DNA of 64,000 bases from Apostichopus japonicus (lineage: Eukaryota > Echinodermata > Holothuroidea > Aspidochirotida > Stichopodidae), in assembly GCF_037975245.1 (NCBI RefSeq), contig NC_092564.1:24796484-24860483 (forward strand), given 5' to 3'. This document shows, one piece after another, positions 1-64,000 of the stretch. The position numbers were made by a program, and so were the translations under genes. The notes beneath the pieces were generated by a model. The model saw only the letters and a list, made by a program, of their open reading frames with translations. It was not told where the DNA came from and did no database searches. Each line of letters begins with the position of its first letter. Within the stretch, counting starts at the first letter, position 1.

Positions 1-1400
1 AGATCCTCTGTTGTAATAATTTCCCAGTTGTCACATCATGTGTGAATATCCACACATCCACCATCGTGATATAATACCCTCTTTCATCACATCACATGTA
101 AATATCCACACATCCATGGTAGTTATACAATTTCCCCTCTCCCATGTAGTGTGTAAATGTCCACACATCCACCTTCGTGATATAATACCCCCTTCATCAC
201 ATCATATGTAAATATCCACACATCCATGGTAGTTCTACAATCTACCATGTAGTGTGTAACTGTCCACACATCCATAGTAGTTATACAATTTCCCCTCTAC
301 CGTGTAGTGTGTAAATCTCCATACATCCACTATCGTGATATAATACCCCCCTTCATCACACCTGTGTGAATGTCCACACATCCATGGTAGTTCTACAATC
401 TACCATGTAGTGTGTAAATGTCCACACATCATGTGTGAATATCCACACATCCACCATCGTGATATAATACCCTCTTTAATCACATCACATGTAAATATCC
501 ACACATCCATGGTAGTTATACAATTTCCCCTCTACCATGTTGTGTGCAAATGTCCACACATCCACCATCGTGATATAATACCCCCCTTCATCACATCATA
601 TGTAAATATCCACACATCCATTGGTAGTTATACAATTTCCCCTCTACCATGTAGTGTGTAAATGTCCACACATCCACCATCGTTATATAATACCCCCTTC
701 ATCACATCATATGTAAATGTCCACACATCCATGGTAGTTCTACAATCTACCATGTAGTGTGTAACTGTCCACACATCCATAGTAGTTATACAATTTCCCC
801 TCTACCGTGTAGTGTGTAAATCTCCATACATCCACCATCGTGATATAATACCCCCCTTCATCACACCTGTGTGAATGTCCACACATCCATGGTAGTTCTA
901 CAATCTACCATGTCGTGTGTAAATGTCCACACATCCATAGTTATACAATTTCCCCTCTACCGTGTAAATCTCCATACATCCACCATCGTGATATAATACC
1001 CCCCTTCATCACACCTGTGTGAATGTCCACACATCCATGGTAGTTCTACAATCTACCATGTCGTGTGTAAATGTCCACACATCCATGGTAGTTATACAAT
1101 TTCCCCTCTACCGTATAGTGTGTAAATCTCCATACATCCACCATCGTGATATAATACCCCCCTTTATCACACCTGTGTGAATGTCCACACATCCATGGTA
1201 GTTCTACAATCTACCATGTAGTGTGTAAATGTCCACACATCCATGGTAGTTATACAATTTCCCCTCTACCGTGTAGTGTGTAAATCTCCATACATCCACC
1301 ATCGTGATATAATACCCCCCTTCATCACACCTGTGTGAATGTCCACACATCCATGGTAGTTCTACAATCTACCATGTCGTATGTAAATGTCCACACATCC
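1..1400. repeat. Minisatellite with two alternating unit lengths
   Basis: A tandem array built from blocks such as CCACACATCCATGGTAG, GTGATATAATACCCCC and ACAATTTCCCCTCTACC. The block GTGATATAATAC recurs about ten times, at spacings of roughly 107-129 bp or 146-161 bp. The array therefore mixes a short and a long unit that differ by an extra sub-block. Short open frames inside it are by-products of the repeat. It lies beyond the last exon seen of the minus-strand lectin/EGF gene, so it is either intronic or 3' of that gene. Confidence 0.93.
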
Positions 1401-1615
1401 ACTGTAGCACAAAATTAAGGCAGCCACAGGTAAAGCATCAGTCAGTATTTATTTTGCTATAGTATTTAGTTGCTGCTTCTTTGGTCTCTCTTCCTTCTTG
1501 GTTAGCTAAAGTTTATTCACTGAGCTGGATAAGACAGTTGTTGCAATAAACTTGATTCTACTGCTAATTTATTAGCAAAGAAAGAAATATCGAGAAGTGA
1601 TCCCATGATACTTAC

Positions 1616-4394
1616 CAAAGCACTCACGCCCTTCGCGTCGGAATCCTTGGAGACAGGTAACATTGTCGCATCGAAAGCTGCCCTCTAGGTTGGTACATTC
1701 CTCTCCATCACGGGAGCAGACATTGGGGTCTCTTGCGCATTCGTTGATATCTTGATAGTATAAGTCAAATAATGATACATATTTAAAACAATATAATGAG
1801 AGTAGTGATTATAAAACTAAAACATATCATATATCAGTGTTTATGCTACAATGGAGAAGAAGGGTGGTAGGAGTTTTGTTTTGTCTTCCTACAAGCAAAG
1901 AGATGCAAGCCACTTAACTTTGATATCCAAAGTGAAAGTATTTTCCATAATTTCAAATTTCACTTTCAGAGGAAATTTCAAAAATCTCATATAAAGTTTG
2001 CAACGTTCAACCAAAATGACTATTGATGATGATCTTTTCAGGCTCTGACTAAAAATCTTAAGAAAATAATCTTTTAGTAACATTTTCAAATCTGTTCTGA
2101 TAGATCCGCTTGACACCCTTTTCATTCTACAGTTATGGTCGTGATATACACAATTTCTACATTTGTCTGTCTATAAATCTTCCTTACTGTTTTCATTTTA
2201 TCATTTTTCTCGTAACTGTTCTTAATTTTGTGCATGTTTCTTCTTTGCTTTTTTTTACATTCTGCTGTACATATCATAAGATGACATCATCAAGAGAGCT
2301 AGCCTCTCTCTATATCTACCTTAATACTCTTCTTTCTAATTTTTTTATTTTTAGAGAACAATACTTACCAATGCAATCTGTAAATGATACTTCAAATCCT
2401 GGGGAACACGTGCAACGGTAAGATCCCAGAGTATTCGTACAGTCTCTGTTTCCAGTACAGGGGTTGTCAAGCTCACATTCGTTAACATCTACCCAGAGAA
2501 GTGGGAATGAAATTTGAAATCATCGGATAGTGAAATTATCATATACATCGACAGGCATAGAAATCGAAACAACCATTTTGATTTCCACTAAAGAATCCTA
2601 TCAAATATAAGATGTCACTGTTCACATTCTGCTAAAGCAGAAATCAGTTTGTAAACAGATTATGCCAGTGAGATGTTGTAGCAGAAATGATAGTCCACCC
2701 CATGTTTCCCATGCCTTACTTTCAACAACTATGATTATTTTATAAGGTCACTAACTGTTAAAAGCTATCAGCTGTTAATCAGTATATATTTATAACAGAC
2801 AGTAATAAATATGATTTTAAAAGAAAAGGTACAAATACAAAATCTGCTCCCCAGGTTTGGATGATATATATTTTTCTGTTTAAATTACCAGTTTCTATAT
2901 CAGAGCTCACAGCCATAATTGCATACCGTTTGTCCAAGAAACAGTTAAGAAGACAGAATCATACAGAAATCCACATTTTTTTCATGGTCATCCAAATATA
3001 GTTTGTAAAATGCAAAATGTCTTTGATTCACTCATTGATAAGGGATTACAACACTGAAAATGTTTTTAACATGAAGAGAACACCCTTCATTATTAGATGT
3101 TACACAGAAAGTCAACTTTCTCAACAAGAAAGAGTGAAACAAATGTTGGATTATCAAGTGAAAGTAATTGTCCAGTACTCATTGGATGACTTTTAATCTA
3201 AGCTCTCATATAGTGATGAGCAGGGTTATAGCCACGCCGGCCGGCGGCGGCCGGTGGTAACCGCCACTCATGCCTGCCGGCCGGCATTGGAAGTGAATAA
3301 ACAGTCCACAAAAAAATAGTAAAATGCTTGTGAAATACAACAAAAGTAACAAATTTATCTTTCCCTTGCCGTAAAACATGATAATAACGTCACCTTTTTC
3401 TGTTATTTACCAAAATACCCTCGGCCCCCACCGGGGCGTTGCCCTGGACCCCACCAGGGGCCCTTAGGCGGGCCCCTGGACCCCCGGCCGTGTGATGTGA
3501 GAGCTTCGCTCGCTATGCTTCTCAAATTTATTTAACCAGCACTCACAATCTCCTAGCTATAACCCTGGTGATGAGCCATTTATTCTTTATTTCTAGACTG
3601 TGACTAAATATCTGGCGCAGGTGTTATTTAAGAGATGATAAAAAAGATTAGAAGCCATCGAGTGAAGGAGGGGGCATGGGATGAATTAGAAGGGGATAGA
3701 AGGGGATTGAGTGAGATTGGGACAGCAGAGAGGGGTGTAGAGGTGGCATGTAGAGGCTCATATGCATTTTACCTTGGCAAAGACCGTCAATTAATGTTGT
3801 ACCATCCCGACAAGTACATTCATATGATCCAATTAGATTGTTACACATCTGGAAACCCGTGGTACAAAAATCTCCCCCATCACATTCGTTTATATCTGTA
3901 AAAAGTAGTCAAATTTATAAGGAATTAAATGCAAAATCATAATTCAATGAACTAATTAAACTTAACATCTATTTAGGGACAGCATTCTTAATATATCATC
4001 CTTAGTCTACACTTACCAATTAATTGTTAATTTAAGACGAAAATAGCAAGGCTGAGTTAAAACTGACATTCACATTCTTGTGTGAGGACATTCTTTCTTG
4101 ATCCTTCTTAGTTTATACTTAACAATAACATGTTATTTAAACATGATAATAAGGAGCCTAAATTAATTAAAACTGACATTCAAATTTTATTGAGAGGACA
4201 TTTTTTCCAGATACTTCAATAACCTGTTATTGAAATGTGATGACAACAAGCCTAAATTAATTATAACTGACCTTCACATTCTTGTGTGACAGCATTTTTT
4301 CTAAATCCATCTTGACAGGTGCAGGTGTGTTGACCATATTCAAAATTACACAGGTCAAACTGTCCAGGGCAAGGATTTCCTGCCTCACAGGGGT
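1616..4394 (-). CDS. Lectin/EGF gene, exons 13-16: four EGF-like modules
   Basis: Exons 4272-4394 (NPCEAGNPCPGQFDLC), 3773-3895 (DINECDGGDFC), 2369-2488 (DVNECELDNPC) and 1616-1750 (DINECARDPNVC). All are phase 1-1 with sizes 120-135 bp and six cysteines each. The last three carry the calcium-binding start; the first lacks its acidic D. The last exon ends at a GTAAGTATC donor, so coding continues to the left of the window or beyond the minisatellite. Confidence 0.9.
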
Positions 4395-7300
4395 CTATAG
4401 AAGATATGGTGAAAGAGTGACACATAGTTACACTCTGTAAAAAGGAATCTCAAAATCAAGTTATTATGCAACAAGTAGAATTACTTTGCAAAATTAAGTC
4501 ATTATACAGCATATACAGTAACATTGCAAAATCAAATCATTACCCGGCAAACACAGTGACATTGCAAAATCAAGTTATTACGCAGCAAACACTGTAACAT
4601 TGCAAAATTAAGTCATTATACAGCATATACAGTAACATTGCAAAATCAAATCATTACCCAGCAAACACAGTGACATTGCAAAATCAAGTTATTACGCAGC
4701 ATAAACAATAATAATGGCAAACTCAAGTCATTACACAGCAAATAGAGTAACACTGCAAAACTCAAGTCATTACGCAGCAAATAGGGAGACAATAGAGTCA
4801 CATTGAAAAATCAAGTCAATATACAACACTCCTCTCTTACGTGTCTCCCAAACGTGTACTCTTTTCTACATAGCTAATGATCATTGGTAATATTGTTGCA
4901 CGGCACCCCCCTGTCATGACCTTATTTCCAAATTAACCATTCTGAAGCTATACTTCCTTATATGCTCTTTGCACCCCTTCAAAGTGTTTGGTTTTGGTAT
5001 CTCCAAATCTCATTTTTTAGGCCTCCGTCCCACTGGTTAGCGGCGAGAGCTTCTCATACAAGTTTATTGTTGTGAGTTTGGATTCTCCGTTTTAGTGGTT
5101 GGTCCATTTAAGCTGTAAGTGTGGCTTGATAGTGGCATGGGGTTTCCCCTTCCAACAGCAGCAGGCTTAGGCCTTGTTAGGCCCCCCCCCCTGCTCAGTA
5201 AAGAGGGGTTCTCTTCAGGAGAGTTGAATAGACCTCCCTTGGCTTCATGTCCCCACATTCCAGGCTGCCTCGCCAGTCCTGAAAGATGTGTCGCTAGAAA
5301 CAACAGTCAATTGTCATCCAGGATTTTTCGGAAACTTCTCCCTTGGTTAATTACTATCATTTCACATCATAGCCTCCAAGCAATTATGTGTGCTTACATG
5401 CTCAGTGTTTAGACCAGGTCATTTATGGGACGACCACAAGTTATCCCCTAAATGTTGTACCTAAGAAATCATTGGCTTTTGACTTGATTCCAACCATTGA
5501 CCCTTAGATTTATATCCAGTGAGCTACCTACTGTACATGTAAACAGAACCAACACCCAACTAGTTTTTCAGTAAATAAGGCAGTACTTACTGACTGGGGG
5601 ACATTCAGTGATGGTTGGTCGCTGGCAGACAGAGGAATATCTGATGGTTGGACTGCACTGAGTGGTATGCCACGTACCACTAGGTGGTATGGTCATAAAA
5701 ACACAATCTAATGATGGTAACACTGACTGTGGCTGTCCTTCCCCCCATCGGCTACATTACAAACAAAATGGAACGATATGGTTAACATCAAGAAGGATCT
5801 TTCTCTCTCTCTATGAAAGTTAAAACAATGGTAATCAGTTTTGTGGCCTTCAAGGAGTTCTCTATCTCCCCTAGTGTTCATTATATACGACCCAAGTAAT
5901 GAAAAAAAACTTAATTATCAACTGTGTTTGGACCTCCACAGCTCAATTCTGATAACGAGCTCTACACACGGGCTGTTTTGCACTTATTTCTACTTCAATT
6001 AAAATGAAGAATTAAGGTTGAAATGTTTCACCTTTCCCATATATGGTTAAAAAAAAATGTCAAAGTTGACAGTGTTAGCCGTTAGATATCTAGCATGAAC
6101 CAGGCAGTTTCAAACAAAATAATAACACATATCGCCAAAATGTATTAGAACATTCCATAGATGTATGTTGTATATATTGGTAATTAACAAAATAAATATT
6201 GAACAAAATAATAACAAATATTGCCAAAATGTATTAGAACATTCCATAGATGTATGTTTTATATATTGATTGTGCCTTGTTCGTATGCATGTTATGTTTT
6301 GTTTCTGTAGGAGAGGGTAAAAGAGGGGCCAGAAAATCTTCATTGGTAGGAAATACTGAGCCAATAATTTCATATGATAATACTTCTTTCATCTTCTCTC
6401 ATCTCAAATACCACTTCCAAAATACACAATTTATGTTCTATGCGTCAAATGTGTGTGAGTGACGAAGATTTGAACTGATCTGCATTATCAAGTTACATAC
6501 TTCACAAGTGTCCCGACGACCGAACCATCTGACACCCATTTAAATATTCCTTCATTGTCCATGTCATTCAGGCCAATCCAGACTCCCAATGAATCGGCTG
6601 GGAAGTTTTCCAAGATGTATTGCTGTAAAATTGTTAAAATAAGTAACATTATGATAATATTTTAGTAATTAATAGTAAACATAATAGTAAACTGTTAGTA
6701 ATTAAAAGTAAACAAAGTTTATATAAAGACAACTAAATATCATTAACTTATTTCAGAAAGAAACCAAACTTGTCTGAATATGGCTTATTTCAACAGGAAC
6801 TACAGTACTCTAGTAAAGTATTTTTCGATTCATGGAGCAAAAACGATGAAAAGTACAGACAAAACAATAAAAATAAGCACACAGCCAAACTTGCCTAAGT
6901 CGATGAACAACAAAGAAACTTCGGTATACATAGCTAACCAACAAAGTAATTTCAATCTAAATACTTCCTACCGTTCTGAAGCACTATTGTCAAAATAAAA
7001 CACCTTTCTCATACAGCTTGAATGCTTAACTGTAAAATTTCATCTTGGATTCTTTAAATAATAATTTATCCCATGGGAGACTGAATACTTAACAAATAAT
7101 TTATCCCATAGGGAACTTGAATATTTAAGTAATAACCTTTGTCTTTGGAAACTTTGGAACACTTATTAACTTTTCCAATACTGGATTTGAACAATGAAAA
7201 GTAATTTATACTATAGGGAACTTGAAAACTTTACTAATAATTTACCGCAAATGGAACTTCAATACTTAAGTGATCACATTTCCCATAGGAAACTTGAACA

Positions 7301-10300
7301 CTTAAGTAATCACTTTTCCAATAGGGAATGTAAATATTTAAGGAAATCAGTTATCCCAGAGAGAACTTGAAACGTCCACCATATAGGGACCTTGAAAACA
7401 TAAGTAAATCATTTCTCCCATTTGGCACTGAATACTAACACTAACTGAACTATAATGTGGGTAGAAACTTGTTTCATAGCCGATCATACAAATATCATTT
7501 GTCGATAGGTTACCGTGACAGCATCCAGGGGATCAATCTTGGAGAGGAAACCTCCGATAGCAATGCAAAAGTCAGAAGCATCTGTGTGACTCGCCTCCAT
7601 ATCTATGACAATGTGACAATTACCACCAATCAGCTCAAACCCAGACGGACAGCAAGTGTCATCAGCTGTAGAAAAGAACAAATATTAAAATCATTGATAT
7701 TAAATCAAAAACATGATGACCTCACCAGAACAAAGGACTGGTTGCCTCAGTCAGCAGAAGCAGGTAAGCTGTAGGCTGGTGGGCAGCTGTAAACACTCTC
7801 TTGTGACAGAGCCAGGGCTATTGCTGAATATGTTGGAGTACCATTAAGTGTCTCTTAAGAAACGTCTAGCCATGGAATACGAATCAATTAGGAATGTATC
7901 TATGCATACTATGGTGTATAAATATCCATGAATAATGTATCAATTAGTAATGTATCCACTTGTTATGTATTCATGTATTTTATGGAGTATTATAATACTC
8001 AATCATTCATGTATATATATTATGGACTACTACTACTTAAATAAGTAATGTATCCATTTATATGACTTAACTAGCAATGTAGCCATTTATATAATGGAGT
8101 TAGTATTGTTGTATGCACCTTATGCAGTACTACTCAATTAGTAATATTTCCATGCATATTATAGAATACTACTCAATTGGTAATGTATCCATGTACATTT
8201 GAGTACTACTTAATTAACAATGAATCCTTACATATAAGTAAAAAACCTGTGTAACATTGTGTAAGTACCAACTCCTCTTTGGTAAATTACATAAACTGAC
8301 ACCTTCCATATGAAGACAAAGGTTTTTACTACAGTACTATAGATTGATTTCACAATGTTTGGCTAGTCTACACCAACTCCCTTTTCTTAATACATACATC
8401 AAAGCATTAACTCTTACCCACGCAATCCCCATTGGCATCAAGACTGAAGTACCTCTCACAGAGGCAGACATGGCCACCAGGAGTGTTCATACAGATTTCA
8501 TTAAGTCCAGTACATGGATTAATGGCATCTGAACACTCATCAACATCTGGCATAATAAAGAACAAAACATTTAACATGAGATTAAACAGATTTTCTTCAT
8601 GAATTCAAGCTGAGATGCTTAATGCCATGCAATGCAGAATTCTCTAGATAGCAAAAGCTCATATCCCAAAGTTAAAACAAACAGAAGGTGGGCAAGAGGT
8701 GCTACCATGTAACAGATGGTCTTATCTTGTAACAGGTCAGGAAACTCCAAATGTGTTCAGTAACATGTGTTTGTATGACAACACTTATATATTTCTGCTG
8801 GCAACTAATGAAATAGAACAACAATTTACAAGTTATGATCTGCTTCATTCAAAGGAAGATCTTGTCATGCAAATTTGTATAAAGTCAGTGCTTTTACCAA
8901 ACAACAGAGAAGTTAAAAGAAACTCATCACCAACTCTAATTCCCAGATTTATAACACTGATCACCAAGGAAGAGACATAAAATACCACATCTCTATCTCA
9001 ATTTATTTGGAAACTTGAGCTACATCATAACCTGCAATGGTCACTGATCAAATCACTTTTGTTTTTTCCCCAAAATTCCTACAATAATATTAACATAACC
9101 TTATTAAACTTTCTGCATTTTTTTTATTTAATACTGTCTGGTATTGTCAAGTTACTGTATCATAACTAATCACTGATTATTATTGTTAATCAGTTTCAAT
9201 TACATAAACAACAAAAACAGACTGTTTGATGCCAAATTGCAGTGCTTGTGATGAGTTTAAACACAACTATGAAAGAAAAAGGGACATTTCATTTTTATTC
9301 TGAACTTTCTCTCACCACCTTTAAGCACCTTCAATGGCAGCATCTTGAGATACCATATAAACAAATGGTTTCCAACCTATACCTTCACAGCTCCCATATG
9401 GATCGTGGATTTAGGTTATATTATTTGTATTTGTTAGGATAAATTTATCTTACCAACACAGATGTTTCGGTCATCTTTCAAAAATCCTTGGTTGCACTCA
9501 CAAGTGAAGCCTCCGTCAAAGTTAGAACAAACCTCCTCGAATCCGACACATATCACAGCGTCATCACACTCGTTAATATCTTTAAAAGAACGTACAATAG
9601 AAATATCTATGTGATCTGTTCCCATATGCTCTCACATATATTCCCCACATTAATAATGTGACTAAATGTTTCACACAAAATGTTAATGAAATATCGCTGA
9701 ATCAGGCAAAGGCTAATTTAGTTTGTTAACATCTGAGATTCCTAAATTTCTTTCCAGCAAAACCATTCATGTCAGAGGAATTTTTTTCCAAGGATAAACA
9801 CTGACTAACTTAAAACAAGTTCAAACATATCCAGCCATTAATCTGGTACAATTCTTGATTTTATCGAATAAAAGGTAACCTATTTTGGTTTTCCATCTCA
9901 GTTTTTCCATTGCCTGGCAAAATATAAGTAAACAAGTTAATACTAACAAAAGCATATGTGGGTCTTGTTCTGTATATTCCATCATTTCATACTCCATAAA
10001 AGCTCAAAATGGGGTCAATTTGGAAGACCACTACCACCTTGTAAAAAGCAAACTAAGAATTACATACCAATACATCCCACATCCACATCAGCCGGAGTAT
10101 GACCAGGGAGACAGGCACAGGAAAAAGAGCCGGGGAGATTTGTACATTCTTCGTTGATCACGCATGGATTACTGGCGCATTCATCGATATCTGTAAACAA
10201 CACAAGAGAAGACATTTTCTTCTTGCTTCACTCTACAATGATTGTATGCATGACAGAATCTAATATGATGCATGCTTTGTCTTCTGAACAAACAATCACA

Positions 10301-13300
10301 CACTGCTTAGCTACAAGTTTACTGTCAGACTATAGTGTAGCCTGGAATTAATCAAATTAGCAACAGGGGTGGTGGCAGCATAATAGCTTCAATTTGTAAT
10401 TCACTATATTTGTTGATTTGTTGAAACTGCAGTGTTTAATGGCGTAAGAGACTGGTCAACATATTTTGCAATAAGATTATCTATCAAGTCATATTGTTAA
10501 CAGAAATAACAAATGATCAATGAGACAGTTTATCGTCTCAGTCTATATGTTACATAAGTTGCTTAACCAACAAAATATTCTGTTTAATATGAACTATGAT
10601 ATGATTGTATTAATTACAGGAAGTCTGGCCTCCAATGTACCAGCATGGTAAAGCCTTTGCAGCTGTTTTAATAACATCCTCCTCATACAAACATTTAATG
10701 GTCATCATAAAGATGGCAAATATGTTAGAATGTCAAATAATGACCGGTCGATCATGCTCAACAAATCAAGAATTCTATACTGCCACACTTCAAAGCATAT
10801 ACCTTCTTTGAGACATTTAATTGTCTAATTGAACACTTCTGAATTTCTTAGAAATGTTTCCATGGTCAAACCTTCCATGAAGACTCCTTTTTTGTCATTT
10901 TTAAGCAAAAGTTGCATCCTAATTTGCACAGCTAATTCTGGTGACGTTTCACCTCTTAACTTTGGCCATCATCTTAATCATGAATTAGACATTTCAGGAT
11001 ATATTACTGGTGGGAAATAATCCCACAATATTTGGAAGTTTAACATTTTGGGTGATTACAGAGGTCACATTTTAATCTAGTTACCTTCACACTGATTGTT
11101 GTCATTCTTCCTATAGCCAGGGAAGCAAACACAGTGATAGCCTGCAGCTGCATCTTCACAGAAGTCATTAGGACCCAAGCAGATCTGCTCTGCTGCTCCT
11201 GGTGCAGCACATTCATTGAATTCTGAATCATAAAGGTAATGAATATACTTTATGCTTGACAAAATGAAATGAGGTGATGATGATAGCATAAATGAATGTT
11301 GTAGGATACTTCTGAATACAAAAAACTTACTTTCAATTGTGGTCCACATTGTGGCAGCTTTGGCAATTTGTACAACCTTTGCCACAACTGTAAAATAACC
11401 ATTACAATTCAATATTGAAATGAAACCCTTTGTGATCTCAAAAAACCTAGTACTTAGTCAACCTGTTCTTTCAACACATTTACTTGATAATAACCTCTGA
11501 CCTCAAGTTAACATCCAATAGATTACCTGGTACTGCATTACACTTGTTTGGATCAGTACATACGATGATATAACTATCCTGAAATAAACCGCATCTAGTG
11601 TCAAAGCAGTTATCGTTATGAAAGAAAAATCAATATTATAAATCAGTTCCCAATTCACAGGTGTAGAAATAATATCTTTCGAAGGTCAACTTTCCTTTGC
11701 TACGTACAAAGAGAACACCATTATTTAGCTGAGTTCCTGGAACCAGTACAGAATAATTAACATGAAAAACCTATCACAAAGAAAATGTTGCTAAGGAAAA
11801 ATATTCTCAGATTTATTTTCTTCATTTTCTTGCCTGAATTGTTTCAAGTTTCTTTTGATTTCTTTTAATTTTTTACAGTTTACTCCTGTTATTTGTTCGT
11901 AAGGGAAGGTTCATTCTTACAACTTTAGCTCACCTGAAGTTTGAGTCCCTCCCATATCGAACTCTGTATTGTACATAACAATTGTTATTATACTTCCAGA
12001 TTTAATTTACATAAATGTGAACAGGAATTCTTTATACACTTGTCTAGTTTGATACCAACTATTAAAACTAATTGTTTTCAATACTTAGTTTAAGTTCAGA
12101 GTCTATTCCTATCTATGTGCTAGCCCTAGGTTCCTACCAACAGTAATAAAACCTTGCATTCTGTTTCATTTGATACAAACCAGAAATTCACCGGATAGAA
12201 CACTAAGGAAGGAGTTTTTACAAAGTTTGTAAAAACAGAAAATTGTTTTGCTGAATATTGTCTGCTTTGGCCAACCTATGTTGACGGATTCTTTGCCTTG
12301 AAGGGAAAAAGACACAAAACTTTTCATGTGTTTACTGCTTTCTCACAAAAGTTATCCATAGGTAGAAGAAAACACAAGGCAAGATAAAACTTGCTTGGAA
12401 TACTGTAATTACAACAGACTGTCATGTGACATCAAAGTTTGTTTCTACTAGAAGTAAAGGTTTAAGAAATGTAGGCATGTCTAACATGAAAAAGAAACCA
12501 AATATTTTTATCAGTAACATTTCCTCTCATAAAAACTTTACCATTTTTTGTTAGAGTATTCTTTGCTACCAACTTGGAAGCTGATAACATCTATTTTCAA
12601 GTGACCTACCAGTTCCTGGTACTGTTCCATCTAGCACAGCACATACAAAACTGTATGACTGAATACACTGGACTGATTCCCACTGACCGGCATCATTGAT
12701 AATTACACAATCCAGACGATCTTCGACCTCTCTGCTTATACGCACTGGATGGCCCTCTGCCCAATTGCTTTAAACAAGAATAGATGGCAATAGAAAAGAA
12801 AATGGTATTTACTTAGAAGAGAAGAGTAAAGAGAAAAAGGCAAAGCAATTCTCCAGTAAAAAAAACCCACACAAACAAACAATCAAATTAAACTTAAATT
12901 TCTTTAAGGGCATAAAAAGTGACTATCCACAGAAAATAACAGCACAAAACTAGGAGAGTACTGCACGGTTTTCATCTGGACTCAAAATTGAAATTCCATG
13001 ATTTCACCATGAATATTATTTAATACCTTCAAGCCCTAGCTATAACGGTCATGATGCTAAACAATCTTATTATATAGCTTTATCTGCATGAATAGAACAC
13101 AAAGGGTTTTCTCCTCCTTCCATTTGTCCCTCTTCTGCTTCTTCTCATTCTTCTTAGTTTTGTTGTTCATCCAGTTTATTCAGTCAAAGCACTCACTCAT
13201 ACCTCTCCTTGTACATTATTATAAATTTGTTGCTCAGAAGTCCAGGTTGAGTCCATGGTACTGTCAGTAAAATTGCAACCACAAACTACTTATTGCAAGT

Positions 13301-16300
13301 TAATTCCCATGACACAGCCCAGAGCATAGCAAGAAACTATATACATGTTATCAAGTAAACTTACACTTCAGTTGGCCAGGTGCCATCCAGCCACCTGAAC
13401 TCCCCTTCTGTTACAGTATCAGACAATCCAATTAAGAATTGTGGAGCAAATATTCCTGTCAGTGGCCTACTCTCTAGGAACAGGCGCTAGTGGAAGGAAA
13501 ATAAGTCAAATTTAAGTTTGAAACTAGTCTCGTACAGTCCACAGCTGTCCCATTGAAATGTTTACGCTTACACAATGTCTATACATTATACATATAATCA
13601 GCCTTGAATGCAGTTATTATACAATGCTATGCAGCCACATATGCATGGGTGGGAGAAATAATAACGCTTTATTTATTCACATTGGGTGGCAATCCACTAT
13701 ACAGTTTGAGTTCAATTTCTTTCTTTTTTTAGATTTTGGAAGACTGTTTCAGATGGGAGAAGTGTGGATTTCTCCTGGATGAATATCCCATCTTAATTTG
13801 GCTATCCCGGACTCTAACGCACTACCTCCCAGATGCAAAGTGTCATTGCTTCTAATGCCACCATCTACAGTATTGCCACTCGACCATAGCACTGGTTCTA
13901 AATCAACTCTCAAGGAAAAGGTACTTACAATCATGTTATCCATTTCATTACTAGCACACACAAACTGATACCTATCCTTGTGGTATAAATTGAATCTATA
14001 AGTGCTGTAGTAGTCGGTTGATTGCTATCACACTATAATGATGAGATACTTTTGCCCAACAATTTGACCACTTTGTGAAAGATAAACAAATGAAAACTGT
14101 AACACCGAAGCAAACTGTCTCGCCATTACGCAAACTTTGAAACAGCTTTTTGGATTTGGTAAAGCTTAACCAATTTCTGCAACTTCAAACAACCAACAGA
14201 AACACCTTACAGAAATTTGAAGGGGGAGCAGTGGGAGTCAATGTGTTCACATTTTGCATTTTATGTCATTCTCAGATAACAAACTCATTATAACTGTACT
14301 CACATATTTAGGATCAACAGGATTGATTTTTGCCAAAACTGCAAACTCAGCTTGATTTTGACATGTTGTTACTGCATCTTGGAAAGTAGCAGAAGGAGTA
14401 ACGACAAACAGAAAACAGTCTCCTTCAATTTTGAACCACCTCTGGTCTGGACATTCATCAAGTGCATCTGATGAAGAAATGTAGATTCATTTATGAGAGC
14501 AGCTTTTCAACTCATTGCGCAAAGTTCACAAAGTCACAGAATTGCGATAGTTACAAAATGCATGTTATTTCACAAGTTTGGTAGTTAATTTTATTGTTAT
14601 TAGAAATGCTGTTTGGAAATTTGAGGGACAACATGTTCAAAATGATCCAAAGATTCAAAAATGTTATAAAAGTTGTCACTCGTAAGTATGATATATGAGC
14701 TAATAAGATGTAGCTTGGCGCCTAGACATGACATAATCAAGAGTAGTCCTAGGCCTATAGGTCAGCACAGGAGTAACACAACTTCTATGGCATAGGAAAC
14801 ACTGTCATTTTTGTACATTACTCTGTGTGTAAAGTAGCTAGATGGGCCTACCCTACATTTTAGTAGTTCTTGTTTCGATTTCTGCGATCTTCTGTGCGAG
14901 GTATTTGTGTACATCTAGGCCTATGGTTTCTTTATGTGTATTATATTACTAGGTTAAAGTATAAAGTTGATTTTCTCCACTTTCCAAACCCAAGACAAAA
15001 ATGCATACATGACTCGTCCGTTAACGATAGCTGTTTATTTTTTCCTTCATGTCTTGTCTTGAGATTTGCACATGAAATTAGCAGATGTTTATTTGGTATT
15101 TGCAAAACCTATTTCACGTACTGCAGTGTCATTTACTGGGGCTAGGCCTTGTCCCAAACGACCAGAGTTGATGTTATTTGTTACTTAGCGTAACGTTAGG
15201 TTTCTACTACTACTACTGTACTACTAGCCTAGTACTAGCCTAGCTTATTTACACCATAGCCTGGTCAAGCGTACGATTTCACTCTTAAATCTTGACCGTG
15301 GCCTTGTTAGTTAGTACAAGCAGACTAGGGCTACACTGAGGTCGGGAATTGTATTTCTTAATTCCTGATATCATGTACATGTCGAAATGATGAAGTCATT
15401 TTCTCACGTTAGTATCGAGACCGCAGCGAATATGTTGTGAAGTAACTAAATAGTATACCGTATATTTTAGAAAGTGCGAAACTGCATTGCGAACGCAAGT
15501 TCATGCAGGCACCACACACTTTACATAATGATTTCGAGCAGACGACCATCGATGTGAATAAATCGTACCAATGGAACGCCATTAGTGCCAATAGTTCACT
15601 TTGTTTTACCGTGTTATAAATGAGCCGTGCTTGTCGGAAATGTGTCAAGTGACGTGCACAGGATTTCAAAGGTGGGGAGGGGATTGGGTAGGAAGCAATA
15701 CACAAAATTCATTGTCTATAATTAGCTTGAAACTCATGGTTGTGCTAATAAAAAAGGATTGTTTTGTGTGAGGTTGAAGAGGGGGGAAATTAACACCCAT
15801 AGCAGTGGTCTAATTCTCCGGCTGAATGTATAAGAGGCTCCCGACTGTGAGCCAATTCGCCCGATTGGCCATGTTCCATGCCCTCACCCCCACTTGCCCA
15901 CGCAACCGCAATGTTCAGGACTAAACCAAACGTTTTTTGTACTTCCGAATTCTTAAGTGGGGGAAGGGTTGGGATCAACTTAAAAAAACGTTCACCAACA
16001 CAAGGGCGTAGGAACCGGGGGGGCTGGGGGGCGCCAGCCACCCCCCCCCCCGGTGAAAAATATGGGGGGGCGGAAGTATCATTCCGCCCCCCCCCCCCGC
16101 TCCGCAAGTCAAAAAAACCCTTTTTCATTTCCAAATGAGAAAAAAATCTCATTTGGAGCACCAAATTGCATCTAAGGCCAGGTGAAAATGCAAAATTATT
16201 TACAAAATGGAGTGGGATGTTAAAGTGTGCTATATTGCACCAAATTGCATCTGAGGCCACCTGGAAATGCAAAAAATTCCAAAGGGGAGGGGACACCCCC

Positions 16301-17758
16301 TCCCCTTACACCCCTCCCCCAGGCCGGCCATCAATCTTCAGCCCCCCCCCCCCACTCAAAATTACCTTCCTACGCCACTGCACCAACATCCTAAAATGAT
16401 ATATACCATGGAATGTCCATGCAGATGTAAAAATGTTCACCCCCATGCACGACACACTTCCCCTCCTACGACTCATATAGTGGACATTTTGTGATAATCA
16501 ACATCAACATTTATGACAGAATAGTAAAATGAGATGTCGAAATTTCGACTTGCTCCTACTTATTCGACAATAAATCGAAACTTAGCCTAGAGAAAAAAAC
16601 TTAAACAAAATGCAGAAGCTTCAGTTGAAAATTGATATTTCGATTTTACAAAAATCGTCGAAATTTGACAAAAGAGTTGAGATTTGGGTGTAATGTCGGA
16701 ATATTGAGAAAATAGTCAAAATCAGAAGATGACAAGTTGAATTTACATTATGTCGATATTTTGGGAACAAATCGAAGTTTTATATAAAAAGCCAAAATTT
16801 CGATATGAAGTTTGAGAAAAATAGTTGAAATTTGTGTAAAAGTAAGTGGGCCTGACGTTTCGATTCTAGCAGGATCTTCTTCAGAGGCTGAATGACAAGT
16901 AACAGAAACTACAAGGGACAAAATACAAGCACATAACACAGATGGGTTAATAAGCAGGGTGAAGACAAAATAAGATGGATGTAAGAGGATTAGTTGACAA
17001 AGGGTGGAGAGAATAAAGAAAAGAAAAGAAACCAACAGGGGGAAGAGAGGATCTCGAGAGGTAGGATATCAACTGTAGAAGGACATAAATGAGATTAACG
17101 GGACTCAAAACGGTAGTGAATAAACTGAAGAAGGAAAAAGAGCTAGAAGAAGAGGGGTGCACCAGAGGGGAATAATGGGAGATGGGGGGGGGCAGAAGAA
17201 ATGTTAGTCATGTCCTTCCTGAATGTTGAGCCCATGAGGTTGAATGGTGCGAATGCGTTGCATCCACAGCCTCTCTCTCTACTGATTCGTATACTAGGTC
17301 AGCCTGAGGACGCCTATACGGATTCGATCCCTTGTAGGGACATGTCATTAATGGTATGGTTGCGGAGGTTAAAGTGTTCTGCAACCGGGTCTCAGTCTTT
17401 AAGGTGTTTATCGTGGATATGTGACCATAGAACCGCTTCTTGAGGGTGGTTTTGGTTTCACCAACATATACTGGATGCCGCAAACGGTATAGTTGAAATT
17501 TGGATAGAACAAGTCAATTGTTCGCACAAGAAGGAGAAATTGTGATATAAAGACGAAATATGGGGGGGGGATAGAAATTATGAAATAAGATAGTCGAAAC
17601 TTGGATATAAAAAGTTGAAAATATCCAACGTTCCCTTTGGGCCACCATGTTTGCCGTACGCACTATATTATCTAAGCGAAAGAATACTTACGAAGACCAG
17701 GGTAAAGCGATAGCACCAGCGCTAAAAATAATAAAATCCCTTTGTGGTTCCACTCCAT
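1616..17758 (-). CDS. Secreted C-type lectin / EGF-repeat mosaic protein (3' end off the left edge)
   Basis: Sixteen coding exons join in frame, in order 17692-17758, 14304-14467, 13365-13486, 12610-12767, 11331-11387, 11085-11222, 10068-10190, 9454-9579, 8418-8546, 7514-7665, 6501-6622, 5591-5751, 4272-4394, 3773-3895, 2369-2488, 1616-1750. They give about 673 residues: signal peptide, C-type lectin domain 1 (about 23-170), a short linker, four EGF modules, C-type lectin domain 2 (about 362-506), four more EGF modules. All EGF exons are phase 1-1 and a multiple of 3, the classic shuffling class. Both lectin domains share the intron pattern phase 1/0/2/1 and both have a 122-bp middle exon, so one arose by duplication of the other. 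DINEC/DVDEC/DIDEC starts mark calcium-binding EGF modules. An extracellular matrix or receptor ectodomain role is inferred; neither transmembrane segment nor stop is seen because the gene leaves the window. No named orthologue is claimed. Confidence 0.88.
3221..3567. mobile_element. Non-autonomous hAT-type element, 347 bp
   Basis: The ends CAGGGTTATAGC and GCTATAACCCTG are inverted repeats, flanked by a perfect 8-bp duplication GTGATGAG (3213-3220 and 3568-3575). The interior is GC-rich (GCCGGCCGGC blocks) in AT-rich surroundings and has no coding frame. An 8-bp duplication and a CAGGG start fit the hAT superfamily. It sits in the intron between two EGF exons. Confidence 0.88.
4455..4835. repeat. 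38-bp minisatellite with a threefold higher-order unit
   Basis: About nine copies of a unit like CATTGCAAAATCAAATCATT followed by ACCCAGCAAACACAGTGA. Variants recur every third copy (about 114 bp). Intronic in the lectin/EGF gene. Confidence 0.85.
5591..7665 (-). CDS. Lectin/EGF gene, exons 10-12: C-type lectin domain 2
   Basis: Exons 7514-7665 (ADDTCCPSGFELIGGNCH, SDFCIAIGG), 6501-6622 (LGVWIGLNDMDNEGIFKW) and 5591-5751 (NRWGEGQP, LDCVFMT, WHTTQC, SVCQRP). Length, cysteine spacing and the WIGL core mark a full C-type lectin domain. The long-loop triplet is GQP rather than EPN or QPD. The exon phases and the 122-bp middle exon match lectin domain 1, evidence for an internal duplication. Confidence 0.9.
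6113..6268. repeat. Tandem duplication, 89-bp period
   Basis: AACAAAATAATAAC followed by GCCAAAATGTATTAGAACAT and TTCCATAGATGTATGTT occurs twice, 89 bp apart, almost unchanged. Intronic. Confidence 0.8.
7020..7445. repeat. Degenerate tandem repeat
   Basis: Diverged copies of CCCATAGGGAACTTGAATACTTAAGTAAT about every 45-60 bp. Intronic; nothing else seen here. Confidence 0.6.
7880..8240. repeat. Degenerate tandem repeat
   Basis: Diverged copies of ACTCAATTAGTAATGTATCC with TATTATGGAGTAC spacers. Intronic. Confidence 0.55.
8418..11222 (-). CDS. Lectin/EGF gene, exons 6-9: four EGF-like modules
   Basis: Exons 11085-11222, 10068-10190, 9454-9579 and 8418-8546, each one EGF module with six cysteines and phase 1-1 borders. 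They start FNECAAPG, DIDECASN, DINECDDA and DVDECSDA. The second to fourth carry the D-x-D/N-E-C calcium-binding start. The first starts K/F-N-E-C after splicing and is a weaker calcium candidate. Each ends with a C-x-G step at the splice junction. Confidence 0.9.
11331..11387 (-). CDS. Lectin/EGF gene, exon 5: 19-codon linker
   Basis: A 57-bp phase 1-1 exon between TTTTACAG and GTAAGT. It encodes a cysteine-free stretch beginning VAKVVQIAKAATMW between lectin domain 1 and the first EGF module. It keeps the frame when exon 4 is joined directly to it. The splice sites are good, but without conserved residues the call rests on phase and position. Confidence 0.65.
11527..11578 (-). other. Candidate alternative last exon of lectin domain 1
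   Basis: A 52-bp exon-like block between TTTATTTCAG and GTAATC encodes DSYIIVCTDPNKCNAVPG. It resembles a lectin-domain ending (compare SYSFVC in exon 4). It starts in phase 0, so joining it to the normal end of exon 4 gives an immediate stop. If exon 4 used the inner GTATGT donor just after SYSF (phase 0), the block would splice in frame and replace the final strand and cysteine. Either an alternative exon or a relic. Confidence 0.45.
12610..14467 (-). CDS. Lectin/EGF gene, exons 2-4: C-type lectin domain 1
   Basis: Exons 14304-14467, 13365-13486 and 12610-12767. The first holds ECPDQRW..GDCFLFV and TTCQNQ (early cysteines and helix 1). The second holds FLIGLSDTVTEGEFRWLDG, the WIGL/EG.F.W.DG core of the C-type lectin fold. 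The third holds NWAEGHPV, DCVIINDAGQW and YSFVC, the last strand and final cysteine. The EPN or QPD sugar-specificity triplet is not seen at its usual place (EGHPV instead), although ND is kept before the Trp strand. Classical calcium-dependent mannose or galactose binding is therefore uncertain. Confidence 0.88.
13929..13964 (-). other. Candidate 12-codon microexon inside lectin domain 1
   Basis: Between an AG acceptor and GTAAGTACC lie 12 codons, FVCASNEMDNMI, phase 0-0. They would fit in frame between lectin exons 2 and 3. The acceptor pyrimidine tract is weak, and lectin domain 2 has no counterpart, so it may be a chance match or an optional exon. Confidence 0.3.
14470..15800. other. First-intron sequence without recognised features
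   Basis: Part of the 3.2-kb first intron of the lectin/EGF gene. It holds mixed AT-rich sequence with scattered TAGGCCTA-like motifs. No exon or structured repeat was found. Confidence 0.5.
16001..16380. mobile_element. Non-autonomous hAT-type element, 380 bp
   Basis: Flanked by a perfect 8-bp duplication CACCAACA (15993-16000 and 16381-16388). The left end CAAGGGCGTAGGAACC and right end CCTTCCTACGCCACTG are imperfect inverted repeats. It is rich in G and C homopolymers and has no transposase. The sequence just before it (from about 15800, GCAGTGGTCTAATTC) resembles the start of another element that recurs near 49460. Confidence 0.83.
16530..16850. repeat. Degenerate GTCGAAATTT minisatellite, left part
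   Basis: Irregular copies of GTCGAAATTTCGATAT-like words. The same texture resumes at 17490-17640, so the Penelope-like fragment at 16850-17490 appears to have inserted into this array. Confidence 0.6.
16850..17490 (-). mobile_element. Penelope-like retroelement 3' fragment with broken GIY-YIG endonuclease
   Basis: Reading the minus strand from 17483, VYVGETKTTLKKRF..H matches the start of the GIY-YIG endonuclease of Penelope-like elements. After a frameshift VAEHFNLRNHTINDMSLQG follows, and after another shift WMQRIRTIQPHGLN, which is the typical C-terminus. At least two frameshifts and a stop show that it is dead. The 3' part ends with CTGAAGAAGATCCTGCTAG then AATCGAAACGTC, a motif shared with two other fragments in the window. 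Confidence 0.8.
17490..17640. repeat. Degenerate GTCGAAATTT minisatellite, right part
   Basis: Continuation of the array at 16530-16850 on the far side of the Penelope-like fragment (TAGTCGAAACTTGGATATAA, GTTGAAATTTGGATAG). Confidence 0.5.
17692..17758 (-). CDS. Lectin/EGF gene, exon 1: start codon and signal peptide
   Basis: The ATG at 17758-17756 begins MEWNHKGILLFLALVLSL, a short polar start followed by a hydrophobic core ending near YPGL, typical of a secretory signal peptide. The exon ends in phase 1 at a GTAAGTATT donor. Joined to the next exon it reads PGL-H-ALDEC, giving a seamless entry into the first lectin domain. This start is preferred because it is the only in-frame ATG giving a signal peptide and splicing cleanly to the lectin exon. 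Confidence 0.85.
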
Positions 17759-18760
17759 TATTTTGGCGACACCAGCAAAAGTGATTATCTATCTCATTCT
17801 TCTTGTAAAGGTCAAAACTGTCTGCAATGGCCACTGACTGAAATTGTACAAAAATGATATACTAATTTAACAAATATAACATGCACGCAAAACAAAACAA
17901 AAATCTTCCAATAGACGTGAAATATAACTCCAACAGAGGTTCGTTACTGTTATAGCTGGCGTGGAAGTTTACTGTATAACATATCAACTACACATGTTGT
18001 TTCTGTATGTCAGTGTATTGTAATTGCATCTCTCTATTTCCATACAGATATTATTGTTAGAAAATAATAACTGATCAGTAGGTGAGAAAAACTGGGTGGT
18101 TTCACCTGTACATAATAGAAAGATATTGATTTTTCAATATTTCATAATCAGTGGTGTGCACAGATTGACTCACCGTGCACGCATGATCGTTAAATATAGT
18201 TATATAGCAATCAATTAACTTGAATTTAACATTACGTCGTAAGATGTAATATACTACATACAGGTATCTGTAAAGTTAACCTTGCTAAATTTTGTATAGA
18301 ATGACTATATAGTTCACATTTCATTTGACATATTTTTTTACACGTCATGTGATTGCCTTAATTAACCAGTTTACAACACTCTAAACACAAGGTTGGGCAA
18401 ATATTTTACCCAACACTATACGGGATACGGTCTATATGTATCCAACCAAATTTTAGCAAAATTCTGCCCTAAAAGCAAGCAGAATGTAGTCTACTATGAC
18501 TTATATTTATCACTTTTCAGCAATTAAATTGGTTAAAACTGTTGTAAATTAACTATAGTTTTGGGGGAAAAACTCTGTTCAAAATTAATACATGATATAC
18601 GTACCCACTAGGGTACCCTCTTCTAAATCTTTTGTGGCACTAAAGTTTTGGTACAAATACTTGTTTCTCAGCGCAAGGTATATACTTGCTTTTAAGAGCT
18701 GAAGTCCCCCAAGATAGAGTCTGGGCACGAAAACAAACGACTAAACTGATATACACTCAA
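17759..18760. other. Upstream region of the lectin/EGF gene
   Basis: AT-rich sequence expected to hold the promoter and 5' UTR of the minus-strand gene. No clear TATA box, start site or exon was recognised. Confidence 0.4.
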
Positions 18761-18768
18761 TTATACGT

Positions 18769-19325
18769 CAGTCCCCTGACCGAGGGTGTTACTAAAACGA
18801 ATGACAATTGCGTTACACATAACGAATGACAATTTGTTGTACACACTAAAAATTGCGTTGACTAAAACGAATGACAGTAATGACAGCACAGACATTTGCT
18901 TCAACCGGATATCACAGTGCAGACTTCGTGGGTATATTAAAGCCACGCAAACCGAGTGGACGCGAAGTGCGTGGCTTACAGATCTAGTAATTAAGTACGG
19001 ACAAGATACAAACGCACCTTATAGTAAGCGAAATTGTAAGTCTGATTTTAAAAAGTAAATTTAACGTCATTTTTCCGATATTAATTGTTAGAAACTAACA
19101 ATACTATAATTTTGAAACGGCTTCAGTTATCTTCCTATAAAAATCTACAGATGTAAATGTCAAAAGCACAGCATCTATCTCCTCTCACCACTGTCATTCG
19201 ATGTCATTCGCTGTCATTCGCTGTCATTCGCTGTCATTCGCGAATGATAATTAACCCTGTGTGGAGGCAATTGTCATTCGGTCATTCGCTGTCATTCAGT
19301 TTGTCCCCTGACCGAGATTGTAACC
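18769..19325. repeat. Element with direct ends and an inverted CGAATGAC / GTCATTCG theme
   Basis: GTCCCCTGACCGAG occurs at both ends in the same orientation. The left half carries several ACGAATGACA words. The right half carries their complement as a 10-bp tandem array GCTGTCATTC at about 19190-19245. The halves could fold on each other. No coding frame is convincing. Confidence 0.55.
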
Positions 19326-19659
19326 GTATACTTGATCATGACAATGTTATATCAAGTTAGATTTACGGGTCCCCCAATTGACAAAGAAACATACTACATA
19401 CATGTAACTGTAGCCAAAGTTAACTAGTGTTAAAAACAACTAGTGCTTAAAACAATCAATTAACACGCTTCAAGCGTGAGCATTCCAGATACTAAATCAC
19501 TCAGATTTTCCATCTGAATGAAAACAACTGTGTCACGACGTTATTACATGTCCAAAATTCGTTAATCATGAAAACTGTTGTTCCACCCTATTTATCTGTA
19601 TAAACTATTTCGTAGTAAATGCACGCAAGAGGGCCATGACGTCATATGGTATAAATATG

Positions 19660-19815
19660 CAGTGGCGTATCCAGGATTTTCTAACCCGGGGGGTGCGAAT
19701 TACTATCTAAGCGGAGCGCCATGGCACCATCGGTTGGCGCGCAGCGTACAAGAAAATTTCTGGTTTTGATACCCCCTAGATCACCGGAAATGGCACTTCT
19801 CGGGCTTGAAAATGA
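19660..19815 (+). mobile_element. hAT-type repeat copy with hairpin core (left end only)
   Basis: Starts CAGTGGCGTATCCAGG and carries the shared core CTATCTAAGCGGAGCGCC..GTTGGCGCG..GCGTACAAGAAAATT and AATGGCACTTC. The matching right end was not found. Confidence 0.7.
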
Positions 19816-20301
19816 CCAACCAGATGTACACTCTTGCCTGAGAACCAAGTATTTCCCAATAGTTATTTCCCCATCCATAATCTTTTCGAAGATTTTCACC
19901 AGGCACACATGATGTTCGACCTCATCTCATGTCCTGTGGATCATTGCTTTTGAAGGTGATTCTACGTCGCGGCCCACAATACCCGACAGCCCCACTTTTT
20001 AAGGTTTTCAGCCCATTATTTGTTCCGAATTTGAAAATTCACATTTCTCGTGAATAAATTCACTTCAAAACATACCCATAATGTTGCACAAAATTTAATC
20101 TATGGACAACCAATATAGAAAAACCTCATTCAACCCCTAACAGACCGGTCAAATTTGAAGTATGATTAAGAATGTTGGTCAGGAAATTTTCGAAAATAAT
20201 TTATTGGTGTACAAATATTAAACCCTCTTATAACGGCTATTATAAAACTTGGTTGAAGGAAATGAAAATACCCAGATATTTCCGAAACCGAACACTACAC
20301 A

Positions 20302-20711
20302 CATAGGCGTAGGAGGCGGGGGGGGGGGGGGCTCCCACTGAAAGAAAAATAAATTGCAATGATGTAGCTAAAGGAAATGAATCTCCTTGATAATTGAAAT
20401 AAAGTTCTAAGCTTGGCCGACTAATTCACCATTACTAATGTAAAAGAGAATTTGACATAATTTGACCTCCATGCTTTTACTACATCTACATAAGACATTT
20501 CGTTGTTTACATTAGCATCCCGCGGTATACTGCGCAATTTCCAGGGACCGTACGGTACACGATGGCATTCGATGTAATAAACGATGCTTGCTTATATGAT
20601 ATTGACTTTAACACGTTGAACGCGCGCTTCGCGCGCGAAAAATTTAGGCTATATTTTTCGGGCAAGTCGTTACAGCCCCCCCCCCCCCCCAAATCAAATT
20701 GGGTTCCTATG
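20302..20711. mobile_element. Probable hAT-type element, 410 bp
   Basis: CATAGGCGTAGGA at the left and TTCCTATG at the right are flanked by ACTACACA and ACTACGCA, 7 of 8 bases alike. Homopolymer G and C tracts lie near both ends. It contains the strong hairpin GCGCGCTTCGCGCGC near 20620. Confidence 0.5.
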
Positions 20712-20774
20712 ACTACGCACATCGAGAGTTTTGAGGTTGTTCATTCTGGAACGCCATTTTCATGCTCACTGATA

Positions 20775-22976
20775 CAGTGGCGTAGCTACGGGGGGGCCTG
20801 GGGGGGCCGAGGCCCCCCATGAAATCGGCTGGCCCCCCCACCGGCCCCCCCACTGGGAATGGGGTAAAAAAAAAAATAAGTGCGATTCACTAATATTTTT
20901 TGTTCAATAATTTGGGAAATAGAGTTACACAATTTTCTCGTCTGCATCTGGTAGAATAAGAATGATACAATATCTGTAGTAATCATGAGAATGGTCACAC
21001 ATCATGGCATGGCAATGGTCGATGCGACGATTGCGACCATACACCACGAACCTTGTTGTGCTGCGCGATATCGATATCTGCTGAATATGTTCAGTGCTTC
21101 CACCTAGCGCAACAATCTATCAAAAGATTGGCACCGTTTGTACTGAGCCGAGGTATCAGGTATTCATATATTGCCTCGAGTCAAATGAATATATGCAGGT
21201 GCGGGATCCAGGGGGTCCGGACCCCCCCCCCCCCTGCTCTTGGCCAAAAAAAAAAAAGAGAGAAAAAAATAATTAAATTAAACGCCAATTTTAAACATGT
21301 AGGACGTCAGAAAAGCGGTTATCCTCACAAGTCAGCCAGGTGTGTCTTTTCCGTCAAATGAACTATAGTGTGCACGCGTGCTACACGTGCCAAAAATGTC
21401 TTACAATCTCAATTTTCAGACAGAAAAGTTTCAAAATTGAGGTGGTGTTCAAATTTTTTGGGCGGTGAGGTTACAGAGCGGTAGGCTGCTAGGATGCGCT
21501 AACGAATTTTTCATGAGCAAACCCCTCACCCTTCCAGAATCCTGGATCCGGCCCTGCATCAAACAGTGGTGACGGAACGGGAGGGGATTGGGGGCTAAAG
21601 GCATTATGATTTTTGTACATCTCAACTCATCTGATATGTAATACCATATTTCATAGATCGTTTTTTTCTCATCAATTGAGAAATTGCAGACATGAGATCC
21701 ATATTTTCAGGCTAGGTACATGCAGCTTAGAATACTCGGGAAGTGCCGTTTCCGGCCATCTGGGGGGTTTGTAAAGCCAAAAATTTTCTTGTACGCTCCG
21801 CGCCAACCGATGATGGCGCTCCGCTTAGATAGTCTTACGTTCAGGCGCGGCTGGACCAGTCAGATCCCCCTGTCACAAACCCTGCATCCGCCTCTGATAT
21901 GTCATTGAATATTCCACAAAACTACTTATTTTATGCCCACGAAACTGTCGAAACATGATTTTCCACTACTGGTAGAGATATAAAATATTGGTAATTCTGA
22001 AATTCCTGCATACATGCGGCTATGCCTGTTCACTACTCACTACTGTATCGCCTTAAAAAATGATGAGTGGAAATTTTTTCTCCAGGACCATATCGTATCG
22101 TGGGTATTGAGTGCGTCTGATATACGAACGTACGTAGTACGTCTATGATCATATGCACTGTACTGTACTAATAGAAACATAGATGAATTTCACTCCATGG
22201 GAGTGATCACTGAGCACATTCCGGTATAAGAGTGAATTTCCACTCCATTGGAGTAAATCTTGACTCCTAATAGAGTTATATTCACTCATATTAGGAGTGA
22301 GGGATAACTCCAATAGAGTTAAATTTCACTCTTAATTTGAAGTGCGCCGAGTGATCACCCCAATGGAATGAAATCCACTCATTTGTTTTTAGAGTGTTGC
22401 TAGATATATGAAGAAGAAATTTACATACCAATACATGTTATCGGTCATCGATTGGCACAAAAACCCAGATTCTGATGACAGCTGCCTCAAAAAACCCAAT
22501 AAATGGCCTAATTAGCACCGAGCCACCAATGTGGACCATTACCGAAACATCGATGCGTGTTAGTCTTCCATCCCCTTCCTCTAATGCTATTTAAGTCCAC
22601 ATGTGGGCATATCCTACAAACCTAGCCCACAGGGGTTTGAGTTAGGAGAAAGGCCTTGACACCTTGAAACGACAAATGATGCCAACTTCCCTCAAGTTAA
22701 AAGTCTGGCTGAGTTGGCAAGGCCAGTCAGCATGAAAGAGAAATTTTTTTTTTTGGCGTTTCTGTCACCAAAGTTGCACATCTTTTTGGTTGCTATTTTG
22801 CCTCACAGGTGCCATCTCCTGCGATCTGGGGGGGGTGCTGAAATCTCAAATTTTCTCTGTACGCTCCGCGCCAACCAAGGTGGCGCTCCGCTTAGATAGT
22901 AACCTCCGGCCCCCCCCCCACAAGAAAGAACAGCCCCCCATGGCCCCCCACTCCAAAAATCCTAGCTACGCCACTG
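20775..22976. mobile_element. Composite hAT-type element, 2.2 kb, with nested insertions
   Basis: The ends CAGTGGCGTAGCTACG and CCTAGCTACGCCACTG are inverted repeats. They are flanked by a perfect 8-bp duplication CACTGATA (20767-20774 and 22977-22984). Inside are a further pair of inverted ends (about 21195 to 21560, CGGGATCCAGG / CCTGGATCCGG), two minus-orientation copies of the hairpin-core repeat (about 21733-21845 and 22808-22900) and a palindromic element (22185-22385). No transposase frame is visible; frames are under about 105 codons. Confidence 0.85.
22185..22385. repeat. Palindromic (foldback) element
   Basis: The left arm TTTCACTCCATGGGAGTGAT followed by CACTGAGCACATTC is mirrored in inverse orientation by the right arm (GAAGTGCGCCGAGTGATCAC and CCAATGGAATGAAATCC). 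Further CACTCC/GGAGTG pairs lie between. The RNA or single strand could form a long hairpin. A MITE-like origin is likely. Confidence 0.7.
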
Positions 22977-23023
22977 CACTGATATGATGTCATATCTGCT
23001 GTTTGCTTTACAAATTAGAACAG

Positions 23024-23240
23024 GCGCGTAGCGAATAATTTGCCAAGGGAGGGGCGAAGCCTATAGGCAAACTATCTAAGCGTAGCGCCACCACGAGTTG
23101 GCGCGAAGCGTACAAGAAAATTTTGGCAGAAACTGCCTCCCAGATCGCTGGAAATGGCACTTCCCAGGACCATGGGTTGGCGTACAAGAAAATTTTGGCC
23201 GAAAATGCCTCCCAGATCGCTGGAAATAACACTTCCCATG
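23024..23240 (+). mobile_element. hAT-type repeat copy with partly duplicated core
   Basis: Starts CAGGCGCGTAGCGAATAA and carries the core CTATCTAAGCGTAGCGCC..GTTGGCGCGAAGCGTACAAG. The segment TACAAGAAAATTTTGGC.. with GCCTCCCAGATCGCTGGAAA then occurs a second time. No right end or duplication was identified. Confidence 0.7.
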
Positions 23241-23599
23241 CCTTGCGAGTTGCATCTAAGCATTTTCTATTTTGAAATTACTAGTGATATCATAAAAAAA
23301 AATATTCTCGGGGGGGGGGGGGGCGTTCGCTCCCTTCCCGAAATGCGTCATGTTCCCCGACGAATCGGTCGAATTCGAGACCAGCCACAGTTGGTTTCAT
23401 AGCAGATGTTTTAAGGCGTCCATACACACACACGCGTTATGATAGACCATATATAGTATATATATAGACACATTAGTGAGAGAGGAAAATGAAAACGTCA
23501 AAAATGGAGTTGTCGGTGTAAGGGGTAGGGTGAGGCGCACGCCCCTTCCGAAATCCTCGATCCGTCACTGGCTACCCGGCCATGTGTATATAATAGGGA

Positions 23600-23790
23600 T
23601 CAGCGCTGTAATTATGTCACTGTTCCCCTTTCTCTTCCCTTGGCGTTTTTTTCTTTTACTCCCTTTTCTCCTTTTTCTCTCTTTCTTCTTTTTCTTTTCC
23701 CTTCCTTCCTCTCCTCCTCCTCTTTTTCCCCCTCTTTTTTCCCTCTTTTCTTCTCTTTTTTTCTCTCCTCTTTTTCTTACCCGGGGGGCG
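23600..23790. repeat. Polypyrimidine tract
   Basis: Almost 200 bp of C and T (CTTTCTC, TTCCTTCC, CTCCTCCTCC) on the plus strand, followed by GGGGGGCGCCCCC. The overlapping open frames on both strands are composition artefacts (Ser/Phe/Pro or Lys/Arg/Glu). Such tracts can form triplex DNA. Confidence 0.85.
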
Positions 23791-23829
23791 CCCCCAACGC
23801 CCCCCCCTGGATACCCGCCTGATATGATA

Positions 23830-24440
23830 TAAATCCATTGCTTTAAATTAGCAAATAATATTAAAGGGACTATATGTATAGTGAAAATGGGTTGGTATAG
23901 AAAGATTTGATAACAAAGCAATTAAAACCTTACAAAATATGTTTAAGTGTAACGATAGGTCCACCATGAATAAATTGATGACATTTTCCGTGTTTCTTGC
24001 GAGATTTTGACTTAGTTTGTCGATATTTGGACTTTTTATTGCCATTTTGAGAAGAGAGCTGAAGTCTAACATTCGACATTCGATTAGGTAGGCCTATATG
24101 AAATATCTCTAGTCACAACTCCTGGGGCAGGCCCGGAGGTGAAAAGGCCTATACGGATCTGTACTTGTAGTTAAGCCAATAATTTCATGAAGACGATAAA
24201 GTATTTACTTGTAAACATGCAGTTCTATAACTTGACACAGGCATGCACGTTTTACCGGCGGCACGATGTGTGTGACTTTTTAAAAATTGTTTTCTTTTTT
24301 CATGCAGTTTTTTAATATTCATTTAAAAGTGGCTACAGACTATTCAAACTACAATCGTCTGTTTTTGGTTTCGATGATAATCGTAACCTTTGCATACAAT
24401 GATGGCGTATGTGTGTGTGAGTGCGTTTGTGACGCCCAGC
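23830..24440. other. Intergenic sequence, nothing recognised
   Basis: AT-rich intergenic DNA without a supported gene, RNA or repeat. Confidence 0.4.
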
Positions 24441-25030
24441 TTGTAAACACGATATCTCAAGAAGGGAAGATCAGACCAATTTCATATTTAGTGTGTAGAA
24501 GTACCACATTAATTACAAGAAGCCTATTATTTTTGGTAGAGGTCAAAGTTTATTTGGGGTCACCAGGGGTCAAACTACGAAAACCTTGTAAACATGATAT
24601 CTCAAGAGGAAAAGGCCAGACCAACTTCACATTTGCTGTGTAGAAGGACCACATTGAGGGTAAAAGCTAAGTGTTTTTGGTGGAGGTCAATGGTCATTCG
24701 GGGTCACCAGAGGTCAAATTGTGAAAACCTATAAACATGATATCTCAACAACGGCAGGTCAGACCAATTTCCTATTTGATGTGTAGAAAAAACCACATTA
24801 AGTAAAAAAGTCTCCTGTTTTTTGTGGAGGTGAAAGATCATTTGGGGTCACCAGGGGTCAAATTGTGAAAACCTCGTAAACATGATATCTCAAGAAGGGA
24901 ATCATCGGCAGACCTCAATTTTTGGTGTGTAGAAGTACCACATTGTGTAAAAGAAGCCTGTAGTTTTTGGTGGAGAGCAAAGGTCATCTGGGGTCATCAT
25001 AGGTCAAATCGTGAAATCTTTGTGAACGTG
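24440..25030. repeat. Tandem repeat, about 143-bp unit, four copies
   Basis: Each unit contains ACATGATATCTCAAGAAGGG, TGTGTAGAAGTACCACATT and GGGGTCACCAGGGGTCAAA. The GATATCTCAA word recurs at about 24450, 24596, 24738 and 24882. Words of the same style occur in the dispersed repeat at 47160-47800. Confidence 0.8.
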
Positions 25031-25186
25031 TACACTCTCACTATACATTACATCGGATTCATGAAGAAAACTGCTCATGTTACATCATCGAAACCACAAT
25101 GCATTATTGCATTCTGGTTATTTATGTATCCACTGTGAGTTATTACATGGGAACAATAATCCTTCACCCGTGTTCATCATGGGGTG

Positions 25187-25841
25187 CAAGGGCGGCGGAA
25201 CCGGGGGGGCACAGGGGGCACGTGCCCCCCCACTTTTCCTCAGGTTAAAAATGTGCCCTTTTTCTACATAAAAATTGAGGTGTCTCAAGTTAGCAAGAGG
25301 CCAGGGAACCAGAATAAACACTCGGGAAGGCCTTTTCCGGCCATCTGAGGGGTTTGTAAAACCAAAAATTTTCTTCTACGCTCCGCGCCAACCGATGGTG
25401 GCGCTCCGCTCAGATAGTCGCGCATACAACTTTGCAAATCCTGGATACGCCCCTGACTTTTAATGAATTTATGTGGGTCAAACTCAAAACTATTTCGAAT
25501 GGAAAAAAATTGTTAAGATATTAGCAAGAAATAAACTCTAATTCGAAAGATTCCTACATTAGCAACTAGCATGATTTCACCTCATTTTGTCTCAAAAGAA
25601 AACTTTTTCCTTGTTTCCCAATTTGCACATTGGATATTGCAGTGCTAGTATGCATATTTACCTTGGAGGGGGGGGGGGGGCGTTGATGGAGTGATGTGTA
25701 TACGCAAATAAGATAATACAATAAGAGTTATGAAGGGTACTAAATATAAGGCTGCATCAGTCCAATCGAATTTCTGCAAAGTGCCTTTTGATGTCGGTGC
25801 CCCCCCCCCCCCCCAGATTAAAAGTGCTTCCGCCGCCCTTG
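25187..25841. mobile_element. Non-autonomous hAT-type element, 655 bp
   Basis: The ends CAAGGGCGGCGGAA and TTCCGCCGCCCTTG are perfect inverted repeats. They are flanked by the 8-bp duplication ATGGGGTG (25179-25186 and 25842-25849). A minus-orientation hairpin-core copy (about 25320-25455, ending GATACGCCCCTG) is nested inside. No transposase. Confidence 0.88.
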
Positions 25842-25849
25842 ATGGGGTG

Positions 25850-28700
25850 GGTACATAACTGCCCCCAGTCATCCAATCCCCTTTGTCGTTATTTATGGTA
25901 TCGCTGACTGAGTTTACCTTTGGAAGTTGAAATATATTTAATTGAATGATTAAATAAATAAGATACATCAAGTCGTCAATAAGATACATTACCCACCCTG
26001 ATCTAACCCAAAACACTATGTTTAGACGGAAAGTTTATAAAGGAGAATGTACACACGCGTATAAGTTTCTCAGTTCACGATAGCGTTTCTATTGATCGAA
26101 TGAAGAGTTCGGTCCAATTGAATGGAAGAAATCCATCAATAAAATCTTTAGAAATCCTTTCATTTAATTTTTTCTTATTAATATTAAAATGTGCATTCAC
26201 ACAATTTTTTTTCCATCACAGGTCTGCACAAATTCCGGGCTATGTTTTTAAGCACTGACATATATGTGCGTGACGCGTTAATGACAGATCTATCGATGTC
26301 CACAATCCTTGGTAATTCACTGTTGCAAACTTGCATTGTATCAGTGCTACAGATATTTCAGACAAGTATTTGGCGTGAGGCAAGATTTCAGTGGTATTCT
26401 TCTGTAAGTAAATTAAATGACTGTAAGCAAAACGGCACATATATGATGGCATTTCCCAAGTAATCACTCTTTTAACGTGTTCGATTACTATTGCAATTGA
26501 GTACCGGAACACGTAGTCGACACCTTACGGGAGCAGCCTAATCGGCCTTGAACAGTGTAACGTTAAGCCAAGCCTAGGCCTACACAATTACAGTATTCAC
26601 TTTACATGACCTAAACATTAGGCCTAACTTAGTCAAAGTATCCTAACAGAATTAACAAGCGCAAACAGTGTGCAGGTCTAATTAAACTCAATCTAACGCA
26701 TGCATAATTATGGTTTCATTAAAGGCTGCTCAAAAATGGACAATGTGTAGTCTAGTCTAACCAGTCTAAGGTGAGGTGAATGCTTGATCTTTATCGATGT
26801 CCACACAAACCGCCCTTAGTTTGAGTTTGTGTGGACATAGGCTAGGCTAGCTAAAGATTGATATAGACAGATAGTTGTTATTTGGTCCTTCTTTGCTCGG
26901 ATTAGATGTAGTTATCTAGAACTGGTCAGCTACAAGATGAAGAAAGTTACTAGCCTAGGCGGGTTTCAGTTGTTCTCCGCACAGAGTATTTTCCGTTGAT
27001 TACTTCCCACTGAAAAATTTCTTGTGCGGAAAACAACTTCAATCTTTTTTTTTCCAATTACATGTACATTATGATTTTCTGCAATTTTAGGATATAAAAT
27101 CTAGGATGTTGAAAATAGAGTATCAAAGAGAGTCGAGAAGGATCTTTAGAATGAGTTAATGTTAGGGAAGTTAAGCTACTTAAAATTTTACTGGAGGCAT
27201 GGGTGCGTGTGTAATTAAGGATGACGTAAAGAAGTACATGGCAGTGGCGATTGGCGTAACAGGCTAAAGGAGGTTATGGTGTGTCACGTACGTGTTCAAT
27301 ATGTATATTTTTTTCAACAAGTTTACACACCGATAATTTACTATGTTAATTTTCTATAGTTCATAAAACATTTTCTGAAGGGATATTTGTAAATTAATAT
27401 ATGACTTTCCGAGACTGAGTTGTAAAATGTACAAGAATATTGGTTAAGAATAAAGTTGGAAAATTCATATTTTCCTGCTTTCGTTCAAACGCTGAAAACG
27501 TTGTAATAAGCAATGGCGCTATTGCAGTATGAAATCACATATTAATATATAAGAACAGCAATGGGAACACTGGCTAAGTTATTCTTAGTAAAAAAAAGCA
27601 CAACAACAACAACTGATAATGAAGACGACAATGGTGTTCACCGACATTGTTTATTATTTATGTTAGAGATACGAGAGAAGCAACATTTAATGTGCATCAT
27701 ATCCCTCTAGTATCCTTAATTGATCTCCACTATGCAGTCAAATTTTGAAACTTCTGCCATTGCCCTAACCAATACATCATGAGCTAAGAATTTCAAACTA
27801 CTCAGGCTCTACAAACCTTGAAATAGGTGTATTTAAAACAATTTAACAAAATGTTAACAAAAGTAGGCTAAAATGTCCACGGCAATTTTTTTTAACCAAC
27901 TCAAAGATATAAAATGATGCAGGCTACTATTTTTGGTTTGGGCGATACTCACTGACAGTTACAGTTTGCTGGTGTGACTTATCTGTCTGCCTGGTATTTT
28001 TTGGATGTATTGGTATAGATTGTGCACTAGGCTGGTGACTGTTGACAAATGTAGGGATCCACTAACAGGACAGAACACACCTACGCCTGTTGGTAGGAGG
28101 CAAAAAGCGGAACCAAGAGGCAGCTTGAAACTTGTCAAACTGAAACAGAAAACTGTTGATTTATGTCGATTAATTTTTGACAGGTATTACCGGCACGGTC
28201 TACGAAAGAGGAACCAACTTGTTAGGTCGGTTTCACCCAAACTAAAGCTAGTGTTCGTTGAGCATTTTGAATGATTGAGCGTTATTGCCGTATATAGCCA
28301 TTGTGCATCACTTCGAGGTGAAAAATGTTCTACATGTGAATATGGACCATGAAAAGTTTTTATCATTCAGCGAGTATTCTACACTGTATATGACATATAA
28401 ATAATAAAGCCCATGTGCAAATCACATGATAGGTCTGAAGGGAGGAAGTCAAAGTAACTGGTCCGAAAGTGTTGCATTCTACTTGCAGCAGTCAACAAAT
28501 AACACTGTAGTTGCGTGACGATCAAATGAAAATTTGTTGGGCAGAAAACACCTTTTTTTTCTCATACATGTACACTATGCTTGTTTCATACCAGTCTAGA
28601 TTCTCCAAGCGATTGGCTGGCATTATGTCATTGACTGCTTAGCCTTCAACCTGCATGGTTGTCATCTGTTTCTGGCTCAAACATATAGGGGGACCTTGTG
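25850..28700. other. Intergenic region without supported genes
   Basis: AT-rich sequence. Short frames here (for example 28005-28274, 89 codons, and 26191-26463) show no family resemblance or splice context. TAGGCCTA-type palindromic words are scattered around 26560-26640. Nothing more can be supported. Confidence 0.45.
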
Positions 28701-29175
28701 TTTCTCCCTGAAGTGGAAATTTGAAATCCTCATCCCTTTCCTCTTCAGACTGGAATTTTATCCGATTCTACGCCGTCTGTCTCAAGTTACCCCCTCCCTC
28801 TATCTCCCCTTGTTTCCCCCTCTGTCAACCCTCTTCTCCTAGCTCTCTTCCACCTTTTTCTCCACACCTTCCTGTCTTTGTCCTTCTGCAGTTTATATTT
28901 ACCCTCTTCCCTTAATCCTCTCTTTGTCCCATTACAGTTTATCTCCTACCTCTCCTCTTCCCCCTGTTGGTTTCTTTCTTCTCTTCCCCCCCCCCCCCTT
29001 TTTCTACTAATCCTCTTTCTTCAATCTCTTTTGTGTCCACCCTGCTCATTAACCTGCCTGTATTCTGTGTTTGTATTTGTCCCATGTAGTTTATGTTACT
29101 TGTCATGTAGCCTCTGAAGAAGATACTGCTAGGAATCAAAATGTCAGACCCACTTATTTTTACACATGCTTTTAT
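28700..29175 (+). mobile_element. Penelope-like 3' fragment
   Basis: Pyrimidine-rich sequence (TTCCCCCTCTGTCAACCC, CAGTTTATCTCCTACC) ending in CTGAAGAAGATACTGCTAGG followed by AATCAAAATGTCAGACCCAC. It is the plus-strand counterpart of the 3' part of the fragment at 16850-17490. No coding part remains. Confidence 0.65.
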
Positions 29176-29799
29176 TAGGGATAGTAGTTGTAGTAGCCTC
29201 ATAGATTCAATCCAAAGTTTGATTTACTATGAAGTATGAAGGATTTTAAGAAACATTGTAGATTGAAAGTTGCTCACAGTTTTTATTGGTAGATGTTTTA
29301 ACATGATTTAGACACCACACTTTAAGACACCAAAGAACAAATAACGACAGTGCACCATGGAGAAAGATTTGTTTTGACTGTATTTTCGCAATGTAAAATG
29401 ACATTGATGACGTCATAACTGTAACTGAGTAATCGCGAGAAGAACTATGCGATTAATCAACTACAAAATAAAAAGTCGAATATTACCACTACTGTAACTC
29501 TTCTTATTAATATTCAAATGTCATACATTTCAAACACTTTGAAAACATTTTCATTCTTTATGAATGTTAAAATATTAAGAGATGAACTGTTATATGAAAG
29601 TTTACTCCACTCCTTTGCACTGTCTCTACTATTTGCACTTGAAATTTAAAAAAATTCCTTCCAAAGCGTCACAATGTTACTGTGAAATTACCCTTTTACT
29701 AACTTAAACTAAGTTAAAGTTAGGCCATATGCCTAGGCTAACGATAGCCTAGGCCTAACTTACCATAGACTAGGGCAAATAGGGTGATGGGCAAAGCTT

Positions 29800-30262
29800 T
29801 GGTCCTACGTATTTCTAATTTATTCCAGTTGAGATCTGTAAGCATATTGTTAACACTTCTACTGCGTCAGTATTCATTCATAACCAATCTTGCTGCATGT
29901 GGTTGCACTTTTTCAATGGATTCCTTGTGTGTAGTGTAATATGTGTCACATATCGAGCTGGCATACTCTAGCTTCAGTCAAATACAGGTCTTGTATGCAA
30001 CTTCCTTTGTGGATGATGGACAGTTCCACAGGTTCCTTTTTAAGAGACCGAGGACATTGTTTGCACTATTAACAGATTCTGTGATATGTTTTGCTCGGAT
30101 AACTCAACACCAAGGTAGGGATGATGTTTAGCATCCTGAAGTACTGAATCGCCCATGAAGTAATTGTTGGAGATTGGCTTCTTCATGTGGGTCATATATA
30201 TGCATAACTGGACGGTAATTTTAGGTTTTTGATCGGTCCCCTTTCTCGAATATGGCATGTAT
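29800..30262 (-). mobile_element. CR1-like non-LTR retrotransposon fragment (reverse transcriptase C-terminus)
   Basis: Minus-strand frames give YLGVELSE, then NNVLGLLKRNLWNCPSS, KEVAYKTCI, LEYASSICDTYYT and ESIEKVQPHAARLVMNEY. This is the usual order of the C-terminal part of the CR1/jockey-type reverse transcriptase (YLGV.., LKRNL..CP, AYK.., LEYAS..WD, IEKVQRRAARFV). In-frame stops and shifts show that it is an old, dead copy. Confidence 0.8.
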
Positions 30263-31040
30263 GATCAGCTGGTCATAAAGCCAGAAACTTAAATGCTGAG
30301 TTAAGGTTTAACTAGACTGAGGAATGCTTTATTAGCTGGATACATCCAACAGGTACCAAGTCCCACCCACATCTTCCACCGGTCAGATTCTTCCATTTAT
30401 TTTAACTGTGGCAAACTCAACCACTGAAAGCTGGGACTTGAACAGGGTACAGTCTACAACAGCATCCATGGCACATTATGGCCCAGCCAGGCATCAGATT
30501 GGAATAATCATAGCAATTTGTTATATATGCTTGGCACCACGAAAAACACTTTTTAAGTCCCATAGACTACTCCACAGTTATGCTCAAGTTATATGTACAT
30601 AGTCCCACAGTCAATATGATACATCTTTGGAGATAAATACCCGTTTATGAAGATCTCATCTCTTTTCTTCTTTCTTTTCAAGAAACAACTTCTACAAGAT
30701 TATATCATTGGAAACAATTCTTCAAGTAAGTATGACCTCCCCCCTCTCCCTCCCCCTCCATCCCTAGGGATGCACACTTTAATATCAATGTTGACCGATA
30801 ATTCCCGACCAGATTTAATATCAAAGGAGGGTTGATGTCAGCAATTGATGAAGTCTGAAAGCCTTCTAATAATGATATCGTCTTTTCTTAGTATTTGGTC
30901 TTTGTGTTAAAACCATCTCTCATCTCAACATTAGAGACAATGCGTTACTACTTGGGAGAATAGCAGAGTCCCAAATGTCAGATGCAGTCAAATGCAGTGC
31001 TGAATAAATTAATGGCGAACTGATCGTTAGAGAGAACTAA

Positions 31041-31383
31041 TTTTTGTTTTGAACAACCAAAGTTTCCCTCCAAGGTCGTCTGACAGTCATGTAGCTTTTA
31101 GTAGGAACTATTATTATTATTATTTATGTTTTATGGACCAACCACATGAATGTTTCATGTAACAAAAAAGGAAAGGAGGGGGAATGTTATTAGTTCTGCT
31201 CATCGAAATTAGAGCTAAATTTTGTTTTGGATAACCAAAGTTTCCCTCCAAGGTCGTCTGACAGTCATGTAGCTTTTAGTAGGAACTATTATTATGATGA
31301 TTTTTGTTTTATAGACCAACCACATGAATGTTTCATGTAACAAAAAGGAAAGGAGGGGGAATGTTATTTGTTCTGCTCATTAA
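31041..31383. repeat. Tandem duplication, 178-bp period
   Basis: Two near-identical copies starting TTTGTTTTG, with ACCAAAGTTTCCCTCCAAGG, TCGTCTGACAGTCATGTAGC and GGAAAGGAGGGGGAATGTTA. They lie just upstream of the dynein gene. Confidence 0.85.
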
Positions 31384-31888
31384 AATTACACAGGGCTGAA
31401 TACATGGCTAACTACAGAACAAGCAGCCTATTACATAGCAGCTCCTTCTTGGAGTAGCTGTAATATTCACTTTTGAGTTGCATTGCTGAAAATTAAATAG
31501 GATATTATGGGGTGAAGGAATGTAAGCTGAATTAATGTCCATTTAACTGGGGGGGGGGGATACAGAGAGGGGTGGAGGTCTTTAGGACATTTGCACAATT
31601 GATTCAAACTGATCTGTTTTATAATCTGTGTATTTCTTGCAATTTATACAGGTTTGAAACAAAGGTTTTTTTTTTTTAATGTTAACAGTAATGTGTGAAA
31701 GTAAATTGCCCGATAGCTGAAAGGTACATAGTTTAAGTAGATTTCTTGTCATGTCCTTTGAAGTAATGTGCACTCACTATATAGGAAATTGCTAAGCAAT
31801 TGATGCAACCCCAAACTATCATTGGGATTGTCTTGCATATAATAACGATTATTTGAAAATCGTTTTTTTTACCAGGAATCTTTCGCAA

Positions 31889-44726
<12,838 letters not shown>

Positions 44727-46257
44727 GAAGAAAGATGTGACTCTATCCTTATTTGTGTAATGTGCTTAAGTATATAATATGTGCATGTTCAGTGCAGTTT
44801 TCAAGCAATGCCACAAAGGCTGTTAGTTTTGTATGGTAGCCAGATCGGTTGCAAAGTTGTTGTCGGAAACAGGAATATGAATATGGCCCTTGCATTACAG
44901 TAAAGTGGATATTGATTTGATTTTAGTTTTGAAAAGCTTCTGTAGAGTGTAGGCCCAAGTAAGGTTAAATTAAGCAAATGAGTAGCAGACTAGATTTGGC
45001 AAAAATTTGAATAACAAATGATGGGTGAGGGGAGGATTGGGAGAGGGAAGATTGTTTTAAGGTTCCCATGGTATAAATGAAAGGTAATTTATCAATCAAT
45101 TTTGGCTGCATTTCTCTGATGATCAAATCAAACAGAACTAAACATAAATAGAAGAAATGCTTTGAAAAGCTTATGTAGATTGTAGGCACAAAATATGGAA
45201 GCACTTTTGTGGTTTCAGTAAATAGTAAGCCAAATTTTGGCAATTTGAATAACAAATGAAGGGTGAGGGGAGGATTGGGAGAGGGAAGATTATTTTACAT
45301 GGTATAAATGAAAGGTAATTTATCAATCAATTTTCGGCTGCGTTTCTGCGATGATCCAATTAAGAAAAAACTTAATAAGGAAAGGAGAAATGCTTTTTAA
45401 TTTCTCCTATTGCTTTCCTCAATCATGAAAGAATCCAATTTGTGAATGTTTTTTGTGTTTTTCTTTTTTGTAGGTTTGGTATTTCTTTCATGCATTCTTG
45501 CCAGGGTTCAACAATGTAATTAATCATCTATGCTGAAGCATTCTTTAAAAGGTGCTTGGGCCTGATAATATTTCATCAAAATAGGTAAATGTTACAAATT
45601 GAAAGAAAAAACAATAATTAAAAGAAATGGGAAAACGAAAAAACCTGCAAAAAGTAAGTTTTGTCATTTGAAATGGGAAAACCAGTTTTGATATAATTTG
45701 AGGCTCCTGATAGTTGGAGTCGAAATTTTGGCGGGAAGTCTCTTTCCCACAGTACTGTCTGCTCCTGCAGGGACATTCCTCTTTGAGTCGCTTCTGAGAG
45801 GTATAAGACAATGTTGAAAGGCAAATCAGCTAGCCTAACACATAAACTGTGTAAGTAATTGATGCCTTAGCTTAAACAATCACAGATGCCTCCTTCCCTT
45901 GCCAGAGGCTTACAACACTTCAAAACCATCTGCGATCCCATTAAATGTTTGAAAGTAGATTCCTCGGAGTAGACCAAGGATTTTATGATAAATGTTTAGT
46001 CAACAAAGTTGTGAAGGCTAACAATCCTACTTAAACCTCCTCAACACTTTTTGAAAGTGGATTTCTTGAGAAACAGAGGCCAAAACATTAATACAAAAGT
46101 TTTCGTCAACAACAAGCTTTGTTTCTTCCTTTTGTGTGGAGCTGATTCAATATCAAAGTATTTTTTATTAGGTTAGGTAAACTGTGCTTGTATATTTGTA
46201 TACCAACAATATTTAAATTGTGTATTGTATGCTTACTGCTTAATGTCTTAAAATAAA
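44727..46257 (+). other. DYNC1I: Probable dynein 3' UTR
   Basis: AT-rich sequence after the stop, ending at an AATAAA signal at 46252-46257. It contains a tandem duplication of about 230 bp (44930-45400), recognised by TGAGGGGAGGATTGGGAGAG in both copies. The true 3' end could lie at another signal. Confidence 0.5.
44930..45400. repeat. Tandem duplication, about 230-bp period
   Basis: GAAAAGCTTCTGTAGAGTGT / GAAAAGCTTATGTAGATTGT starts each copy, and GTATAAATGAAAGGTAATTT occurs in both. Probably transcribed in the dynein 3' UTR. Confidence 0.85.
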
Positions 46258-47159
46258 TTGGTGGTGATGAAAAGGGATGTTTTGATGATTTCCATCTTCC
46301 TGTTTTGTCATTCTTTGTCTTATTCTTTAGTGAACCTCTACAAAATTCAGACACAAAAAGAAAGATGTAATCAATGCCAAAAAGGCAAAACACAGACACA
46401 CACAAAACACAATAGAGAGAAAACAAACCACATACACAAAGGCTTTTGTGTATAATGCACATGTTTAACTGACTCAAGAATAAGAAACTGTATAACCTCG
46501 TGCCAAAAAAATATATATATATAAATTGCAAATAACAGTATTCTGTACATGTTCATAAATTGTACAGGTATAGAAATGTACAGAAACTCCTAAAGGTTAT
46601 TGTCACTTGTTGTGGACAAAAACGTTGCAAATATATGTACACAGGTTGGTCACATCCTGACAAAAAAACTTATTTTATCCGTGCCAAACACGGAAGTTTC
46701 TTTGAAGTAAGTGCCATGCTGACAGGAAAACTGGTTGTTGTCGGAGATGAAAACTTTGTCAGGATTGCCTTCAAGTTTTAACCTGCCAGTCTTTTTTAGA
46801 TTTTTTCCTGAATGCACTTTTTCTTGGGAGGATTGTGACCCTCCAAGATATCACCAGCCATGTTTAGGAAATCAGTAGGGTTGATAACTGGTCACCATGA
46901 GGAAACGAGAGATCATAAAATGGAGCATGTGCTTGACTGCCTGTCAAAAGAAAGCAGGTAAAGGAATTTTGAATAAATATGATAAAACATACGCCCCAAA
47001 AATATAACCTTTTACTTCTATTCCTCGCCCATCAATGCACCTGTTCTACCTCGTCTATTGGCTCTTTTGTCTCTGAGAAATCAGCTTTGGAATATATTTT
47101 TGAAAAAGGGAGCAGTTAAACTTTCCTCATATCTATGAATCTTACAGTGTACACTGTGT

Positions 47160-47800
47160 TTTTAGCTCATACCAGCATGCTGGTGTGAGCTATTGTTACA
47201 GTGCGGCGTCTATCACTCTATCCGTCAACAATTGGGAAAACCGCTCCCACTCGCACAGTGTTTGATGGAATTTCATGAAACTTGGACACAAGGACCATTG
47301 GGTATAGGGCCATCAGAGATGGTCCGAAATTTGGGGTCAAAGGTCACCTGTGGGCCGTAATGGGCCATTTTGTGGAAATACGCAAAATGCTTCTTCTCCT
47401 ACAGATTCCATGGTACAATGTTTAGGGTTTGTCACGATAGTACTACGGAAGTTTTACCTTCAGGGTGTTCATGAATTTGAGATCAAAGATCAACTAGGGG
47501 TCTTTTGTGGCCCGGGCCGGGGCCCAATATTTTCAAATTGCTCCTGTTCGTACAGTGTATGGCCAGTTATAATGAAACTTGGTCACAACGTTCCTCAGGA
47601 TGAGAGTTACGAGGGGTGTTCGGAAAATTGAGGTCAAATGTCATTTAGGGGGTCATCGGGGGTCATTCTTTGTAATATTTTCAAATATCTCAATCTCCTC
47701 AAGATTTTGATGGATCATATTCAAAGTTGAACTGATGATTGTTGGACTGTGTATGAATAAGGTGATGCCTAATAATTTTTGGTCAAAAGTTAATTAATTA
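47160..47800. repeat. Dispersed repeat with palindromic start
   Basis: Starts TTTTAGCTCATACCAGCATG then CTGGTGTGAGCTATTG (hairpin AGCTCATACCAGCA / TGCTGGTGTGAGCT). It continues with phrases like AAACTTGGACACAAGGACC and GGGGTCAAAGGTCACCTG. The AGCTCA..TGAGCTATTG opening is a known style of widespread marine-invertebrate repeats. No coding frame. Confidence 0.6.
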
Positions 47801-47991
47801 CAATTAATCCCCATTGTTTAAAAAAATCTGAGCCTTCACCTTTTGCCAAAGCTCCTTTAATTTGTCTCCCAGTCTCTGCAGTGTTTGTTTACATTTGTGG
47901 TTAAGCTCTGCAGAGGCTGTTAGTGGAATTAAAGCAGGACTGGGAGTTGTTATTAACTGTTGAACTGTAAGCGTGAGAGCCCAATAGCCAA

Positions 47992-50689
47992 TCAGCACTT
48001 GCCGATTCTTAGAAGTCTTTGAGCCTGAGGTATGTAGGCAGCCAGCCAAAATTTGGCAAGGAGTGCTTCAGGTCTGCTCAGGTAGAGGGGAGAAAGTCTA
48101 ATAGGGTAGGTCAGTGGTATTGTTTGAGAGAGTGGGTAAAATAGGATTTAAAGGGGGAAAATAGGAATTATAGCCAGTGGTGTGGCAAGGATTCTGCTAA
48201 CGAAGGGGGGGGGGGTTATCCCTCATGGGCCCAAAGTTGGTGGAATCTGAAAAATGGCCTGAAATTTGGTGGGCCACAAAGTTTTGTGGGCCCTACATTT
48301 TTAAGCTCGAAAAGGTATGAGCTTCTGCACCATTGGTGCTCTAGTTATATCATGCTGCTAACACATCAATGCTGAGTTTGGGCATATGAGAGTTACAGTG
48401 CAGATGCAAATAAGAGTCTAGCATAATTTGGGTATAGGAATTGGGGGGGAGGAGGGATTTCTTATTGTCATACTTTCATAAACTTGTAACAATAATTACC
48501 ATCTAAATGTACCTTAATACAATCAAAGTTTACTTTGTATCAATTTGTCAAACCTAATCAGATGAAAGAAGATGTTTTTAATGTTACTTATTTCACAAGA
48601 AGTTCACTTGAAAATTGCAATCGGCCCTAATTTCTTGGTTTAAGCAAAATAGCACCATTAAAATAATTTTCCTCATTGATTGTCTTATAGTCTGCACATA
48701 TGGAAATAACTTACCTTTTCCTTTGTGGTGGAGGATTTGGTGCTACTTGGACAGCTGGTTGGGTCACTATTACTTGTGTTGGCTGGGCAGGCTATGTAAA
48801 AGCAAAGATAAAAAAGAATGGAATAAGATCATTTCGTAAAGACCCTCAGTCAAACATTTTGAAATCAGCAATATATATATAATCAAATAAACTAAAACAA
48901 TAAAAAATAAAAAAATATAAATATAACCAATATTTGGCATACCAGATATTTTTCTTTAAAAAACAGAAACTGTGTATCATTTACATCAAAATCAGACACC
49001 CCCCTGGCTTACTAATTTAACCAAGTATATCCTTGGGGGTTTAACTCTTTATAGTAAAGCTTGTTGAATTAGACTTACAGGAGGTTCTTGTACCTTTAAT
49101 AAGAAAGATAAGAGAATATCATTATAAATAGGGAGAAAATAATGATAACAAAAATATAAAAATTGAATTGATTGTGTCTATATAAAAAAGGTTGAGATAT
49201 CTTGTTATGTCATGGAATATTAAAACTAAGTAATTGAATTAAACTCGTTTGCAGATACAGATGTCAAGGATGAAAAGAAAATTGGGAATTTTATGGAAGG
49301 GACAGATAGATGAATAAAAGATTTCATGAAGAAGGGCATGGTGCATCCTTAGGCATAACTAGACTATAAATTAGGTCTGTAATTAGCTCTAAACGCAAGG
49401 TTGTACTAATAAATTACTCATAAGCTCTTATTTTGAGGTGGAATATGAGGTGCAGGTCCATAACAGTGGTCTAATTCTTTCCTGGCTGAATGGTAAAATC
49501 CCTCGACTTTACCATCCCCCACCCCAATCTGAACCATCCCACCCCCCCCCCCACAAAGAAAACCCCATTTCCCTCAACTGACGATGGAAGGAGGGGGACA
49601 GTCCCCCTCCCTCACCCCCTTTATCTTTGCATACACCACTGCTACAAAGTCAAGTACTGACGATGAAAATGAAGAGTATTAGATCAAATGTAAATGAACT
49701 TACAAACTGTTGTGGTGGTGCAGACGGTTGAACCTGTGAATTTGTGGTTAACAAAAAATAGTTCTCATTATTTAGAAAATTACTTTTTCTGATTATAATG
49801 TACCAACTGTGAAAATTGGTTAACAACAAAATACAAAATTTGTGTTACTTTGAAAGTTAACTTTAATTTTAAACTGAAATAGGTGAAGAAGCTGCTCCAT
49901 GAAATGTATTGCAATTTACTAGAAGTATTAAGGGTATCGTTGACAATTAGCCGTATGGTTCATTTATTGGCTATGGTTCTATTACATTCTGGTTACATCT
50001 ACTTCAGTTGCCAATCTACACTATTTACATACTAATAATACTTCTGGGATGGGTGTGGGGGGATGGGGAGTAATAATTCATGTTCCCATGTATTTGTCGC
50101 TTTCTCAAGACAAAACTGATTCAATATACCTTGTTCACAATGCGTGTATAAACTTACCACGGTTGCTGAGTGGGGTGCTGGATAGGGTGCTGGATAGGGT
50201 GCTGGGTGTGCTTGTTGTACCTATATAACAAGGATGTAAGATAACTAAATTATTTTTAAAAGATTATAAAATTCCTCTAACAATGGTTGTATTTATTTTG
50301 TTCAAATGATCAACTATTTGTTGTCTGTCTGTTTGTTTTTTGTTTGTTTGCTTGGTTTTTGAGGTCGTATTTTTCCCCTTCTTTTTTAGACTCTTCTTTT
50401 ACATCATTATGTCACAATGAGTATCACATATGCATACTTACTACAGTGGCCTGATGTGGTTGACCTTGGTGGACCTAAGGAAAAATAAAAAGGATATCAA
50501 GACAGTGAAAAAATGTTAAAGACATATATCATGATTTATATATGATTTATATATATGATTTATATATATGATTTATATATAAATATATATGATTTATATA
50601 TATATAGATATGATTTATATATATATAGATATATATATATACATATATGTATATATATATATGTATATATATGTATATATATATAAATT

Positions 50690-50732
<43 letters not shown>

Positions 50733-53700
50733 GTATATTAATATATATATTAATATATATATATATATATATATATGATTCCACCTCGGAATTTTTTGTT
50801 GTTGAAGCGGTGCTAGATTTTAATGCCATCTAAAAGGAATCTTACCACTGTGGTTGCTGGTGCTGGTGGTGGTGGAGGTTGTTGGATCTGCATATAAAGA
50901 GAGAAAGAATCACTTTGCTAGGAGCACAATTTGAAAAAGGGCTCCAAGATTGTTAAAATACCTTGCAGAGAGAAAACCAAAATAACAACTTGGATACGAT
51001 AATATTGTTTAGATAGATGTGTCTAAGTATTTGAAATATTTGTAAAGAACACGTATGAGCTTTATAAAGATTCTTTGAGTGACTTAAAATAACCCCTGTG
51101 ACTTGCGAGAGGAGTAAACTACACAATTGTAAAACATATGTATGCAAGATGAGGAACAGGCGCGAATGTGACACTTATATCACTTTAAGCTTTCATTCGG
51201 TATCGGTAATGATGTTATTAACCTGTATTCAATTGATACACGCTAGACAATGGAGTGAGGTTGAGTAGGGATGAATGGGGGTGCAGTAGGGGTGTATGAC
51301 GATTCACAGTATAGGTGCAGTAGGGGTGTATGACAATTCACTTGGACCTATATATCCTACTCACCATCGTGACCTGTCCTGGTATGGCTCCAGGGGCTTG
51401 TTGATGGACCTGTAGTAAAGGGAAATTTAACATTTCGGAATATTTTTGTGCAGTTTTCGTAACAGAAAGAAGAAAAAGGGACAAACAATAAAAGTAAATC
51501 CGGCAAGGGACCGGATTACCACCCCATACCACCTATTACGTAATGTAATGTTACGTAATGAATGTAATGTAACGTTAAAGTTAACTGCACTTTTGTCAAT
51601 GATAACATATACCTGCATGCAGTTTGTCAGTAGTACAATTGAGTCCTCCCCCTCCCCCGCCCTAGAGGTCACGCTGCCACACCAACCTTTCGATTTCTGT
51701 TTATGTCCCAGTATATGGTGATAGATCGATTGTCGTGAATGAATGATGTCGCTAAGATACCAAAATGGAAAAAATACCGTTTATACTAGAACTGATTGGG
51801 TTGTTAAGTTTGTTAAGTTTGCCCGAAGAGAGTGCCTTTTCCGGCTATAATTAAACCCGTGTTCGTCAGTGGCGTCGTGCCTATTGCCCCCCCCCCCCCC
51901 CAAATTTTGTCAAAGGTGTCATAAAAGGTTGTCATAATTTAAGAAAAAAAGTGTTTTCGAAATCGAAAAGAACACTAAATAGTCAATTGCTCTTTGATGG
52001 TCATTGCGGATTTTCCACACACCTCAAAGACGACATATCGGGATTAGTAATGCCATTGCCTTTGAATATGTTTGTCCTAAGCTCGCGTTTGATATTTGAT
52101 GTCAAATGTACATAGCGCCACCAACTTGAGGTAAGAATATCTCCCAAAATAAAAAATTGCCGGAAATTTTTATCAATTTTTGGGAAGTGCCGTTTCCTGC
52201 AATCTGAGGGGTCTGCCAGACGAAAAATTTTCTTGTACGCTGCGCGCCAACCTGTGGTGGCGGTCCGCTTAAATAGTCATCACCCATGCTCACGCCCCCC
52301 CCCCCCAATTTATTTTCGCACGACGCCCCTGGTGTTCGTCTGTAGTCATCCATTCTCAGATTACAAGGACGACTGTTTGATTGTGATACTTACAACAACA
52401 TGTTGCGGAGGAGGAGGTTGAGGTGCTGGATTTTGGTGCTGGATCTGAGAAATAAAGAAAGGGGGGGGGGGGGGAGGGAAGAGACTCATTTACTTATGAA
52501 TACAAGAAAAAGTGCTTCATTATTAAGTTCCTAAATACTAATCCATCTATATTTCTGAATGTCAATCTGAATTATTGAATATTAATTAAAATTTAAGTAG
52601 CTTTCTTTCTTAACTTAAGCACTTTTGAAATCGCGAAATGTGCTTCCAATGTAGGCTTCATGTTTCTTTTCTCTAAGTCCTGCCATGGTCATAAAATTTA
52701 TATATTTATGTTTTAATTGACTTTTTATACTCTCTTTCTAAGTTTTCGAAGGTTCTCTCACAGACACTAAAAGATTGTAACAATTTATTGAAAGCTCAAA
52801 AGTAAGTTCCTCAAAAATAAAATTTATTACACTTCGATAAATTCAGACGAAACGCCTTAGTGTAGAAATATTGATATAAGAATTAATATAACTTACGATC
52901 ATGTGACCCTGTGGTTGTTGTGGATTTATCTAAGAAAAGAAACACACTCATATTCATAAAGATTATCATTCATTTTTTATTTTTTAATGACTCATTATTT
53001 TTCGTTCATTTATATTAAAGAGTAAAATGGTAAATCAAGACAAATGGGATGAATAGATAGATGAATAAAGTAAATCCGTTTTCATGACACTCAGAATAGT
53101 TGTTGTAATGCTGCTATAGAAAGACATTTTCCCTGTGTTAGGATACCTTTAGGCTATTATCTGTATTTATTCTTCTCAACATCAGGGAATAGTTTAATGG
53201 TCAGGAGGTAAATTGTGAAGAAAATTTAGCAAGTTTTTGACCTGTATCAATGATGGAGGCTTAATGCAGATGGCCTTTAAAGGGTTTTAACATTTGTTCG
53301 TGTTATGAATGTTCTTTTCCCTTTCAAAGCAGCTATGATGTAAAGTAACAGACTGAAAGAAAGGCAAAAGTTGTTACCATGGTTACTGTCTGTTGCGGTA
53401 TCGTCTGCTGGGGTTGTTGTTGTTGAATCTGGTAATATAAAAATATAGGAGGTTATGGCTTATATATATAGGAAGGCCTGTATTATAACGATTATGAATT
53501 AGTGTGTTAATGAATTGTGAAAATATAATTACGGTGATTAATATGAGCATTTCTTAAACCATATAGTTAATGTGACTATTAACGTTTGAACACTTTCCAA
53601 TATCAAAACATAAACTGATTGTCGATATTATTTATCAAAGTTTACACATAACTCTCTATTTACTTATATATAAAAGCAATGTGGCAAAATGTAGGTCTCT

Positions 53701-56700
53701 AACCGTACGAAACTTACCACAATGTGTTGTTGGTTGCCCGGTGCACCTGTGTGAATTATCTGTGGTAAAGTTTGAAATAGACACAGTCATTGATTAAAAT
53801 TGGAAAACTACATTGCTGGTTAGATGTACAACTACAACGCAAACTCTCTTCTCCACCCCCCCCCCTCCCCGGCACTCCTATTCCCTAAATAGGCCTACGT
53901 GTGATTGAATGCGTACATAAAATATATTGTTATATATTTAAACTTTATATACATATAGTTTTACTTGGATAGCCGTCGCTAATCTTCTCCAAGGCTCTCT
54001 CTGAAAAGCAAAATCAAGGTAATGACAAATTGACATATTATGACTATACCTTATATACCAAAAACATGCGCGTACATAAAATATTTTGTTATATATTTAA
54101 ACTTTGTAAACACATAGTTTTACTTGGATAGACGTCGCTAATATTCTCCAAGAAACTCTCTCTCATAAAACAAAAGCAAGGTAGTGACAAATTATTGACA
54201 TGTTATGCCTATCCTATATACAAACAAAGTTGGGTGAAAGTTGCTAGTTCTGGTATAACTATCAATATATATGTCTGATTTGGCAGTGGATTTTTGAACT
54301 TAGGCTGTTATAACAGAACGAGAGCGTTGAGTTCTGTACATTTATTATATTCTCTTTGCCCGCGCACCTCCTCTCGGGAAGCAAATTCTGTGTAGGATAG
54401 TCAAAAAAAATTTCGGGAAACTATGCTTGTTAAAAAAACGTTAGAAATGAATTGTCACAGTTTGTACTTACATTATGCTGACCGCCAACTTGATACTGTG
54501 CATTGAATAATCAAATGAATAAACCAGTTAAGGGTATGTGATGAGCAAATTGATGAAAATTGCACTCTTAATTTGATTTTTCATTTAATAATTAGTTTGA
54601 ATATATATATTAATTTTTTTAATTTTCAATAAGATACTGTACCCTAACGTGATATAAATGACTAATGACAAAGTAAGGAGGCCCGGTTTTACTGAGGGCG
54701 ATAATTTTTACATGAGCTACATTCATACTATATGCTGAATCGTCTACAGTTATCATTAGTTGTGCATATATATACCTAACTCAGCGGTATACTGCTGGTC
54801 ACGTGGTCACAACATAATTGCAAATAATTAAACTGTATCGAACTCCTTCCATTATTTGCACCCAACGAATGCTTCTACCTACCGCCATTAATATAACTTA
54901 CTAGCGGCGATTTATAAACACGTCAGTGTTTATTTTCAAGTAGGTCCTGCATGTCCATCGGAAGGTTGGCAACGTAACTTATAGAGCGAAGGATCACACT
55001 ACATATATGTAAACCCTGTGGTAAATATATTGTTCGGTGGTTGCATATATATATAGCTATAGCTAGCTACAGGGGCGTATCCAGGGGGGCGCAACAGGCG
55101 CGCGCCCCCCCTATTGGCCGTCACCAAACAAAAAAAAAAGTTTAGCAAAAAAAAAAAAAAAAAATTGATGACGACCTTTATGTGAAATGTCGGTGATCGC
55201 TCAACCCCCCCCTCCCTCCCGTATGCCTTATTTTTTGTTTGCCAAAAAAAGGTTCTGGCGAAGTTCGGCGGCATAATAGTTTTAGAAACATAGACGGTAA
55301 TTGTGTTTGTATTATCACTATAAACACTAAATGACATGCCAGCCATACTAAATTGTGCATTTTGTGTCCATATTTACTGGAAATGTTGCTTATTATTAAG
55401 GTCGAAAAATGGATCACATATGGCCATGGGCGGCGATCCTGGGTGGAGGGGGGATATATCCCCCCATGAAAATGGTTGGAGGGGATGTAATGCACCATAT
55501 CCCCCCCCCCCACCAAATGCCATGGATAAGAATATTTTCATGCCTACATTTATGCATCTTCGTTAATGTACGGCTCTTTTTTAGCTTCATTTCTCGCCTA
55601 CCATAAACGCAGTGCGATCTTTTCAAATAAAGCGTCTTTATAAAGCAAAAATAGTTGACTGTTGGCTTCATTGGCCCTATAACAACAAAATGTATTATTG
55701 CGCCCACGATATTGATATAGTACATATATGCACCCTCATAGTATTCATATAGGCCCTATAGTAGGCCTACACACGTACATGTTCCCTCGAACAGCTGAGA
55801 ATCTCATGTAACCAGGGTAATGCTTAATACACGTTTCACCTGGATGCCCTAGCAATCGGTACCTAGGAATGTAACTATGTGTAATTGTGTATTGCATGTG
55901 TATAGGCCTATAATAGCCTGCATGAGGCCATTTTCTTCATCGAATAATATAACAGAGCTCTCGAACATTCTAACGTTGCGCCTGAAACAAGATTGACAGG
56001 GGCAATTTTCCCAAAATAACACCCGAAATTAAAAAAAAAGTACTTTGGATCCTGATTATGAGATATTTCGGACATGACATCCCTATTTTAAAGTTGGGTA
56101 TATGCCGCTTGGAAACCTCGGGAAGTGCCGTTCCGGCCATCTAGAGGGTTTGTTAATCCCAAAATTTTCTTGTACGCTTCGCGCCAATTCATGGTGGCGC
56201 TACGCTTAGATAGTCAACAAGGTCATATTCCCCCCCCCCCCCCACTCGGAAGTACGGATCGCCGCCCATGCATATGACACCATTTTGCATTTCAGCCCTT
56301 CTTTGAAAGCAAAAATTGTACACCCCTCCCCTTAGACCCATCCCCCAGGACGGCGATCATTCATGCCTGGCGCCCCCCCTATTGGAAAATCCTGGATACG
56401 CCCCTGTAGCTACTTGTGGTAACACAGGATTCCGTGTTTCAACGATAAGGATTATAATAGCCAACTGATTCGTTTGTTACATTGCAGGTTTTTCTCCCAA
56501 ATTGTTGACATGTAATAGCACACGCTCAAGAATGAATTCATGTACCATACGCAATTGTATAGTTTAAATGAAGTAGTACCACGTTGCATTTAGGCCGCCC
56601 TACCACCCACAAAGAAAAATTAATTAAAGGAATGGGCGCCCACTACCCCAGACGGACATCGGCAAGCATTTTTGTCATGGCACCTCCTCCCCTCTTCGCC

Positions 56701-56996
56701 GAATACAAACTCAGGGGCCGGACATGGCACCCAGGCCTCCTCCCCGACACATCGTTACCGGCATGCAACAAATAAAATAAAATAATACAATACAATACAA
56801 CACGTACAACACGTTAGCTGATATATACATATACTGATCATACATACAAAGACAAACAGGTGGGCGAGTGACAGTTTTTTTGACATTACACAAACATTTT
56901 TCAACAAATACGCAATGAAGCAGAATTAAACAGCAAAGAAATGTGATCATAGGCCCTATAAGTCTATGGAATAAAATGTTTAATACTTACCGCCAT
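47992..56996 (-). CDS. Pro/Gln-rich protein made of serial microexons (unrecognised)
   Basis: Fourteen candidate coding exons: 56991-56996, 54472-54495, 53718-53759, 53378-53428, 52897-52929, 52394-52444, 51365-51409, 50846-50887, 50442-50474, 50158-50220, 49704-49733, 49079-49093, 48715-48791, 47992-48073. They total 594 bp, 197 residues. Every intron from exon 1 to exon 12 is phase 0. Internal exons are 15 to 63 bp and most begin with an I or V codon then Q, H or N, and end in V or M before GTAAG. The peptides are rich in P, Q, H, A, with no signal peptide, cysteine pattern or known domain. The last exon (phase 2 join, [14 protein letters not shown], stop TGA at 47994-47992) is the least certain. 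The ATG (56996) is followed after two codons by a GTAAGT donor. Function unknown; exon skipping would never shift the frame. It lies tail-to-tail with dynein and head-to-head with STK11IP. Confidence 0.72.
48170..48360. mobile_element. Transposon-like fragment
   Basis: CAGTGGTGTGGCAAGGATTC followed by a G homopolymer resembles the left ends of the hAT-type elements. No right end or duplication found. Confidence 0.4.
49465..49645. mobile_element. Transposon-like fragment in an intron of the microexon gene
   Basis: CAGTGGTCTAATTC at the left (also at about 15801) and ACACCACTG at the right look like short inverted ends. The interior is C-rich and flanking duplications do not match. Confidence 0.45.
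50158..53759 (-). CDS. Microexon gene, central block of eight duplicated-looking exons
   Basis: In transcript order the exon peptides start [56 protein letters not shown] and VQQAHPAP; they end HIV, VTM, HMI, HVV, VTM, TTV, ATV, ATV. The shared frame, shared edges and similar composition suggest serial duplication of one ancestral exon. All eight have AG acceptors and GT donors, six of them GTAAG. The [17 protein letters not shown] exon has an inner YPAP repeat. Confidence 0.78.
50520..50780. repeat. AT microsatellite
   Basis: (TA)n with ATGATTTATATATA variants, about 260 bp, self-complementary. Intronic. Confidence 0.95.
51867..52331. mobile_element. Non-autonomous hAT-type element, 465 bp
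   Basis: CAGTGGCGTCGTGCC and CGCACGACGCCCCTG are near-perfect inverted ends. They are flanked by the perfect 8-bp duplication GTGTTCGT (51859-51866 and 52332-52339). Inside lies a minus-orientation hairpin-core copy (about 52125-52280, TTTTCTTGTACGCTGCGCGC). Located between two microexons. Confidence 0.88.
53912..54230. repeat. Tandem duplication, 160-bp period
   Basis: GTACATAAAATAT..TTGTTATATATTTAAACTTT and AGTTTTACTTGGATAG occur twice, at 53912 and 54072. Confidence 0.85.
53965..54000 (-). other. Candidate extra 12-codon microexon
   Basis: A TTGCTTTTCAG acceptor, 12 phase-0 codons ([12 protein letters not shown]) and a GTAAAA donor lie between microexons 2 and 3. The composition (W, R) differs from its neighbours. 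The block belongs to a 160-bp tandem duplication whose other copy has an in-frame stop. Confidence 0.3.
55070..56406. mobile_element. Transposon with inverted ends and a nested element, 1.34 kb
   Basis: CAGGGGCGTATCCAGG and CCTGGATACGCCCCTG are perfect inverted ends, flanked by TAGCTA on both sides (55064-55069 and 56407-56412). The flanks are 6 bp rather than 8, so either part of the duplication has decayed or the family differs. It contains the nested element 55425-56270. Confidence 0.8.
55425..56270. mobile_element. Nested hAT-type element, 846 bp
   Basis: CATGGGCGGCGATCC and GGATCGCCGCCCATG form nearly ideal inverted ends, flanked by CATATGGC and CATATGAC (7 of 8 alike). It carries a minus-orientation hairpin-core copy at about 56118-56220. 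Confidence 0.7.
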
Positions 56997-56999
56997 TTT

Positions 57000-59054
57000 G
57001 ATATATAATAGTTATGTTGATAAGACGTTATATTAAGTCTAGATGTCCAATCCGTTTTACAGCGCTAACCTGAAGTCTCGTCAAATCACCACTTATCGAT
57101 TTAAGTTTGTTCATTGGGGCCGCAGAGAGGCAGTAACCGTTTATTAAGTTTACATGACAACAATAATCTGTTCCCAGATCCCTTGAAATCTCTTCATTCA
57201 AGGGACGTCCTGAGAAATCGATTTTCTTTTCAACGAATGGAATGACGTCAGAGAACCCTGAATCCCTTCTAAAGGTTCGTGGGAGGGAAGATGAGTAAAA
57301 ACCTAGGTCCTAATGTAGCTACCGGGCCGAAAACTGACCGAAAGGAAAAATTGCAAAATTCATAAATGATTAATTGTAAAATTCAAAATGAAACACATTG
57401 CTTGGTAATAACACGATACTTTTCATTTACTATATACTAAGGGAACCTCTTATTTTAGATTGTTAAATATCACTCTGATAACAAAATAATTCAGGATCGC
57501 ATTTGCTGAAACTTGAGAAAGAGGGTGGGAATGAAATAGCAAAAAACACAATTTGTGTAAATGCCATATATTTGATTAATTTCTATGGTAAATACATATA
57601 CATGGTACCCTGTACTGCAAGGAGGCTCCACTGATACAGGGAAACTTAACGATTTTTAAGGAGATATTAACATGATGCTCGTTTTTTGAATAAAAATATA
57701 CAACATAGGTCTCCGGCAAATATCCAACCAATGTCAAGCAAGTTAAAATACATGCAGTTTGTGAAAGTGGAATATGAATACCTAACATGCTGTACGAACA
57801 GAGTTGGCCGCTCGTTTTGTGATTGTACAAAGTGCATTGACCCAAATGTTTGTAAACACCACAAATACACACAGAGAGAGAGGGAGAGCAGAGAGCTCGT
57901 CATGTGATCTTTACATCATAACAATTGCATACATGTGTGTTCGGTTCAAGCACAGTTTATACGTAGGTACACTGTACAGTGGATCGGGCACAACAAATCC
58001 GTGCTGAAGGCTAGAGACAAACTCGACTTGTATCACTGTTTGGTAGCTTCGGGGAGCAGCAATAGCAGTCAGAGACTTACTTAAATATTAGTGGCAGGTA
58101 GTGGTTACCCTTAGTTCTACAGTAGACTTACAGACAGTTTTGTCAAAACTGCTGTGCGTAACGTTAATCATTTAGGGCTAGGCTAGGCCTAAGTAGCCTA
58201 ATGAAAACAACATATTGCAATTGGTCTACAATACATGTATAGTAAAGACTTCATACGCACCTTCGTAATTGACGCATATTGAAATACTACTAGCAACGAT
58301 ACAGCAGGCAACCTAAACTTTTTGCAGCGAAGCAGAGTTACATATTTCATGAGTTTGAATCCATTTCAGGTAGCCTATGTGCTCATCAAATTGTGTTTTT
58401 TTGAGCATTTAACACCCTCCCCCAGTTTTGCATATATCTTTGGCATTTGCCGATCTTACTCCCTAACAATAACCAACATTACCTCAACATGGTACCACTA
58501 CTCTCTGGGACCTGAGCTTAGAGGCTCAGAGGATACGGTAGCAAACTGCATCCAGAGTCAATGGATGTATACCTACAAAGTTACAGTTAGCTAATCAACG
58601 AATGTGTCAATTTCGGGGTTTGAAAGAACTTGACAAAGTAGCCATTTTGTGGTCAACTACTGCTCAACTGTACATTGCATAGGCACAGAACAATAAATAT
58701 TTTGAGATCATTACATTTCTGAGGAACAACACATGAAAAACGCATACAGTTGAGTGATTTGGATTTTGTTAAATGTTAAATATGAGTACAGTATAAGTAG
58801 CATGCAATTTAAATATGTGTTGCCTAGCTACAGTAAGTATGCCTAACTTGATCTGCATAGCCATATAAGAATATATTTGCTAAGTCTAATAATAATGATG
58901 CATTTACGTCTGGTTATTGAAACCTCACAAACAAAACTTTACAGATGCAATTGACATCACGTTCACTAGGCTGGCTTTCGGTATATTGTTCTGTCATAAA
59001 GTGAATGTCTTTGTATGTTTATAGTAATTTCTTTGTATGTTGCTTATATTTCAG
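57000..59054. promoter_or_regulatory. Head-to-head spacer between the microexon gene and STK11IP
   Basis: About 2.1 kb between the minus-strand ATG (56996) and the plus-strand STK11IP ATG (59135). It should contain the 5' UTR exons and promoters of both. No TATA box, CpG island or conserved site could be named. Short frames at 57576-57907 and 58322-58594 look random. Confidence 0.4.
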
Positions 59055-59134
59055 AGATATACTGTACTGTATCCATATGTCTCCACGGTGATCCTTTCTC
59101 CATCGAGATCGGTGCTGGATCAAGCTGTCCTACG

Positions 59135-62100
59135 ATGGATGACACAACCAGTACGAGAAGGGACCTGGTGATGGAGCTGTACAACTTTGTCAAAGATGGC
59201 AACTTGGGTAAGTAGAAGCTTAACCGAAACAACTTTAATGTTACAACATCTACACCGTAGAAGTTTATGGTTGAGTTGATAGCTCTTTATGAACGTTTAC
59301 TAATTAATTTAATTTTCAAGGGATTTGTGATTCACAGTGTCTCACATCGGTAGTTGTCATGTTTCTTGTATGTATTGCTTGGTTCTATTAACAAAGTGAA
59401 CATTAATGATACAACGGTTCAGCAAGCTGTGTGTTGTACACAGATTGCAGGTTAATAGTTGTCTTTTCATGTTCATTGGCAATGAATAGTTGTAAGGAAG
59501 AGGTTAGTGTGTGTGAGCTGACAACAGCATGTGATAAACTTTTGTAAGAAATTGTATAAAGTGCTTTGTTTCTATGGCTGAAGACATGTTTTTTTTTTTT
59601 TGGTAAAGACAAAAGGCTGTCTCTCACAATGTAGTGGCAAATTTAAAAGAGAAATTCTGTTGAAGGTCATATTTTATCATGAGGGTACAGTATTAAATAA
59701 ACCTTTACTAATTTGCCCAATTCCCACCAAGCAAAAAATTGACCTTGTCTAAAAAATTGATGATATTCAAAGCAGTAGTTTCAGTTTTCTTCTTTTTTTT
59801 CTTTCTTTTTCTTTCTTCTTGTCCTTGTTTTCTTGAGTATCTCTTTCACTTTTTTCCCAATTTAAAGTAGAATGCTGGTTTTTATGATCAATTTCCTTAA
59901 TATATATCCTTATGGAGTGATAACCTTACAAATTATATAAAGCTATGCAGTCAGTAACAAATCTACTCTCAGCCACTGAGGAACATAGACATGTTAAAGG
60001 ATATAGAGCTCTGTGGTGTTTGTAGCAAAGCAGAGTACATTGTCCCTTACATCAAACAGTTAAATGTCTCCTAGACGATAGAAATGTAGCAAAGAGGTCA
60101 CCTTCAGACAGGCAGAAAAGAAGTCATAGGGCTTAGGATAAAATATTCAGATTGATATGCTACAACCCTGGGAATAATTTTTCGTAGTAAGATGGCCTCT
60201 GACACCATTGGCCCTATGATATCACAAATAATTTACAAGATGATAGCTTTTAAACTAGGATAAGTCTAATATGGCACAAGAATATTTTGGCCGTTCTGAA
60301 GGAGTTTTTCATTTACAACGATCTCTGCTGTAAACTCCTAAGATGATGGTTGGGTTTGTGTCGCCTTTGAAAGATATGTGTGCCCATTTTATTACAGTTG
60401 TCTAGAAGGTATTTTTAAGGGGAAAAACATTATTTCACTGAATTTCAGGTCAAGACAGATGAGCTTGACATCAACCGTCTTCATCATCATTGTTCTGTAT
60501 ATTTCTCATCTTCCCCAGAGAACAATCTCTTGATGAAAGAGAAGAAGTTGTCCATCCTCTCGTCTCATCTCTCCTCCTTGAATAAAGTGTTCGTCACTTA
60601 CAATTCAAATGAAATTCTGGATGCTGCCAGACGAGAGGCGGTGGAATTTCTCAGGGACTTTTGTTTCAGAATTCCAGCTCTTAAGGTACGGTACGGTTGA
60701 TAATACTTTCTCATGTGTTTCGATCCTAGCAGGATCTTCTCAAAGGCTAAATGACAAGTAACAGTAACAGAGGGGACAAAAACATGCACAGAATACAGAC
60801 AGGTTAATGAGCATGGTGAACACAAATAGATGGATGTAAGGGGATTAGTAGACAAGGGATGGAGAGAAGAAAGACAGAAACCAACAGGGGAAGAGGAGAG
60901 GTAGGAGATAAACAGTGGAGGGACAAAGAGAGGATTAAGGGAAGGGGGTAGGGAATAAACTGGAGAAGGACAAAGACAGAAAGGTGTGGAGAAAAAAGGG
61001 TGGAAGAGAGCACATTCTCCTACACAGGCTCTCTAGTGGATATGCAGTTTGCTAACAGTTTTATTTTATTTTGAATACATTTTCATGTCGGTTTGTAATT
61101 AACCAATTTCTTTTTGTCCAATTTACTGTAAAAAGTAATACTTAAAATTAATCATTGTTTATTCTAACTGAGGTGTTAGTGTTAGTACATACCCAAGATG
61201 CAATATTTAACCTGGTTTGTAAATGTTCCTTTCAAAGCATGAAAGACTTAATTTCTATGCTTTATAGGAACACTTTTGAGAGTTATTGTTTTATTGAAAT
61301 AACTGTTCTCAATTTAACTTACAGTTGGTTCATGGTGCAGATTCCCCACAGGGAGCCATCGATGTATCCCGTCTTCACTCACTGACCCATTTGGAGATTG
61401 GGAAAGCCCCCGTCCACATGTTGGTAGGACTGCGCGCCCTGAGACAACAGTTGCAGGTTCTGATATGCACACGATGTCTGCACTCGATCGAGGTAAGGAT
61501 GCCTTCAGGTGACTTTTGTAACGTTGGTCTGTAAAGACTGACAAACTTTGAATTTTGAAGAATTGCGGCCGCAGGAAGGAGGTACGAATACATAGGACTT
61601 CAAATAAGGATGAATTGTGAGGGTGATGTAACCGTCCTGGCCGGCGATGTTATGATACATTATAGTCTTTGTAGAAACAATATCTGACTGATAATTAATT
61701 TGACAATCATAAACCGTTTATTTGGCCTTATCTTTCTTGTAAAGGCTGAATACACAAAATGATATAACACAATGGTTATTGTTTATACAGAGACAGTTTT
61801 CACATTGTGGCATGAGAGAGGTATTTATTTGTCATTCACTTTTCATATTGAAGAAAATTAGGAATTGATGGTAGGAACATTAATAGCTGTATTTTTCTAT
61901 GAAAGGTTGGACATGGCATGCAGATGTAAAACACATGTGATATCTTATTTCATAGGGTAGCATACGCCCATTAAATGCCCCATTGACTTACACACTAAAT
62001 CACAAAAGTAATGTGGTCTCTAAGTCAAGATAGAAGTTTTCACTAGCTAAACGCTACCCATCACCGGATAGCTGACAAGTTGGCCTTTCATGGCACCATC

Positions 62101-62863
62101 AATTTTCCGTATCATGACCGCGCAGATTTTTTGCTATCCGAGCCGGAAGTTTTCATCACTTGTAAACAAACCTCTTCACTCAGTAGCAAACAATCTTCAT
62201 AAGCTGCTCCTGGGAGGCCTAAAGGGGTCTAAAATTGCCTCAATTGACCCAATTTTCTCACCACATGTACTTACATTCATGCTCTTCAACATGCAGGCCA
62301 CAAAAACTAGATCATGATTGATAACAGGTCAAAAAAGATGTCCTCCAGCTGCTTTTTGGCACATGTCCTGAAGGAGAACAATCGAGACGATGGATAAAGA
62401 CTCTAATAGAAGTATGCCACCTTAAGGCTTGGTTCACATGGACAGCCAAAGCAGGGCAGAGACATAACAAGCGAATGTTTCTATTGAGCCTTGAATTTTC
62501 TTTTCCAGAATATAAATGGCTGTTAGGACTTAGGAGTCAAAGCAGCTTGTTTTATTGACATTACTTCGGAATATACTGAATTTCCCATTACTTGCAGTTC
62601 ACCATTTTGATTAAGTATCTTGTCAAGTAATAGAGACCTAGAATACTTCCTGTTAGTTTGTGAACCGGCTCAAAAAGCTTCTTCAAAATGAAACTGAAAG
62701 TAAATAATACAAGCATACATTTCTGATTTTTTTTTTCTATATCCTTCTTCTTCAGATTCTTGTCGGTAAGTGTGGTGGAGATATAGCAGATGAAGAGGAC
62801 TGGCCTCACCTACATACCTTGAACCTCAGTTTTAACTACCTAACCAGCCTTGATACATCTTTG
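59135..62863 (+). CDS. STK11IP: STK11-interacting protein (LIP1)-like, N-terminal part (3' end off the right edge)
   Basis: Four exons join in frame: 59135-59207, 60519-60685, 61325-61492, 62756-62863, giving 172 residues. The start is MDDTTSTRRDLVMELYNF. Exon 3 holds LHSLTHLEIGKAPVHML and ALRQQLQVLICTRCLHSIE. Exon 4 holds CGGDIADEEDWPHLHTLNLS followed by FNYLTSLDTSL. These match the order and key residues of the first leucine-rich region of STK11IP (SL.HLEL..VP.H.L.GLR..QLE.LIC.RSL and CGGD..W..L...NFSYN.L..LD.SL). STK11IP binds the LKB1 kinase and acts at endosomes/lysosomes in vertebrates. The frame is open upstream of the ATG back to an acceptor at 59055, so an upstream start cannot be excluded. 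The rest of the LRR and the C-terminal domains lie beyond the window. Confidence 0.88.
60705..61030 (-). mobile_element. Penelope-like 3' fragment
   Basis: Minus-strand reading ends in TTGAGAAGATCCTGCTAGGA followed by TCGAAACACATG. Its purine-rich body (plus strand AACCAACAGGGGAAGAGGAG) matches the fragments at 16850-17490 and 28700-29175. STK11IP intron 2. Confidence 0.68.
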
Positions 62864-63590
62864 GTATGTACTATGTTACTGTACAATTAACCACTTACCA
62901 CAAAATCACTGAAGCTTTTGGGAAATGAATTTTGTTTTCATCCATAAAAAGTCTCTATTTGAATCCTAATCTTTCATTTTTTGTGAGGCATTGTTTAAAC
63001 CTTTGTAACTTTTTACACCCCTTGTCTATTCATTTTTCACCTCAGTTACAGCAAAAACATTATAAATGTTCTGTGTCGATTGATGTTTTTTTTTTCTGGA
63101 ACAAACAGAATATATCAGTAATGCATTACAAAATGTTATGCAAAATTGGCAAATTGCTGTACAATATGTGTATGTCATGTGTATGGCAGTATCTGTACAC
63201 TGAAAGCTTCAGGTATTTTATGAGAAGTGAGTGCATTACCCTGAAAAAGGCTGCACAAAATGTCAACAATCAATTATTCTCTGATGTATGTGATAATGTA
63301 TCCTTAGCCACATACCCTGATAGCTTCTTCTTCTCAATCCATCGTTATCATGAATGCAAAGGTCCGTTTGAAGTATTGCGTATAAGTTGGCGATGCATCA
63401 TGAAACATCCCATCATCTGCTTGTCAAAGAGGGAAAATAAATGGTTTACAAAATTGAGATGAAACTGTCTAGGCTAGATACATAGTGAAAAGGTTGTAGG
63501 TTTAGGCATAGTATTTATTTGTTTGTTGGTTTCTGTTTGTTTTGAAGAGTATCAGACTTTTTGTTGGTATTAGTTATGTTTCATCTAAAT
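62864..63590. other. STK11IP intron with a long open frame
   Basis: Holds a 176-codon open frame at 62932-63462, the longest in the window. Its composition (many F, C, H, no known motif) and intron position suggest chance. Confidence 0.4.
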
Positions 63591-63599
63591 CTTATACTC

Positions 63600-64000
63600 A
63601 AGCTCTTTATAGTGGTGTGAGATGATGAGACTTGTAGTAAGGAGTACAACAGAATGAGTTTGAGTACAAGCAGCATTCCCTATGTTATGAGTACAAGTAT
63701 GAATACAAGGGTCTTTAGTAAGAGTACCTAAGTTTGTACTATTAACTATACTTCCATTCAAACTGCTTCCATGCAAAATGAGTATGAATACAAATCCTCA
63801 AGGGTGACTATGAATACAAGTCCTCAAGAGTGAGTATGTATACAAATCCTCAAGGGTGTGAATGAGTACAAATCCTCAAGGGTGATTATGAGTAAAAAAC
63901 CTTAGTTGTAAGTATGAAAATCCTCATGGGTGAGTATGAATACAAATCCTCAAGGGTGCGTATGAGTACAAATCCTCAGTTGTGAGTAGGAGAACATATC
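63600..64000. repeat. Minisatellite, about 26-28-bp unit
   Basis: Copies of GAGTATGAATACAAATCCTC followed by AAGGGT, more degenerate before 63770, running off the right edge. STK11IP intron or later. Confidence 0.88.

Follow-up and report, generated by a model that had tools for sequence, protein, structure and literature searches.

We describe a gene on the minus strand of Apostichopus japonicus contig NC_092564.1 whose coding region consists mostly of short, frame-neutral exons. Within the 64,000-nucleotide stretch analyzed here (the window), exon assembly from the sequence places 13 exons between 56,996 and 48,715. The internal exons E2 through E12 ("tiles") are all 3n in length (15 to 63 nt), each is preceded by AG and has a phase-0 intron on either side (11/11), and together they make up 429 of about 540 coding nucleotides. 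The exon architecture is well supported, and the gene carrying these tile exons is very probably real. More tentatively, we suggest from the sequence that the gene may encode a membrane-anchored tether, a reading that does not require regulated skipping and to which we give somewhat less than an even chance.

Exon architecture of the locus

The features of the locus are as follows.

56996-56991, minus strand: E1, putative start; codes MA, then a phase-0 donor (gtaagta); start context AAAATGG
54495-54472, minus strand: E2, 24 nt, phase 0-0, tile YQVGGQHN
53759-53718, minus strand: E3, 42 nt, phase 0-0, 14-residue tile
53428-53378, minus strand: E4, 51 nt, phase 0-0, 17-residue tile; weaker donor (gtaaca)
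52929-52897, minus strand: E5, 33 nt, phase 0-0, 11-residue tile
52444-52394, minus strand: E6, 51 nt, phase 0-0, 17-residue tile
51409-51365, minus strand: E7, 45 nt, phase 0-0, 15-residue tile
50887-50846, minus strand: E8, 42 nt, phase 0-0, 14-residue tile
50474-50442, minus strand: E9, 33 nt, phase 0-0, 11-residue tile
50220-50158, minus strand: E10, 63 nt, phase 0-0, 21-residue tile; contains an in-frame 12-bp tandem repeat
49733-49704, minus strand: E11, 30 nt, phase 0-0, 10-residue tile
49093-49079, minus strand: E12, 15 nt, phase 0-0, tile VQEPP
48791-48715, minus strand: E13, 77 nt, 25 residues plus (R); enters in phase 0, leaves in phase 2; donor AAG/GTAAGT
46940-46913, minus strand: putative coding part of E14, entered in phase 2 at acceptor ctttcttttgacag; QRKR is completed here, followed by QSSTCSIL and a stop
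46912-46145, minus strand: probable E14 3′ UTR, to AATAAA (plus-strand TTTATT at 46164); 3′ end approximate
47157-48347, strand not assigned: high-copy repeat in intron 13; holds the last exon proposed in the initial annotation

The initial annotation, made from the sequence alone, had proposed eleven consecutive internal exons of 5 to 21 codons flanked by phase-0 introns, and E2 through E12 bear this out. Introns 1 through 12 are all phase 0 and span 221 to 2495 nt. Intron 13 is phase 2, so that the description of the gene as assembled mostly from frame-neutral short exons holds for E2 through E12 and ceases to hold beyond E13. The accompanying label "microexon" fits loosely, since, among E2 through E13, 2/12 exons are at most 27 nt long, 5/12 at most 36 nt, and 10/12 at most 51 nt. 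A GTRAG donor follows 10/11 tile exons, the exception being E4 (gtaac), and the weak acceptors, each scored without itself, are those of E5 (-0.4 bits), E2 (2.1 bits), and E3 (3.7 bits). The two-codon E1 is placed as the start on its start context and donor. The neighboring genes seen are one of WD40 type, resembling a dynein intermediate chain, and one of LRR type.

The common tile edges proposed in the same annotation were likewise recovered. The first residue is I/V in 10/11 tiles (E2 begins with Y), and the last is V/I/M in 8/10 of the tiles E3 through E12 (E11 ends with F and E12 with P). In E3 through E12, 24/27 aliphatic or Phe residues lie at tile edges. When residues were permuted over these ten tiles, the start pattern arose in 0/100,000 permutations and the end pattern in 1/100,000.

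Comparison of the locus with chance

We scanned the locus and 20 control stretches of 10 kb from the same genome, on both strands (40 strands, 200 kb), with a rule combining P/Q/H composition with tile edges (first residue I/V, last V/I/M/F/P). The scan found nine exons in the locus (E4 through E12, missing E2 and E3), none in the remaining window (both strands), and none on the 40 control strands; since the edge rule was taken from the locus itself, this comparison measures a chance rate and is no independent prediction. Dropping the edge rule gave 12 overlapping calls in the locus, compared with four elsewhere on the minus strand, four on the plus strand, and 23 over all 40 control strands (none with more than two). 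Under a stricter site rule, the locus held 8 calls versus 4 in the 200-kb control (both strands). With the composition rule dropped entirely, it held 10 versus 1.8 expected for its length, the control maximum being 5 per 10-kb strand.

Splice-like sites lined up by chance in non-coding DNA, or a defunct gene, would be consistent with the finding of no relatives in Pfam, PDB, or the same-genome search. However, the count of nine against zero in the control, the lack of stop codons in tiles E2 through E12, and a G+C content of 0.51 for E2 through E13 against 0.36 for the locus all oppose such an origin, which we regard as extremely improbable.

The 3′ end and a candidate CaaX tail

E13 leaves in phase 2 through a donor that matches the full consensus, and reading through this donor leads to an immediate stop (QRKR-stop). 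Downstream, the acceptor at 46,940 has the top score between 48,650 and 45,140 outside the repeat at 47,157-48,347; among the six acceptors of at least 5 bits outside the repeat in 48,650-45,000, it ranks third, after 45,137 and 45,115. Splicing E13 to 46,940 gives a 179-residue product with the C terminus QRKRQSSTCSIL, in which the only Lys/Arg residues are the RKR, followed by the only Cys, in CaaX position (RKR-QSST-CSIL). The base rate of such ends was taken from 1170 acceptors of at least 5 bits in the window and the 200-kb controls, with the same entry phase and a product below 200 residues, 46,940 included. A broad CaaX end occurred at 10/1170 of these acceptors and C-x-[ILV]-[LF] at 3/1170, from which the chance of a CaaX end among six candidate acceptors is about 1.5 to 5%. 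The segment 46500-47155 matched itself alone, among 40 matches scored of 564 candidates. We judge the use of E14 with its CaaX end to be just short of an even bet, and a lipid anchor at the C terminus is predicted from the same sequence.

The gene may instead lack a CaaX end, with E13 either serving as the last coding exon (QRKR-stop) or being spliced to another C-terminal exon or domain. The stop directly after E13 and an ATTAAA poly(A) signal about 130 nt further on (plus-strand TTTAAT at 48577) favor the former, although the stop is explained mechanically, because any phase-2 exon before GTAA yields one, and the fully consensus donor of E13 speaks for a further splice. Other acceptors are available at 48,553, 45,137, and 45,115, the latter two outscoring 46,940. 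A different C-terminal domain gains nothing from the one minus-strand open reading frame of the region that was scanned (46,650-46,850), which has no Pfam match, or from PLAC8, which was rejected. A PLAC8-type membrane protein had been guessed from the V-rich P/Q head, and the single PLAC8 match in the genome (E <= 0.01) lies on C3, with none on C4. Overall, a gene without the CaaX end is plausible, if somewhat short of an even chance. The 3′ end near 47,992 and the 197-residue total given by the initial annotation have to be abandoned, because that terminal exon falls inside the high-copy repeat.

Origin of the tiles and possible exon skipping

Since E2 through E12 are phase 0 on both sides, leaving one out costs the frame nothing. 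The DNA of the tile interiors shows greater mutual similarity than codon-shuffled versions do (z = 3.2), which fits an old duplication of tiles. The intron sequence next to the tiles scores at background on the downstream side (7.8 versus 8.66 +/- 0.72) and slightly higher on the upstream side (10.2); given values this near to background, recent exon duplication with intron copies is not seen and was rejected. The UGC element, a feature of neuronal microexons, is not enriched (2/12 versus a background of 0.23 per site).

These results bear on whether the tiles are a device for variation. The exons may be real and always all included, in which case the uniform phase 0 would have been inherited from ancient tile duplication, or from the expansion of a low-complexity region, and tile number would vary over evolutionary time only. 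Phase 0 in all of introns 1 through 12 is expected from duplicating one phase-0 unit, and the likeness of tile interiors, the enlargement of E10 by its in-frame repeat, the GTRAG donors, which give no sign of weak cassette exons, and the unenriched UGC element point the same way. However, several acceptors (E5, E2, and E3) are weak and the exons are short, both of which in general favor skipping, and the coherent phase would let skipping spare the frame. We consider constitutive inclusion evenly poised between true and false, and regulated skipping of tiles, as read from the sequence, rather doubtful.

The predicted product and its relatives

With E14, the predicted product contains 38 P and 39 Q among its 179 residues, with 5 Ser and 1 acidic residue, and P+Q+H amount to 49%; it is nearly free of charge overall and is probably disordered. 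One PSAP and one PPPPP motif are present and were given no weight because of their high chance rate in such a sequence. E1 through E13 matched no Pfam family, and searches of PDB and Rfam gave no match. The same-genome protein search returned five matches at E <= 1, four of which are the gene's own exons E13, E10, E7, and E3; the fifth, on C1 (29% identity, E 0.69), contains two stops and was rejected as a paralogue. As this search recovered just 4/13 of the gene's own exons, a diverged paralogue could escape it. The DNA of E9 through E11 with their introns (49,690-50,520) matched itself only, which leaves the assembly without a recent copy of this segment; neither the protein search nor this DNA revealed a second copy of the gene. 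Judged by titles and the beginnings of abstracts, in a literature where subscription journals are thinly covered, no published echinoderm gene of this kind was found.

Leader exons were listed for 59,500-54,495 with the named donor types. Only weak ATG exons combined a hydrophobic leader with a phase-0 donor of GTRAG form; one weak candidate, at 58,997, is a frame of 23 residues and moderate hydrophobicity, its donor being gtgagg. This range thus holds no good candidate for a missed signal-peptide exon. A secreted gene of micro-exon or SCPP type, its signal-peptide exon overlooked, would share the exon logic and the P/Q richness, and hydrophobic ATG frames do begin at 56,950, 56,845, and 56,830. 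However, all three frames share the donor gtaacg, just within intron 1 and after E1 with its gtaagta, and a phase-2 intron follows E13. Furthermore, the product here, with few acidic residues and few Ser, is unlike acidic or phosphorylated matrix proteins. Such a secreted gene is therefore very unlikely. The initial annotation had also seen no signal peptide, had not recognized the family, and had likened the locus, in its logic, to schistosome micro-exon genes; the leader and Pfam/PDB searches agree with the first two observations, and the small 3n exons support the third.

Comparison with known systems

In schistosome micro-exon genes (MEGs), according to PMC4350168 and PMC4671649, the coding region consists mostly of very small symmetrical exons separated by longer introns, and the frame survives skipping; PMC10526429 gives MEG exons of 6-81 bp and introns of 0.1-5 kb and describes several products as disordered. 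The present coding region is likewise mostly small symmetrical exons, and E2 through E13 (15-77 nt) and introns 1 through 12 fall inside the ranges stated in PMC10526429. In contrast, according to PMC4350168, every MEG product has a signal peptide, whereas none was found here in 59,500-54,495, and MEGs seem restricted to flatworms, whereas the host here is A. japonicus. Moreover, the narrower <36-bp usage of PMC4671649 fits only 5/12 of E2 through E13, and MEGs occur in families, whereas the searches here revealed no second copy.

In composition and in the phase of their introns, the P/Q-rich SCPP genes of vertebrates (ameloblastin, amelogenin, and kin) are a closer parallel. Their products are Pro/Gln rich (PMC13367325), as is the predicted product here, and their introns are virtually all phase 0, making exon duplication, loss, and skipping frame-safe (PMC6732285). 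At the present locus, this phase holds for introns 1 through 12 and gives way to phase 2 at intron 13. SCPPs are secreted vertebrate proteins, whereas no signal peptide was found here in 59,500-54,495, and the C terminus would be of the cytosolic membrane-anchor kind if E14 is right. SCPP genes also occur clustered next to SPARC-like genes; the neighbors seen at the present locus are of the WD40 and LRR types.

Tails of the Rho/Rap/Ral type carry a polybasic stretch shortly before C-a-a-X, and X = Leu favors geranylgeranylation. The putative E14 would likewise place CSIL (X = Leu) after basic residues, whereas no GTPase or other Pfam domain was found and tiled P/Q/H-rich sequence makes up the body of the protein. 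Series of short symmetrical exons coding repetitive segments also occur in collagen triple-helix exons and titin PEVK exons. The present gene shares successive short symmetrical exons for a repetitive protein but lacks Gly-X-Y and PEVK sequence and is much shorter.

Proposed mechanism and implications

In the membrane-anchored tether that we propose, the spacer would be the eleven phase-0 tiles, most of them aliphatic at both edges and P/Q/H/A-rich in the interior, and the last two exons would supply a few basic residues followed by a CaaX box. The C terminus would then be prenylated and held on the membrane, and the tiled region would project as a flexible Pro/Gln tether offering proline-rich ligand sites. 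Splicing could omit tiles, and evolution could remove or add them, with the downstream frame and anchor left unchanged. Both prenylation and the tether role are predictions from sequence. A bolder reading is that the micro-exon device was invented independently, outside parasites, in an intracellular prenylated protein, where up to eleven tiles would be skipped in frame and in any combination (2^11 possible forms) to set the reach and ligand content of a disordered tether whose anchor is always kept; we consider this unlikely.

Frame-neutral series of short exons are already known from flatworm micro-exon genes, as a device for variation, and from enamel-type SCPP genes, where they are the rule, and both encode secreted proteins. 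If our reading is true, the echinoderm case would occur in an apparently cytosolic, perhaps lipid-anchored protein, and would show that the device arises without host-parasite conflict or biomineralization. Within a single gene, the locus also allows one to test whether tiling with phase-0 exons actually produces diverse isoforms or is a mere scar of exon duplication.

Exon anatomy of the tile gene and its chance rates

The window corresponds to C4:24,796,484-24,860,483 in a genome assembly of 671,581,487 bases and 35 contigs. On its minus strand, we found thirteen exons of one gene (E1-E13). As the initial annotation proposed, eleven consecutive internal exons are short (15-63 nt) and frame-neutral: E2-E12 measure 24, 42, 51, 33, 51, 45, 42, 33, 63, 30, and 15 nt in order, each a multiple of three, and all 11 of 11 are flanked by phase-0 introns (introns 1-12 span 221 to 2495 nt). 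Each encodes one Pro/Gln/His-rich segment, or tile. The further proposal that tiles share the same edges holds for E3-E12, which all begin with Ile or Val and in 8/10 cases end with Val, Ile, or Met, but not for E2, which begins with Tyr. Specifically, the 27 V/I/M/L/F residues of E3-E12 occupy the first position (10), the last three positions (14), or the interior (3); in 100,000 rounds of residue permutation, the start pattern was matched 0 times and the end pattern once. The G+C fraction is 0.51 in E2-E13 versus 0.36 in the whole locus. The unusual exon anatomy of the locus is confirmed.

We then scanned for P/Q/H-rich, stop-free segments of 3n length between AG and GTAA/GTGA, with an added edge rule, using as controls 20 ten-kb stretches at position 5.00 Mb of contigs C1-C20 (both strands). 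The scan made 9 calls in the locus, equal to E4-E12, and 0 in the remaining window and the 20 controls, both strands included; since the edge rule was derived from the locus itself, the scan figures are to be read as chance rates. Dropping the edge rule raised the locus to 12 overlapping calls; the minus strand outside it had 4, as did the plus strand, and the 40 control strands together had 23 (maximum 2 per strand). A stricter splice-site rule gave 8 in the locus versus 4 in 200 kb, and removing any composition rule gave 10 versus 1.8 expected (control maximum 5). On this sequence evidence, we regard the predicted tile-exon gene as real.

At the 5′ end, E1 (coding for MA) is supported by its start context and consensus donor. 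Among all ATG exons with a phase-0 donor listed across 59,500-54,495, none looked better than E1, consistent with the earlier remark that no signal peptide is seen. The strongly hydrophobic candidates have one weak donor in common (gtaacg), and a moderately hydrophobic 23-residue ATG frame at 58,997 has the donor gtgagg.

Origin and relatives of the tiles

Tile DNA similarity was 9.24, versus 8.29 ± 0.30 for shuffled interiors (z 3.2), and tile protein similarity 13.1 versus 11.1 ± 1.0 (z about 2). Intron flanks were close to background (upstream 10.2, downstream 7.8, control 8.66 ± 0.72), and no recent duplication was seen in the comparison of tiles and flanks. These similarities suggest that the tiles likely derive from old duplication. 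The 12-bp repeat in E10, tandem and in frame, represents a second route of tile growth.

The family went unrecognized initially, and the searches agree: the E1-E13 protein matched 0 Pfam families, the PDB gave 0 matches, and the window 0 Rfam entries. Searching the genome with DNA 49,690-50,520 returned the self-match alone, with no recent second copy of that part. The protein search of the same genome recovered 4/13 of the gene's own exons and one weak match elsewhere; therefore, a diverged paralogue would escape it.

The proposed likeness to schistosome micro-exon genes (MEGs) stands for the small symmetrical exons found in both. The cited passages describe MEGs as having coding regions of mostly very small symmetrical exons and a signal peptide in all products, and as apparently confined to platyhelminths (PMC4350168); their microexons as <36 bp, flanked by two long exons, with 26/33 symmetrical in MEGs 26-32 (PMC4671649); and their exons as 6-81 bp with introns of 0.1-5 kb (PMC10526429). 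In vertebrate SCPP genes, as described in the passages cited, introns are virtually all phase 0, and therefore exon duplication, loss, or skipping keeps the frame (PMC6732285; PMC7807025); a P/Q-rich class exists among them (PMC13367325). The locus has its exon logic in common with both MEGs and SCPP genes but, judged from the ATG exons in 59,500-54,495, lacks the secretion feature of either.

Neighborhood and intron elements

Features around the tile gene
31889-44700, plus strand: dynein-intermediate-chain-like gene, tail-to-tail with the tile gene
From about 59000, plus strand: LRR-containing gene, head-to-head with the tile gene, ~2 kb apart
24442-25016: tandem array, 144-bp unit
31033-31388: tandem array, 178-bp unit
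39436-40530: tandem array, 20/22-bp unit

The first neighbor resembles a cytoplasmic dynein intermediate chain gene; one N-terminal piece matched 0 Pfam families, and one exon gave WD40-type matches, all below cut-off. A 58-bp tandem repeat (44106-44278, 3.0 copies) takes in one of its exon ends and the donor. The second neighbor, presumably STK11IP-like, has LRR matches below the Pfam cut-off. Within the tile gene, intron 1 holds a ~1.34-kb element (55070-56406) with inverted ends (CAGGGGCGTATCCAGG), a piece of which (56131-56219) is 76% like 52194-52282. Between E8 and E9 lies a 250-bp AT-rich dinucleotide tract (50524-50776), whose inverted arms are 82-87% complementary; it may form a hairpin in the pre-mRNA.

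The 3′ end and a putative anchored tether

E13 (77 nt) leaves in phase 2 at the donor AAG/GTAAGT. The terminal exon initially placed near 47,992 was rejected, as it sits inside a many-copy repeat (47,157-48,347, ~1.19 kb). This repeat had 696 first-look candidates in the genome, and the best 40, which were scored, showed 96-100% identity, 39 of them being non-locus matches at 96-98%. A second genome search gave, among the best 40 of 564 candidates, 39 non-locus matches, all at query positions 642-701, the repeat edge. For 46,500 to ~47,140 and ~48,355-49,000, the self-match alone appeared among the best 40 of 696 and the best 40 of 564 candidates. Inserted in intron 13, the repeat is young, resembles a mobile element, and has a palindromic left end.

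Among 193 AG sites scored from 48,650 to 45,000, two (45,137 and 45,115) score higher than the acceptor at 46,940, which comes third. Phase-2 entry at 46,940 yields R-QSSTCSIL-stop as the putative last exon, E14, and AATAAA lies downstream of its stop on the minus strand (plus-strand 46,164). With E14 in place of the repeat-borne exon, the predicted protein has 179 residues rather than the 197 first assembled: 39 Q, 38 P, 11 H, 1 acidic, 3 K/R, and 1 Cys. All K/R form the RKR ending E13, and the sole Cys is fourth from the C-terminus, as in a CaaX lipid-anchor motif. To set a base rate, we took 1170 acceptors of at least 5 bits from the window and controls (46,940 included), in the same phase and with products <200 residues; Cys stood fourth from the end in 41, a broad CaaX was present in 10, and the product ended in C-x-[ILV]-[LF] in 3. 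Because six such acceptors lie outside the repeat in 48,650-45,000, these rates imply a chance CaaX of ~1.5 to 5%. The sole basic cluster adjoining the sole Cys is a further, unquantified point for a CaaX tail. Leu as X favors geranylgeranylation.

Altogether, the best-supported reading, built on the putative last exon and presumed splicing behavior, is an anchored tether of potentially variable length: the predicted protein would be anchored at one end and act as a tether, whose length could vary through splicing.

Follow-up and report, generated by a model that had tools for sequence, protein, structure and literature searches.

The minus strand of the 64-kb window (the whole stretch of DNA analyzed here) carries a predicted gene in which 11 consecutive internal exons of 15 to 63 nt (5 to 21 codons) run from 54495 to 49079, with phase 0 on both sides of each (Table 1). 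We refer to these exons as tiles and to the gene, which was predicted from splice-compatible borders and reading frame in the window sequence, as the tile gene. The run of short phase-0 exons and their frame neutrality were both claimed in the original prediction and are confirmed here; the term microexon, which was applied to them, is loose, 3 of the 11 tiles being at most 30 nt and 10 of the 11 at most 51 nt long. All 12 introns between exon 1 and exon 13 are GT-AG introns of phase 0 (221 to 2495 nt), and the last intron, after exon 13, is in phase 2, so that 12 of the 13 introns of the model are in phase 0. On a simple consensus scale, scores range from 0.5 to 9.5 for the tile acceptors and from 0.9 to 6.1 for the tile donors. 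Exon 1 as predicted is the least certain exon; the model of the homolog BSL78_12805, described below, begins in intron 2 instead.

Table 1. Predicted coding exons and polyadenylation signal of the tile gene (positions within the window)
Feature	Position	Strand	Length (nt)	Basis and remarks
Exon 1, coding part M-A	56991..56996	-		Exon end GCG, donor gtaagt, phase 0; window splice sites alone
Tile 1 (exon 2), YQVGGQHN	54472..54495	-	24	Phase 0-0; window splice sites alone; no counterpart in BSL78_12805
Tile 2	53718..53759	-	42	Splice sites and tblastn
Tile 3	53378..53428	-	51	Splice sites and tblastn; weakest donor among tiles (gtaaca)
Tile 4	52897..52929	-	33	Splice sites and tblastn
Tile 5	52394..52444	-	51	Splice sites and tblastn
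Tile 6	51365..51409	-	45	Splice sites and tblastn
Tile 7	50846..50887	-	42	Splice sites and tblastn
Tile 8	50442..50474	-	33	Splice sites and protein alignment; missing from BSL78_12805 model
Tile 9	50158..50220	-	63	Splice sites and tblastn
Tile 10	49704..49733	-	30	Splice sites and tblastn
Tile 11, VQEPP	49079..49093	-	15	Splice sites and protein alignment (VQQPP in BSL78_12805); no separate tblastn row at this length
Exon 13, 25 residues and two bases	48715..48791	-	77	Splice sites and tblastn; end phase 2
Terminal coding exon: completes R, then QSSTCSIL, stop	46913..46940	-		Match to BSL78_12805 C-terminus
AATAAA	46164..46169	-		The one hit in a search for four poly(A)-signal hexamers over 900 nt from the terminal exon onward

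Several introns contain repeats of their own. Intron 1 includes a stretch of ~1.3 kb (55070-56406) between perfect 16-bp inverted ends (CAGGGGCGTATCCAGG), with TAGCTA flanking both outer sides; this stretch appears DNA transposon-like, and a single further copy of one of its ends was found at 25440-25455. The intron between tiles 1 and 2 contains a 92-nt direct repeat (53911-54002 and 54070-54161, 90% identical), and an AT-rich, largely palindromic repeat (50530-50784) makes up most of the 371-nt intron between tiles 7 and 8 and adjoins tile 8.

The 3' end of the gene had to be revised. The terminal exon placed at 47992 in the original prediction is unsupported and was dropped; the C-terminus of BSL78_12805 matches instead a minus-strand exon ~1.05 kb 3' of that position, where, at 46940-46913, the acceptor tgctttcttttgacag is followed by G CAG TCA AGC ACA TGC TCC ATT TTA TGA. 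The predicted length of the protein changes accordingly from 197 to 179 residues, 143 of which are encoded by tiles 1 to 11. Three minus-strand open reading frames (47804-48067, 46106-46552, and 46650-46850) were considered as the C-terminus and rejected, none of them reaching a Pfam cut-off (best match, PMAIP1, E = 0.023, 14.9 bits against a cut-off of 27). CD225, LITAF, and MS4A are membrane-domain families; a downstream domain of this type was likewise sought, and none was seen in the list of open reading frames, inspected by eye, or in the Pfam searches of these three 3' frames. The second of these frames is a stop-free stretch of 148 codons without a Pfam match (46106-46552, minus strand) that lies 3' of the tile-gene stop, in the likely 3' untranslated region. 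On the plus strand, a gene for a cytoplasmic dynein 1 intermediate chain, whose C-terminal exons lie at 39048-44128, is convergent with the tile gene; one open reading frame of this neighbor matches PDB chains of DYNC1I2 (E = 2e-22). Elsewhere in the window, a minus-strand open reading frame at 11077-11454 weakly resembles an EGF-like family (cEGF, E = 0.0011), its 19.3 bits falling short of the 26.6 cut-off.

A protein-database search with the predicted protein yielded a sole match, the hypothetical protein BSL78_12805 of Apostichopus japonicus (Holothuroidea, Stichopodidae; 219 aa, E = 3.3e-55), and queries with the last 52 and the first 54 residues again retrieved only this protein. Because the search relies on 5-residue words in common and on comparable length, and its first run scored only the 7,981 candidates with the most words in common, diverged relatives may have escaped it. 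The local alignment covers 94% of the query with 60% identity including an insert and 92% identity over aligned columns. In tblastn, every tile from 2 to 10 except tile 8 aligns in order on the minus strand of the window, as do exon 13 and the nine C-terminal residues, and the last eight residues (QSSTCSIL) are identical in the two proteins. With hand-paired exons, 149 of 156 exon residues agree, against 19 of 37 in a deep intron stretch; the 10 intron residues adjoining the donor all agree (10/10). Sharing the tiles, their order, and the C-terminal end, BSL78_12805 is very likely an ortholog of the tile gene product. The two differ in that the BSL78_12805 model starts inside intron 2 (its CLFQTLPQ is the window intron sequence before tile 2), translates part of the intron that follows tile 5, gains three residues behind tile 11, and lacks tile 8, with a clean junction at the exact borders where ATTV runs into VQQA. 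A whole tile is thus a unit by which the two sequences differ, be it in the genome or only in the gene model; because this model also translates intron sequence, the tile 8 gap may be an annotation slip. No mention of BSL78_12805 was found in the open-licence literature, and searches of that literature on echinoderm or sea cucumber microexons, on A. japonicus CAAX motifs and prenylation, and on CAAX motifs together with microexons showed no paper on such a gene among those listed. The tile gene illustrates how a gene can escape annotation: the sole model found translates introns and lacks or misses one tile. Within the protein searches made here, it appears to be found only in sea cucumbers.

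The density of candidate mini-exons at the locus far exceeds chance. We defined a mini-exon by an acceptor score of at least -2, a donor score of at least 0, phase 0, a length of 15 to 66 nt, no stop codon, and a Pro/Gln/His content of at least 40%. Over the 8.5 kb from 48601 to 57100, the minus strand yielded 10 candidates under this rule that do not overlap, nine of them tiles and one a fragment of exon 13, and the plus strand yielded none; 60 first-order Markov copies of the same segment gave a mean of 0.12 candidates and a maximum of 1. Two stricter settings returned 8 and 7 minus-strand candidates and none on the plus strand, with Markov means of 0.02 and 0.08, respectively, and both strands of the remainder of the 64-kb window contained one candidate under the original rule. 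Tiles 1 and 2 contain less than 40% Pro/Gln/His and for this reason are missing from the 10 candidates. No further Pro/Gln/His-rich tiles were found in the introns at the loosest threshold, the exon 13 fragment excepted. That all tiles are in phase 0 is by itself a weaker argument than it appears because the neighboring dynein gene is likewise mostly phase 0 (5 of 6 introns placed by eye, the remaining one being in phase 2); the five internal exons placed in that gene measure 114, 134, 145, 141, and 126 nt, compared to 15-63 nt for the tiles.

The tiles also follow a rule at their edges. Ten of the 11 start with I or V, compared to a mean of 2.1 when letters were shuffled within tiles (reached in none of 200,000 shuffles), and 8 of the 11 end with V, M, or I (shuffle mean 2.1; fraction 0.00015 of 200,000). 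The common edges noted in the original prediction hold in this form, and the stricter pattern of I or V followed by Q or H is found in 8 of the 11. The tiles contain 27 I, V, and M residues, of which 18 occupy a tile edge and 25 are no more than two residues away from one. Exons usually have A as their penultimate base; 9 of the 11 tiles have T there, so splice consensus does not account for the end rule, although it may aid the start rule. In most tiles, the exon edges appear to match the edges of a repeat in the predicted protein. Each of the 36 ordered joins that tiles 2-10 allow brings two I, V, M, or F residues together, so that, by arithmetic on the sequence, a hypothetical skipping event within tiles 2 to 10 would keep both the reading frame and a hydrophobic pair at the new join.

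The predicted protein of 179 residues contains 38 P, 39 Q, and 11 H, and the 143 tile residues include a single K/R/D/E residue. It ends in RKRQSSTCSIL, with the only cysteine of the protein at the CAAX position of CSIL; a C-terminal CSIL followed by a stop, preceded by three basic residues, is present in both the window and BSL78_12805. CAAX motifs in which X is L suit geranylgeranyl transferase I, and prenylation of the CSIL end is predicted. This end had been overlooked, and it points to a putative intracellular, lipid-anchored product. We detected no strongly hydrophobic stretch in the protein (top 19-residue mean hydropathy 0.51). For windows starting at residues 1-25, the top 11-residue mean is -0.07, in agreement with the earlier statement that no signal peptide is seen, as judged by hydropathy and with exon 1 uncertain. 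The family had not been recognized in the original prediction, and a Pfam search of the predicted protein returned no family up to E = 1 and a PDB search no relative up to E = 0.1; Rfam gave no match at gathering scores. There is one PPPPP run; a search of the protein for SH3, WW, PPLP, and EVH1 ligand motifs was negative and thus points to no known binding partner. The tail is predicted to be disordered; the mean pLDDT of 43.7 from AlphaFold2, run on BSL78_12805 as a single, partly wrong sequence, is consistent with disorder and constitutes weak evidence for it.

We propose, with a probability of about 45%, that the tile gene encodes a prenyl-anchored disordered protein in which the number of tiles sets the length of the tail and the number of hydrophobic "stickers," the tiles being possibly spliced alternatively. 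A prenyl group on CSIL would anchor the product to a membrane, and the disordered, almost uncharged Pro/Gln/His tail would extend from this anchor. Most of the phase-0 mini-exons would each correspond to one repeat, hydrophobic at both ends, and splicing would place hydrophobic residues side by side at the joins of tiles 2 to 10 (V-V, M-I, V-I, I-I, and F-V). With such a pair at each join, tile number would govern both the reach of the tail and its sticker count, and any tile of 2-10 could drop out with the frame and a sticker at the new join retained. Two further steps are inferred: alternative splicing may act on the tiles, and the length of the tail, together with its number of stickers, could tune self-association or binding at a membrane. 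The wide excess over all controls, the co-linear BSL78_12805, the kept CAAX end, and the one clean, tile-sized difference between the models would support this proposal. A more specific idea, which we regard as less likely than not, is that the product is a splice-programmable membrane polymer, intracellular and prenyl-anchored, with stickers coded at exon edges and with splicing dialing the valence and reach of a disordered, membrane-bound coat tile by tile.

The main rival reading is a credible one, though we would not give it even odds: the tiles may be fossils of old exon duplication, spliced constitutively into one form, a prenylated P/Q-rich protein of fixed length. Near-identical tiles stand in the same order in BSL78_12805, and the strong conservation of tile length and sequence relative to this protein also fits a fixed constitutive form. 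Recent tile duplication was rejected: the 11 direct-repeat families identified in 46500-57200, with a tool that overlooks copies less than ~65% alike, all lie outside the tiles, so any duplication would be old. The absence of exactly one tile from BSL78_12805 and the weak donor at tile 3 speak against a single constitutive form, neither being decisive.

It is considerably less probable that the protein is a nuclear or cytosolic Gln/Pro-rich regulator, with RKR forming all or part of a nuclear signal, a tail that serves for activation or interaction, and a CAAX-like end left unused. The Gln/Pro-rich composition and the RKR run would suit such a role, but the sole cysteine lies at the CAAX position, the final eight residues are identical in BSL78_12805, and Pfam reveals no DNA-binding or other domain. 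Very improbable, in our view, is a secreted protein akin to the P/Q-rich SCPP proteins or the products of schistosome micro-exon genes (MEGs), which small phase-0 exons and a P/Q-rich composition might suggest, given that hydropathy shows no signal-peptide-like stretch at the N-terminus; exon 1 is, however, the least certain exon, and a further 5' exon may have been missed. That the exons are a product of chance, are non-coding, or belong to a decayed gene, as a low-complexity protein with no known domain could suggest, is extremely improbable in view of the enrichment over every control run and the co-linear conservation with BSL78_12805, the deep intron stretch being less conserved.

Returning to the prenyl-anchored protein with a tile-coded tail, we compared the gene with known systems. 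Ras and Rho GTPases are CAAX-box proteins with a polybasic stretch, and the tile protein resembles them in that its C-terminal CSIL is preceded by RKR; it differs from them in having no GTPase or other domain detectable with Pfam. The likeness to schistosome MEGs, suggested in the original prediction, extends to the small symmetric exons: according to PMC4350168, very small symmetric exons make up most of the coding region of MEGs and their skipping preserves the frame, and in the tile gene the 11 phase-0 exons encode most of the protein. All MEG products have a signal peptide and several of their mature regions are fast-evolving (PMC4350168), whereas the tile protein has no signal-peptide-like stretch by hydropathy, ends in a CAAX motif, and has tile sequences strongly conserved relative to BSL78_12805. 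MEGs are, moreover, restricted to platyhelminths, whereas the only homolog of the tile gene found is from a sea cucumber. MEGs also produce isoforms by alternative splicing, which for the tile gene is a hypothesis. The tile gene is not a schistosome MEG.

In vertebrates, according to PMC7807025, SCPP introns are all in phase 0 and one human cluster encodes P/Q-rich proteins. The tile gene shares the P/Q-rich product and phase-0 introns with these genes and differs in its last intron of phase 2, its CAAX end, and the lack of a secretion signal in the hydropathy profile. Titin offers an analogy of working only: its PEVK region is a proline-rich extensible segment encoded by exons 112-225, and titin size is altered by alternative splicing (PMC11040099). 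The analogy implies no sequence relation, and PEVK is charge-rich, unlike the nearly uncharged tiles. The small-symmetric-exon genes compared here encode secreted or sarcomeric proteins; if our reading is true, the tile gene would be a cytosolic, lipid-anchored version of such genes, its exon borders falling together with the hydrophobic stickers of the protein, and, since splicing could provide the length series, a natural system for studying how repeat number governs disordered proteins at membranes.
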